A DNA stretch of 46,952 bases from Planctomycetota bacterium. GTDB taxonomy: Bacteria; Planctomycetota; Phycisphaerae; WQYP01. The stretch spans positions 1-46,952 of the forward strand of contig JAKBMM010000017.1 of NCBI GenBank assembly GCA_021831565.1, given 5' to 3'. Positions 1 through 46,952 of the stretch are shown in pieces; position 1 is the stretch's first letter; the number at the start of each line of letters is the position of its first letter. The notes below the pieces were generated by a model. That model searched no databases. It was given only the letters and a program-made list of their open reading frames with translations, and was not told the DNA's origin. The position numbers and the translations under genes are program-made.

Positions 1-84
1 TGCCGCTCATTGAGGTGCGGCAACAACGCCAACAACCGCTCCCGATATCCTGCTTCACGAACCATGCATTCAATCTAACATCCC

Positions 85-1230
85 GTGGCAATTTGTTCAA
101 GTTATTTTGCGGAGTCTCCTAAGCGAGTCGGTATCACCGCCACGAGCCATAAGGCCATACTCAACGCTCTCAAAGCCGTTCATGAGGCGTGTACGTCCCG
201 CCACATTGCCGCGCGGTTGGTGAAGGTGGGTGGAGATAGCGATGAACCGCTCCTACAGGCCGGGCATATCCAGCGGATCGAAGCTGATGCGGCCGCGGCG
301 GAATTGGCCAGCGGCGGTGTGGTTGTCGGCGGCACGGCCTGGGTATTCGTGCGGCCAGAACTGGCCAAGTCATTGGATTACCTGTTCGTAGATGAGGCTG
401 GGCAATTCTGCCTGGCTAACGTGGTTGGGGTCGGTTTGGCCACCGAAAACCTGCTGCTGGTAGGTGATCAGATGCAGTTATCCCAGCCGATTCAAGGATC
501 GCATCCGGGGGAAAGCGGCCAGTCGGGCCTGGAATACCTGCTCAACGGCCGGCAGACGATACCGCCAGAATTCGGGGTGTTTCTAAACGTTACACGGCGG
601 CTGCACCCAGAAGTGTGCCGGTTTATTTCAGACGCCGTATACGAAGGCCGGCTGGAAGCGCACCCCAGCACGTCGAGACGCCGCATTTTGCCCGTACCCG
701 GCGCCAAGCACGTCAAGAGGGGAACGGGTTTGCTTTATGTGCCCGTTGAACATGTAGGGAACACCCAGTGCAGCGATGAAGAGGTCGAGGTCATCGCCGC
801 CATTGTTGGCGAGTTACTGTCGACCCAGTTCGAAGATGATGGCCAAAGGCGGCGGTTGAGGTTGCAGGACGACATCCTATTTGTCGCGCCATACAACATG
901 CAGGTGCAACGGCTTAAAAAACGGCTTGGCCCCTCCGCCCGCGTTGGCAGTGTGGATCGCTTCCAGGGCCAAGAAGCCCCGGTGGTAATCGTTTCCATGT
1001 GCTGTTCGTCCTTGGAGGATGCGCCCCGAGGTGCGGAATTCCTACTGCACCGTAACCGCCTGAACGTGGCGATTTCACGGGCCAAATGTCTGGCCATCGT
1101 GGTCGGTTCACCAAGAATTATGATGACGCGATGCCAGACTGTGGAGCAAATGCGACTGGTGAATCTGTACTGCCGCATTGGGGAATACACGGAAGAGTTG
1201 GCAACGCGGACATCCGTGGCAACGAAGTAG
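85..1230 (+). pseudogene. 5'-truncated SF1 helicase, C-terminal part (TM0106-like)
   Basis: The reading frame encodes the C-terminal part of a superfamily I DNA/RNA helicase of the type often fused to a RecB-like nuclease. Visible motifs are the Walker B-type DEAGQ (about residues 103-107), GDQMQL (from about 128), the motif V-like VDRFQGQEAP and the final motif VI-like NVAISRAK. The Walker A loop expected just upstream of the VGITATSHKAI stretch is absent. An in-frame TAA at 76-78 closes the frame, and none of the three forward frames in bases 1-84 gives a P-loop. The GTG at 85 is only the first possible start. The protein should be unable to bind ATP, so this is probably a relic. The identity of the helicase family is fairly secure; the TM0106 subgroup is from memory of the family. 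Confidence 0.65.
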
Positions 1231-1382
1231 ATAATGCCCGCCGACAAGCCTTTGGGTGTTCCTTTCAGCGGTTTCTCGCTATCGGATTTAGCCATCTCCA
1301 CGAACTGGGATACCACCCTGCCTGGAGCATCGGCAATCCGTTCAATAAAGACCACCAGATTGATCGCCGAGGCGAGGGAGTG
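1231..1382 (-). pseudogene. C-terminal remnant of a TrbB/VirB11-like conjugation ATPase (copy A)
   Basis: Read on the minus strand, this stretch encodes a short piece containing SLASAINLVVFIERIADAPG, preceded by an in-frame TAA at 1383-1385. This resembles the C-terminal end of type IV secretion ATPases of the TrbB/VirB11 family, where an 'A(V/I)xxVVxIER...GR' segment is typical. A related piece lies beyond abiEii at about 3153-3240, so the two remnants bracket the AbiE pair. The rest of the ATPase (Walker motifs) is not present. The family assignment rests on a short match and is tentative; the duplication itself is seen directly. Confidence 0.4.
1309..1377 (+). repeat. 69-bp direct repeat flanking abiE, copy 1
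   Basis: Bases 1309-1377 match 3163-3231 over the same length with 8 mismatches (61 of 69 identical). The last 27 bases are identical. The copies are in the same orientation and enclose the abiEi-abiEii pair. Confidence 0.85.
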
Positions 1383-1385
1383 TTA

Positions 1386-1414
1386 TTGTCCCGGACCGGG
1401 AACGCTGATATATT
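1386..1414 (+). promoter_or_regulatory. Candidate sigma70-type promoter of abiEi-abiEii
   Basis: TTGTCC at 1386-1391 and TATATT at 1409-1414 are separated by 17 bases. This places transcription start near 1421, about 50 bases before the abiEi start and directly on the inverted repeat at 1420-1450. Confidence 0.4.
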
Positions 1415-1419
1415 AGTCT

Positions 1420-1450
1420 GCGTAAACGGACATTGGCTATCTGTTTATGC
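1420..1450 (+). promoter_or_regulatory. Candidate AbiEi operator (inverted repeat)
   Basis: GCGTAAACGG (1420-1429) and CTGTTTATGC (1441-1450) form an inverted repeat with 8 of 10 positions paired and an 11-base spacer. It sits at the predicted transcription start of the abiE operon. AbiEi antitoxins are known to bind inverted repeats in their own promoter and repress it, so this is a plausible autoregulatory site. It has not been tested. Confidence 0.45.
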
Positions 1451-1472
1451 AGAACGATATTTGAGGCAATCC

Positions 1473-2267
1473 ATGCCCGCCGCATCGCTGGAATACTGGA
1501 TCGACGCCCTGCAAACACGCGGGAGGTATTCGTTCCTGCGCGCTGAAGCCCTCGGCTCCAGCGGGCTATCGGCCCAGGCCGTCGGCAAGGCGCTCCAGCG
1601 GGCGGTCAAGAGCGGCCGGCTCATCCAGCCGAAGGAATATTTCTATGTCCTCGTTCCGTTGGAGTACCGCGCGGCGGGCGCGCCGCCGGTTGCCTGGTTT
1701 ATCCATGACCTGATGGCCGCGATGAAGATTCCTTACTACGTCGGTCTACTCAGCGCCGCAGCGCTGCACGGCGTATCGCACCAGCAGCCGCAGGTATTCC
1801 AAGTGCTGACAGACCGGTCGGTGCGCCCGGTCATGGCCGGCCGCACACGGATCACATTTTATGCCAGCAAGTATGTCGCCCGGGCGGCGGTTCTGGCGAT
1901 GAAGACCCCCACAGGGGCGATGCGTGTCTCCACAGCCGAAACGACGGTCGTGGACCTCGTGCGGTTTGCCAAAGCGGCCGGGCATCTGGATCACGTGGCT
2001 TCGGTGATTTCCGAATTGGCTGGCTCGCTGGAGCCGAAACGTCTGGCCGCGGCATTGGGGGTGGTCCATGACATCCCCAACGCCCAGCGTTTGGGGTACA
2101 TCTTCGACCTGGTACGGCGTCGCAACCTATCCCAAGCGGTTCATCACTGGGGCCAGAGACGCATCGAGCGATTCCAGCCGCTCAGACCCGACCAGCCGAT
2201 TGAGAAAGCCCGCGAAAACCAGCGGTGGCGCCTCTGGATCAACGCTCCGGTGGAGATCGAGGCATGA
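1473..2267 (+). CDS. abiEi: AbiEi-family antitoxin (type IV toxin-antitoxin)
   Basis: This 264-residue protein is the antitoxin and transcriptional repressor half of an AbiE system. The N-terminal part (about 1-70) looks like a winged-helix domain: it has SLEYWIDALQTRG, then LSAQAVGKALQRAVKSGRL and a YFYVLVPLEYR turn. The middle and C-terminal part, with YYVGLLSAAALHG and the STAETTVVDLVRF segment, is typical of the AbiEi C-terminal domain. The frame is open back to 1086, but ATG 1473 follows a GAGGCAA-type ribosome site and a promoter with an operator-like repeat, so it is the likely start. The stop overlaps the toxin start (ATGA at 2264-2267), indicating translational coupling. AbiEi is expected to repress the operon and counteract AbiEii. 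Confidence 0.85.
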   Translation: MPAASLEYWIDALQTRGRYSFLRAEALGSSGLSAQAVGKALQRAVKSGRLIQPKEYFYVLVPLEYRAAGAPPVAWFIHDLMAAMKIPYYVGLLSAAALHGVSHQQPQVFQVLTDRSVRPVMAGRTRITFYASKYVARAAVLAMKTPTGAMRVSTAETTVVDLVRFAKAAGHLDHVASVISELAGSLEPKRLAAALGVVHDIPNAQRLGYIFDLVRRRNLSQAVHHWGQRRIERFQPLRPDQPIEKARENQRWRLWINAPVEIEA

Positions 2268-3082
2268 TTCCGCAGGCCAACATCACCGCGTGGCGGGCCG
2301 TCGCGCCCTGGCCGGACGATGCACAGGTGGAACAGGACCTCGTGCTGTCGCGCGCCGCCGTGGAACTGTTCGCCGACGCTGACTTATCCGCCCAGATCGC
2401 CCTGCGCGGCGGCACGGCCTTGAACAAACTCTTCATTCTGCCGGCCGTTCGCTACTCCGAAGACATCGACCTGGTGCGGACAAAAGCCGGCCCGGCGGGA
2501 CCACTGATTGATGCGATCCGCGCCAGGCTTGATCCGTGGCTCGGTAAGCCAAACCGCGGCCGCGCTCAGGGCGGTTTCTCATTGATTTACCGGTTCGAGT
2601 CTGAAATTCCGCCCGTGCGACCGCTGCGGCTCAAGATCGAGATCAACACCCGTGAACATTTCACGGTGCTGGACCTGCAATCGAGGCAATTGGAGGTTGC
2701 CAACCCATGGTTCACGGCTCAAGCCCGGATCAAGACGTATCAGCTCGACGAACTGATGGGCACAAAGCTGCGGGCGTTGTACCAGCGGCGCAAGGGCCGC
2801 GATCTGTTCGACCTATGGCTTTGCATGGAACGCAAGCTCATCGATCCAGACCGGGTGATCGCCTGCTTTCAGCAATATATGGAACACGAGGACCATGCCG
2901 TCTCCCGTGCCCGGTTCGAACAGAACCTGCACGGCAAGCAAGCCAACCCCGCTTTTATGAATGACATTACGCCGCTGCTGAGCTCCGCGGTTCAGTACGA
3001 CCCGGCCGAAGCGATGCGGAAGGTTCGCGCCATGCTGATCGGCCGCCTCCCCGGCGATCCCTGGCGCGGCGCCGAGAAGTGA
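2264..3082 (+). CDS. abiEii: AbiEii nucleotidyltransferase toxin
   Basis: This 272-residue protein belongs to the AbiEii/AbiGii nucleotidyltransferase toxins, which act in abortive phage defence and modify RNA-related targets. The DNA polymerase beta-like signature is clear: GGT at residues 49-51 (LRGGTALNKLF) followed by SEDIDL with acidic residues D67 and D69. Later comes the family's conserved TKLRALYQRRKGRDLFDLW block. Length and motif order fit an intact toxin. The start codon overlaps the abiEi stop by four bases, so the two genes form one operon. The operon sits between two direct repeats resembling a conjugation ATPase tail, which suggests arrival with, or capture into, a conjugative element. 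Confidence 0.88.
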   Translation: MIPQANITAWRAVAPWPDDAQVEQDLVLSRAAVELFADADLSAQIALRGGTALNKLFILPAVRYSEDIDLVRTKAGPAGPLIDAIRARLDPWLGKPNRGRAQGGFSLIYRFESEIPPVRPLRLKIEINTREHFTVLDLQSRQLEVANPWFTAQARIKTYQLDELMGTKLRALYQRRKGRDLFDLWLCMERKLIDPDRVIACFQQYMEHEDHAVSRARFEQNLHGKQANPAFMNDITPLLSSAVQYDPAEAMRKVRAMLIGRLPGDPWRGAEK

Positions 3083-3152
3083 CCATCGCTATGAGGGCAT
3101 CCGGCAAGCCACTTGATGCAATACATATCCTTCGTTGCTGTGGGCGCAAACC

Positions 3153-3240
3153 TCAGCGCTGCGATACCACCCGGCCTGGTGCAGCGGCGATGCGTTCGAT
3201 GAAAACCACCAGATTGATCGCCGAGGCGAGGCATTGGTTG
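3153..3240 (-). pseudogene. C-terminal remnant of a TrbB/VirB11-like conjugation ATPase (copy B)
   Basis: On the minus strand this encodes CLASAINLVVFIERIAAAPG followed by RVVSQR and a TGA stop at 3153-3155. It is the second copy of the segment found at 1231-1382 upstream of abiEi. Only the tail is present. The TrbB/VirB11 assignment is tentative because the match is short. Confidence 0.4.
3163..3231 (+). repeat. 69-bp direct repeat flanking abiE, copy 2
   Basis: Same-orientation partner of 1309-1377 (61 of 69 bases identical), located 80 bases after the abiEii stop. Confidence 0.85.
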
Positions 3241-3266
3241 CGAATCGGCAACCGGTTACAATTCTC

Positions 3267-3422
3267 GTAACCGTTCACGGTGGCGCGGAAAACGGCCGCG
3301 GGATTGCGATCCACGCGGCTGCGTGGCTGGGGCGGCGCGGTGATTGGCGGTCCCGGTACACCGGGAAAACCCGCGCCTTCGGGATGTACGCGAAAAACAC
3401 CCGGGGCGTGGATGGTTATCGG
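3267..3422. repeat. ~150-bp palindromic-ended dispersed repeat R1, copy 1
   Basis: A GC-rich non-coding unit that begins GTAACCGTTCACGG and ends with the approximate inverse (GGCGTGGATGGTTATC). Its interior is nearly identical to 3541-3693 and clearly related to 6499-6652. It has the shape of a miniature inverted-repeat element. No protein-like frame is conserved among copies. Confidence 0.8.
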
Positions 3423-3540
3423 TAAATGACGCGGTGAATCGGAGTTTGCACCGCGGAGGAATCAGAGGAACGCCCAGGGTATAAGTGGATGGTCAACAAG
3501 CTATAAACCTCTGCGGTCCACTGCGTCCTCCGCGGTAAAA
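3423..3540. repeat. Spacer with inverted repeat ACCGCGGAGGA
   Basis: Between the two R1 copies lies a non-coding spacer with ACCGCGGAGGA near 3451-3461 and its perfect complement TCCTCCGCGGT near 3527-3537, so RNA from either strand could form a long hairpin. No gene is visible in the 3083-3721 interval apart from the ATPase remnant and these repeats. Confidence 0.5.
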
Positions 3541-3693
3541 ATAACCGTTCGCGGCGGGGCGGAAAACGGCCGCGGGATTGCGATCCACGCGGCTGCGTGG
3601 CTGGGGCGGCGCGGTGATTGGCGGTCCCGGTACACCGGGAAAACCCGCGCCTTCGGGATGTACGCGAAAAACATCCGGGGCGTGAACGGTTAC
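3541..3693. repeat. ~150-bp palindromic-ended dispersed repeat R1, copy 2
   Basis: Second R1 copy, in direct orientation to copy 1. It starts ATAACCGTTCGCGG and ends CCGGGGCGTGAACGGTTAC. It lies immediately upstream of the aminotransferase gene, and its right end is only 28 bases from the likely start codon. Confidence 0.8.
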
Positions 3694-3721
3694 CAATTCT
3701 CCAATGTACAAGGGAGTGTTG

Positions 3722-4939
3722 ATGCCCAAACACGCCAGGAGCAAAAAAGGCGCCGCTACGAATCCCGCCGCCGTTCCGCCGGCCGGTAAAATGGAGCGAT
3801 TGGACCCCGCCGGCATGATCGCCCGGCGGGCCTTGGACATCGACGCCTCCGGAATCCGAAAAGTATTTGACCTGGCAGCCAAGCTCAAGAATCCGATCAA
3901 CTTTTCCATCGGCCAGCCGGATTTTGACGTACCCGAACCAATAAAAGAACGCGCGATTGCCGCCATCCGCGACGGTAAGAACCACTACACCCCCACGCAG
4001 GGCATCGCCGCGTTAATCGAACCGATTCACCGGCAGGTGGTGGATTCCACCGGCTGGCGCGATCCGGGCGTATTGATTCTTTCCGGAACGTCCGGCGGCA
4101 TCATGCTGGCGATGTTCGCCGTGCTTAATCCCGGCGACGAGGCGTTGTTTCTCGACCCGTATTTCGTGATGTACAAACATTTGCCGCGGCTGATTGGCGC
4201 CGTGCCGGTGGCCGTGGACAGCTATCCTGATTTCCGGCTGCACCCGGAGCGGATTGAGGCGGCCATAACCCCGCGCACAAAAATGCTCATCATCTGTTCG
4301 CCGAACAATCCGACCGGCATCGCGTTTACGACGGCGGAACTGCGGGCGGCGGCGGACATCGCCCGGCGGCACAACCTGCTGGTACTGAGCGATGAAATAT
4401 ACGATGGATTTTGTTACCGGAAACACGAAAGCATCGCCTCTTTTCTGCCGGAGCAGTGCATCCTGCTTAAAGGTTACTCCAAAACATACGCCATGACGGG
4501 CTGGCGGCTGGGTTACGCCGCCGGGCCGCAACCCATCATCGAACAGATGACCAAGCTGCAGCAATATACGTTTGTATGCGCGCCTTCGCCGGCACAGTAC
4601 GCCGCTTTGGAACTGATCCACGGGCATACCGTGGACATGACCGCGCAGATCGACGCTTACCGGCGCAAGCGCGACAACATTGTCCGCGGTTTACGGGACC
4701 ATTTTGAAATCAACGAGCCCGCCGGCGCGTTTTACGTATTTCCCAGGGTTCCGGGCCGGCGCACGGCGGCTGAATTTGTCAGCCAGGCCCTGGCCAACAA
4801 TGTGCTGCTGATTCCCGGCGACGTGTTCAGCCGGCGCGACACCCATTTTCGCCTCAGTTACGCCACCAGCGACGCAAAAATTGAACAGGGCATCGCCGTG
4901 CTGCGTAAACTCGCGGAAGACATTCCGGAAAGAAAATAA
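3722..4939 (+). CDS. Class I/II PLP-dependent aminotransferase (aspartate aminotransferase-like)
   Basis: A 405-residue fold-type I aminotransferase, transferring an amino group between an amino acid and a 2-oxo acid in the cytoplasm. Diagnostic stretches are NFSIGQPDFDVP near the N-terminus, CSPNNPTG, the cofactor-phasing SDEIYDG, and the Schiff-base lysine K254 in GYSKTYAMTGWRLGY. The C-terminal small domain ends with FRLSYATSD, holding the arginine that binds the substrate carboxylate. ATG 3722 is preferred over the in-frame ATG 3704 because AGGGAG lies about six bases before it. The first 25 residues are lysine-, alanine- and proline-rich and look like a disordered extension. The exact substrate cannot be told from sequence alone. 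It may be transcribed alone, since an R1 repeat separates it from the genes before. Confidence 0.9.
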   Translation: MPKHARSKKGAATNPAAVPPAGKMERLDPAGMIARRALDIDASGIRKVFDLAAKLKNPINFSIGQPDFDVPEPIKERAIAAIRDGKNHYTPTQGIAALIEPIHRQVVDSTGWRDPGVLILSGTSGGIMLAMFAVLNPGDEALFLDPYFVMYKHLPRLIGAVPVAVDSYPDFRLHPERIEAAITPRTKMLIICSPNNPTGIAFTTAELRAAADIARRHNLLVLSDEIYDGFCYRKHESIASFLPEQCILLKGYSKTYAMTGWRLGYAAGPQPIIEQMTKLQQYTFVCAPSPAQYAALELIHGHTVDMTAQIDAYRRKRDNIVRGLRDHFEINEPAGAFYVFPRVPGRRTAAEFVSQALANNVLLIPGDVFSRRDTHFRLSYATSDAKIEQGIAVLRKLAEDIPERK

Positions 4940-5004
4940 AGACATCTTCGATTACGTGGTCCACCGCGGCGGCCCGGCGGCACGCCGGCCGATTTTATCC
5001 GGTA

Positions 5005-5010
5005 TATAAT
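5005..5010 (+). promoter_or_regulatory. TATAAT box 7 nt before the thiL start (leaderless promoter candidate)
   Basis: TATAAT at 5005-5010 lies seven bases before ATG 5018, so transcription would begin at or next to the start codon. No Shine-Dalgarno is present and no good -35 box was seen. Confidence 0.4.
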
Positions 5011-5017
5011 GGCGTCG

Positions 5018-5953
5018 ATGCGTGAGAATGATTTCATCGCCTGGCTCGCTGAAAAGACGCCCACGCCATCGTCGGTGCGCATCGGTATCGGCGACGATAT
5101 GGCCGCGGTCGAATTGCCCGTGCGGACCGGAGAGTCCCACGCGCTGGCGTTGTTGAAAATTGACCAGTCCCTCGACGGCGTACACTTTGACCTGAAGCGC
5201 CACACGCCTGCGCAGGCGGGACGAAAAGCGGTTAACCGCTGTCTTTCCGATTGCGCCGCGATGGCCTGCCGGCCGGCGGCTGTTCTTCTGGCCGTCGCCT
5301 TGCCGCATCATATTGAGGAGGAAGTGGCGCGGGAACTTTTTAGCGGCGGCCAGGCGGCGGCGGCGGCGTTCAACACTCCGGTGGTGGGAGGCGATACCGC
5401 GATCTGGGATCAGCGCCTGGCCATCAGCGTGGCGGCCCTGGGAGCGGCCACGGGGCCGTTGCTGCGGAGAAATCAGGCCCGCTCCGGCGATGCGTTATGC
5501 GTGACCGGCAGCCTGGGGGGAAGCCTTCTGGGGCGGCATCTCAATTTCACTCCGCGAATCGATCTGGCCCAGAGGCTTGCCGCCAGTGTGGACATCCACG
5601 CGATGATGGATATTTCCGACTCTCTGGCGATTGATTTGCCGCGCCTGGCGCAAGCCTCCGGTGTCGGCGCGGTTGTATATCGCCAGGCCCTTCCCATCCA
5701 CCAGGATGCCCGGACGCTTTCCGCCCGGGATGGCCGAGAGGATTGGTTCCATGCCCTTTGTGACGGTGAAGATTACGAGTTGCTCTTTGCCCTGGATGCG
5801 GCGCACGCGCATCGAATTTTACAACTTCCGGGCGCTGAGCGGATTACGGTTATTGGACAAGTTACCGGCGGGCGGGAAATAACGTTGCGGGATGAAGACG
5901 GTACAACCCTGCCCTGGCCGCAAGCCGGCTGGGAGTATCGCACCGGCGCATAA
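5018..5953 (+). CDS. thiL: Thiamine-monophosphate kinase
   Basis: This 311-residue enzyme phosphorylates thiamine monophosphate to thiamine diphosphate with ATP, the last step of the cofactor pathway. The N-terminal AIR-synthase-like domain has IGIGDDMAAV, the metal-binding loop KIDQSLDGVHFD, and NRCLSDCAAM. The central VVGGDTA is typical of ThiL. The later MDISDSLAIDLPRLA corresponds to the family's usual MDISDGLxxDL, with serine for glycine. ATG 5018 (MREND) fits the usual ThiL N-terminus. The upstream in-frame ATG 5009 overlaps a TATAAT box and is less likely. tsaE follows after a few bases, so the two are co-transcribed; a thiL-tsaE pairing is common in bacteria. Confidence 0.92.
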   Translation: MRENDFIAWLAEKTPTPSSVRIGIGDDMAAVELPVRTGESHALALLKIDQSLDGVHFDLKRHTPAQAGRKAVNRCLSDCAAMACRPAAVLLAVALPHHIEEEVARELFSGGQAAAAAFNTPVVGGDTAIWDQRLAISVAALGAATGPLLRRNQARSGDALCVTGSLGGSLLGRHLNFTPRIDLAQRLAASVDIHAMMDISDSLAIDLPRLAQASGVGAVVYRQALPIHQDARTLSARDGREDWFHALCDGEDYELLFALDAAHAHRILQLPGAERITVIGQVTGGREITLRDEDGTTLPWPQAGWEYRTGA

Positions 5954-5970
5954 ATCAGATGGAATCAGCC

Positions 5971-6474
5971 ATGCCCTGGATCACCCATTCGGTGGATGAA
6001 ACCATCGCCCTTGGCCGATGGATCGGCGAGTTGGCGCGAACCGGCCAGGCGATCGGCCTGGATGGCGATCTGGGTGCGGGCAAAACGCAATTGGTGCGGG
6101 GAATGGCGCAGGGCGCCGGGGTGGCGGATCTTTCGCTGGTTTGCAGTCCCACGTATGTTCTTTTGAATATTTATCCCGCCGATCCGGCCAGGCCGGCGAG
6201 CAAAACGCTCTACCATCTCGACGCTTACCGGGTGCACGGCGCCGCCGACTTCGCCGCCGTCGGTTTCGATGAACTGCTCGATCAGAACGCTCTGGTGGTT
6301 CTGGAATGGGCCAGCCGCGTGCCGGAACTTCTGCCCGCCGATTGCCTGCGCCTCGCGGCCGATATCGTCGACTCTTGTTCCCGCCGTTGGACCGCCCGCG
6401 CCGCGGGAAAAAACTCCCAGGAGCTATTGGCCCGGCTTGGGGAGGCGTGCGCGTTCATGGGGGAAAAAACATAG
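5971..6474 (+). CDS. tsaE: tRNA t6A biosynthesis ATPase TsaE
   Basis: A 167-residue P-loop ATPase that works with TsaB and TsaD to make N6-threonylcarbamoyladenosine at position 37 of ANN-decoding tRNAs. The Walker A motif GDLGAGKT spans residues 32-39. CSPTYVLLNIYP and LYHLDAYRV are characteristic TsaE stretches, and VLEWASRVPELLP matches the conserved LIEW(A)xR...LP region. ATG 5971 follows a GGAA; ATG 5959 is an in-frame alternative that adds four residues. The gene is in the same orientation as thiL, with only a short gap. The C-terminal 50 residues are less conserved. Confidence 0.9.
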   Translation: MPWITHSVDETIALGRWIGELARTGQAIGLDGDLGAGKTQLVRGMAQGAGVADLSLVCSPTYVLLNIYPADPARPASKTLYHLDAYRVHGAADFAAVGFDELLDQNALVVLEWASRVPELLPADCLRLAADIVDSCSRRWTARAAGKNSQELLARLGEACAFMGEKT

Positions 6475-6498
6475 GGCATCGGCCTACATGGATTTCCA

Positions 6499-6652
6499 GT
6501 AACCGTTCACGGCGGGGCGAAAAACGGCCGCGGGATTGCGATCCCCGCGGCTGCGTGGCCGGGGCGGCGCGGTAATTGGCAGTCCCGGCGCGCCGGGGAA
6601 ACCCGTGCCTGTCGGGACGTACGCGGAAAACACCCGGGGCGTGAACGGTTAC
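6499..6652. repeat. ~150-bp palindromic-ended dispersed repeat R1, copy 3
   Basis: Third R1 copy, starting GTAACCGTTCACGGCGGG and ending CCGGGGCGTGAACGGTTAC. It lies downstream of tsaE, between the convergently arranged tsaE and ruvX. It is more diverged from copies 1 and 2 than they are from each other. The 6475-6795 interval holds this repeat and a degenerate R2 element, but no gene. Confidence 0.8.
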
Positions 6653-6660
6653 GATTTCCA

Positions 6661-6690
6661 AGTGCTCGGTCACATCTACAGTTGCGGGTT
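6661..6690. repeat. Degenerate R2 (TGCTCTGTCACA) element
   Basis: GTGCTCGGTCACATCTACAG and the following TTGCGGGTT match the R2 hairpin at 19744-19792 at roughly 24 of 29 positions. The opposite arm is no longer recognisable. Confidence 0.4.
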
Positions 6691-6795
6691 GATTGGCCTC
6701 AAACCGGCCAGATGCAAGGAGTCACCGGCTCAATGGGTATAACCAGGGCGGCCTGGAAGGCCGCCCCCCCATATTGGACATAATTATTCCCGGGA

Positions 6796-7215
6796 TCAGG
6801 GCTGGGCGTGGGTATCCAGGTAATCCTGAAGGATGCGGGCGGCGGCGACGGCGTCCACCCGGCGGCGTTTTTGCTGACGGGTGAAGTGGCCGGCCAGACG
6901 CGATTGCGCGTCGTGGCTGGAGAGCCGCTCATCCATGCGCTGCACGCGCCGCGCCGAGGCGCGTTCGAGCAACTCAATGAACCGTTCCGTGCGAAGCGCC
7001 TGCGGGCCAAGCGTTCCGTCCATATTCAGCGGCAGGCCGCAGACGACCACGCCGACATTTTCGCGCTCGATCAGCCGGCATATCCGCTCCACCAAACGCC
7101 GGTCGTCGAGGTCCTCGAAGAGTTCAAAGGGGGCGGCCAGGCGCGACTGCGCATCGCCAATGGCGATGCCGGTGCGGCGGGAACCGTAGTCGATGCCAAG
7201 AATTCTGTTTTTCAC
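6796..7215 (-). CDS. ruvX: Putative pre-16S rRNA nuclease / Holliday junction resolvase-like RuvX (YqgF)
   Basis: A 139-residue RNase H-fold protein of the YqgF family, which matures the 5' end of 16S rRNA and resembles RuvC-type resolvases. The first acidic strand is seen in ILGIDYGSRRTGIAIGD, the conserved central block in VVCGLPLNMDGTLGPQA, and the C-terminal acidic region in MDERLSSHDAQ. Length is normal for the family. The start is a GTG (7213-7215) with a weak ribosome site. It begins eight bases after the mannose-1-phosphate guanylyltransferase stop on the same strand, so it is the second gene of that operon. Confidence 0.9.
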   Translation of the reverse strand: MKNRILGIDYGSRRTGIAIGDAQSRLAAPFELFEDLDDRRLVERICRLIERENVGVVVCGLPLNMDGTLGPQALRTERFIELLERASARRVQRMDERLSSHDAQSRLAGHFTRQQKRRRVDAVAAARILQDYLDTHAQP

Positions 7216-7223
7216 GCTTTAGC

Positions 7224-8300
7224 CTATATATATTTGTCGCCATACTTAGCAGACAACAATTCCACCATCTGCTTGACGTTCTGGTCTTTCCCGGACGCAC
7301 AGACCAGGGTGGCGGCGGGAGTATGAATCAGCGTAATCCCGCGGACTCCGATCACCGCGAATAAGTGTTCCGTCTGGGAAACCGCCAGCACATCGCCGGA
7401 GTCGATGGTCGCCAGATCGCAGCCGACGGCCCGATGGCCGTGCTTGTCCGGCGCAACAGTGGCGGAAAAACTCTCCCAGTTTCCGACATCCAGCCAGCGC
7501 ACCGGCATGGGAATCATGGCCACGTGCGGCGCTTTTTCCAGCACGGCATAGTCAATGCTTATTTTCGGCAGCGCCGGATAAACTTCCTGGAGAACGCTCT
7601 GATAACGCGGCGTATCCCAGGCCTGGGCGATGCGCATCACTCCCTGGTACGATTCCGGCAAATGCCGCTGAAGCTGCTGGAGTATGCTTGCCGCCTTCCA
7701 CACGAACATTCCGCTGTTCCAGCAGTATTGTCCGGAAGCCAGATATTCCCCGGCCGTCGCGGGGGAAGGCTTTTCACGAAAGGCCGCCACGCGGCAGGCC
7801 GGCTCCAATCCCGGCAGCGGGCCCCCGTTGCGTATGTAACCGTAGCCCGTGGCCGGACAAGTCGGAACAATGCCGAACGTAACCAGAAACTCCGGCGATT
7901 TTTCAACGGTCTGGAATCCCAGAGAAAGACAGCGCTGAAACTCGTCGATGGGTTCAATGATGTGATCGGCGGTAAGCACCGCCAGAACGGCATCCGGATC
8001 CATACGAAAAAGGATGGCGGCCGAAAAGGCCACCGCGTTGGCGGTATCGCGCCCCACCGGTTCGCCCAGCAGTTGATTCTCCGGAAGCATGGCCAGTTCA
8101 TCCAGCGCCTGGCGGGCGTAAACGGACGAAGTGCATACAAAAATCCGGGATGGATCGATCAACCCGCGCAGCCGGCCAACGGCGATTTCCAACAGCGATT
8201 TTCCGCCGATCAAACGCAGAAGCTGCTTGGGACGCCGGCGGGTGGAGAGCGGCCATAACCGCGTGCCCGTTCCACCGGCCATAATTACGCCATGACGCAT
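7224..8300 (-). CDS. manC: Mannose-1-phosphate guanylyltransferase
   Basis: A 358-residue sugar nucleotidyltransferase that makes GDP-mannose from mannose 1-phosphate and GTP, feeding glycan and envelope synthesis. The N-terminal signature GVIMAGGTGTRLWPLSTRRR followed by PKQLL is the nucleotide-binding loop of the family. VLTADHII supplies the metal-binding region, and the family's EKP, WNSGMFVW and SIDYAVLEK stretches are all present in order. ATG 8300 has GGGAGAT just upstream and is chosen over more distal in-frame starts. The protein is the short form, without the phosphomannose isomerase domain of bifunctional ManC enzymes, so the symbol is by analogy. It is divergent from the secreted protein gene at 8456. 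Confidence 0.9.
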   Translation of the reverse strand: MRHGVIMAGGTGTRLWPLSTRRRPKQLLRLIGGKSLLEIAVGRLRGLIDPSRIFVCTSSVYARQALDELAMLPENQLLGEPVGRDTANAVAFSAAILFRMDPDAVLAVLTADHIIEPIDEFQRCLSLGFQTVEKSPEFLVTFGIVPTCPATGYGYIRNGGPLPGLEPACRVAAFREKPSPATAGEYLASGQYCWNSGMFVWKAASILQQLQRHLPESYQGVMRIAQAWDTPRYQSVLQEVYPALPKISIDYAVLEKAPHVAMIPMPVRWLDVGNWESFSATVAPDKHGHRAVGCDLATIDSGDVLAVSQTEHLFAVIGVRGITLIHTPAATLVCASGKDQNVKQMVELLSAKYGDKYI

Positions 8301-8455
8301 GGATATCTCCCTGCAATAGACCAGCTCGTCCGTGCCGGTGTTAGTCAAACTGAGCGGATCGCCCGGCGCCGGTAACGCGTGCCGGCGCAGCGCGAGTATA
8401 TAATCAACCGGCGGCGGCAGGAAAACAACCAAAAAAACGACCGGAGAAGTCCAAG

Positions 8456-10147
8456 ATGCATCCACGATGGAATTGGAAGGCCTTGATTTTCTGGCTGGCG
8501 ATCCCCAGCGCTGCGCTGGCGCGGGCCGCGCCCCCTTCGCCGACGACCGCCCCAGCCATTCTCCCGCTGAACCGTCCGGCAACCCCAACGCCGCGCCGGA
8601 TGCCGCGGGTCACGCTCGCCAAGCCCCATCTGAATCCCGGCGCGCCGGCACGCGAATTTTCACTGCCGGCCGCGTTCTGGAACGAACACCTCACCAACTG
8701 GCTGGATGTGGCGCTGTGCGGACGGCCCAGTAATTTTCTGCATGAAACCATCTTAAGTATTCCGACCACCCGTTCCATCGTCAGGCGGGCATTCGGCCGC
8801 ATCGGCTTTCATCCGGCGAGCGAATGGGCGCCAAGTCTTGCGAATTTCGCCGCCATTCGCGGCCAACCGGTCTTGATACTGGTTCGTTTCCGCCGGCACG
8901 CCATCATGCAAACTTTCCCGCTGGAAGAACTCATCAGCCTCCGCGGATGGAATACCGCCATCGGACCGTTCGGCTGGCTTTACCTGGGCACGCCCCTTCC
9001 CTATCCCGCGCCCGCGGCGGTGCGCGGCGCCCGCGGTGGACAATCCGTATCGCCCAACGCAATTCTTGCCGACGATCCTCAGATCGCCATGCAGTTTCGC
9101 GGTATTATCCATCAATCGCAGGCCTTGTTGGATTTTCCCCTATGTTTTGACGACTGGATTTATCCGAATATCCGCTATTACCGCAATGTGTCGGTGTTGC
9201 CGTGGCGGGTCTTTAACAGCAATGGCGCGATCCCGGCCCAAGTGATATTCCGCCGGGTATCGCAAGCGGCATACCTCAAAACCGCCTCCCGCTACTGGCA
9301 CAATCGGCGGTACGCCCGGTATATCCTCAAACAGATTCCACTTGCGAAAGTGATTGACAAGGTCCGGCGCCGGCTCTGGAAACTCAAATCCGCCGAACGA
9401 CGGCGCTGGAATCATTCCCGGGCCATCGCGCGCTGCGCCGTCCGCCTGCAATCCTGTTATGCCGCCCTGGACGCCGCCTGGATAGATTGGGACTATGCCC
9501 ACGCCCATTTTCACGCGGAATCGAACCGGACCCGCAACCAGGTTCGCCGGCAGGCGTTGTGGTTCAAACAGCATATTGATCAGAAGCGTTCGCAGTATCA
9601 TCAACTCTGGCTGGCCACGGTGGCAAAAGATCAACTCTTGGCCCTGGAAAAGAAACCAGGTCAAAAAACGGATACGCGGCGCATCGCCGTCCTGCGCGCG
9701 GCCGAGCTTGCCGCGCGCAGTCGCTCCCTGCTGGACGCAAACCGGCAATCGCTGTCTTTCTGGGAGCGCAAGAAAAAACATCTTGCACCGAATGATCCGC
9801 GCAAGGCCTGGGCCGCCGACATCCGCGCCAATCTGGCTCTGGCGCAAGCCCGACGGAGGTTGGGGAAAGAGGGAATCGCCTATGCCAGAGCGATTAAGAG
9901 CGGCGGCAAGGCGCGGATTGCCGCAGCGCAACAAAAGTATATGCCGGCCCTGTTGCGTCAATTCCTGGCCGCGGCGCGGGTTCAACTCGTGCGAATCAAC
10001 TTCCGCATTGCCGAGGACCGAGGGCTTGTTCCACCGGCGCAGATGGCGGCGCTCCAAAAACAAAGAGCGGCGATACAAAAGAACATGCAACGCTACCAAA
10101 ACCAGATGGCCCAACTCGCCCCGGCGCCGCCGGCAACGCGGCCATAA
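8456..10147 (+). CDS. Secreted coiled-coil protein of unknown function
   Basis: I do not recognise this 563-residue protein. It begins with a clear signal peptide (LIFWLAIPSAALARA, about residues 10-24), so it should be exported. A proline- and alanine-rich linker follows, then a domain of about 60-260 with aromatic-rich stretches such as DFPLCFDDWIYPNIRYYR. The second half is strongly basic, alanine-, glutamine- and arginine-rich and predicted helical, consistent with a long coiled coil, ending in a proline-rich tail. ATG 8456 has GGAGAAG a few bases upstream and a TATATAAT-like sequence near 8397. It is transcribed away from the manC-type gene, with no close neighbours on its own strand. 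It may be a lineage-specific periplasmic or surface protein. Confidence 0.75.
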   Translation: MHPRWNWKALIFWLAIPSAALARAAPPSPTTAPAILPLNRPATPTPRRMPRVTLAKPHLNPGAPAREFSLPAAFWNEHLTNWLDVALCGRPSNFLHETILSIPTTRSIVRRAFGRIGFHPASEWAPSLANFAAIRGQPVLILVRFRRHAIMQTFPLEELISLRGWNTAIGPFGWLYLGTPLPYPAPAAVRGARGGQSVSPNAILADDPQIAMQFRGIIHQSQALLDFPLCFDDWIYPNIRYYRNVSVLPWRVFNSNGAIPAQVIFRRVSQAAYLKTASRYWHNRRYARYILKQIPLAKVIDKVRRRLWKLKSAERRRWNHSRAIARCAVRLQSCYAALDAAWIDWDYAHAHFHAESNRTRNQVRRQALWFKQHIDQKRSQYHQLWLATVAKDQLLALEKKPGQKTDTRRIAVLRAAELAARSRSLLDANRQSLSFWERKKKHLAPNDPRKAWAADIRANLALAQARRRLGKEGIAYARAIKSGGKARIAAAQQKYMPALLRQFLAAARVQLVRINFRIAEDRGLVPPAQMAALQKQRAAIQKNMQRYQNQMAQLAPAPPATRP

Positions 10148-10194
10148 CCGCAACTTTTAATTGAAGACGCGGCTGCGCGCAATTAAGCAATATC

Positions 10195-10342
10195 GTAACC
10201 ATTTACGGGTAAAAAGCGGTAAAACAAAGCGAATTTCGCATGATTTTGACGAACGAAAACGGTCCTCAAATTGGCCTTTCAGACGATGGGAATCAAAGAT
10301 TTCCCCCAAGAAAAGAACTATTTAGACCCCGTGAATGGTTAC
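10195..10342. repeat. R1-like element with diverged interior
   Basis: GTAACCATTTACGGG at 10195-10209 is complemented by CCCGTGAATGGTTAC at 10328-10342. The total length (148 bp) matches the R1 family, but the interior is AT-rich and unrelated to the other copies. It ends eight bases before the -35 box of the next gene. The rest of the 10148-10437 interval shows no gene. Confidence 0.55.
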
Positions 10343-10350
10343 TTTTGATT

Positions 10351-10379
10351 TTGACAGACAAAACGTTTAATAGTACAAT
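10351..10379 (+). promoter_or_regulatory. Strong sigma70-type promoter
   Basis: TTGACA at 10351-10356 and TACAAT at 10374-10379 are separated by exactly 17 bases, a near-consensus housekeeping promoter. It is the best promoter match noticed in the window and lies 58 bases before the ATG at 10438. Confidence 0.7.
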
Positions 10380-10437
10380 CAAAAAATGCTCAAAGCAATT
10401 TTCTGTATTGCTGCAAAACTTCTCTAAGGAGCTAAAA

Positions 10438-11556
10438 ATGGTTGAGCGTGAAAATGAGCATAATGAAGATCAGCAAAAACTCAAAGACCGTATGCTTCGC
10501 ATAGTTAATTATTATGATGGCCATTTAGGAAACAAAAAGCTTCGAAAGGAGTTTATAGATAGCTCAAAGGACGATGGGCAGCAGGTGACTGACGCTGATT
10601 TTGAGCGAATAAGATCGGAACTCATTCGTGATGGTTTGTTAAAGAAAGCCCGAGGAATGGGTGGTGCAACCTCTCTCGTCTCCCAGGATGCCGTGCAGCA
10701 ACAAAAAGAGGAACCGCCCATGACCAATGCTCCTACCGACTGGCAGCGCAATCTCCTCGTGGAAATAGTTAAAAAAAGTGGACATGAGGGGCGCATTGGC
10801 AACAAGAAACTGCGCGATGAATTCATCAGCCAATCGCAGAAAGACCACGGAGAAACAGTTACTGAAGATGATTTCTGGAAGATTCGAAATGGCCTTGTTC
10901 TCGACGGAGTGTTGGAGAAGGGGTTGGGAAAAGGTGGGGCGACTTTATTGTCTGAATCTGGGCGGATAACAACCAAGCCGCGCACGGAGTTTTTGGGGAA
11001 AAAGAAAGATAAAAGTCAGATAGAATCCACCCTATATGAACCTTTCTGCCGGACCGTAGGCAAGCAATATGCAAGCAGCAATCCAGAAGTTCAGTATATC
11101 TCAGAAGCATCCGCGAACCAAGGGGCGAGAACCACGGGTGGCAAATGGACACGACCGGACGTCAAGATTGTCACTGTTCTAAGTTTTGATTTTATTCCAG
11201 GGAAGTGGGTCGAAATTATCACCTACGAGTTAAAGCCAAAAAATGATTTTGGGATAACAGGAGTCTTCGAGGCTGCCGCCCATCGCGCATTTGCCAACAA
11301 GAGCTACTTGGCCATCCAAGTCGAAAAAGACAAAGACGGCGATTTAGACAGTGACGAGGACTTCGTTCGACTCCGGCGTGAATGTGATAGACTAGGTGTC
11401 GGCCTAACAACATTCGAGGACCCCGACGATTGGGAGACATTCACGGAACACATTCCTCCCAAACCCAATACCCCCGATCCCGCGGAAATGAATAAATTTA
11501 TCAATGCTCAGATAAACGATGAAAATAAGAATAAACTGAAAAAATTGCTACGGTAG
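10438..11556 (+). CDS. Tandem winged-helix protein with a putative PD-(D/E)XK nuclease domain
   Basis: This 372-residue protein is unlike its neighbours: lysine-, asparagine- and glutamate-rich, encoded by AT-richer DNA, and with its own near-consensus promoter. It contains two copies of one module (about 12-85 and 100-170). Each has an N-terminal helix, an IGNKKLR or LGNKKLR element, an (E/Q)xVTxxDFxxIR segment and a GKGGAT or GMGGAT turn, as in winged-helix domains. The C-terminal region (about 190-335) holds RPD with D241 and, 23 residues later, E264-L-K266 in TYELKPK, matching a PD-(D/E)XK nuclease core. AAGGAG precedes ATG 10438; upstream in-frame starts lack such a site. No methylase or partner gene is adjacent. 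Restriction or another anti-invader role is inferred from domain logic only. Confidence 0.75.
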   Translation: MVERENEHNEDQQKLKDRMLRIVNYYDGHLGNKKLRKEFIDSSKDDGQQVTDADFERIRSELIRDGLLKKARGMGGATSLVSQDAVQQQKEEPPMTNAPTDWQRNLLVEIVKKSGHEGRIGNKKLRDEFISQSQKDHGETVTEDDFWKIRNGLVLDGVLEKGLGKGGATLLSESGRITTKPRTEFLGKKKDKSQIESTLYEPFCRTVGKQYASSNPEVQYISEASANQGARTTGGKWTRPDVKIVTVLSFDFIPGKWVEIITYELKPKNDFGITGVFEAAAHRAFANKSYLAIQVEKDKDGDLDSDEDFVRLRRECDRLGVGLTTFEDPDDWETFTEHIPPKPNTPDPAEMNKFINAQINDENKNKLKKLLR

Positions 11557-11583
11557 AATTCGCCCTTGAGAAAGAGGTGGGGG

Positions 11584-11715
11584 CTACCCTTCGATCGCAT
11601 GATCCATGCACAAATCGATCTGAAGGATCTGTTTGCCGCCGTCCGGATTTTCGCCCAGCACTTCAGTCAAATGCACAATCGTCGGTCGCGGGCATTTCAC
11701 ACACGGCACGCACAT
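11584..11715 (-). CDS. Small zinc-finger protein, McsA/UvrB-motif-like (43 aa)
   Basis: A short frame encodes MCVPCVKCPRPTIVHLTEVL, then a 14-residue linker, then LQIDLCMDHAIEG. The C2/C5/C8 cysteines and the C36-x2-H39 pair, around a 'TIVHLTE' strand, resemble the zinc-binding N-terminus of McsA and related proteins. AGAGG lies seven bases before the ATG. It is the next gene on the same strand after argD, 86 bases away. It may be a stand-alone zinc ribbon or a truncated larger protein. The match to McsA is by motif pattern only. Confidence 0.5.
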   Translation of the reverse strand: MCVPCVKCPRPTIVHLTEVLGENPDGGKQILQIDLCMDHAIEG

Positions 11716-11801
11716 AGCGCAACCTCTTGCGAAAAACACGATATCCGGAACCGCCGCCCGGCGGTCCCGCTTATTATTCTACGCCGGCCGGGGGAGCCAA
11801 A

Positions 11802-12983
11802 TCAGACGCTTTCCATCGCCCGCTGAAGTATATCCAGGGCCTGCTCCATCTGGGGGCGGGTGATTACCAGCGAGGGGCAGATTCTAAGAACGTTCTTGCG
11901 CGTTGCATTGATTACCAGGCCGTGGTCCAGCGCGGCCCGCACCACCGGCGCCGCATCCGGCAGCGTCATCTCCACACCGATAAACAAACCAAGACCGCGC
12001 ACCTGCGCAATGCGGCGCGGGGCGCAACGGAAATTTTTTATGGCGTCGCTTAAGAAGACCCCGGCTTGCCGTGCATGCTCGATAAGGTTTTGCCGCTCCA
12101 GCACATCAAAGACGGCGGCGGCGGCGGCGGCGCAGATCGGATTTCCGCCGAGCGTGCAGCCATGCGTCGTCGGTTGGAAGAAGACGGCCCACTGGGGGCG
12201 CGCCAGAATCGCCCCCACCGGCAACCCACCGCCCAGCGCCTTGCCAAGCGCCATGATGTCCGGAACCACGCCGTAATGCTGGTGACCGAAGTAGCGGCCG
12301 GTACGCCCCACGCCCGTCCAAACTTCGTCAAAAATCAACGCCGCACCGTGCTTGTCGCACAATCGGCGGACCTGGTGGAGGTAGTCCTCCGAGGGCATAT
12401 TGACGCCACCTTCTCCCTGCACCGGCTCGACGATCACGGCGGATACGGTTGCATCCATCTGCGCTTCCAGCGCGGCGACGTCATTGAACGGAACATGGAT
12501 AAAGCCTTCCAATAGCGGAGTAAAACCATTTCGCGCCGGTCCGGCCGTCGCCGAGAGCGCCCCCATGGTCCGGCCATGAAACGCCTGGAGCATGGCGATG
12601 GTACGAGTACGCGCCGGCCCTCCGGAAATGCGCGCCAACTTCAAGGCCGCCTCCACCGCCTCCGCTCCGCTATGGCAGAAAAACACCCGACCCGGGAAGC
12701 TTTTGGAAACAATCTGTTCCGCCAGCCGAATCTGCGGTTCGCTGTAAAACTGATTGCCGACATGCCAGAGGGTTTGCGCCTGCCGCTGGACGGCGTTCAC
12801 CAGCGCGGGATGGCAGTGACCCAGAATGCTTCCGCCGAACCCGGCGAAAAAATCAAGGTACTGCCGGCCCGCCGCATCCCAGAGGAGCGCCCCATCTCCA
12901 CGGACAAACACCACCGGCAGCTTGCCGTAGTTTCCAATCAACGCCTGTTCATGGCGCTGAATCAATTCGGCCTGCAAACTCAT
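11802..12983 (-). CDS. argD: Acetylornithine aminotransferase (class III)
   Basis: A 393-residue class III PLP aminotransferase, most like ArgD, which converts N-acetylglutamate semialdehyde to N-acetylornithine in arginine synthesis. Diagnostic features are YLDFFAGFGGSILGHCHP, FFCHSGAEAVEAALKLAR, the phosphate-binding AFHGRTMGALSATA, VEPVQGEGG, and the aspartate-containing LIFDEVWTGVGRTG. The PLP lysine is in MALGKALGGGLPVGA. The length is typical of ArgD. Related class III enzymes acting on ornithine or 4-aminobutyrate share these motifs, so the substrate is likely rather than certain. It lies alone between dnaG and the 43-residue zinc protein, on the same strand as both. Confidence 0.87.
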   Translation of the reverse strand: MSLQAELIQRHEQALIGNYGKLPVVFVRGDGALLWDAAGRQYLDFFAGFGGSILGHCHPALVNAVQRQAQTLWHVGNQFYSEPQIRLAEQIVSKSFPGRVFFCHSGAEAVEAALKLARISGGPARTRTIAMLQAFHGRTMGALSATAGPARNGFTPLLEGFIHVPFNDVAALEAQMDATVSAVIVEPVQGEGGVNMPSEDYLHQVRRLCDKHGAALIFDEVWTGVGRTGRYFGHQHYGVVPDIMALGKALGGGLPVGAILARPQWAVFFQPTTHGCTLGGNPICAAAAAAVFDVLERQNLIEHARQAGVFLSDAIKNFRCAPRRIAQVRGLGLFIGVEMTLPDAAPVVRAALDHGLVINATRKNVLRICPSLVITRPQMEQALDILQRAMESV

Positions 12984-13131
12984 TATGAAAACTCCAACCT
13001 ATCGCACAATCATAATGAAAAAGATGTTATCGGCTTGCCCAGGCGGGGACAACCCACATGCCGCGGCGAGGGAGTACTTCGGACCTGATGGGAAAGGCGG
13101 CAAGAACCTTGATAATTTTCCAAACCGGCTC

Positions 13132-15018
13132 TTAACGTTTTTCCGGCAGGATACGCGGACCGAGCACCCGCTGGTTCATACCCAACCGGTGCGCTTCCTG
13201 GGCGCGGCGCAGCAAATCAGCAAGAGGATCAGGCGGGTCGGTAGTTTCGCCAGGCGGCGGTTCTTCCGATCCGCCTCCGGGCACTTTTTTGAGCAAGGCG
13301 AGAGCGTCGGCGATTTTTTCCTTAAGATTTCCTCCCTCGGCCTCGGTCTGGGCCTCCACAGCCGCCCGCACCAGAGCGGGCGTTTGCAAATTGGCCAGAA
13401 AATCAGCCAGGGAACATTTCGTCAGGTCGGCGGCGCCATCGAGATATGCCAGCAGAACGGCAGCCAGCGGCGCCAGCCGGTCGGGCGAGAAAAGCTTCCA
13501 ATCGATATCCTGACTGAACTGGCGATAAAGGGAAAAATCCGTCAGCAACGAACCGAGAATCCATTGCTCCGCCCGCAATAAACCGCTATCGCAACGCCGC
13601 GATGGTTCGGACAAGGAATCTACGGTTGGGGCTTGCCGGTCCGACGGCGGCGCCGTTCGTCCGAGACGAATGATCGTCCGGTGGACCTCTTCCAGCGGCA
13701 TGCCGATCCGCTGCGCGAGATTTTGTTCCAGCAAGCCCCGGCGGATGGGATCGGTACGCTCGTTCAACACCGCGGCGGCCACCAGGCGCAGCATGGCCAG
13801 GGAAGCATCCTGTTTTCTCGTCAACGATCCGCCAGCTTTCAAAACGCCAACCAACTGCTCCCATTTGTATTCCAAGGCGTCCTGGGCGCCGGCAAGCAGG
13901 CCGGCAAACGCCGCCCCGCCGCGGGCGATGCAGAAATCACACGGGTCCTTGCCCTCGGATATGTGAGTAATACATACGTCGATCGGATAAGGCAGCAGCA
14001 ATTCGATGGCTCGATCGACGGCGCGGATGCCGGCTTCGTCGTTGTCGAACACCAGCACCAGACGGTTGCAGAACCGCCGCAGCAGAACGACATGTCGCTC
14101 GGTCAGGGCAGTGCCAAGGGTGGCCAGAACATGGGTGGCGCCGCTCTGGTGGCAGGCGATCACATCCATGTAGCCTTCGACAATTACCGCCGTCCCGGTG
14201 CGGATAATTTCCCGGCGGGCGCGGTGGAGCCCATAAAGCGTCTCGCGTTTGGAAAAGATGGCTGTTTCCGGCGAATTGAGGTATTTGGGATTGACGGGAC
14301 GCGGATCGTTCGCGGTGGAAGACGCCGATTCTTCCGGCAGCGACGGCGCCGGCAAAATTCGCCCGCCGAAACCGATGATATGATCGCTCGGATCAAGAAT
14401 AGGAAAAATCACACGATTGCGGAACACATCGAAAGGGCTGCCATCGGTCCGGCGTTTGAGCAGGCCGACGGCAAGAAGACTTTCGTCGGCTATGCCGCAG
14501 CGGGCGGCGGCCTGGACCATGCCGGTCCAGTTGTCCGGAGCGAAACCGAGCTGAAAGTTTTCGATGGTTTCGTCGCGCAATCCCCGCGAGCGCAAATAGT
14601 CCATGGCCGGCCGCCCCCCCGGCGCGACAAGATTCGCCCGGAAATATTCGGCCGCCCATGAATTGGCGGCGAGCATCTTTTCCCGGAGCGACGCTTCCTG
14701 TTGGCGCGCGGGATCGTTGGCGCGGTAGTCGGGCAGCTTGACGCCGTAGCGTTGCGCGAGAAAACGCAGCGCCTCACCCGCCGACATTTTGTGATAATTC
14801 TCAACGAAACGGAATACGTCGCCGCCGGCGGCGCAGACAAAACAATAATAAATCTGCTTCCGGGGCGAAACATACATGGAAGGGCGGCGGTCGTCATGGA
14901 AGGGACATAACCCCAGCAGCTCTTTTCCCGCCGGCTTGAGCGCAATGTGATCACCGATGATTTCTTCAATCCGCGCTGCGTGGCGAACCATCTGAAAAAC
15001 ATGAGATGAATCACCCAT
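13132..15018 (-). CDS. dnaG: DNA primase
   Basis: The replicative primase, 628 residues, making RNA primers on the lagging strand. The N-terminal CHC2 zinc finger has C38-x2-H41 and C59-x2-C62 in CPFHDDRRPSMYV and YYCFVCAAGGD. It is followed by the catalytic core (RGLRDETIENFQLGFA) and a Toprim domain (VIVEGYMDVIACHQSG and LVFDNDEAGIRA, with acidic metal ligands). The C-terminal region past about 440 is the less conserved helicase-interacting domain. ATG 15018 (MGDSSHVFQMVRHAA) gives the normal DnaG N-terminus; the frame is open further upstream but without family similarity. No rpoD or rpsU is adjacent, so the classical macromolecular synthesis operon is not preserved in this window. Confidence 0.95.
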   Translation of the reverse strand: MGDSSHVFQMVRHAARIEEIIGDHIALKPAGKELLGLCPFHDDRRPSMYVSPRKQIYYCFVCAAGGDVFRFVENYHKMSAGEALRFLAQRYGVKLPDYRANDPARQQEASLREKMLAANSWAAEYFRANLVAPGGRPAMDYLRSRGLRDETIENFQLGFAPDNWTGMVQAAARCGIADESLLAVGLLKRRTDGSPFDVFRNRVIFPILDPSDHIIGFGGRILPAPSLPEESASSTANDPRPVNPKYLNSPETAIFSKRETLYGLHRARREIIRTGTAVIVEGYMDVIACHQSGATHVLATLGTALTERHVVLLRRFCNRLVLVFDNDEAGIRAVDRAIELLLPYPIDVCITHISEGKDPCDFCIARGGAAFAGLLAGAQDALEYKWEQLVGVLKAGGSLTRKQDASLAMLRLVAAAVLNERTDPIRRGLLEQNLAQRIGMPLEEVHRTIIRLGRTAPPSDRQAPTVDSLSEPSRRCDSGLLRAEQWILGSLLTDFSLYRQFSQDIDWKLFSPDRLAPLAAVLLAYLDGAADLTKCSLADFLANLQTPALVRAAVEAQTEAEGGNLKEKIADALALLKKVPGGGSEEPPPGETTDPPDPLADLLRRAQEAHRLGMNQRVLGPRILPEKR

Positions 15019-15304
15019 GCCTTTGATTGTAACGAGCGGCGCCGGTTTGCAAACAACGGATACCCCCACCGGAAACCGGGGTTGAGGGAATAAAAAGCTG
15101 AGGCGATGTCCCTTTGCATAAGTCCTGTAATGAGTTTTGGTATGGCTCAATTCGTGTGCAAAAAGCCTTGGAAGAGTCCTATAATATATACAAGATAGCA
15201 GTGCGTAGTAAAATTATGGCCAAATTGGCACTGATTGGACACTTATACCATAAAAGCGAATATTTATTTTATGTTATGAGAATTATTGCTCACGGAAGTT
15301 AAGC
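15019..15304. other. AT-rich intergenic stretch upstream of the Tudor/caspase-like gene
   Basis: This divergent intergenic region is clearly AT-richer than its surroundings from about 15100 onward and contains several TATAAT-like sequences (for example CCTATAATATATAC near 15178). No convincing protein or RNA gene was seen. The base composition suggests foreign DNA or a strong regulatory region for the gene that follows. Confidence 0.4.
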
Positions 15305-15325
15305 ATGGCACAACCCGGCGTCGGG

Positions 15326-15331
15326 TATAAT
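15326..15331 (+). promoter_or_regulatory. TATAAT box upstream of the Tudor/caspase-like gene
   Basis: A perfect TATAAT lies 36 bases before ATG 15368. It would place the transcript start downstream of the alternative ATG at 15305, favouring the later start. Confidence 0.35.
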
Positions 15332-15367
15332 CAGAATGGAATCGGTTCTGTATCGCGAGACAACGCC

Positions 15368-16051
15368 ATGGAACGAACAACTTTTCAGATAGGCGATCGC
15401 GTGTACGCCCCTTGGCGTCGAGAGCGGCTTTTCCCCGCCCGCGTTACATTTATCTCCAACGGCACGGCATATTTCAGCTACGACGACGGTGAAACGGATC
15501 GCATGTCGTCGCGGCGACTTCAGCCGTCCAACAAAGTGTTCTTGATCGAATCCGTCTCGCGCAAGCCCACCGAGCGGCACTGGTCCGAAGGACGGCTCCT
15601 GGGCGAGTTTCTGCGAATGATCGGCGGACGACCTTTATATTCATTCATTCGAACCAAGCTGGAATTGGGACATTTCCTCAAGCTGGCCCGGCTCTCCAGC
15701 GGAAGTCACATTCATCTGTCCATGCACGGGCTTAAAAATAAGCTGGTGTTGCAATTGGAGGAGGTGGACATCGAAGAATTGATCACATTAGCGGGCGATC
15801 TGAGCGGAAAAATTGTTTTCTCTTCAAGCTGCCTGACGGGAAACGAGGCTTTCGGGAAGGCGTTTATCCGCGGGACCGCGGCGGAAGCGTTCATCAGCCC
15901 ACGCCGGGAAATCCGCTGGGCCGACGCGGCGCTGGTAAGCCAGCTTTTCTACAAAAAATTACTCTGCGACGGTGTAAGTCCGTATGTAGCCTATCGTTTC
16001 GTGCGGCGATGGTATCCGCGCCACGCTGATTTACGATTTTTCAAAAAATGA
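15368..16051 (+). CDS. Tudor-like domain fused to a caspase/CHAT-like protease domain
   Basis: A 227-residue protein with two recognisable parts. Residues about 5-55 (IGDRVYAPWRRERLFPARV, then FSYDDGETDRM) look like a Tudor/Agenet-type small barrel. Residues about 95-220 carry a caspase-fold signature: HIHLSMHG with H120, and FSSSCLTG with C155, spaced as the His-Cys dyad of CHAT/caspase-like peptidases. The later ISPRREIRWADAALVSQLFY also resembles that family's C-terminal part. In-frame ATG 15305 would add 21 residues and has GGAAG upstream, but a TATAAT box lies within that extension. The gene stands alone between dnaG and the dehydrogenase, both on the opposite strand. Signalling or host-defence proteolysis is an inference from the fold. 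Confidence 0.65.
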   Translation: MERTTFQIGDRVYAPWRRERLFPARVTFISNGTAYFSYDDGETDRMSSRRLQPSNKVFLIESVSRKPTERHWSEGRLLGEFLRMIGGRPLYSFIRTKLELGHFLKLARLSSGSHIHLSMHGLKNKLVLQLEEVDIEELITLAGDLSGKIVFSSSCLTGNEAFGKAFIRGTAAEAFISPRREIRWADAALVSQLFYKKLLCDGVSPYVAYRFVRRWYPRHADLRFFKK

Positions 16052-16062
16052 ATTAGACCGTC

Positions 16063-16112
16063 CCGCCAGTCGGCGGATATTGAGATTATACGGCTGAGAG
16101 AGCACTAGCGGG
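16063..16112. repeat. R2-type half-element at the dehydrogenase 3' end
   Basis: AGAGAGCACTAGCGGGA at about 16096-16112 carries the R2 terminal sequence. TCCCGCCAGT near 16063 pairs with ACTAGCGGGA at 9 of 10 positions. On the minus strand the element's CTAG supplies the stop codon of the dehydrogenase gene. Confidence 0.5.
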
Positions 16113-17022
16113 ATAGGAATTGCACCACATCGCGGACGACCCAACTCATCGCCTCCATGGCGCCTCGCGTACGAGCCGCCAAGTGCGGCGTCAGGATGAC
16201 ATTCGCCAGACCCCAGAGCGGATAATCCGGGCCGGGCGGCTCGGGATCGTGCACGTCAATGGCGGCGGCGGCTAGTTTGCCGCCCTTGAGCGCCTCGGCT
16301 AAGGCGTACGCGTCGATTACTTCGCCACGGGCGGTATTGATCAGGATGGTCGAAGGACGCAGCAACGCCAATGTGGAACGGTTGAGGAGATGCCGATTGC
16401 CGGGAATATGACTCACGTGAATGGTGAGGATGTCCGCCTGACCGTAAAGTTCGTCTTTGGACACGCTGCGCGCGGGAAAATCCACATAAGCCGCGACATC
16501 CACCAAGTCGTTGTAAAGCACATTCATCCCGAAAGCCACGCCTACGCGTCCCACCGCCCGGCCGATACGCCCCATACCCAAAATACCCAACGTTTGGCCG
16601 TGGAGTTCCAGTCCACGGATGGTTTTACGATAGAAGTGGAATTCATCAGCCGGTATGGGCGATTGCAACACCACCAGCGGCCGACCAAGATGACCGGCGA
16701 GATTAAAGACATATTCGCAGACGGCATGGGTGTTGGCGTCGGGTGTCGAAACAACTCTCACCGAGCGTCTGGCGCACGCGGCCAGGTCGATGTTGTCCAG
16801 TCCCACGCCGGCCCGGCCGACGACTTTGAGCCTTGGCGCCAGGCTCAGAAGCTTTTCATCGACCCGTGTATAGGTACGAACGATCAGGCCGTCGGCTCCG
16901 GCCAGTTTTTCCTTAAGTCCGGATGTATTTTTCCAGGAACATTCCACCACCTCCACCTGTTTTCGCAACCAATCCAGGGGCGAAGGCTCCAAACCTTCCG
17001 TTACCACCACTATATTTTTCAC
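16105..17022 (-). CDS. D-2-hydroxyacid dehydrogenase (3-phosphoglycerate dehydrogenase-like)
   Basis: A 305-residue NAD-dependent D-isomer hydroxyacid dehydrogenase. The substrate domain includes RLKVVGRAGVGLDNIDL. The Rossmann domain carries LGILGMGRIGRAVGRV (GxGxxG). The catalytic triad is visible as Arg in NTARGEVID, Glu in the DVHDPEPP stretch and His in LTPHLAARTRGAM. It is closest in style to short SerA enzymes without the C-terminal ACT domain, so serine synthesis from 3-phosphoglycerate is likely but not certain. GTG 17022 (VKNIVVVTEG) with GAGG eight bases upstream is preferred. In-frame ATGs at 17061 and 17115 lack good ribosome sites and add unconserved residues. The stop codon lies inside an R2-type repeat. 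Confidence 0.85.
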   Translation of the reverse strand: MKNIVVVTEGLEPSPLDWLRKQVEVVECSWKNTSGLKEKLAGADGLIVRTYTRVDEKLLSLAPRLKVVGRAGVGLDNIDLAACARRSVRVVSTPDANTHAVCEYVFNLAGHLGRPLVVLQSPIPADEFHFYRKTIRGLELHGQTLGILGMGRIGRAVGRVGVAFGMNVLYNDLVDVAAYVDFPARSVSKDELYGQADILTIHVSHIPGNRHLLNRSTLALLRPSTILINTARGEVIDAYALAEALKGGKLAAAAIDVHDPEPPGPDYPLWGLANVILTPHLAARTRGAMEAMSWVVRDVVQFLSR

Positions 17023-17143
17023 AGATGAATCCTCACAAAAAAACCGGCGGTCCTCGCTCATCGACGGAATAGCAATTTTTTTCCGGGGTTCCCTGGGGGA
17101 ATCGGCAACATACATATTGCCGCCAAGACCGCGAACCGGGCAC

Positions 17144-17276
17144 CTAGTGCTCTGTCACAGCATAAATTTAGGGTACACTGATTCATCGCACATAGCCCCC
17201 GGCTTTGCCCGGGGTGGCGTTTCGAGGGTTGCGCGATACGCCCGCACTCTAAATCTTTGCTGTGACAGAGCACTAG
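17144..17276. repeat. R2 element, 133 bp with perfect 19-bp terminal inverted repeats
   Basis: CTAGTGCTCTGTCACAGCA at 17144-17162 is exactly complemented by the bases at 17258-17276. The interior shows partial further pairing and a GC hairpin (CCCCCGGC...GCCCGGGG). It is a typical miniature inverted-repeat or REP-like element in the 365-base gap between the divergent dehydrogenase and phoU genes. The remainder of that gap holds no gene, only a likely promoter region for phoU. Confidence 0.85.
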
Positions 17277-17387
17277 CCGCTTTTCCTGAAAAATACCCAG
17301 TCCCACCGGGGTGAAAATCCTTCTGTATAACCGGCGGCTGAAAACGAGTATACTTACAAGCGATAATGCCGCCGCCGGGAATTTATT

Positions 17388-18038
17388 GTGTCCGTACATT
17401 TTATCGAACAGTTGGAGCAGTTGCACCGCCGATGCCTTGACATGGCCGCCCTGGTGCAGGGCGCGGTGGAACAGGCCAGCGAGGCCGTGCTGGCGCGCCG
17501 TCCGGAAATCGCCCGGGTTGTGCTGGACAACGAAGCCCAGATCGACGCCGAAGAGGTCAAAATTGAACGGGCCGCGATTGATCTACTCGCCGAGCATCAA
17601 CCGATGGCCAGCGATCTGCGCACCGTCTTTGCCATCGTCAAGATCAACAGCGACCTGGAGCGGATCGGAGATTGTGCGTTCAACATCGCCCAGATGGTTT
17701 CGTCGTTCGCCAATTTACCGGGAGAAGCGCCGCGCGACCTGCGAATGATGGCCGACGCCACTCTCAAACAGCTTCGCAACACCACGCGTTGCCTGGGCTT
17801 GCGAGATCCGGGGCTGGCCGGTGATATTTGCCGGGGCGATGACGCCATCGACGCCCTGTATCACCAGATTTACCAGGATCTTCAGTCCGGGATGGCGGCG
17901 GACACCCAGCGTATCCCGGAAGATTTGACGCTGATCATGGTGGCCAAAAATTTAGAGCGAATCGCCGATCACTGCACCAATATCGCGGAGGAAGTGGTGT
18001 TCCTGGTGCGCGGAGAGATCATTCGCCACGAACATTAA
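17388..18038 (+). CDS. phoU: Phosphate signalling protein PhoU
   Basis: A 216-residue all-helical protein of two PhoU repeats that links the Pst phosphate transporter to PhoR and lowers Pho-regulon expression when phosphate is ample. The metal-binding signature E-x3-D-x3-N is visible twice: ERIGDCAFNIAQM in the first half, and LERIADHCTNIAEEVVFLV in the second. The start is a GTG at 17388 after a GGGAA. No pst or phoR genes are in the window, so it is unlinked from its usual operon. Its stop codon directly abuts the convergent PTS IIA stop, with no spacer. Confidence 0.93.
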   Translation: MSVHFIEQLEQLHRRCLDMAALVQGAVEQASEAVLARRPEIARVVLDNEAQIDAEEVKIERAAIDLLAEHQPMASDLRTVFAIVKINSDLERIGDCAFNIAQMVSSFANLPGEAPRDLRMMADATLKQLRNTTRCLGLRDPGLAGDICRGDDAIDALYHQIYQDLQSGMAADTQRIPEDLTLIMVAKNLERIADHCTNIAEEVVFLVRGEIIRHEH

Positions 18039-18515
18039 TCAGCCGGAGGCAGCCGCGAGCGTTTTTTCCTGAGCCACGATGGCGTCATAGACCTGGGCGC
18101 TGGTTTTGGCGTTGCGCAACGTGGTGCGGAAATGATCGATGGTCATCAAGCGGCTGATCTTCGCCAAGGCCTGAATATGGGCTCCGGTCTGTTCCGGCGG
18201 ACTGACCAATAGAACGATAAGAAACACCGGCTGTCCATCAATCGATTCGAAATCGATGGGTTGCAGAGGTTTTCCGACAGCCATGGTCAGCCGCGTCACG
18301 CCGGAACATTTGCTGTGGGGGATGGCCAGTCCATGGCCTACACCGGTTGTGCGCGTGGCCTCGCGTTCCAGGACGCTGGCGAGCACAAGCTGCGAATCTT
18401 TGACGTCCTGGGATTGCGCCAGCGCCTGCACCAATTCACCGATGGCCGCCTTCTTTTCGGTCGCGGCCAGAGGCACTTTAATGTGCTCGGCCTTGAGAAT
18501 ATCCGTTAATTTCAT
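18039..18515 (-). CDS. PTS IIA domain protein (PtsN-like)
   Basis: A 158-residue EIIA domain of the fructose/nitrogen type. The phosphoryl-accepting histidine is H67 in GVGHGLAIPHSKC, and the flanking KPLQPIDFESIDGQPVFLIVLLVSP is the family's conserved core. Length fits a stand-alone EIIA-Ntr regulator rather than a sugar transporter subunit, and no EIIB or EIIC gene is nearby. ATG 18515 is preceded by GAGG at six bases; an upstream extension to 18605 lacks support. The gene converges on phoU, with touching stop codons. A regulatory role in the nitrogen-type phosphotransfer chain is the likely function. Confidence 0.87.
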   Translation of the reverse strand: MKLTDILKAEHIKVPLAATEKKAAIGELVQALAQSQDVKDSQLVLASVLEREATRTTGVGHGLAIPHSKCSGVTRLTMAVGKPLQPIDFESIDGQPVFLIVLLVSPPEQTGAHIQALAKISRLMTIDHFRTTLRNAKTSAQVYDAIVAQEKTLAAASG

Positions 18516-18652
18516 CGACTGCCTCGAAAATATCCCCGCCGTACCGGGGTTGTACCGATTTACTCTAAACACGCCGGAGGGCTTCTTCAAGTTTGCCTCC
18601 GGCATTGAAATGGATAAGCTCGCAGGGGATGCTATAGAATAAGGAGGTATTT

Positions 18653-19747
18653 ATGTCAGAGTTCCCGGGTGGTTTTGCCACTCCGCCGCCGGATCAGCCA
18701 CCCGTGGCGCCGCCGCCGGCGGTGGGCAGCGCGGACCGTATGGCGGCATCGGACATCCAGGCGGCCGAAGATCTGGCCAAGGCCTATCAGACCATCTGCG
18801 CACAGCTCGGGAAGACAATCGTCGGCCAGCATGATGTGATCGAGCAGGTTCTCACGGCGATGTTCTGTCAGGGGCACGTGTTGCTGGTGGGTGTGCCGGG
18901 GCTGGCGAAAACCATGCTGATCAAAACCATCAGCGACGTGCTGAACTTGCAGTTCAAACGCGTGCAGTTCACGCCGGACCTGATGCCCTCGGACATCACG
19001 GGAACCGACGTATTGGAAGAAGACCGTATGACCGGAAAGCGGTCGTTCCGCTTTGTGCGCGGCCCGGTTTTCGCCAATATCGTGCTGGCGGACGAAATTA
19101 ACCGCACGCCACCAAAAACCCAGGCCGCGTTGCTGGAGGCCATGCAGGAACATCGTGTGACAGCGGGCGAAACCACCTACGAACTGCCGGAACCTTTTTT
19201 CGTGCTCGCGACGCAGAATCCGATTGAGCAGGAGGGAACGTACCCCCTGCCGGAGGCGCAGCTCGACCGTTTTATGTTCTTGACCGTCGTGAACTATCCC
19301 GATCCGCAGGAAGAAATTCAGATCATGAAACAGGCCGCGTCCCATTACAAACCGGCGCTGGCGCGCCTGCTGGATGGTCCGATCATCATGCATTTGCAGC
19401 AGATTGTACGTCGGGTTCCGGTGGCGGACCATGTATACGACCTTGCCCGGGACCTGGTACGAATGTCGCGCCCGCGGGAAAAGGAAGCGCCCGCGTGGAT
19501 CAACGACCTGGTGCAGTGGGGCGCCGGGCCGCGGGCAAGCATTTATCTGATTTTGGCCGGCAAAGCCCGGGCGATTCTCCATGGCCGGATGCACGTGACC
19601 ACGGATGACATTGTGCATGTGGCCCACCCGGTATTGCGGCACCGCATTTTGACCACGTTCAGTGCGGAAGCGGCCGGCATGAACAGCGATAAAATAATCG
19701 ACCGGCTTCTGCGCGAGGCGCCGCGGGCCGCGGTGGCCGCCGCCTAG
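18653..19747 (+). CDS. MoxR-family AAA+ ATPase
   Basis: A 364-residue MoxR ATPase, a chaperone-like AAA+ protein that usually remodels or activates von Willebrand-domain partner proteins. After a proline-rich N-terminus come the Walker A motif GVPGLAKT (about residues 80-87), the Walker B region IVLADEINRTPPKTQAALLE, and the sensor region LATQNPIEQEGTYPLPEAQL with the arginine of DRFMF. The ATG has an ideal AAGGAGG seven bases upstream. It heads a run of six same-strand genes to 31173, the next encoding a DUF58 protein. This is the standard MoxR-DUF58-VWA arrangement. The TAG stop lies inside an R2 hairpin. Confidence 0.93.
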   Translation: MSEFPGGFATPPPDQPPVAPPPAVGSADRMAASDIQAAEDLAKAYQTICAQLGKTIVGQHDVIEQVLTAMFCQGHVLLVGVPGLAKTMLIKTISDVLNLQFKRVQFTPDLMPSDITGTDVLEEDRMTGKRSFRFVRGPVFANIVLADEINRTPPKTQAALLEAMQEHRVTAGETTYELPEPFFVLATQNPIEQEGTYPLPEAQLDRFMFLTVVNYPDPQEEIQIMKQAASHYKPALARLLDGPIIMHLQQIVRRVPVADHVYDLARDLVRMSRPREKEAPAWINDLVQWGAGPRASIYLILAGKARAILHGRMHVTTDDIVHVAHPVLRHRILTTFSAEAAGMNSDKIIDRLLREAPRAAVAAA

Positions 19748-19792
19748 TGCTCTGTCACACCTACAGTGGCGGGTTAGGTGTGAGAGAGCACC
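19744..19792. repeat. Short R2 hairpin overlapping the moxR stop
   Basis: TGCTCTGTCACACCTA and TAGGTGTGAGAGAGCA pair at 15 of 16 positions around an 11-base loop. The leading CTAG contains the stop codon of the MoxR gene. It could act as a transcript 3'-end or mRNA-stability hairpin within the operon, between moxR and the DUF58 gene. Confidence 0.75.
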
Positions 19793-19841
19793 AGAATCTA
19801 TCTCAAAAGAGACCAGGTTCCTAGCGCTTCCGGAGAAAAGC

Positions 19842-20795
19842 GTGGCGTTGCCAAGCCCAATTCGTCTCCCTCCCTCGCCGCCGGAGCGCCGGCCGGGGCT
19901 GGATTTGCTCCAACCGGAAGCCCTGTCCAAGATTAATCGACTGGAACTGGTCGCCCACCAGGTGATGGACGGCTACGTGCAGGGTCTGCACCGGTCGTCG
20001 CACCTGGGGTTCGCGGTCGATTTCCTCCAGCATCGCCAATACTCGCCGGGCGACGACATCAAACGCATCGACTGGCGACTCTACGCCAAAGCGGACCGCT
20101 ATTACATCAAGCAATACGAGGTGACCACGAACCTGCGGGCGCAGATTATTTTTGATTGCAGCGGTTCCATGGCGTATCAGGGACGTAACGAACCGCTGTC
20201 CAAATTTCGCTACGGACAGTTCGTGGCGGCCTGTCTGGCCTATTTGATTCTTCATCAGCAGGATTCCGCGGGACTCATCACCGTAGCCAACGACGTCTGC
20301 GAGTTCATCCCCCCCCGTCCGACACCCGCGCACCTGATGAATATTCTCGCGGCGCTGGAGCGCGTCCGACCCGCGGAATCATCCCGCCTGGCGCCACATT
20401 TGCATCGCATCGCCGAGCAATTGGTCCACCGGAGCATGGTGATTCTTATCAGCGACCTGTTTGAAAAGACGGAAGATTTCATTCAGGCGCTACACCATTT
20501 CCGGCATCGCCGCCACGAAGTGATTCTCTTACAGGTGATGGCGGATGATGAATTGACTTTTCCATTCCGCCAATGGACGCTCTTCAAAAACATGGAAGCA
20601 AAAACGCACCGCGTGCAACTGGACCCGGCCCTTATTCGTCGCCAATACCTTCAGAGCGTGGCGGCGCATCTGGCGGCGATTCGCAAAGCGGCCGGGACGC
20701 TGTGCATCAGCCATCTGCTTTTGAACACCACGCGGCCTTTTGATGAGGCGTTGACCGCGTATCTGGCCTACCGGATGCAAACGCACAGACTATAA
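19842..20795 (+). CDS. DUF58 domain protein (vWA-like)
   Basis: A 317-residue DUF58 protein, the usual partner of MoxR. The signature GDDIKRIDWRLYAKADRYYI is the DUF58 core. It is followed by a von Willebrand-like fold with the metal-site motif IIFDCSGSM (DxSxS). There is no signal peptide or membrane segment, so it is cytoplasmic or associated with the membrane through partners. The GTG start follows GGAGAA at a normal distance. It lies between moxR and a membrane-anchored BatA-like gene, and probably couples ATPase activity to the membrane VWA proteins. Confidence 0.92.
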   Translation: MALPSPIRLPPSPPERRPGLDLLQPEALSKINRLELVAHQVMDGYVQGLHRSSHLGFAVDFLQHRQYSPGDDIKRIDWRLYAKADRYYIKQYEVTTNLRAQIIFDCSGSMAYQGRNEPLSKFRYGQFVAACLAYLILHQQDSAGLITVANDVCEFIPPRPTPAHLMNILAALERVRPAESSRLAPHLHRIAEQLVHRSMVILISDLFEKTEDFIQALHHFRHRRHEVILLQVMADDELTFPFRQWTLFKNMEAKTHRVQLDPALIRRQYLQSVAAHLAAIRKAAGTLCISHLLLNTTRPFDEALTAYLAYRMQTHRL

Positions 20796-20832
20796 ATATA
20801 GATGGAAAAAACCGCGCCGCTTGAGGATGGAA

Positions 20833-23094
20833 ATGTTCGCAATTCCGTTGATGCTGACCGGCCTGGCAGCAGGCGCTATTCCCGTCATCATCCATTTGCT
20901 GCATCGGCGTAAGACCACGACCATAGCCTGGGGAGCGATGATGTTTCTCCAGGAAAGCGCCATCCGGCGAAAAAAACGCCTGTTTATCGAACATTGGTTG
21001 CTCATGCTGCTGCGCATCGCCATTTTGTCCCTGCTGGCCATACTCCTGGCCCGTCCGATCCTGCCCGCCGGAAAATTCAATCCCCTGGCCCGCAACGCAC
21101 CGAGCGATGTGGTGGTGGTTCTGGATCACTCGCTTTCATCGGGGCTTATGACCGGGAACCGCAGTGTTTTCCAGCGGGGAGTGGATTTGATCAAAAATAT
21201 CCGCAGCCACCTGCGCCCGGGTGATACGCTGGGCGTGGTGCTCGCCCAGAGCCACCCCCGCGCACTGACGCGATTTCCGGTCGCGGTCTCTTCTCCGGGT
21301 CAAATAGAAGATCGACTGATCCGCCCGCTGGAGCGGATGCCGGCGGGACTCACCGGATCTTCCATTCCCGCCGCCATTGCCCTCGCGCGGCGCATGGCCG
21401 AGCGCGGCGAGAATTTTCAGAAAATTATTTTTGTCATTTCCGACCAGCGCCGCGTTTCCTGGCGGATCAATCACCCGCAGGTATGGCGGGCTCTCCTTGG
21501 CGCCGGCAAACGCCGGGTGGCCATTCCCGTGTTCGATCTGCCGACGCCTGTTGGCAGCACCAGCTCCGATATTGCGGTTGGTCCCCTGCACATCGAACCG
21601 GCGCTACCGGGCGTCGGCCGCCTGACGCATATCATGTTAAGCCTTTCCAATTCCGGCCCCACGAAGGTTTCGCCGATTCCGCTGCAACTGAGCGTCAATG
21701 GCGTTCCAGTGGCAACCCGGATGGAAGCAGGCGTAGCACCGGGGCGGACGCAGACCATCCTGTTTAATTACCGTTTTTCCAACGCCGGTTCGCATTGGAT
21801 CAAAGTGCGGGCCAAGGTCAAGGACGCTCTGGCGGCGGACAACTGGTCGCTGGCGGCGGTGCGGGTATGGAAGCGCCTCAGGGTGCTGATCATCGACAGC
21901 GCGCTTACAAATGCCGGTTCGTTGCGCGCGAGTCGTTTTTTAGTCGCGGCGTTGAATCCTTCCCCGAACCTGGCCGGCAGCCTAAGCTTGGCGATTCCGC
22001 AGGCGATGAGCGTGACCGACGCCCTGCGGGCGAATCTCCATCATTATGACGCGGTCATCATCAACGATCCACCCATTGTGCCGATGCGGCTGTTGCGGCG
22101 GCTGCATCGCTATGCCGCCGCCGGCCACGGCGTATGGTTTATCCTGGGCCGGTTCACGAGCCGCACTTTTGTCAACCATGCCCTGCCCGCGGCGGGTTTT
22201 TCACTGGGAACCATCTCGACCGAAATATCAGCCGTCCATTCGCCGCTGATCGTCATCCGCCGGCCGCGCAGCGGCATCCTCCGACCACTGGCGAAACTCA
22301 ATCGCAACGCCATTGTGCATGTCACGTTGACCCGTTGGTGGCGATTGCGGGAGCGGAATCCGCGGGAACGAGCGCTGCTGGCGACCAACACCGGTGATCC
22401 CCTGGTGGTGCAAAAAAAGGTCGGCAGCCGCGGCGGCGGCGTGTTGCTCTGGACCACGAGTGTGGATGGACATTGGAATGACTGGCCCATGCAGGCCGGG
22501 AGTTTCGTCCCGCTGGTCAATCAGAGCGTCTACGAGTTGGCCATGGGGCGGCGCCGAATGACAGATCGACATTACTTGAAACCGGGCGATTCCATCATTT
22601 GGACCGGCCCGGCGCGGCCGGTCATCGATTCGGCCGTTATCGTCAACCCGCGGGGCGTAGCGCATAAGGTACAACCCCAACTCACCGGCAATCATCGTTA
22701 TCTTATCGCGTGGGATCATACCGGCCGGCCGGGTTTGTATGAGCTGCATTTCAAGCCAAGCACCGTTTCCCAGCCGGTTTATTACAGTGTAGGCATTGAT
22801 CCCGCCCAATTAAATCCGCAAATGATTTCCAAGGCGGATGTCACGCAGCTGATCCGGCACGGTTATATTCGCGCCCGTATCCAACCCGGCGGCATCGCCG
22901 CCGCGCTGGGGGTTCTCAGCCGGGGTGTTGATCTCTGGCCGCTGCTGGCCATGCTGGTCCTGTTGCTGCTGGTGTGCGAGGCGCTCGGCTGCCGGCGGAT
23001 GGTACGCCGGCAGAGCGACGTTGACGTGGCGGGGGCGGGATTGCCGGGGGGCTCTACCGGTTTAAGAACCGGAACATTAATCGGAACAAGATGA
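20833..23094 (+). CDS. BatA-like membrane protein with vWA domain
   Basis: A 753-residue membrane protein with the BatA-type N-terminus: MFAIPLMLTGLAAGAIPVII, then HLLHRRK and a second hydrophobic helix around residues 55-75. The von Willebrand domain follows, with DVVVVLDHSLSSG giving a DxSxS metal site. After an Ig-like middle region comes a glutamine-amidotransferase-like fold (LRVLIIDSALTNAG...HHYDAVIINDPP). A last transmembrane helix is at about 705-725 (LLAMLVLLLLVCEALG). ATG 20833 has GAGG upstream and gives the usual BatA start; a TTG at 20821 is an alternative. The stop overlaps the next start by four bases, so translation is coupled. Confidence 0.88.
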   Translation: MFAIPLMLTGLAAGAIPVIIHLLHRRKTTTIAWGAMMFLQESAIRRKKRLFIEHWLLMLLRIAILSLLAILLARPILPAGKFNPLARNAPSDVVVVLDHSLSSGLMTGNRSVFQRGVDLIKNIRSHLRPGDTLGVVLAQSHPRALTRFPVAVSSPGQIEDRLIRPLERMPAGLTGSSIPAAIALARRMAERGENFQKIIFVISDQRRVSWRINHPQVWRALLGAGKRRVAIPVFDLPTPVGSTSSDIAVGPLHIEPALPGVGRLTHIMLSLSNSGPTKVSPIPLQLSVNGVPVATRMEAGVAPGRTQTILFNYRFSNAGSHWIKVRAKVKDALAADNWSLAAVRVWKRLRVLIIDSALTNAGSLRASRFLVAALNPSPNLAGSLSLAIPQAMSVTDALRANLHHYDAVIINDPPIVPMRLLRRLHRYAAAGHGVWFILGRFTSRTFVNHALPAAGFSLGTISTEISAVHSPLIVIRRPRSGILRPLAKLNRNAIVHVTLTRWWRLRERNPRERALLATNTGDPLVVQKKVGSRGGGVLLWTTSVDGHWNDWPMQAGSFVPLVNQSVYELAMGRRRMTDRHYLKPGDSIIWTGPARPVIDSAVIVNPRGVAHKVQPQLTGNHRYLIAWDHTGRPGLYELHFKPSTVSQPVYYSVGIDPAQLNPQMISKADVTQLIRHGYIRARIQPGGIAAALGVLSRGVDLWPLLAMLVLLLLVCEALGCRRMVRRQSDVDVAGAGLPGGSTGLRTGTLIGTR

Positions 23095-26048
23095 CGCATA
23101 CGCCTGAGAAATCTTTGCTGCATGAGACCGGCTGGCGCCTGGTTTTTCACCCCGCCTTGCCGGCCTGGCTGCTGTATCCATCGGCGGCACTGGCAATCGT
23201 ATCATTGATATATATATATCGATCTCAGATTTTGATTGCTCCGCCCCGCATCGTCGCGACGCTGGGCGCTCTCCGGCTGATTCTTGTAGGATTGCTGGTG
23301 CTGTTGTTGTTTTCCCCCCAGTTGCACTGGACACGGGTGGAACACTCGCCGGGAACCCTTTGGCTGGTTCTGGATCACAGCAAATCCATGGCGTTTGACG
23401 ACCCCCAGGCGACATCCGTGGAACGGTTGCGCTGGGCCTGCGCGCTGGGCTATATCCCCCACAACGTCTGGTCGGATGCGCTGGATCGTGATCTCGCCGG
23501 ACTTCTGCTGCAGCGCGAGCGTCTGGAGCAATACCGGCTTATCAACCGGCAGGCGTCCTTGAACATCAGCGCCCGCGAACATGGCCTGGAACAAAGCAAC
23601 CTTGCCCGCCGGTTGGATAACTGGCGGCGCCGGCTTTCGCGGCGAATCGGTCTTATCGCATCGTACGGGGGAACCGCCGCGGTGCGAACGGAACTGACCA
23701 ACCTGGCGAAAATGACCCGTCATGCGGTACATGACCTCGAAGCAGGGGGAACATCCGCGGGCGGCTCCCAGCCGCCGCCTTTTGCGAGCATGCTCGCCGC
23801 TTTGGATTCGGCCATGCGGCAACTGGACGCACTGGCCAAAAGCCGCGACGAGGCGTTTCTTCGGCGCTATTCCACCCGGGCGCTGGCACGCATGGCGCTC
23901 AACCGTGTGGCTTCCATGAGCCGCGCCCAGCTCGCCGTGGCATTGCTGAGCAATCGGAAGATGAAGCGGCCGCACGAGTTGGGATGGATGATCCGGCACG
24001 AACCGGTGCGAATCGTGAGCTTTGCCGGGTCAAGTTTTCTGCGGGACGGGCCACCCGCCGGTTCCGTCAAGGCCGTGTTGACCGATGCGCTATCGCCGTC
24101 CGGAAACACCACCAATTTGGCCGCCGGCATGTCCGCGGTGGCCGACCATTTGCTTGCGCATGGCGCCGCCACCGTGGTGATGGTGTCGGATGGGCGTCAA
24201 AACATTGGTCCGGATCCATCCCCCATCGCCCGCTTGCTGGCCGAACGCGGCGTGCGCACCTTCACCATTTGCATCGGTTCGAGCCAGGCACCGCCGGGTG
24301 CGTCGATCAAGACCATTGTGGCTCCACACTGGATATTCAAACGTCAGCGAATGAAAGCTGTGGCGCTGATTCATCTTCGAGAATTGGAAAAAAAACCTGT
24401 GACGGTCGAGTTGCTTCGCGACCACACGGTGGTTCAGACGCATATCATCAGCACCCCGGCCGCCAATCGGCTCAAGAAGGTGTCCTTGAGCAATCGTCCG
24501 CCGGGACCGGGCGTCTACCGTTATGCCATCCGTATTTTGCCGATTGCGGGCGTCTTTCATCCCCAGGCCATGATCCGGCGGTTCCGCGTGACGGTGCGGC
24601 GCGACAAGTTGCAGGTTCTGCTCATCGACAATCAGCCCAGTTGGGAATACCAATACCTGGTTAATGATCTTTCCCGCAATCCCCGCGTTCATTTGCAAGC
24701 GGTCGTGCTCCACCCGGAATGGATTCGCGGTGTGACGCCGCCGCCGTTGATCCGGGCGTCGCCCAAGAACGCCGGTTACCAGGCGCAAAAACTTCCGAAT
24801 ACCAAAACCGGCTGGGCGGCGTTCAATATCATCATTCTCGGTGACGTGCCGCCGAAAGCTTTCACGCCGCTGGATCAGCAGGCTCTCGCTTCGAATGTGC
24901 GGAATAATGGCTCGGCTCTGGTTCTTGTCGCCGGCCCGCGGTATATGCCGCAGGCATGGGCGGGTACGCCGCTGGCCGCATTGATACCGGTAAAACTTCG
25001 CAGCGTCTGGCCGCCGGATATGCTCTTGCGCCAGGAGCAAAGAGGTTTCACGCCGGTGCTGGCGCCCGAAGGAATAGGCTCCGAGCTTTCGCAACTCGGT
25101 CTTGATCGCCGCGCCAACAGCCGGCTGTGGCGGGCGATGCCGCGGTGGTACTGGCACAGCGCCTATACCGACGCCCGCTCCGTGGCGCGGGTATTGTGGA
25201 CGATCTCCTCAACCAAATCCAATGGCGGCGAGCGGAATTCCCTCGACCGCGATCGGCGGCGGGCACTGCTGGCGACGATGACCATCGGCGCCGGCCGGTC
25301 TTTGTACCTGGCTGGCGATCAGACCTGGCGATTGCGTTACGTCAACGGACACAATATCCAAAATAACTTCTGGTCACAGGTGCTGCGCTGGGCTGCGGGC
25401 GTTCAACTGCCCGCCGGCGGCAAATACGTGCGTTTCGGAACCGCGCGGGCGGCCTATGCCTCCGGCCGAGCGGTGCGTGTACAGGCGCGAGTTCTCGGTA
25501 ATAATCTGCTTGCGGAATCCCGCCTGCGTTTCCAGGCCGTAGCCACGTCGATCGCCGCTGGTCAGGCTCCCGCAAGAGCCGCGACCTCCCCCCTTCGCTT
25601 CACCGCGCCGATGATCGCAGAAAAAGGCGCGCCCGGCTTCTACAATGGCTCATTGACGGGATTGCCTCCGGGAAAATACAAAGTCACACTCCAGGGCGGG
25701 GGGGTTGGCCGCCGGCTGCGTCACGATCCCACCGCGGTGGCCCGGTCGATAACGATTCGGGTACGAGCGCAGCCGAACCTGGAACTTGCCGATACGAGCA
25801 GCGATCCGCGCGCACTGGAACGGCTGGCCCTGGCCGGCGACGGTTTGATGGTCCCCGGACCATTCGCCGATCTGCTGGCGCGCCATCTACCCGCCCTGCA
25901 GCGGACTTTCCAAATTCCGGAACAAACAGGCTTTTTCATCAACCCGCGGAGCCGGCTGACGCTCGGTCTGCAACTTGCTTTCCTGACGTTGTTTGTAATT
26001 ATAATTACAATCGAATGGGTTATTCGTAAACGGGCGGGACTCGTATAG
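23091..26048 (+). CDS. Large membrane vWA / GATase-like protein
   Basis: A 985-residue membrane protein starting inside the stop of the preceding gene (ATGA). Two N-terminal transmembrane helices (about 25-45 and 55-75) are followed by a von Willebrand domain beginning LWLVLDHSKSM, with the DxSxS motif intact. A helical insertion follows, then the rest of the vWA fold (TVVMVSDGRQNIGPDP). A glutamine-amidotransferase-like region is visible at about 500-650 (KLQVLLIDNQPSWEYQYLV, then NIIILGDVPPKAF). The C-terminus has one more transmembrane helix (LAFLTLFVIIITIEWVI). Most of the protein should face the periplasm. It resembles the conserved vWA proteins that follow BatA-like genes in planctomycete clusters. 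Confidence 0.85.
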   Translation: MTHTPEKSLLHETGWRLVFHPALPAWLLYPSAALAIVSLIYIYRSQILIAPPRIVATLGALRLILVGLLVLLLFSPQLHWTRVEHSPGTLWLVLDHSKSMAFDDPQATSVERLRWACALGYIPHNVWSDALDRDLAGLLLQRERLEQYRLINRQASLNISAREHGLEQSNLARRLDNWRRRLSRRIGLIASYGGTAAVRTELTNLAKMTRHAVHDLEAGGTSAGGSQPPPFASMLAALDSAMRQLDALAKSRDEAFLRRYSTRALARMALNRVASMSRAQLAVALLSNRKMKRPHELGWMIRHEPVRIVSFAGSSFLRDGPPAGSVKAVLTDALSPSGNTTNLAAGMSAVADHLLAHGAATVVMVSDGRQNIGPDPSPIARLLAERGVRTFTICIGSSQAPPGASIKTIVAPHWIFKRQRMKAVALIHLRELEKKPVTVELLRDHTVVQTHIISTPAANRLKKVSLSNRPPGPGVYRYAIRILPIAGVFHPQAMIRRFRVTVRRDKLQVLLIDNQPSWEYQYLVNDLSRNPRVHLQAVVLHPEWIRGVTPPPLIRASPKNAGYQAQKLPNTKTGWAAFNIIILGDVPPKAFTPLDQQALASNVRNNGSALVLVAGPRYMPQAWAGTPLAALIPVKLRSVWPPDMLLRQEQRGFTPVLAPEGIGSELSQLGLDRRANSRLWRAMPRWYWHSAYTDARSVARVLWTISSTKSNGGERNSLDRDRRRALLATMTIGAGRSLYLAGDQTWRLRYVNGHNIQNNFWSQVLRWAAGVQLPAGGKYVRFGTARAAYASGRAVRVQARVLGNNLLAESRLRFQAVATSIAAGQAPARAATSPLRFTAPMIAEKGAPGFYNGSLTGLPPGKYKVTLQGGGVGRRLRHDPTAVARSITIRVRAQPNLELADTSSDPRALERLALAGDGLMVPGPFADLLARHLPALQRTFQIPEQTGFFINPRSRLTLGLQLAFLTLFVIIITIEWVIRKRAGLV

Positions 26049-26087
26049 AGCGAATGGCTCCCGCCGGCACGCTACAATGATATGTGA

Positions 26088-29000
26088 ATGGGTCTGCCAA
26101 ACAGCTCCATTCGGAATTTACCCGAGGCCTCGCCCATGGTCGCCGAAACAACTTCCGCCCGGCCATCCGTCCTGCCGGCAACCCTCGCCGGCTCACTGCA
26201 TCGGATAGCCCGCCGACAACGCCGATTGCTGCTTATTTCGGCGTTGCTGCGGATGACGCTGGTGACGTTGATTGTGGGTCTGATTTGTGTATTCCTGCTT
26301 GGCGGATTTGCCTCGTTGCCCGCGGCCGTGCGCTGGCTGGCGGCTCTGGGAGCCTGGGGATCGATCCTTGGTTCGTGCCTGTGGCTACTCTCACCGGTGT
26401 GCCAGCCGATGGCGCTGCGCCATGCCGCCGGTCTGATTGAGCATAACCAGCCGACGCACGAGGAGCGCATTCTGTGCGCCGTGGAATTCAGCGAAAGCCC
26501 CGATTTGGACCTGCTGGCCTCGCGGCAAATGGTGGATCACGTCATCGCCCAGGCGGAACAGGACGCCCGCCGGATTGAACCCCCGCAGGTACTCTCCGCC
26601 GGCGCGGTGAAACGCTGGAGCTTGTATTGTCTGCCCGCCCTGCTGGCCTGGTGCGTTCTGTGGTCTCTGATGCCGCAGACCGTGGCGGCCGGTCTGGCGC
26701 GGACGTTTGAGCCATGGAAAAATTCCATTTTGACCGCCCCAGCGCATCTGCAAGTATCTCCCGGAAACGCCGCCGTCGCCGCCGGGGATGCGCTGAGCGT
26801 TTACGTCAAGGATCACGCCGCCCAATCGGTTACAACCCGCGCGCGATCCGCCATGAATCTCGACGTTCGGAGCGATTCCGGCGCGGGGCAACGAATAGCC
26901 ATGACTCCGATTGGCCCGGATTCTTTCCGTTATACGTTTGATCGCGTCCGGGCAAATTTTCGATACCGTGCGGCGGGGCGCGGAGGTTATTCGGCGTGGT
27001 ATGCGGTGCGGGTGATCGCCCGTCCCGCCCTGACCAATCTGGAACTTCGTTATATTTATCCCGCTTACAGCCACCTGCCTGTGCGAAAAGTTACCGGCCT
27101 CAACGGCCGAATTCGCGCCTTGGCGGGAAGCCGGGTACGAGTGCGCATCCATACGACGCAACCACTGCTTCTCCACGCGCCGCCACCACCGGCGGCCAAA
27201 CAAAAAAGTTCTCTGGAGATCGCGGCGTCCGGCGGTGCGCAAGGCGAAGTTCTGCCGCTAGGGCACGTGACCGGGCTGGTTTACCAGGCTACGCTCCATG
27301 TGAGTCGTGACACCACCTACCGCATTCACCTGCTCAACCGCCGGGGCGTGGCCAACCGCGACGATCATTCCTGGCCGATTGTCGCTCTGCCGGACCCGCC
27401 ACCGGTCATTCACATCACCAGCCCCGGCAAGATCAGACGAGTTCGTTCGAATGATGTTGTACCGGTTGATTTCAAGGCGTCTGATGATTTTGGCCTCACG
27501 TCCATCAAGGCGATAGTTTCGGTGGGCTATCCCCGGGGAGCCGGGATGAGTTACCGCATCGCGATGCCACAAGGCCCAAACCCCACCGAGTTCCATGGGC
27601 AGTGGAATCTTTCCGTGGCGAAACAACTTTCGGCGGCGGGGCGGAGAGGCGCCGCACGGATTTATTACCGCCTCCAGGTCACCGACAACCGTACGCCACG
27701 ACACCAGAAGAGCCGGACTTCGTTCCACGAACTGATCGTAGATCGGAACCTGCCTGGGAGCTATCGGCAACGGCGGGATTCGCGTGTGTATCATGCCGTG
27801 CGACGGGCACTCGAAGAATCAATCCGGCATGTCAATCGGGCCGGCGGCGCGGTGCGGAGCCTGCAACGCATACTACGCGGCAAAAAACGCCAAAAGCTCA
27901 ATCAATCGCAAAAACGCCAGGCCGACATGGTGCAAAAAAAAATCGCCCGGGCGGCCGCCAAACTCACGACGACGGCCGATCATTACAAGCATGGCCCCTA
28001 CGCGGATCTGGCCGCGGCGGCCCGGCAGGTGGCGCGCGGAACCATACGCCAGGCCGCCAACCAGGTAGCGCGCGCCGTGTTTGAGAATTCCCAGCGCGCC
28101 CCATCGCGAATACCCGAGTTAGACAAAGCCGAGACTGATCTTACCCAAGCCCAACAAAAGCTTGCGAACCTGGTTCAACAACTTCATCACCATGCCCGTC
28201 AGCGACAGATTCTCGATGCCTTGCGGAATCTGGCTGGACAACAACGACGGTTATCGCGGCAATTAGCCGTGAATCCGCATGCGCCACAAGCGATCAACCA
28301 GCAGAAAAAAATCCAACAGCAGTTGGAGAAGCTGATCGGCCGACACAAAACACTTCAAACGCCGGCGGCGGCGCGCGTCGCCGGCCTGCTGAGCAAACTT
28401 CGACAATCCGTGGACAAAATTATCACGACACAATCGGCGGCCAGTCATACGATCCAACGGCAGATGCGGCGCCAGACGGCCAGGAAACAATTGACGCAGT
28501 TGGCCCACCGGCAACAGCGGCTCAATCAGGAAATTAACCATTTTGAAATGGATCGCCGGTCCCTTCTCCAGGCGACGGGAACCACTCCCCCCACTCCGCC
28601 GGCGCTGCAGGCGGCCGTCGCCAATCTGCAGGCCCGCCGGTACGCCGCCGCACTTGCCAACCAGCGGTGGATAGCATCGACGCTGCACAAGCTCGGCAGA
28701 AGACTTGCGCAACTCGCCCATCCGCCTTCTCCGGCCATGCAAAAAGCCCACCAGATCGCATTGAATAACCAAAAACAGGCGCAACGGATCAGTGAACGAA
28801 CCACGGCTCTACCGCAACAGCCCGCGGGAGAGACTCAGCAGCGGATGCTGACACAGGCTATTGCCGGCGCGCAGGCGATGCGCACGTTGGCGCAGCGGAT
28901 GCTCAATGAAGCCACCTCGCCAACAGTTCATTCCGAACTGCAACGCGCCATGGAGCAGTGCGATCGAGCCATCAACGCCGCCAACGACCGCAATTGGCGG

Positions 29001-30047
29001 CAAACCATCCGATCTCTGGCCGCCGCCGGCGGCAACATGCAGAACGCGGCGCAACAGCAGGTTCAAGCCACCGCACTTTCTTCCGTGCCCGGTCAAGCCG
29101 CCGCAGCCGGTGAAAAGTCGCTGCAATTGGAACACCAGCAGCGCCAGTTGTCCGCCAAAACCGCCGCCATGGCGCGTTTGGCGGCTCCTGCGCCGCAAGC
29201 CGGCAAGGAAAATGCGACACAACAATTCAGCAGGCTAAGTCGCAAGATTGCCGCGGCCTCCCAAATCGCCAAGAAAATTCAACAGCAGGCGGCGCAAGGA
29301 TCGCCTGATCTGGCGGTACGAGTGGCTCAATCCCGCCGGCAAATGCTCCAGGCCAGAATCGCCCAGGAGGATGCCGGTAAGGCCCTGGCGGCGAATCAGC
29401 ACGCTCTGGCGCGCCAGCGTCAGCAAGCCGCCCTTGCGCACATGCACCTGGCATTGCAAGCGTTAAACGGTCTGATCCACTCACCGGAAATACGTAATCT
29501 TGCGCGCTATCGCCGGAGCATTGTCCATGGGGTTCGACCCGGGGCGACTCCTCCGTCCCAGGCGGGCGCGCAACCGCAGCGAAATGGTCCAGTCTCTTAC
29601 GATCCACTCATGACCGCGGCACGGCAAATATACCATGCCATGGAGGCGCAGAATCAGACGTTATCCGGAAATTCCACCGCGGCCCGACAGGCGGCGCAGG
29701 CGCTGCACCGGGCTTTCTCCGCCATGTCGCAGGCCGGCGGTACGGGTATGTCAAATAAGGCCGGTCCGCCGGGTTCGCACCCATTGTTGGCGGCGGGCGC
29801 CCACGGTAATTTACCCGGCCAACCGGGTGGATTAACCGCCCGACCGAGCGGGAATATCCGGGGAAATACCAACGGAACGCCGCCCAAGGCTCTCCAGGAG
29901 ATGGGAATCCTTCCGGCGCAGTGGCGAAACCTGGGACCTTTGGTTCAAAAGCAACTGCTGGCGACCGCCCGCCAGGAGATTCCTCCAGGTTACCGGCGCA
30001 TGGTGCGGGATTATTATTTGCGCATCGCCCGGCTGCCGCCGCAATAA
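26088..30047 (+). CDS. Giant membrane-anchored coiled-coil protein (DUF4175-like)
   Basis: A 1319-residue protein. Hydrophobic helices near residues 45-75, 80-100 and 180-205 anchor it. The next region, with ITSPGKIRRVRSNDVVPV and then ASDDFGLTSIKAIV, resembles the Ig-like portion of DUF4175 proteins. From about 560 to 1180 the sequence is glutamine-, alanine- and arginine-rich with heptad-like spacing, indicating a very long periplasmic coiled coil. The end is glycine- and proline-rich, followed by a conserved-looking LVQKQLLATARQEIPPGYRR. There is no Shine-Dalgarno; TACAAT sits nine bases before ATG 26088, suggesting a leaderless internal promoter. ATG 26136 is an in-frame alternative. It probably works with the MoxR/vWA proteins upstream. 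Confidence 0.82.
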   Translation: MGLPNSSIRNLPEASPMVAETTSARPSVLPATLAGSLHRIARRQRRLLLISALLRMTLVTLIVGLICVFLLGGFASLPAAVRWLAALGAWGSILGSCLWLLSPVCQPMALRHAAGLIEHNQPTHEERILCAVEFSESPDLDLLASRQMVDHVIAQAEQDARRIEPPQVLSAGAVKRWSLYCLPALLAWCVLWSLMPQTVAAGLARTFEPWKNSILTAPAHLQVSPGNAAVAAGDALSVYVKDHAAQSVTTRARSAMNLDVRSDSGAGQRIAMTPIGPDSFRYTFDRVRANFRYRAAGRGGYSAWYAVRVIARPALTNLELRYIYPAYSHLPVRKVTGLNGRIRALAGSRVRVRIHTTQPLLLHAPPPPAAKQKSSLEIAASGGAQGEVLPLGHVTGLVYQATLHVSRDTTYRIHLLNRRGVANRDDHSWPIVALPDPPPVIHITSPGKIRRVRSNDVVPVDFKASDDFGLTSIKAIVSVGYPRGAGMSYRIAMPQGPNPTEFHGQWNLSVAKQLSAAGRRGAARIYYRLQVTDNRTPRHQKSRTSFHELIVDRNLPGSYRQRRDSRVYHAVRRALEESIRHVNRAGGAVRSLQRILRGKKRQKLNQSQKRQADMVQKKIARAAAKLTTTADHYKHGPYADLAAAARQVARGTIRQAANQVARAVFENSQRAPSRIPELDKAETDLTQAQQKLANLVQQLHHHARQRQILDALRNLAGQQRRLSRQLAVNPHAPQAINQQKKIQQQLEKLIGRHKTLQTPAAARVAGLLSKLRQSVDKIITTQSAASHTIQRQMRRQTARKQLTQLAHRQQRLNQEINHFEMDRRSLLQATGTTPPTPPALQAAVANLQARRYAAALANQRWIASTLHKLGRRLAQLAHPPSPAMQKAHQIALNNQKQAQRISERTTALPQQPAGETQQRMLTQAIAGAQAMRTLAQRMLNEATSPTVHSELQRAMEQCDRAINAANDRNWRQTIRSLAAAGGNMQNAAQQQVQATALSSVPGQAAAAGEKSLQLEHQQRQLSAKTAAMARLAAPAPQAGKENATQQFSRLSRKIAAASQIAKKIQQQAAQGSPDLAVRVAQSRRQMLQARIAQEDAGKALAANQHALARQRQQAALAHMHLALQALNGLIHSPEIRNLARYRRSIVHGVRPGATPPSQAGAQPQRNGPVSYDPLMTAARQIYHAMEAQNQTLSGNSTAARQAAQALHRAFSAMSQAGGTGMSNKAGPPGSHPLLAAGAHGNLPGQPGGLTARPSGNIRGNTNGTPPKALQEMGILPAQWRNLGPLVQKQLLATARQEIPPGYRRMVRDYYLRIARLPPQ

Positions 30048-30090
30048 TGATCAAACACCTTGCAGCCACAGGAACCGAGGGTTGATTTCA

Positions 30091-31173
30091 ATGGCCAAAA
30101 AAATTATTCCCACTCATTCGCCCCGTCATGTTAAAAAAAACATAAGACATGGCGCTCTGCGGCGCATGGCCTGGGCGATCCCACTTATATCCTCTCTTTT
30201 CCTTGCGCCGCCTTGCGGCGCGAATTCACCCATTCCGGCGAATGTTCGCAGTGCGATTGCACGGGGACTTCACTGGCTTGCCCGCCAACAACAGCCCAAC
30301 GGCGGTTTTCCCTGTCAAGCCCATGATCGCCCCGCCGTTACCTCGTTGGCTGTGCTGGCTTTCCTGGCGCGCGGTTATACGCCGGTACACGGACCGCACC
30401 ATCGGTTGATCGACCGGGCCATCGATTGGGTCTTGACCCAACAGCAGCCGGATGGTTATTTCGCGGGTCCCGGTGGAACCATGTACGATCAAGGTATTTC
30501 CACGGTGATGCTTTCGGAAGTATACGGAATGCTCGGCCGGGTGCGGCGCCGGCGCGTAGGTCACGCTCTGGCGAAAGCCGTTCAATTGATTCTCGCAGCG
30601 CAAAAAAAGTCCCAGGGTATATTTGCCGGAGGCTGGCGTTATCAACCGTGGTCGACCGATGCTGATATTTCCTGCTCCGGCTGGCAACTCATGGCGCTGC
30701 GGGGCGCCGCCGATTGCGGCGCAGATGTTCCGCTCCCGGCCATCAAGGATGGCATTGCCTTTCTGTTGCAGACGGCCTGCCCCAACGGCGGATTTGCTTA
30801 TCAGCCGGGCGGCCCACCCGGCCGCGCGCGAACCGGAACCGGAATTACCACTCTGGAACTTCTGGGCAAACGTAATCTACCGCAGGCGATCAACGGCGGC
30901 GATTACTTGATGGCGCACCCGCTGCAGCGCAACGAAATTTTTTATTACACGGCCGTTTACTATTGCAGCCAGGCGGCCAACCAGCTCGGGGGCAAATATT
31001 GGCGGCAAATTTATCCGCCCATTCGCAAGCAACTGGTGCGCCTCCAACATGGCCGGGGCTATTGGCAACCCCATGACGCCATTGAGATGCAGGGTGGCCG
31101 TGTTTACGCCACCTCCATGGCCTTACTCGCTCTTTGCGTGCCCTTTCATTACCTGCCACTGTACCAGCGGTAA
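30091..31173 (+). CDS. Secreted squalene cyclase / prenyltransferase-repeat protein
   Basis: A 360-residue exported protein. A signal peptide (MAWAIPLISSLFLAPPCGA) precedes several alpha/alpha-toroid repeats with the QxxxGxF pattern: HWLARQQQPNGGFPC, DWVLTQQQPDGYFAG, the IFAGGWRYQPWSTDAD region and FLLQTACPNGGFAYQ. This is the fold of squalene-hopene cyclases and terpene synthases, but the size is half theirs and the catalytic DxDD motif is not seen, so it is likely non-enzymatic or of unknown activity. ATG 30091 follows GAGGG; TTG 30082 is an alternative. It closes the MoxR cluster; such repeat proteins commonly accompany these clusters in planctomycetes. Confidence 0.85.
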   Translation: MAKKIIPTHSPRHVKKNIRHGALRRMAWAIPLISSLFLAPPCGANSPIPANVRSAIARGLHWLARQQQPNGGFPCQAHDRPAVTSLAVLAFLARGYTPVHGPHHRLIDRAIDWVLTQQQPDGYFAGPGGTMYDQGISTVMLSEVYGMLGRVRRRRVGHALAKAVQLILAAQKKSQGIFAGGWRYQPWSTDADISCSGWQLMALRGAADCGADVPLPAIKDGIAFLLQTACPNGGFAYQPGGPPGRARTGTGITTLELLGKRNLPQAINGGDYLMAHPLQRNEIFYYTAVYYCSQAANQLGGKYWRQIYPPIRKQLVRLQHGRGYWQPHDAIEMQGGRVYATSMALLALCVPFHYLPLYQR

Positions 31174-31244
31174 ACGCGGTTGCCGGAAACATTACTTGGA
31201 AAGGTGAATGCCGTAGAGCCGATTGGTGCGCCGGGCGGGCGTCG

Positions 31245-32876
31245 TCAATGGCAAAAATGGCGTTCTCCGGTAAATACCAGAGCCACGTCGCAGCGATCGC
31301 ACAACTCGATGGTTTCCCGATCTCTCTTGGAACCGCCGGGCTGGATGATGGCGCGCACGCCCGCCTGGATAAGAATCTCCGGTCCGTCGGGAAACGGAAA
31401 GAAGGCATCGGAAGCGGCTACCGCCCGCGCAAGTTTCGCGGCATGGTCGTTTCGGCGGGCCAATTCCACAGCCAGACGGCAACTCGTGACGCGACTGGTC
31501 TGTCCGGCGCCAGCGGAGAGCAATTGTCCATCCGCCGCCAGTACGATGGCGTTGCTCTTGACATGTTTGCAAACCAGCCAGGCGAACTGGAGATCGGCGA
31601 ATTCCGGCGGGGTCGGCGGCCGGCGCGACACCACGCGGCAGCGCTCCGGAGAAAACCCGGCATAGTCCGGTTGCTGTACCAGCACGCCGCCGACAATGCT
31701 GCGCAGGGAAAGAGCGGCGGATCGTGGCGGCGGCGGAATGGTTCCCACCGCCAGCAAACGGCAGTCCACCCACCGCCGCCGCAACATGTCAAGGGCGGAT
31801 GGTTCAAAATCCGGCGCCAGCAGAACTTCCAGAAAACGTTTGTCAGCGACAATGCGGCCGGCCGTCGCGGCGTCCACCCGCCGATTCAGGGCAAGTATAC
31901 CACCGAAGGCCGCCACCGAATCGCCGGCATAGGCCTGATCGAAGGCATCGGCTGGATTGGCGGATATGGCGCAACCACAGGGATTGGCGTGCTTGATAAG
32001 AGCGGCCGCCGGCGTGTCAAACTCGCCGACCAGCGCCAGGGCAGCATCCGCATCGAGCAGATTCATCCAGGAGAGTTCTTTGCCGTGCAGTTGTACGGCG
32101 GCGGCCAGCCCTTGCGCCGGCTCGGAATCCGCGTAGAAAGCGCCGGGTTGATGCGGATTTTCTCCATAGCGAAGTTTCTGTACGCGGCGCAGGACGGGCA
32201 TCAGGACCGGTGTCAGACCAGCCGCATCAATATTCCGCTCGGGCAGATCGGAACCGGCATAGTATTGTTCCGCCAAATAACGATGAATCGCGGCATCATA
32301 GCGAGCGGTGCGGGAATAAGCCCATATAGCCATATCGAAACGGAAGCGATAATCGGTGGCGCCGCCGTGCCGGCGAAGTTGCTTGCGGAGTTTTTCATAC
32401 TGCAGCGGATCGGTCAATACCACCACGCTACGGTGATTCTTGGCCGCCGAACGGACCATCGCCGGTCCACCAATATCGATGTTCTCCAGGGCGTGGTCGA
32501 ATCCCGCCGCTTCTCCGGCGGCGGTGATCGCCTGTTCGAATGGATAAAAATTAACCACAACCAGATCGATGGGCTGGATGTGATGCGTCCGCATCGTATC
32601 TATATGAGACGGCTCGTCGCGCCGGGCCAAAAGTCCCCCATGCACCGCGGGGTGCAGGGTTTTCACCCGCCCGTCGAACATTTCCGGAAAACCGGTTAAT
32701 TCCGAAACGTCGCGGACCTTCAGGCCGGCGGCCTGGAGGGTTTTAGCCGTTCCACCGGTGGAAATCAGTTCAATGGAGAAATCTCCGGCCAGGGTTCCGG
32801 CGAACTCCACCAGACCGGTTTTATCGGAAACGGAAATCAACGCTCGCCGAATCTCAACGAGATCAATGTCTTTCAT
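31245..32876 (-). CDS. purH: Bifunctional AICAR transformylase / IMP cyclohydrolase
   Basis: A 543-residue enzyme for the last two steps of purine synthesis to IMP. The N-terminal cyclohydrolase domain begins ALISVSDKTGLVEFA and holds ELISTGGTAKTL and GRVKTLHPAVHGGLLARRD. The transformylase domain has the catalytic KHANPCGCAI (Lys-His pair) and VAAFGGILALNR. The typical C-terminal IQPGGSKRD stretch leads to a RHFCH terminus, where most PurH proteins end RHFRH. The start ATG overlaps the stop of the upstream beta-propeller gene (ATGA), so the two are translationally coupled, which is an unusual partner for purH. Confidence 0.95.
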   Translation of the reverse strand: MKDIDLVEIRRALISVSDKTGLVEFAGTLAGDFSIELISTGGTAKTLQAAGLKVRDVSELTGFPEMFDGRVKTLHPAVHGGLLARRDEPSHIDTMRTHHIQPIDLVVVNFYPFEQAITAAGEAAGFDHALENIDIGGPAMVRSAAKNHRSVVVLTDPLQYEKLRKQLRRHGGATDYRFRFDMAIWAYSRTARYDAAIHRYLAEQYYAGSDLPERNIDAAGLTPVLMPVLRRVQKLRYGENPHQPGAFYADSEPAQGLAAAVQLHGKELSWMNLLDADAALALVGEFDTPAAALIKHANPCGCAISANPADAFDQAYAGDSVAAFGGILALNRRVDAATAGRIVADKRFLEVLLAPDFEPSALDMLRRRWVDCRLLAVGTIPPPPRSAALSLRSIVGGVLVQQPDYAGFSPERCRVVSRRPPTPPEFADLQFAWLVCKHVKSNAIVLAADGQLLSAGAGQTSRVTSCRLAVELARRNDHAAKLARAVAASDAFFPFPDGPEILIQAGVRAIIQPGGSKRDRETIELCDRCDVALVFTGERHFCH

Positions 32877-34012
32877 AAGCCTTTACGGACTCGCAACGCG
32901 GCGACACGGCCGTGAGAAGAAGCGGCATAAATCGTCTTTCCATGCGGACCGGGTGCGAACTGGATAGCGCCCCGGAGCTTCGCCGCCGCCAGTACGGCGC
33001 CGTCGCCAAGGTTGATGAGCTTCAGATTGCCATGTACGGTGCTGACAAACAGCGTCGAGCCATTCGCACCGACGACCCGCCGCACGGATTTCACCGGCCC
33101 CCACAATCTGATCCCCGTTTTGGCCCTAAGGCAGAACAATCCTTTTCCACCCGTCACGATCAGCACCTTTTTTCCCCGCACAATCACGCGATGGTCCAGG
33201 CGGCCGGGAAGATACGCGATCCACGGCGAGAAACCCGTTGCGGGGTTCACGGCATAAAGTTTGTGATCGAGGCAGGGAACAAAAACCAGATCGTCGCCGG
33301 CGGATAAAGCCGCCGTAACGGGGCCGCCAAGCCTTCTTTTCCAACCATCGGTCCCATTCGCCGGAAGTCTTCCCCAGAGGAATCCTCTCCGGCTGGCGAA
33401 CACCAGCGTACCCTCGGCCAGTACGGGAGCGGACTGGAAGGAATCGTCTCCAGACCATTCAAACCAGTGGGTAAACAGGGGAAAGGTCGTGGAAAGAGCC
33501 ACAAAACGGTCATGAATTGCGCCGATCAGCAATCGTCCGTCGTAGAGGAGAGGATCGGCGCCGGGCGCGAATTTGAGCCGCGCCGAGCGAATCACCCGGC
33601 CGTTGTGTGTATGGATGATCATGACTTTACCCTGGGCGACAAGAAGAATGCGGTGTTTTCCATAAAGAACAGGGCGGAAGAAGGTCCCGGATCCGCCGGG
33701 CGCTTTACGCGTCCAGCGGATGGTTCCGGCGGAGGCGGTGATACAGACCAGGTAGTTTTTTGACGTAAGCACGTAAACCGCACCGCCCACGCGCCATAGG
33801 CGCAATACGCGATTGTGACCGGCCGGCGTTATTCCAATGGGAATCTGCCAGAGCGTGTTTAGACCGATCTGCCGGCCCTGCGCGCGTGGAAGCAACCGTT
33901 GCGCATAAGGCGCCGCGGCCCTGGCCGGCACGCCGGTCAAGCTCCCTACGAACAAAACCGACAAAATAGTCCATGTCGCCGCCGAACCAATGATGCCCTT
34001 ATCTTTTTTCAT
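32873..34012 (-). CDS. Exported PQQ-like beta-propeller repeat protein
   Basis: A 379-residue protein with a signal peptide (TWTILSVLFVGSLTGVPARA, about residues 13-32) and a chain of PQQ/WD-like blades. Each blade has a strand, a turn and an aromatic-glycine ending, for example VYVLTSKNYLVCITASAGTI and LVFVPCLDHKLYAVNPATGF. Seven or eight such blades are consistent with a complete propeller. No PQQ enzyme active site is seen, so it is a binding or scaffold protein of the periplasm. ATG 34012 has AGGAGATATCA immediately before it. The stop overlaps the purH start by four bases. A family specialised for envelope assembly (BamB-like) is possible but not shown. Confidence 0.8.
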   Translation of the reverse strand: MKKDKGIIGSAATWTILSVLFVGSLTGVPARAAAPYAQRLLPRAQGRQIGLNTLWQIPIGITPAGHNRVLRLWRVGGAVYVLTSKNYLVCITASAGTIRWTRKAPGGSGTFFRPVLYGKHRILLVAQGKVMIIHTHNGRVIRSARLKFAPGADPLLYDGRLLIGAIHDRFVALSTTFPLFTHWFEWSGDDSFQSAPVLAEGTLVFASRRGFLWGRLPANGTDGWKRRLGGPVTAALSAGDDLVFVPCLDHKLYAVNPATGFSPWIAYLPGRLDHRVIVRGKKVLIVTGGKGLFCLRAKTGIRLWGPVKSVRRVVGANGSTLFVSTVHGNLKLINLGDGAVLAAAKLRGAIQFAPGPHGKTIYAASSHGRVAALRVRKGL

Positions 34013-34197
34013 TGATATCTCCTGGCGACAAGGCGCCGACGAACCGGACAACGCGGGCGCATCATCGCATTGGAACATCCGGGCCGGCACTCATCAAACC
34101 ATTCGCCCGTCTCATCTTACTCCGGGCCACCACGGGGTCAACTTTATCCTCGGTTATATATACTTGGGGTATAGTACGAATAAGAGTTTGAGTGAAC

Positions 34198-35511
34198 ATG
34201 CCCAACGCTTCAAACACGGTTTCAGCCGGCCCCGCCGCGGTGGAAGTCAGAGGCGCTCACACGCCACGACCAGGACCAACCGCGATCCCACTCACGCCGC
34301 CGCAGGCGGGGGCCATTGGAGTAATCGCCGTGTGCGGCGATCCCGAGGCCGCGGAACGGGTCGTGGCGCGTATTTGCACGCAGAGTGATCCGAAGTTGCC
34401 GCCCATCGGCGGCGTACATCTTTGTAATTTTCACCACGGGAATCGCGTATTCGACCGCGGACTGCTGATTCGGCGAAACAGCGCCATGTTTGAACTGCAT
34501 CTGCACGGTGGAACCGCGGTGATCGATATGGCGTTGGCGGCGCTGGCGCAAGCCGGGGCGAACGTCACCAGGGAACCGCCCGGTGAACTTCCGGCGGCAT
34601 GCAATATTTGGGGGAACCAGGCCGGTCCAACGGTCCTTTTTCAGGAGTGCCTGCAGGCGATTTGCCTGGCTAATAGTTCATTCACTCTGGAGATCGCGGC
34701 GGGGCAATTGACCGGCGGCATTACCCGCTGGAGCACACTCTGGCTGGCCCGGCTGGAAAATACGGCCGTCGCCGCAGTGGACCTGTTGTGGAAAATTCAT
34801 ACCGAGTCGCAGTGGATTCTTAACGGCTGGCCGGAGGCCGTTTATTTGTGGCACAAACCGCGGATTGTCCTGTTCGGCCCGCCCAACGCCGGTAAATCGA
34901 CCCTGGCCAATGCGCTTTGCGGACGGTCGGCCAGCATCGTTAGTGACGCGCCCGGAACCACCCGCGATTGGGTGGACGCAACTTTTTTCCTTACCTGGGG
35001 GGACGTTTCGCTTGCCGCCACACTCGTTGATACGGCGGGAATCCGGGAAACTTCCGAAGCGATTGAATCGGAATCGATCGCCCGCGCCCACGAACAAATG
35101 GAGCGTGCCGATATACTCCTGGCGGTGGTGGATGGGGCCGCGCCGTTGGATCCGTCCGTGGAGGCACAACTCCATCGTGTTTTCACGGCGCCGAATGAGC
35201 ACTCGCCACGGCAGCCGCCGATGATTCTGGTGGTCAATAAAAGCGATCTACCGCAATGCCGGCGGCCCGCCGGAGCATGGGCGGCGGTGCGAACCGTCTC
35301 CGCCAGCGCCTTACAGGGCGAGGGGATCCCGGCGTTGCATCAGTCGATTCTTCAGGTGCTGGGCATCACCCGGATCGGTCCGGCAACACCGGTGGTCTGG
35401 ACGCGGCGCCAGCGAATGCTTCTGGAGAGTCTGATTTCGGCGGTGGATATTGCGGCCGCCCGCGAGTTTCTGCGCGCGCTGATCGGGGATGATTCCCGGC
35501 GTGTGAAATGA
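34198..35511 (+). CDS. mnmE: MnmE-like tRNA-modification GTPase, divergent
   Basis: A 437-residue protein with the MnmE architecture: an N-terminal tetrahydrofolate-binding domain (PPQAGAIGVIAV, MFELHLHGGTAVID), a helical domain, and an inserted GTPase domain. The GTPase motifs are G1 GPPNAGKS (227-234), a G2-like APGTTRDW, G3 DTAG (278-281) and G4 NKSD. MnmE with MnmG installs cmnm5U at the tRNA wobble position. The C-terminus ends REFLRALIGDDSRRVK and lacks the cysteine of the usual (F)CIGK end that is needed for chemistry. The N-terminal domain also lacks several typical residues. It may be a degenerate or repurposed paralogue. ATG 34198 or GTG 34192 could start it. Confidence 0.75.
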   Translation: MPNASNTVSAGPAAVEVRGAHTPRPGPTAIPLTPPQAGAIGVIAVCGDPEAAERVVARICTQSDPKLPPIGGVHLCNFHHGNRVFDRGLLIRRNSAMFELHLHGGTAVIDMALAALAQAGANVTREPPGELPAACNIWGNQAGPTVLFQECLQAICLANSSFTLEIAAGQLTGGITRWSTLWLARLENTAVAAVDLLWKIHTESQWILNGWPEAVYLWHKPRIVLFGPPNAGKSTLANALCGRSASIVSDAPGTTRDWVDATFFLTWGDVSLAATLVDTAGIRETSEAIESESIARAHEQMERADILLAVVDGAAPLDPSVEAQLHRVFTAPNEHSPRQPPMILVVNKSDLPQCRRPAGAWAAVRTVSASALQGEGIPALHQSILQVLGITRIGPATPVVWTRRQRMLLESLISAVDIAAAREFLRALIGDDSRRVK

Positions 35512-35642
35512 ATGAACGCCTGAAAAAAGGCGAGTCGGCCCCGACCGGCATGGACCCGAATCCACCGCCACCGGGAATGGCGATGATGGCGGGCGACCAA
35601 ATTATGTCGGGATGTTTTACCTGGAACATGATTTCGATCGAA

Positions 35643-36161
35643 TCAATGGTTTTTCTCGACGATTTCTTGTTCGGTCTTGCGGGTAATACTTTCCCGATAT
35701 GCCTGGTAACGCCGGTGAATATCCGGCCGGCTTAAGCCGAGGATCGCCGCGGCCAACAACGCCGCGTTTTTCGCACCCGCTTCGCCGATGGCCAGCGTAC
35801 CGACGGGTACTCCGCCCGGCATCTGCACGATGGACAGCAACGAATCCATGCCGCCCAGCGCCCGGCTTTGCACCGGTACGCCCAGCACCGGCAGCGTGGT
35901 CAGCGCGGCAATCATCCCCGGCAAGTGGGCGGCGCCACCGGCGCCGGCGATGATAACCTGGATCCCCCGCCCCGCCGCCTCCTGGGCATAACGGATCATT
36001 TTAAGCGGCGCGCGATGGGCGGATACAACCGCGATCTCATGGGGAATTTGAAGCTGGGCAAGCGTGTCCGCGGCATGTTGCAGCGTCGGCAAGTCGGATT
36101 TACTGCCCATCACAATACCGACCAGCGGCGCGACAAGTTCCGTCGATTTCGATTCAGCCAT
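35643..36161 (-). CDS. purE: 5-(carboxyamino)imidazole ribonucleotide mutase
   Basis: A 172-residue class I PurE, moving the carboxylate of N5-CAIR to give CAIR in purine synthesis. The signature [14 protein letters not shown], the catalytic SAHRAP with its histidine, and [11 protein letters not shown] are all present, as are [20 protein letters not shown] and [19 protein letters not shown] 36161 (MAESKS) is used; ATG 36170 is three codons upstream. On the minus strand a TATAAT-like box lies near 36255. No purK follows in the window. It converges on the mnmE-like gene, with 131 bases between them. Confidence 0.94.
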
Positions 36162-36320
36162 TATTCGCATCCGCCGGCGCGTTCATCCGTGCCCCGATAT
36201 TCCACACTGTTTGCCGCCTGATCGCTTCCGGGCAACAGAAGGCTTCGGCAAGAGACATGATTATAACGGAGGGCGGCGCATCCGCACCACCAGGAGGCTG
36301 GTTGAAAGCGAACCACGAAT

Positions 36321-36812
36321 TTACGGCCGCGGCCCGCGGCCGCGAATGCGGATGCCGGGCCGGCTTTTTTCCATGGCGGCGGTCGCCGCGGCCAGTTGAG
36401 CCAGTTGTTCGGATGTCGCGCTCTTCTGGATCGCTTCAAAAAGTTCACGTTCCTCCCAGCGAATGTGATCGTGCAGCCGCCGGCCAAGTTCTCCGCACCA
36501 CGTGGCGCCCATGTCGGGACCGTCCGGTTGCGCGGCGGCGACCAGCGCGCGGATGGCGCGGTGCTCCCGCCCCAACCGCGCGCTCCAGGCCGGTGTCATC
36601 AGCGGGATCAAAAGTCGCTCTTCTTCGTCAAAATGGGCCTCTATTTCCGCCTTCCAGGCCGCCAGCATATCCTTTTTCGCCTGGATACGGGCGGAAGCGC
36701 CGGCCGCGGCCGCCTGCGAAAGCTGCCGCGCCCGCGTCAATCCCAGAAAATGGTCGCGGGAAAAAGGCTGCAGGCTCACGTGCCTTTTCAAGGGTGGATA
36801 ACGATGGTCCAT
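36321..36812 (-). CDS. Hemerythrin HHE-domain protein
   Basis: A 163-residue four-helix protein of the hemerythrin HHE class, which binds a di-iron centre and senses or carries oxygen or nitric oxide. The histidine and glutamate ligands lie in SRDHFLGLTRA, EAHFDEEERLLIP, REHRAIRALV and LHDHIRWEERELFE, in the family order. There is no signal peptide. It is divergently transcribed from the RIC di-iron gene, suggesting shared control from the 36813-36953 region. The C-terminus is arginine-rich and unconserved. Confidence 0.85.
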   Translation of the reverse strand: MDHRYPPLKRHVSLQPFSRDHFLGLTRARQLSQAAAAGASARIQAKKDMLAAWKAEIEAHFDEEERLLIPLMTPAWSARLGREHRAIRALVAAAQPDGPDMGATWCGELGRRLHDHIRWEERELFEAIQKSATSEQLAQLAAATAAMEKSRPGIRIRGRGPRP

Positions 36813-36868
36813 CGGCGGCGTCTCCTTCCAGCAGATGATACCAAATCCATAATTAAGATAAAAAAGTC

Positions 36869-36898
36869 TTGAAGTCTTCTTTTGGGGGAGGCTATAAT
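36869..36898 (+). promoter_or_regulatory. Candidate promoter of the RIC gene
   Basis: TTGAAG (36869-36874) and TATAAT (36893-36898) are spaced by 18 bases, 55 bases before the ATG. The surrounding AAGATAAAAAAGTCTT has short AAGA/TCTT symmetry that could bind a regulator, but it matches no consensus I can name. Confidence 0.45.
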
Positions 36899-36953
36899 CA
36901 GGATAGTCAGACCAGGTCCCTGTACGGACCGCTTATATAAAGGAGACGCTCTG

Positions 36954-37667
36954 ATGACCACAAACATCGCCACCCTGGATATCGACAGCACCGTGTCCGA
37001 ATGGGTTATTCGGAAACCCTCGCATGCCCGCGTATTCGAGAAATACGCCATTGATTACTGCTGCGGCGGCAAGAAAACACTGCGCGCGGCCTGCGCGAAA
37101 AATCAAATCGATCCGCGGGAAGTATTGCGGGAGTTGCAAATCCGAGAAGAAGTTTCCGCCGGCCCGGATGATAAGGACTGGAGCCGGGCCACCTTGTCTC
37201 AACTGGCGGATCACATTGAACAGACCCACCACGCCTGGTTGAAGCGCGAGTTGCCGCGGCTGCGGGTGCTGGTGGAAAAAGTCAATCACGCCCACGGTGC
37301 CCGGCATCGCCAGTTGGAGGAACTCCAGGCGGTTTTCCTCCGTTTCGCCGCGGAAATGGGCGCGCACATGCAAAAAGAGGAACAGATTCTCTTTCCGCTG
37401 ATTCGCCGGCGGGAAGCGGGCGCGGCGGGAGGAATGCCTCTTGAGCAACCGATTGCGATGATGGAGCATGAGCACGACGAGCACGCCCGTTCCCTGGCGA
37501 AAATCCGCGAATTAACGGGCAATTTCACACCGCCGGCGGACGCCTGCAACACTTTTCGCGCCATGCTCGACACCCTGCGCGAACTGGACGCCGACATCCG
37601 TCCGCACATTCACAAGGAAAACAACATTCTGTTTCCGCGGGCGATGGCCGCGGCCAGGAGCGAATAG
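36954..37667 (+). CDS. Iron-sulfur cluster repair di-iron protein (RIC/ScdA/YtfE)
   Basis: A 237-residue RIC protein that repairs iron-sulfur clusters damaged by nitric oxide or peroxide. The N-terminal ScdA domain shows VSEWVIRKPSHARVFEKYAI, then DYCCGG with C36-C37. The following hemerythrin domain carries the iron-ligand histidines in EQTHHAWLKRELPRL, GAHMQKEEQILFPLI, MEHEHDEHARSL and RPHIHKENNILFPR. The start ATG has AAGGAG nine bases upstream. A cupin gene follows in the same orientation 47 bases downstream, and a second hemerythrin gene is divergent upstream. This group looks like a nitrosative or oxidative stress module. Confidence 0.92.
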   Translation: MTTNIATLDIDSTVSEWVIRKPSHARVFEKYAIDYCCGGKKTLRAACAKNQIDPREVLRELQIREEVSAGPDDKDWSRATLSQLADHIEQTHHAWLKRELPRLRVLVEKVNHAHGARHRQLEELQAVFLRFAAEMGAHMQKEEQILFPLIRRREAGAAGGMPLEQPIAMMEHEHDEHARSLAKIRELTGNFTPPADACNTFRAMLDTLRELDADIRPHIHKENNILFPRAMAAARSE

Positions 37668-37714
37668 ATCCTGTTATTATATCCACGGTGGTAAATCACC
37701 GAAGGAGGTGCGTG

Positions 37715-38104
37715 ATGTCCGCGGAATCGTCCGCCCGTCTGCGAGAGCCGCCGGAGCAACGCTTCGCCGGTCCTGTTCACCTGATCGATCTGCGTAAGGC
37801 GGGCAAACGCCTGCTGGCGGAGCCGCCGCATCCCACCCAGGGGCACCGGCAGATCACCCTGTATCGCCACGGTGCGGCGACGCTGGCGTTATTTCATTTT
37901 GGTCCGGGCGGCCGCCTGATGAATCATCGCGCCAATGCCGTGGTAAACGTGCACGTGATGACGGGACAGGTGAACGTACAAACCCCGCAAGGTACACACC
38001 GCGTGGAAGCGGGCCAGATGCTGGTTCTGGCGCCGAACGTCCCGCACGACGTGCAAGCGGTCAAAACCAGTCGCCTGTTGCTGACCGTCTGCCTGAAGCC
38101 GTAG
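37715..38104 (+). CDS. Small cupin-domain protein
   Basis: A 129-residue single-domain cupin. The two cupin motifs are visible as GGRLMNHRANAVVNVHVMTG with metal-ligand histidines, and VLAPNVPHDVQAV with the second-motif histidine. Function is open: small cupins serve as metal-dependent enzymes or sensors. A very strong GAAGGAGG site precedes the ATG. It follows the RIC gene closely and is likely co-transcribed, so a role in stress sensing or metal handling is plausible. Confidence 0.85.
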   Translation: MSAESSARLREPPEQRFAGPVHLIDLRKAGKRLLAEPPHPTQGHRQITLYRHGAATLALFHFGPGGRLMNHRANAVVNVHVMTGQVNVQTPQGTHRVEAGQMLVLAPNVPHDVQAVKTSRLLLTVCLKP

Positions 38105-38211
38105 GCGCTGGGAGAAGCCCGATGGGCTCCCGCCGGCCATGGGGCTTGGATGGGCCGACGCCTTTCTGTGGCGATGGCGAATTTCATAATTCCAAGTAAA
38201 ATGCGCCGATT

Positions 38212-39384
38212 ATGGCCACGTTAACGTACCGAACGGCCGGCGAATCGCATGGACCGGCGCTGCTCAGCCTCATCGAAGGATTGCCCGCGGGTTTGGCGTT
38301 GGATGTCGATTTCATCAACGCCGAGTTGTGCCGCCGGCAGGGCGGATATGGTCGTGGCGGCAGGCAGCGCCTCGAAACTGACCACGTGAGCTTTCTTTCC
38401 GGCGTGCGGCGGGGAAAAACGATCGGGTCGCCCCTGGTAGCGCAGATTGCCAATAAAGACAGCCGCCTCGATGAAACCCCGGCCCTGGTTAAGCCGCGGC
38501 CCGGACATGCCGATCTTGCCGGTGCGGTGAAATGGCTTACCACCGATTGCCGCGAAACCCTCGAACGGGCCAGCGCCCGCGAAACCGCCAATCGGGTCGC
38601 GGTGGGCGCCATCGCGCGTTGCCTGCTCAACCAGTTCCAGATATCCGTCGTCGGATTTGTCGTGCGGATCGGTTCGTCCGAGGCCGCCATGATTCCGGAC
38701 GAGCCGGCCGATCGGTTGCGTTCGCTCTCCGCCGCCAGCGAAGTATATTGCCCCGATCCCGCCGCGTCCGCCCGCATGATCGAGTTGATTAAGGCGGCCA
38801 AAGTGCAGGGCGACACGCTGGGTGGAATCGTGGAAACACGCGTGGAAGGCTGCCCCATCGGTCTGGGAAGCTGCGCCCACTGGGACTGGAAACTCGACAG
38901 CCGCCTTGCCGCCGAAGTAATGGGCATTCAGGCGATCAAGGGTGTGGAGATCGGCCTGGGGTTCCGCATGGCTCAATTGCCCGGTTCACTGGTGCACGAT
39001 CCCATTGCTTATGATCCCGGCCGGCGCCACACACCCAGTCTGGGTTTTGTCCGCGCGACCAACAACGCCGGCGGCCTGGAGGGCGGCATGACCAACGGCC
39101 AGCCGGTGGTGATTCGCGCGGCCATGAAGCCCATCAGCACGTTGCTCAAAAAGCCGATGCCCAGCGTGGATTTGACCAGCAAAAGGGCGGACAAAGCCGA
39201 TTACGAGCGCAGCGACGTTTGCGCTGTGCCCGCCGCGTCCGTGGTGGTGGAAAATGTCGTCGCGTTTGAAATCGCCCGCGCCATGGTGGAAAAATTCGGC
39301 GGCGACTCGCTGGATGAAATGCGCACGAATTACCGCAATTACCTCGCCGCGGCCCAAAAACTCGGCGAGGCCGGCGGACCGTAA
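38212..39384 (+). CDS. aroC: Chorismate synthase
   Basis: A 390-residue enzyme producing chorismate from EPSP with reduced FMN, the last step of the shikimate pathway. Family stretches are RTAGESHGPALLSLIEGLP (normally GxSHG), RRQGGYGRGGRQRLETD, FLSGVRRGKTIGSP, and RPGHADLAGAVKW. The late VDLTSKRADKADYERSD region and AVPAASVVVENVVAFEIA are also present. There is no Shine-Dalgarno; TAAAAT lies nine bases before the ATG, suggesting a leaderless transcript. It converges on hemQ. Confidence 0.95.
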   Translation: MATLTYRTAGESHGPALLSLIEGLPAGLALDVDFINAELCRRQGGYGRGGRQRLETDHVSFLSGVRRGKTIGSPLVAQIANKDSRLDETPALVKPRPGHADLAGAVKWLTTDCRETLERASARETANRVAVGAIARCLLNQFQISVVGFVVRIGSSEAAMIPDEPADRLRSLSAASEVYCPDPAASARMIELIKAAKVQGDTLGGIVETRVEGCPIGLGSCAHWDWKLDSRLAAEVMGIQAIKGVEIGLGFRMAQLPGSLVHDPIAYDPGRRHTPSLGFVRATNNAGGLEGGMTNGQPVVIRAAMKPISTLLKKPMPSVDLTSKRADKADYERSDVCAVPAASVVVENVVAFEIARAMVEKFGGDSLDEMRTNYRNYLAAAQKLGEAGGP

Positions 39385-39461
39385 AATATTCCCGGAAGGA
39401 CCACGCGCTTGTGCGGCGGGGCACGGAGTTCGTCTTTTCTCAAAAGGTTTCAGGCGCCGCA

Positions 39462-40298
39462 TCAAGCCGGAGGGGTCACATCCGCCAACTGCCCGATCAG
39501 TTCCTCTATCGGCGTTTGCACACAGGTGAAAATGGGAGTGTCGCGCAGGGTAAACCGGCTGCCTTCCGTTTCGCGCAGCTCCTGCACCAGGTCCAGAAAA
39601 TCGTCCGGCTTGTCGGTTTCAAACGCCACCACGAATTCCTGGTCGTCGATGCCGAAACTGTATGTGGTGTTGAGCTTCACCGAAGGATATTTGTTTCCCA
39701 CCGCGATGTGCTCGTCCATGATGCCTTGGCGCGTCGATCGACTCAGCAGGTACCAGTCCCGTGTTTTAACGAACGGGTAAACGAACAGATATTTCTTCTT
39801 GCCCGGTACAATCAGCAACCGCGCGTTGTCATGCGCCGGATCAATTTTGTCCACGTATGTGCTGCGTTTGCTCTGGGCCAGGAAACAGTGCGGCGAAGTC
39901 AGCCAACCCGCCAGCGGCAACCGGTTCAGCGCGGCGGAGAACCGTTGAATTTCCTCCAATTCAAAGCTGATTTTCCAGAACATCCAGTCCACGTCGGGGC
40001 GCGTACCGACGCAGCTATAACTCAGCAGCAACATTTTGCGTACGTCGTTCTGACGCACCAGTTGAACCAGATCCGCCAATGCTTCGCCTTGCTGCCGGCG
40101 CGGCAGCCGGCGGAATTCGGGTGAAAGCTTGTGGAACGAGAAAGAAACGAACTGTCGCCGGATACCCGCCGGATGTGACGCGGCGCCAGCCGGCGCTGGG
40201 GCGGGCCGCTGGTCTCCCGCCGATGAAGAAGAGCCGGGAGGCGATACCCCGGCGGACGTTGGCGCGGGAGTTGGGGGTGTTGCCGGAACGTGGGCCAT
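39462..40298 (-). CDS. hemQ: Chlorite dismutase-family heme protein (HemQ, coproheme decarboxylase)
   Basis: A 278-residue chlorite-dismutase-fold protein. Such non-dismutating members convert coproheme to heme b in the coproporphyrin-dependent pathway. The conserved YPFVKTRDWYLLS holds the catalytic tyrosine region, and HIAVGNKYPSVKLNTTYSFG, with its heme-side histidine and the following IDDQEFVVAFETD, is diagnostic. The first 45 residues are proline-, alanine- and serine-rich and probably disordered, an extension absent from standard HemQ. The start may therefore be further downstream, but the ATG has GGAG seven bases upstream. No other heme genes are in the window. Confidence 0.87.
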   Translation of the reverse strand: MAHVPATPPTPAPTSAGVSPPGSSSSAGDQRPAPAPAGAASHPAGIRRQFVSFSFHKLSPEFRRLPRRQQGEALADLVQLVRQNDVRKMLLLSYSCVGTRPDVDWMFWKISFELEEIQRFSAALNRLPLAGWLTSPHCFLAQSKRSTYVDKIDPAHDNARLLIVPGKKKYLFVYPFVKTRDWYLLSRSTRQGIMDEHIAVGNKYPSVKLNTTYSFGIDDQEFVVAFETDKPDDFLDLVQELRETEGSRFTLRDTPIFTCVQTPIEELIGQLADVTPPA

Positions 40299-40403
40299 GA
40301 TGCAGCTCCGTTAAAAGGGACGCGGCCGCGCGGGCGGGGAACGTCTCCCACCGGCGGCAATTTTATTCTCTCTCCAGCGGCCCTTCCTGTAAAATGGCGG
40401 CCT

Positions 40404-40676
40404 ATGACGTCTGCCCCCCCTCAACCCAATCGTCCGGACGCCCCTGGCGCCCCAACCCCCAGTCCGCCCGCCGCACCGCGTGTGATTCGCCGGCTGGTGC
40501 TTCTGATATTTTTGGCCATAGCCCTCTTGGCCATCGGTGTGATCAACCAAAAAGTTGGAACAGGAATCCAACCCATATCGCCGCGGCGGGTACATTCCAG
40601 CAGGAAAATCCCACATCCCCACAAGGGGCATGGTTTTTATAGTCCACGTCGCCGGGGTTCAGATAAAGCGAAGTAG
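40404..40676 (+). CDS. Small single-pass membrane protein, hypothetical
   Basis: A 90-residue frame with a proline-rich N-terminus, one hydrophobic helix (LVLLIFLAIALLAIGVI, about residues 32-48) and a basic tail. It is unrecognised. Support for a real gene comes from TAAAAT eight bases before the ATG, the same spacing seen at aroC, thiL, cca and the giant coiled-coil gene. The last part overlaps an antisense frame at 40637-40840. Confidence 0.4.
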   Translation: MTSAPPQPNRPDAPGAPTPSPPAAPRVIRRLVLLIFLAIALLAIGVINQKVGTGIQPISPRRVHSSRKIPHPHKGHGFYSPRRRGSDKAK

Positions 40677-40840
40677 ATGCCGGCCATGCCGACGCATAAC
40701 GCGGCGCCGTCTCCACAGGGCATCCTCCAAGTTTTGCCGCAATCCTGATGGATCGCCGCTTGACATGGCACCGCCGGCGACGTGGAAACGCCCAGTACAA
40801 GTCCCAAGATTACAACAAGGGTCAATATCGCTTTCATCAT
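40637..40840 (-). CDS. Possible small exported protein
   Basis: A 67-residue frame beginning MMKAILTLVVILGLVLGVST, a convincing signal-peptide-like start, with four cysteines in the remaining 40 residues. No ribosome site is apparent, and it overlaps the end of the frame at 40404-40676. It is reported only because of the signal-like N-terminus. Confidence 0.25.
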   Translation of the reverse strand: MMKAILTLVVILGLVLGVSTSPAVPCQAAIHQDCGKTWRMPCGDGAALCVGMAGIYFALSEPRRRGL

Positions 40841-40954
40841 TTATTTAACGTCTGTCGAAGGCGAAAAAAGTTCCCGAGGTTTCCCCCGATTTTTGCCGAT
40901 TGTTAGGGATCGGTTTATGAGCACGGACTGAAAATACTCGGATTTCCCCGTACA

Positions 40955-42856
40955 TTACGCTGGTAGTGGGAACCGTGCGAACCGGAAAGAAGTCCGAAAT
41001 TTACGCCGGGAGCGCGGGAACAGGGGAATCCCGATGACTATCGGGAACAGGAGCAATGCGAGCGATGCCGGTTCCTGAACCTCGATAGCGCCGAGACTCT
41101 CCAGGCCCAGCGGACGCAAGTTGCCGTAGTAATCGTGCATCACATATTGATCGGTTGCGGGATCGAATACGTAGGCGGCCATGGAACCGGGTTGCAGGGA
41201 AAAATCGCCGTTGGCCGCATTAATGAATTGCGGGTCGCCGAACAACTCGTTGAAACTTATGGTCGTCGGCAAGTCGGAAATTGGGATGCTGGGGCTGGCA
41301 TCGTAATAGTAAATAACCTGCGGCTTGCCGGCGCCGGCAAACAGATTATCGAATGCTTGCATGGCGGGAGTCCCGGTGTCATGTTGAAAAAAAGCCGCAA
41401 ACGGAGTATCAATAATATTGCCGTATATTTGGGTATTGGTATTGTTGCTTTCCAGACCGATTGCGGCCCCATACGCGGCCGAGCCTCCGACCTCCTGCCC
41501 CAACACGATCGTGTTGAAACGAATCACGTTGCCCTGACCGGCATCGATGATTGCGCCATCGCGACCCGCTCGCCAGTCCGCGGTGGCCCCGGAAATGATT
41601 GTGTTTTGAATTACGTTGTTGTTGCCATAGAGTTGAATGGTTCCATTGGGACCTGTAAGAAGCACGCCATCGATAGTCGCGTTATTTCCAAAAATACCGA
41701 TGGGCCCATTGTCCATATGCCCGCCTGTAATGGCCACTTTTTCATTTCCGGAACTGACAACCCCGATCCCCATGTCAGGCCAGGCGGATACATTCATGTT
41801 CTGAATTGTCAGGCCGGCGATCGGCGTAGGATCCGTGGCGCTGGGCGTGCTGTGCGAATACATTGCGTCATACGGTCCATTGGGGTTTGTTGAGGTGTCG
41901 TTGATCCACTGCGATGTCGTGTTGGCGTAACGGTAGTCGGCATAAGCGGTAAAGGCGCTCGCCCCGCCAAACCCCTGATCCGGCATCGCATAACTCGCCG
42001 TTAAGTTTTTTCCCACGAAGCCCGTGCTATCCTCACAAGCGAAGGCGTGCTTACCGGTGGCGATAGCAGTGCAATTGAGCACTTGCACGTTCGTGCTGCC
42101 AAAGATATTAAATGCCATTCCCCCGTTGTACGCCGCCGATTCCCGCACCGTGAGATTATTGAAAACCAGATCATTCCGGGAGTTGCTGTTGACGACGTTT
42201 TGTACCACCGGAGCGGTATAAATGTTGCTGGAAGTGATTGGTCCGCCGGTGTTGACGTAAAGCCCGGGCGTGGACGCCGAACCATCGTAATACCACGTGT
42301 TGGATGTGCTCTCGACGTAGCCGATGTTCCCCGCGGCTGTGGACAGACCGCTTACCAACGAAGCGCTATGTGTGAACTGATGATTAACCAGGAAGGAATT
42401 AACCGTTGTAGTCGTGGGATAAAAGTAGGTATTTGTCGCATTGGCGACCGGCTCAAACGCCGTGGCGGGCACGACCACGCTTCCCCAGAATGTCGGGTCC
42501 GTACCCGTGCCATAATTGCCGTATGTGATCGGATCCGAAGGAGTTCCACTCGACGATGCTATAAGTTGCTGACCATACCAATTGCCGCCGTCTTGAAAAA
42601 GAATATCCGATCCGGGTGCGAAACTGGTGGAATTAACTTTGGATAGAGTTTGCCAGGGAGAATTTGCTGATATTCCACTGTTGTTGTCGTTACCGGTGGG
42701 GCTGACATAATAAATATTGCCGGCCGCTTGGCCCGCTAATCCACAACATATAACCAAGACTATTCCGTATGATATGCAGTGGCGTGTTGAGTGTTGAGTG
42801 TTGAGTGTTGAGTGTTGAGTGTTGAGTGTTGAGTGTTGAGTGTTGAGTGTTGCCAT
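40955..42856 (-). CDS. Secreted right-handed beta-helix protein with PEP-CTERM-like sorting tail
   Basis: A 633-residue exported protein. The body (about 45-590) is rich in asparagine, glycine, serine and threonine, with many short strand-turn repeats such as NATIDGVLLTGPNGTIQLYG and NNVIQNTIISG, typical of parallel beta-helices. It opens IYYVSPTGNDNNSG, as in pectate-lyase-like and other polysaccharide-binding proteins. Near the C-terminus EPASLALLL, a hydrophobic helix and RSRRK form a PEP-CTERM-type exosortase signal. It is followed by an unusual 14-residue tail. ATG 42856 has GGGAGATTCAG upstream. The first residues are tandem TLNTQHS copies encoded by a 7-bp repeat, placed before the signal peptide (ISYGIVLVICCGLAGQAAG). 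Repeat-length change would shift the frame. Confidence 0.8.
   Translation of the reverse strand: MATLNTQHSTLNTQHSTLNTQHSTRHCISYGIVLVICCGLAGQAAGNIYYVSPTGNDNNSGISANSPWQTLSKVNSTSFAPGSDILFQDGGNWYGQQLIASSSGTPSDPITYGNYGTGTDPTFWGSVVVPATAFEPVANATNTYFYPTTTTVNSFLVNHQFTHSASLVSGLSTAAGNIGYVESTSNTWYYDGSASTPGLYVNTGGPITSSNIYTAPVVQNVVNSNSRNDLVFNNLTVRESAAYNGGMAFNIFGSTNVQVLNCTAIATGKHAFACEDSTGFVGKNLTASYAMPDQGFGGASAFTAYADYRYANTTSQWINDTSTNPNGPYDAMYSHSTPSATDPTPIAGLTIQNMNVSAWPDMGIGVVSSGNEKVAITGGHMDNGPIGIFGNNATIDGVLLTGPNGTIQLYGNNNVIQNTIISGATADWRAGRDGAIIDAGQGNVIRFNTIVLGQEVGGSAAYGAAIGLESNNTNTQIYGNIIDTPFAAFFQHDTGTPAMQAFDNLFAGAGKPQVIYYYDASPSIPISDLPTTISFNELFGDPQFINAANGDFSLQPGSMAAYVFDPATDQYVMHDYYGNLRPLGLESLGAIEVQEPASLALLLFPIVIGIPLFPRSRRKFRTSFRFARFPLPA
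42784..42852. repeat. Heptanucleotide tandem repeat (GTGTTGA)n
   Basis: Nine complete GTGTTGA units and six bases of a tenth run from 42784 to 42852, with no interruption. On the minus strand they encode TLNTQHS repeats directly after the MA start of the beta-helix gene. Confidence 0.95.
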
Positions 42857-43019
42857 CTGAATCTCCCTTAAATTACGAGACCTACCTGTAAGTATAAACC
42901 GGATCAAGAAAATGTCAAGAAAAATAACTATTCATCCAAAAAAACTGAAGCCAATATTCGCGTTCACGATCATTGCGCCTCCTGTATAGTGTGTTACCCA
43001 CTATTGAGTCGGTGCGGAG
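42857..43019. other. Intergenic region upstream of the beta-helix gene
   Basis: An AT-richer stretch with the ribosome site of the minus-strand beta-helix gene at its left end. No gene is visible. Confidence 0.4.
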
Positions 43020-43125
43020 CGGTAAGATCGGTGGACAGCTAGGGCACGCCCCCTACGCGCGTCTGGCGTTGCCGCCGGCGCGGGTGGATCATGTGCGGGA
43101 ATATCGACTCGAGCGTTGTGTGGTC
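43020..43125 (+). pseudogene. Degenerate IS66-like transposase fragment
   Basis: One frame reads GGQLGHAPYARLALPPARVD, followed by HVREYRLERC. This resembles the zinc-finger region of IS66-type transposases ('PGHxGxxRxLPPxxVDEVVEYxxxxC'). Nothing recognisable precedes or follows, so it is an isolated remnant. The assignment is tentative. Confidence 0.35.
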
Positions 43126-43244
43126 ATCGACCGCAACTTAACCCAGGGCACGCGGAGTATCTGCGGACACCAGAGGCGCCAACGACTATGGACCGCTGCG
43201 GCCACATGCCACCAGCAAGGTCGATCGCGGACCGATTATCAATG

Positions 43245-43314
43245 TGTGGCCATCCAAGTGTGGCCATCCAAGCGTGGCCATCCAAGTGTGGCCATCCAAG
43301 TGTGGCCATCCAAG
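43245..43314. repeat. 14-bp tandem repeat, five copies
   Basis: TGTGGCCATCCAAG occurs five times head to tail (43245, 43259, 43273, 43287, 43301). The third copy, and the bases that follow the fifth, begin with C instead of T. The unit contains the palindrome TGGCCA. The unit is not a multiple of three and no gene is evident, so it is a non-coding minisatellite. Confidence 0.92.
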
Positions 43315-43367
43315 CGTCCTTCGCAGGCCACCTATCCCCGCTCTTGGGCCCGCCGGGCCTTAAACGG

Positions 43368-43505
43368 TTACAAGAAATCAATGTCGCTTTCGGCGGCATG
43401 GAAATCGCCGCTCGCCGCCGAGCCGAAGAGGTCCAGCCTCCGCACGCCGTATTTTCGGCAAAGTTCGGCAATCTCCCGGCGATATTTTTCCACAATCTCA
43501 ATCAT
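43368..43505 (-). pseudogene. Truncated MNT-type nucleotidyltransferase antitoxin
   Basis: The minus strand encodes 45 residues starting MIEIVEKYRREIAELCRKYG and continuing into VRRLDLFGSAASGDFHAAES, then DIDFL and a stop. This is the N-terminal half of a minimal nucleotidyltransferase: G28-S29 followed by D41-x-D43 matches the GSx10Dx(D/E) motif of MntA antitoxins of HEPN-MNT systems. The frame ends abruptly at a TAA that belongs to an R1-type terminal sequence (TTGTAACCG on the minus strand). The normal protein is about 100-140 residues. No HEPN partner was found. Confidence 0.65.
43371..43411. repeat. 41-bp direct repeat, copy 1 (within the MNT fragment)
   Basis: Identical over 41 bases to 45454-45494, in the same orientation, 2083 bases apart. 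It encodes the GDFHAAESDIDFL part of the MNT fragment on the minus strand. Confidence 0.95.
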
Positions 43506-43649
43506 TATGACTATTGTAACCGTTTTCGTTGTGCTGCAGCCAAAAATTTCTCGCGGGGTGGCGTATTCTTTTGTATGTAATGGTTGTGAGGGAGAAAAAG
43601 CAGGGCGTATCCTCAGGTTGTTCAGACCGTCTTTTAGGAGGACACGCCC

Positions 43650-43935
43650 ATGCGTTGGTTAGCATCGGAACTGGAGTCGTATGGCAACAGGATGCCGAAT
43701 CCGTGGAGTTTGGTCAAGGACCCGGAGGAATTCTGGGGCGATTGGAGCACCCACGGCCGCCGGCTGCTCTGCAACCTGCTGGAAGGAACGATGGAGATCT
43801 GGCGGGATGAGTATGTTCAGGCCGCGCCGCATCGCGGCGGAACGACGTGCCTACCGCAACGGCTACTACCTGCGGAAGCACTGGCGCACTTTTCAAGGCA
43901 GCGTAAAGGTACTCGTGGCCGTTGTTTCTACCAGA
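43650..43935 (+). pseudogene. Frameshifted IS256-like transposase, N-terminal fragment
   Basis: The frame starts MRWLASELESYGNRMPNPWS after GGAGGACACGCCC. It reads to about EIWRDEYVQAAPHR, then similarity continues in another frame as AERRAYRNGYYLRKHWRTF. The 'RxAYRNGYYxRxxxT' stretch is typical of the N-terminus of IS256/mutator-type transposases. A frameshift near 43815-43840 separates the halves, and the catalytic domain is absent. Confidence 0.5.
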
Positions 43936-43971
43936 CTGGAAGCGTATAATACCAATAGGAATGGTCGGTCA

Positions 43972-44183
43972 GCAGACGGCGGGCCTGTGACAGTTTCTGC
44001 AACCGGATAAGTTTGGGGGTAACCGTTCACGGGCCAAAAATCGCTTAAAATCAAAGAAATAATGTGGAATCTGAAGTTTATGGGGCATAAAAATCACAAA
44101 AAAAGTGCTCTGCAAAGCAAAAAGTGGCGTTTTTTTGCTGATTACGCCACTTTTGCAGAAACTGTCACAGGCCCGCAGACGGC
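43972..44183. mobile_element. MITE with 21-bp terminal inverted repeats and a 9-bp target duplication
   Basis: The element spans 43981-44174. Its ends are GGGCCTGTGACAGTTTCTG plus CA, and the exact complement at 44154-44174. GCAGACGGC occurs directly on both sides (43972-43980 and 44175-44183), a perfect 9-bp target duplication. The interior is AT-rich and non-coding, includes an R1-like GTAACCGTTCACGGG, and contains a second hairpin (GCAAAAAGTGGCGT with ACGCCACTTTTGC). The same terminal sequence starts another element at 46831. Confidence 0.9.
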
Positions 44184-44284
44184 TCAACGGAGTCGCGGGA
44201 CTTGACCGATAGAACGCCTCTGGATAGCATAATGGGCTGTTTGTGAATTGGTCCACGCTCGTGCCATTTATGGTACGGCGTGTG

Positions 44285-44290
44285 TATAAT
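44285..44290 (+). promoter_or_regulatory. TATAAT box upstream of the NYN gene
   Basis: TATAAT lies 56 bases before the ATG, immediately before a terminator-like hairpin. No good -35 box was seen at the usual spacing. Confidence 0.3.
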
Positions 44291-44294
44291 CTCC

Positions 44295-44332
44295 GGGGCT
44301 GGTTGCTTTCGAGCAGCCAGCCCCCTTTTTTT
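44295..44332 (+). terminator. Intrinsic terminator-like hairpin in the NYN gene leader
   Basis: GGGGCTGGTTGCT and AGCAGCCAGCCCC pair with a single mismatch around a TTCG loop and are followed by seven T's. It may end an upstream transcript. Alternatively, since it sits between a TATAAT box and the ATG at 44346, it may act as an attenuator. Confidence 0.8.
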
Positions 44333-44345
44333 GTGGACACCAACC

Positions 44346-45224
44346 ATGCGAATCGCGCTGTTTTTTGACGGAAAGAATTTTTCTTCTGGCTGGCGCGATA
44401 AGACTGGCTCACGGCCGATTGACTTGCACACACTTGCCCTATGGATCGTTTCCCAGGTTGGAGGATCAGATTCACGATTTGTTGGCGCCCATTATTACAC
44501 GGGCGTCGAAACGGGGCCTGCGGCCGAGACTGAAGCCCAAAAAAACTTGGCGACATTTCTCAGCAAGGTGGAACTGCTGCCGGGCTTCTTTGTGCGGCGA
44601 TTCGAGCGTAAAGCAAAGCGCATACGTTGCCGGCACTGCAACACGGAAAATGTATTCACTCAGGAAAAAGAGGTGGATACGTCTATGGTGGCCGATATGC
44701 TCCGCCTGGCTGCTGTAGACGCATTTGATGCCCTGGTTTTGATCTCGGGGGACGCTGACTTGACTCCGGCGGTGGAGGGTGTGGAAAGTCTCGGCAAGCA
44801 GGTATATGTGGCAAGTTGGGGTGGTTCTGGGCTTTCAAAAAGGATACGTAAGGCTGCATTTGATCACATTGATCTGATGGAGGGGATCGAAAGTGCCGCG
44901 TTCCAGGCGTCAGCTACACCTGTTACGCAAAATGAGGCGGTAACTTTGGAGAAGAACAAAAAGTTAGGTGCTCCGGTTACCAATGATCTGCATGGAAGCG
45001 GCGAAGATGCCTTCCTTGAAGCGCTAAAGCAAGCTGAGAAACACTTTAGCACCGCATATGTGGGCTTGCACTACTTTGTGAAGAATTGGAAATCACCAGC
45101 CTTGACAGCAGACACACAGATTCGCTCCCGTCTGCTCGAAACGCTCATCAAAAAGGGCCTAGTTGAGAAATATACCGCCGATGACCAAAGCCAGGCCATT
45201 CGAATAAAAGCGACCCCAACTTGA
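44346..45224 (+). CDS. NYN-domain (LabA/DUF88-like) putative ribonuclease
   Basis: A 292-residue protein with a PIN-like NYN nuclease fold. The expected acidic metal ligands are D8 in MRIALFFDGKN, D111 and D117 in VDTSMVADML, and D136/D138 in LISGDADLTP. A small insertion at about 95-98 carries a CRHC pair that could bind zinc. After a low-complexity linker, residues about 225-290 form a helical, winged-helix-like domain, probably for nucleic-acid binding. The AT content is somewhat higher than in the housekeeping genes. It sits between a MITE and a truncated gene, in a region of mobile and toxin-antitoxin debris. RNA decay or defence is likely; a specific function is not known. Confidence 0.82.
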   Translation: MRIALFFDGKNFSSGWRDKTGSRPIDLHTLALWIVSQVGGSDSRFVGAHYYTGVETGPAAETEAQKNLATFLSKVELLPGFFVRRFERKAKRIRCRHCNTENVFTQEKEVDTSMVADMLRLAAVDAFDALVLISGDADLTPAVEGVESLGKQVYVASWGGSGLSKRIRKAAFDHIDLMEGIESAAFQASATPVTQNEAVTLEKNKKLGAPVTNDLHGSGEDAFLEALKQAEKHFSTAYVGLHYFVKNWKSPALTADTQIRSRLLETLIKKGLVEKYTADDQSQAIRIKATPT

Positions 45225-45261
45225 TTCAGTCGTGATCGTCGCCTACTAACGACGTATTCGC

Positions 45262-45453
45262 ATGGGAATACCCTACCGCGTGAAGGTAGTGATCACTGGC
45301 TGTGCCGACCTGCTGTTCCATGGGTGGAACTGTCAATCCGTGGCCGAGAAGGCCAGCGCGGCCAAAGGCTCCAAGGAGAAGAAAACGGATGACTTGGAAA
45401 GCTACGTCCGGCGCAATGATAAAGGTGGAATCTGCATCCTTGGTGAATACCTG
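45262..45453 (+). pseudogene. Truncated unknown gene, N-terminal fragment
   Basis: The frame begins MGIPYRVKVVITGCADLLFH, and the first ~64 residues (to ICILGEYL) look like a genuine protein N-terminus. It then runs straight into the 41-bp copy of the MNT fragment and the end of the cca gene on the other strand, so the native C-terminus is lost. It is reminiscent of a conserved phage or mobile-element protein, but I cannot name the family. Confidence 0.4.
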
Positions 45454-45494
45454 CAAGAAATCAATGTCGCTTTCGGCGGCATGGAAATCGCCGC
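45454..45494. repeat. 41-bp direct repeat, copy 2
   Basis: Exact copy of 43371-43411. It joins the truncated gene at 45262 to the 3' end of the cca gene. Confidence 0.95.
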
Positions 45495-45514
45495 GTTCGG
45501 GCTTCCCGCCATCA

Positions 45515-46795
45515 TCATGTCCGCCGCTGGCGGGGCGAATCTCCGACTTGCGGCTTGGCCGCGCTGTGGATCAGTTCAGCCGCGGCCCGCAAGGCGCTGG
45601 GGCGATCGGGAAATTCACTTTCCAACTGCCGGTCGTAAAGTTCTTCCAGCCAATGCTTAAACCGGGGGCCGGGCCGGACTCCAAGGGAAATCAGATCATC
45701 GCCGGTGACGAGGGGAGCGGGGGCGATCGGCTCGCGGCGCAGTTCCGCCAGCCGCGCTGGCAACCCGGTGGATTCCACCGCATCGGTCTCCGCCGCCGTG
45801 TAAAGAGCGACCAGATCGTCACAACGTACATCCGCCAGCAGCCGCTTAAGGCGCGCCTTACGCTGATTACGCCATTGCCCCAACAACGGCAATTGCGCCA
45901 GGAACCAGCCGATATCCTGAACTTCCTGGCCGCTTAGCGCCAGGGCTTCTTGCAGCCGCCGGCCGCAGTACGCCGGATCCATTTCCAGTCCGCTGACATC
46001 ATGAACCATCGCCGCCAGCGCCGTTGCAAAACCGCTCGGTGCCGGCAGCCGGCCGAGCCAACTATCCCGCCGCGCCGGGACTTGCCGATCCTTTACCGGG
46101 AACGGCCAGAAGTGATCCAGCAAACCGCTTTGGGCCAGCAAATCGACGCCCGTCCACCGCGACGGGTGCGTCAGCAGCATCCGCAGTTCCTGGCCTATCC
46201 GCTCCCGGCTCACGGTGGCGATATGCGCCGCCAGTTCGTCAATGGCGTCCCAAGTTGCCGGATCAATCGAAAAACCCAGCCGCGCGGCGAAACGCATCGC
46301 CCGGATCATACGCAGATGGTCTTCCCGAAAGCGCTCCAACGGCGGACCGATCGCGCGCAGGAATTTGCGCCCGATGTCTTCCTGGCCGCCGACATAATCG
46401 ATCAGCCGCCCGGCAATCGGGTCAAAAAACAGGCCGTTGCAGGTAAAATCGCGCCGCTGGGCGTCTTGGCGGGCGGTGGCGAAGGTGACTTGGGAAGGAT
46501 GCCGGCCATCGGCATAAGGGCCGTCGCAACGAAAAGTGGCCACTTCAATCACCTGCCCCGCCCGGCGCACGATGACCACCCCGAACACCGCGCCCACCTT
46601 TTGGCTGTGGGGAAAAAGCTTGCCGACTTCCGCCGGCTTGGCCGATGTGGCCACGTCGTAATCCTGCGGCGTAAGGCCCATCAGCTTGTCGCGCACGCAT
46701 CCGCCGGCGAAATAGGCTTCGTAACCGCTTTCCTGGAGCTTGCGAACCACGCGCACGGCGGTTTCTTCAGCGGTTGGTTGGACCGGTTTAGTCAT
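45515..46795 (-). CDS. cca: CCA-adding tRNA nucleotidyltransferase / poly(A) polymerase-family protein
   Basis: A 426-residue class II nucleotidyltransferase that adds or repairs the 3' CCA of tRNAs. The signature GGCVRD (31-36) and the catalytic acidic pair D45/D47 in PQDYDVAT are intact. They are followed by RRDFTCNGLFFDP, REDHLRMIRAMRFAARLGF and the C-terminal helical body. Poly(A) polymerase I is closely related, so polyadenylation cannot be excluded. ATG 46795 has no ribosome site; TACAAT lies six bases upstream on the minus strand, suggesting a leaderless mRNA. The 3' end abuts the 41-bp repeat region. Confidence 0.92.
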   Translation of the reverse strand: MTKPVQPTAEETAVRVVRKLQESGYEAYFAGGCVRDKLMGLTPQDYDVATSAKPAEVGKLFPHSQKVGAVFGVVIVRRAGQVIEVATFRCDGPYADGRHPSQVTFATARQDAQRRDFTCNGLFFDPIAGRLIDYVGGQEDIGRKFLRAIGPPLERFREDHLRMIRAMRFAARLGFSIDPATWDAIDELAAHIATVSRERIGQELRMLLTHPSRWTGVDLLAQSGLLDHFWPFPVKDRQVPARRDSWLGRLPAPSGFATALAAMVHDVSGLEMDPAYCGRRLQEALALSGQEVQDIGWFLAQLPLLGQWRNQRKARLKRLLADVRCDDLVALYTAAETDAVESTGLPARLAELRREPIAPAPLVTGDDLISLGVRPGPRFKHWLEELYDRQLESEFPDRPSALRAAAELIHSAAKPQVGDSPRQRRT

Positions 46796-46801
46796 GATTT
46801 T

Positions 46802-46807
46802 ATTGTA
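46802..46807 (-). promoter_or_regulatory. TACAAT box 6 nt before the cca start
   Basis: On the minus strand TACAAT precedes the ATG by six bases, with no Shine-Dalgarno, consistent with a leaderless transcript. Confidence 0.4.
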
Positions 46808-46830
46808 CCATCGCCCCCCACCGCACCGCC

Positions 46831-46952
46831 GGGCCTGTGACAGTTTCTGTCCGGGGTCGGCGATTGGTAGAATGGGAGAAACTGATCCACAGGAAGTGGT
46901 TCGGAAGTTATGGCTTCTGTTCAAGGAGGAACCATCATGCCCGCGACAACCA
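46831..46952 (+). mobile_element. Left end of an IS-like element (cut by the window end)
   Basis: GGGCCTGTGACAGTTTCTG at 46831-46849 is identical to the terminal repeat of the MITE at 43981. About 85 bases further on, AAGGAGGA precedes an ATG at 46937, the likely start of a transposase gene, of which only MPATT is visible. The element is probably the autonomous partner of the MITE. Confidence 0.6.
46937..46952 (+). CDS. Start of a probable transposase gene (partial)
   Basis: Only five codons (MPATT) lie in the window. The call rests on the strong AAGGAGGA site seven bases upstream and on the position just inside an IS-like terminal repeat. Confidence 0.4.

Follow-up and report, generated by a model that had tools for sequence, protein, structure and literature searches.

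An array of perfect heptanucleotide repeats that begins directly behind a start codon raises the question of whether it acts as an on/off switch for the gene that it opens, or whether it came to lie there without any such role. We addressed this question for a 633-aa gene of a Planctomycetota bacterium (GTDB lineage Bacteria; Planctomycetota; Phycisphaerae; WQYP01; GenBank assembly GCA_021831565.1), which lies on a stretch of 46,952 nt from contig JAKBMM010000017.1 that we refer to as the window. The on/off switch is a strong candidate, though not a proven one, since copy-number change, expression and selection for switching are steps that we infer. The features of the locus are collected in Table 1.

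Table 1. Features at and around the array-bearing gene, in window coordinates
Feature	Position	Strand	Basis or remark
14-bp tandem repeat GTGTGGCCATCCAA, 5.1 copies	43244..43314	+	about 330 nt upstream of the promoter
Sigma-70-like promoter, TTGACA-16-TATACT	42891..42918	-	11 of 12 consensus matches; simple consensus and reading
Shine-Dalgarno sequence AGGGAG, 6 nt before the ATG	42863..42868	-	direct reading
Start codon ATG	42854..42856	-	Shine-Dalgarno and promoter spacing; homologue start codons align to it
Whole ORF, 633 aa	40955..42856	-	
Heptanucleotide array (TCAACAC)n	42784..42852	-	9.86 perfect copies, coding TLNTQHS repeats
Signal-peptide h- and c-region RHCISYGIVLVICCGLAGQAAG	42719..42784	-	by eye; aligned with homologue signal peptides
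Probable beta-helix body, fold like glycan-active enzymes and adhesins	41081..42718	-	four homologues, PDB matches, AlphaFold/Foldseek
Degenerate PEP-CTERM-like tail VQEPASLALLLFPIVIGIPLFPRSRRK	41000..41080	-	resemblance; without Pfam match

The array was identified by TRF as 9.9 copies of GTGTTGA over 69 nt, with 100% matches and a score of 138. This bears out the initial annotation, which had described nine and a fraction perfect units between the ATG and the signal peptide; the span given there, 42784–42856, was right at its start, but its end took in the ATG and one further base. On the minus strand the DNA reads ATG and a single G, then the 69-nt array from base 5 of the ORF, and then GCCACTGC, so that in-frame translation runs as MATLNTQHSTLNTQHSTLNTQHST-RHCISYGIVLVICCGLAGQAAG-NIYYVSPTGNDNN and onwards to a total of 633 aa. 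Since the unit TCAACAC encodes TLNTQHS in every forward frame, the array itself is free of stop codons. Such a perfect GTGTTGA array is far beyond chance. A 27-nt query from the array had no second match in the 2.81-Mb genome, and a 22-nt query found only the array itself in this genome and had no match in 60 relatives. For that reason, the reading of the GTGTTGA/TCAACAC unit as a dispersed element of the window's genome was rejected. Across the phylum, the array stretch was present in two of 392 sampled genomes, one of them the window's own, and a literature search with the repeat string itself returned unrelated matches only.

By direct reading and a simple consensus, the elements at the start of the gene follow in the order promoter, Shine-Dalgarno sequence, ATG, array and signal peptide. 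We also looked for a start of translation downstream of the repeat, which the initial annotation had named as a finding that would speak against a switch. The only start codon that the body frame offers between the array and the mature protein is a TTG inside the hydrophobic core of the signal peptide, and a downstream start was therefore rejected. Together with the spacing of promoter and Shine-Dalgarno sequence and the start codons of the homologues, this is why we take the ATG at 42856 as the start.

If transcription starts from the promoter at 42918–42891, and if translation proceeds from this ATG through the array into the signal peptide and body, then adding or removing one or two 7-nt units would shift the signal peptide and the body out of the reading frame, while a change of three units would restore the protein with an n-region 7 residues longer or shorter. 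We computed the frame outcomes for −9 to +6 units. One unit fewer leaves a peptide of 29 aa and one unit more a peptide of 57 aa; two fewer leave 50 aa and two more 36 aa; full length, plus or minus 7 aa, returns with three units fewer (626 aa) or three more (640 aa). These values agree with the frame arithmetic proposed beforehand. The sequenced state is ON, with the array in frame with signal peptide, body and tail. As in switches of the NeuO type, the unit is not a multiple of three and lies inside the coding region near its 5′ end, and in these computations its gain or loss toggles between a full-length and a truncated product.

Homologues of the gene were compared from four genomes, G002 (61% identity), G017 (59%), G014 (44%) and G085 (34%); a fifth genome, G001, is of the same genus as the window's and had no detectable homologue. 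In all four alignments the signal peptide follows directly after the ATG and the array is absent, and promoters can be read upstream of the ATG in G002 (TTGACT-17-TATAAT) and G017 (TTGACT-17-TAAACT). The three codon positions differ from those of G002 by 31, 23 and 62%; the 633-aa gene is thus conserved as a coding sequence. Because the homologous signal peptides begin right after the ATG and only the TTG is available downstream, the alignments indicate that the array either extends or replaces the n-region of an ordinary signal peptide.

The 633-aa protein matched no family in Pfam or NCBIfam. Sequence matches in the PDB were the lacto-N-biosidases 7v6m and 6kqs, over residues 45–123. An AlphaFold model built from five sequences had a mean pLDDT of 60 and an unreliable C-terminal part, and was used for fold class only; the best Foldseek matches of this model of low-to-moderate confidence include XylC, BT_1002, LnbX, PL6 lyases and the adhesin PfbA. 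The protein can reasonably be read as a beta-helix of glycan-active or adhesive type, and the signal peptide seen by eye, the weak model and the sequence matches are compatible with an exported, probably sugar-handling product that may act at the surface. The earlier label of a PEP-CTERM-like protein suits the gene family, in which the G014 homologue passes PF07589 (that of G002 falls below the cut-off), but it suits the window's own protein less well, as its degenerate tail is unmatched by PF07589. The genome combines an exosortase with many PEP-CTERM proteins: there is one exosortase (PF09721 at G000:C78, E 1.9e-51) and there are 42 PEP-CTERM matches (PF07589) at E ≤ 1.

The DNA upstream of the gene holds further repeats. 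The 14-bp tandem repeat of Table 1 occurs nowhere else in the genome. At 43966–44189, a pair of 37-nt inverted repeats, 86% complementary and 150 nt apart, has GGGCCTGTGACAGTTTCTG ends, of which a further copy lies at 46831–46849; the pair and the end copy at 46831 represent a small MITE-like element. A short ORF at 43650–43949 resembles a transposase fragment by eye and had no match in a Pfam search, and the ORF at 44346–45224 encodes an NYN-domain protein (PF01936, E 2.3e-16).

A second heptamer array of the genome came to light when 149 kb of DNA surrounding PEP-CTERM genes was scanned for SSRs. It consists of 9.1 copies of TCTCTGC at G000:C43:8379-8442 (L208:5380-5443) and is unrelated in unit to the GTGTTGA array of the window; searches of the rest of the genome and of 60 relatives gave no further match. 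This C43 array starts 10 nt after an ATG that is preceded by GGAGG, and a promoter-like TTGACT-17-TAAATT can be read upstream. The adjacent gene has PEP-CTERM and dockerin matches and its own Shine-Dalgarno sequence and ATG at L208:5494, downstream of the array, and so does not need the array to start its body. At present the frame that carries the array does not match that of this gene and terminates 23 nt beyond the gene's start; by computation, a gain of two units or a loss of one would join them into a single reading frame. The C43 array would switch between an overlapping upstream reading frame, the present state, and an N-terminally extended protein.

To set these two arrays against a background, heptamer arrays were counted with TRF in 1.15 Mb of the window's genome outside the window, a sample made up of selected PEP-CTERM regions and the first stretches of many contigs. 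The sample held two arrays, TCTCTGC x9.1 and CGGCGCC x4.4, and at 0.17 per 100 kb the genome does not carry the dispersed repeat class of many, mostly intergenic heptanucleotide arrays. Four genomes of the same family do hold arrays of many different units, mostly outside called genes, at densities per 100 kb of 228 in G018 (from one 11-kb stretch), 25 in G010, 20 in G017 and 19 in G008; the stretches sampled from G001 and G003 held none. With the window counted, two of the three known arrays of the window's genome lie within 15 nt of a Shine-Dalgarno-ATG start that reads into the array, against 0.07 expected, although this is a small test in which the window's array was picked for its position and the C43 region was chosen for its PEP-CTERM genes. 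Leaving the window's array out, the count is one of two against about 0.045 expected. In the relatives, 3 of 69 heptamer arrays adjoin such a start against 2.0 expected, which is the background rate.

The TCAACAC unit itself is widespread. Among GTDB genomes, at least 118 stretches, spread over many phyla, contain (TCAACAC)n arrays, and among the matches listed, those within 60 nt upstream of called ORF starts were sense-oriented in 37 cases and antisense in 6, on crude gene calls. ORFs that meet the array in antisense often run into it, where it presents TGA in every frame (again on crude gene calls). On the minus strand of a Burkholderiales contig, L082, an array at about 7592–7640 of the reverse complement lies between a possible ATG and a MobA-like body; the protein would begin MEN-STLNTQHSTL-ITGVILAGGQGRRMGG, and another heptamer array precedes it.

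How far these observations favor a switch depends on what else could have placed a perfect array in this position. A stray heptanucleotide array, lengthened by slippage at an N-terminus that tolerates it or within a gene that the cell can spare, and with no selected switching, is a real alternative, because heptamer arrays are common and mostly intergenic in the family and the TCAACAC array recurs in many phyla. Period-7 arrays dominate the repeats of G018, G010, G017 and G008, the homologues manage without an array, and PMC4679880 cites Mrazek 2007 for heptanucleotides being the most abundant class of long repeats in most bacterial genomes; a neutral origin of the array is plausible on these grounds. 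Against this stand the perfection of the array and the intact 633-aa frame, and the window's genome is nearly free of heptamer arrays, yet two of its three known arrays sit at the starts of PEP-CTERM-type genes. We regard a stray array as quite possible, if short of probable.

It is also conceivable that the CA-rich, stop-free repeat works as an RNA element that sets translation initiation or is bound by a protein, with frame switching being incidental. This would be in keeping with the proposal of such elements in Beggiatoaceae, where TAACTGA arrays closely precede start codons (PMC4679880), with the graded action of the hmw promoter heptamers (PMC8262952), and with the excess of sense-oriented (TCAACAC)n arrays upstream of ORF starts noted above. 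The window's array, however, comes after the ATG and has to be translated, and every single-unit change breaks the frame, a high cost for a mere tuner, so we consider this explanation unlikely. A wrong repeat number or a chimeric array produced in assembly seems highly improbable: the genome is a draft of 86 contigs and short reads can misjudge arrays, but 69 nt fits within a typical read, and the flanks form one unit of promoter, Shine-Dalgarno sequence, ATG and signal peptide that keeps its frame and matches the homologues in promoter and start. To the remaining reading, that the array is a slippage-prone SSR acting as a translational on/off switch of the NeuO type, we would give roughly even chances. 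The phase-variation switch proposed in the initial annotation thus holds up in part: the layout, the frames, the homologues without an array, the exosortase and the second array speak for it, while the abundance of heptamer arrays in relatives and the occurrence of TCAACAC in many phyla weaken it.

Of the systems described so far, the closest is neuO of E. coli K1, a phage-borne capsule O-acetyltransferase gene with an AAGACTC heptanucleotide repeat in its 5′ coding region, which yields the full-length protein only if the repeat number is divisible by three and carries 3–53 repeats among genomes (PMC13001214). The likeness lies in the position of a heptanucleotide repeat in the 5′ coding region and in the frame dependence of the full-length product. 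The differences are that neuO is prophage-borne, modifies the capsule and varies in repeat number, with a unit sequence and a protein unrelated to those of the window, whereas the window's array precedes the signal peptide of an exported protein and is known from one sequenced repeat number. The hmw1A and hmw2A genes of Haemophilus influenzae likewise carry heptamer repeats at surface protein genes, but these are situated between promoters and have a graded effect, unlike the translated array of the window (PMC8262952). The TAACTGA arrays of Beggiatoaceae, cyanobacteria and Bacteroidetes share the proximity of heptamers to start codons and the scattering over unrelated phyla; they differ in being short, many per genome and mostly upstream of the start codon, with a proposed role in regulation rather than frame switching (PMC4679880). 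The GGGAATC and GGGGA(C/T)T repeats of Xanthomonas and Nostoc are also bacterial heptamer arrays of variable length, but they are G-rich and numerous, and their authors judged a role in phase variation unlikely (PMC4692102).

In the portions of the literature available to us, papers that treat exosortases together with phase variation, or phase-variable genes in planctomycetes, describe no switch of this kind. Akkermansia belongs to a related phylum. It has an exosortase, and the only switching proposed for it is by mononucleotide repeats (PMC3048395). For the genome of this uncultured, apparently environmental bacterium we would tentatively suggest, as a possible but doubtful generalization, that the start codons of a few genes for exported proteins of exosortase type carry heptanucleotide contingency loci, every locus with a heptamer of its own, and that these heptamers come from a repeat-forming process that is unrestrained in the intergenic DNA of relatives. 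Most known cases of SSR phase variation come from host-adapted bacteria. If the switch is real, free-living bacteria would also vary their PEP-CTERM surface proteins in phase, by frame switching like that of NeuO, and a frame switch in front of a PEP-CTERM-type signal peptide in an environmental lineage would suggest that bet-hedging with surface proteins takes place there too.
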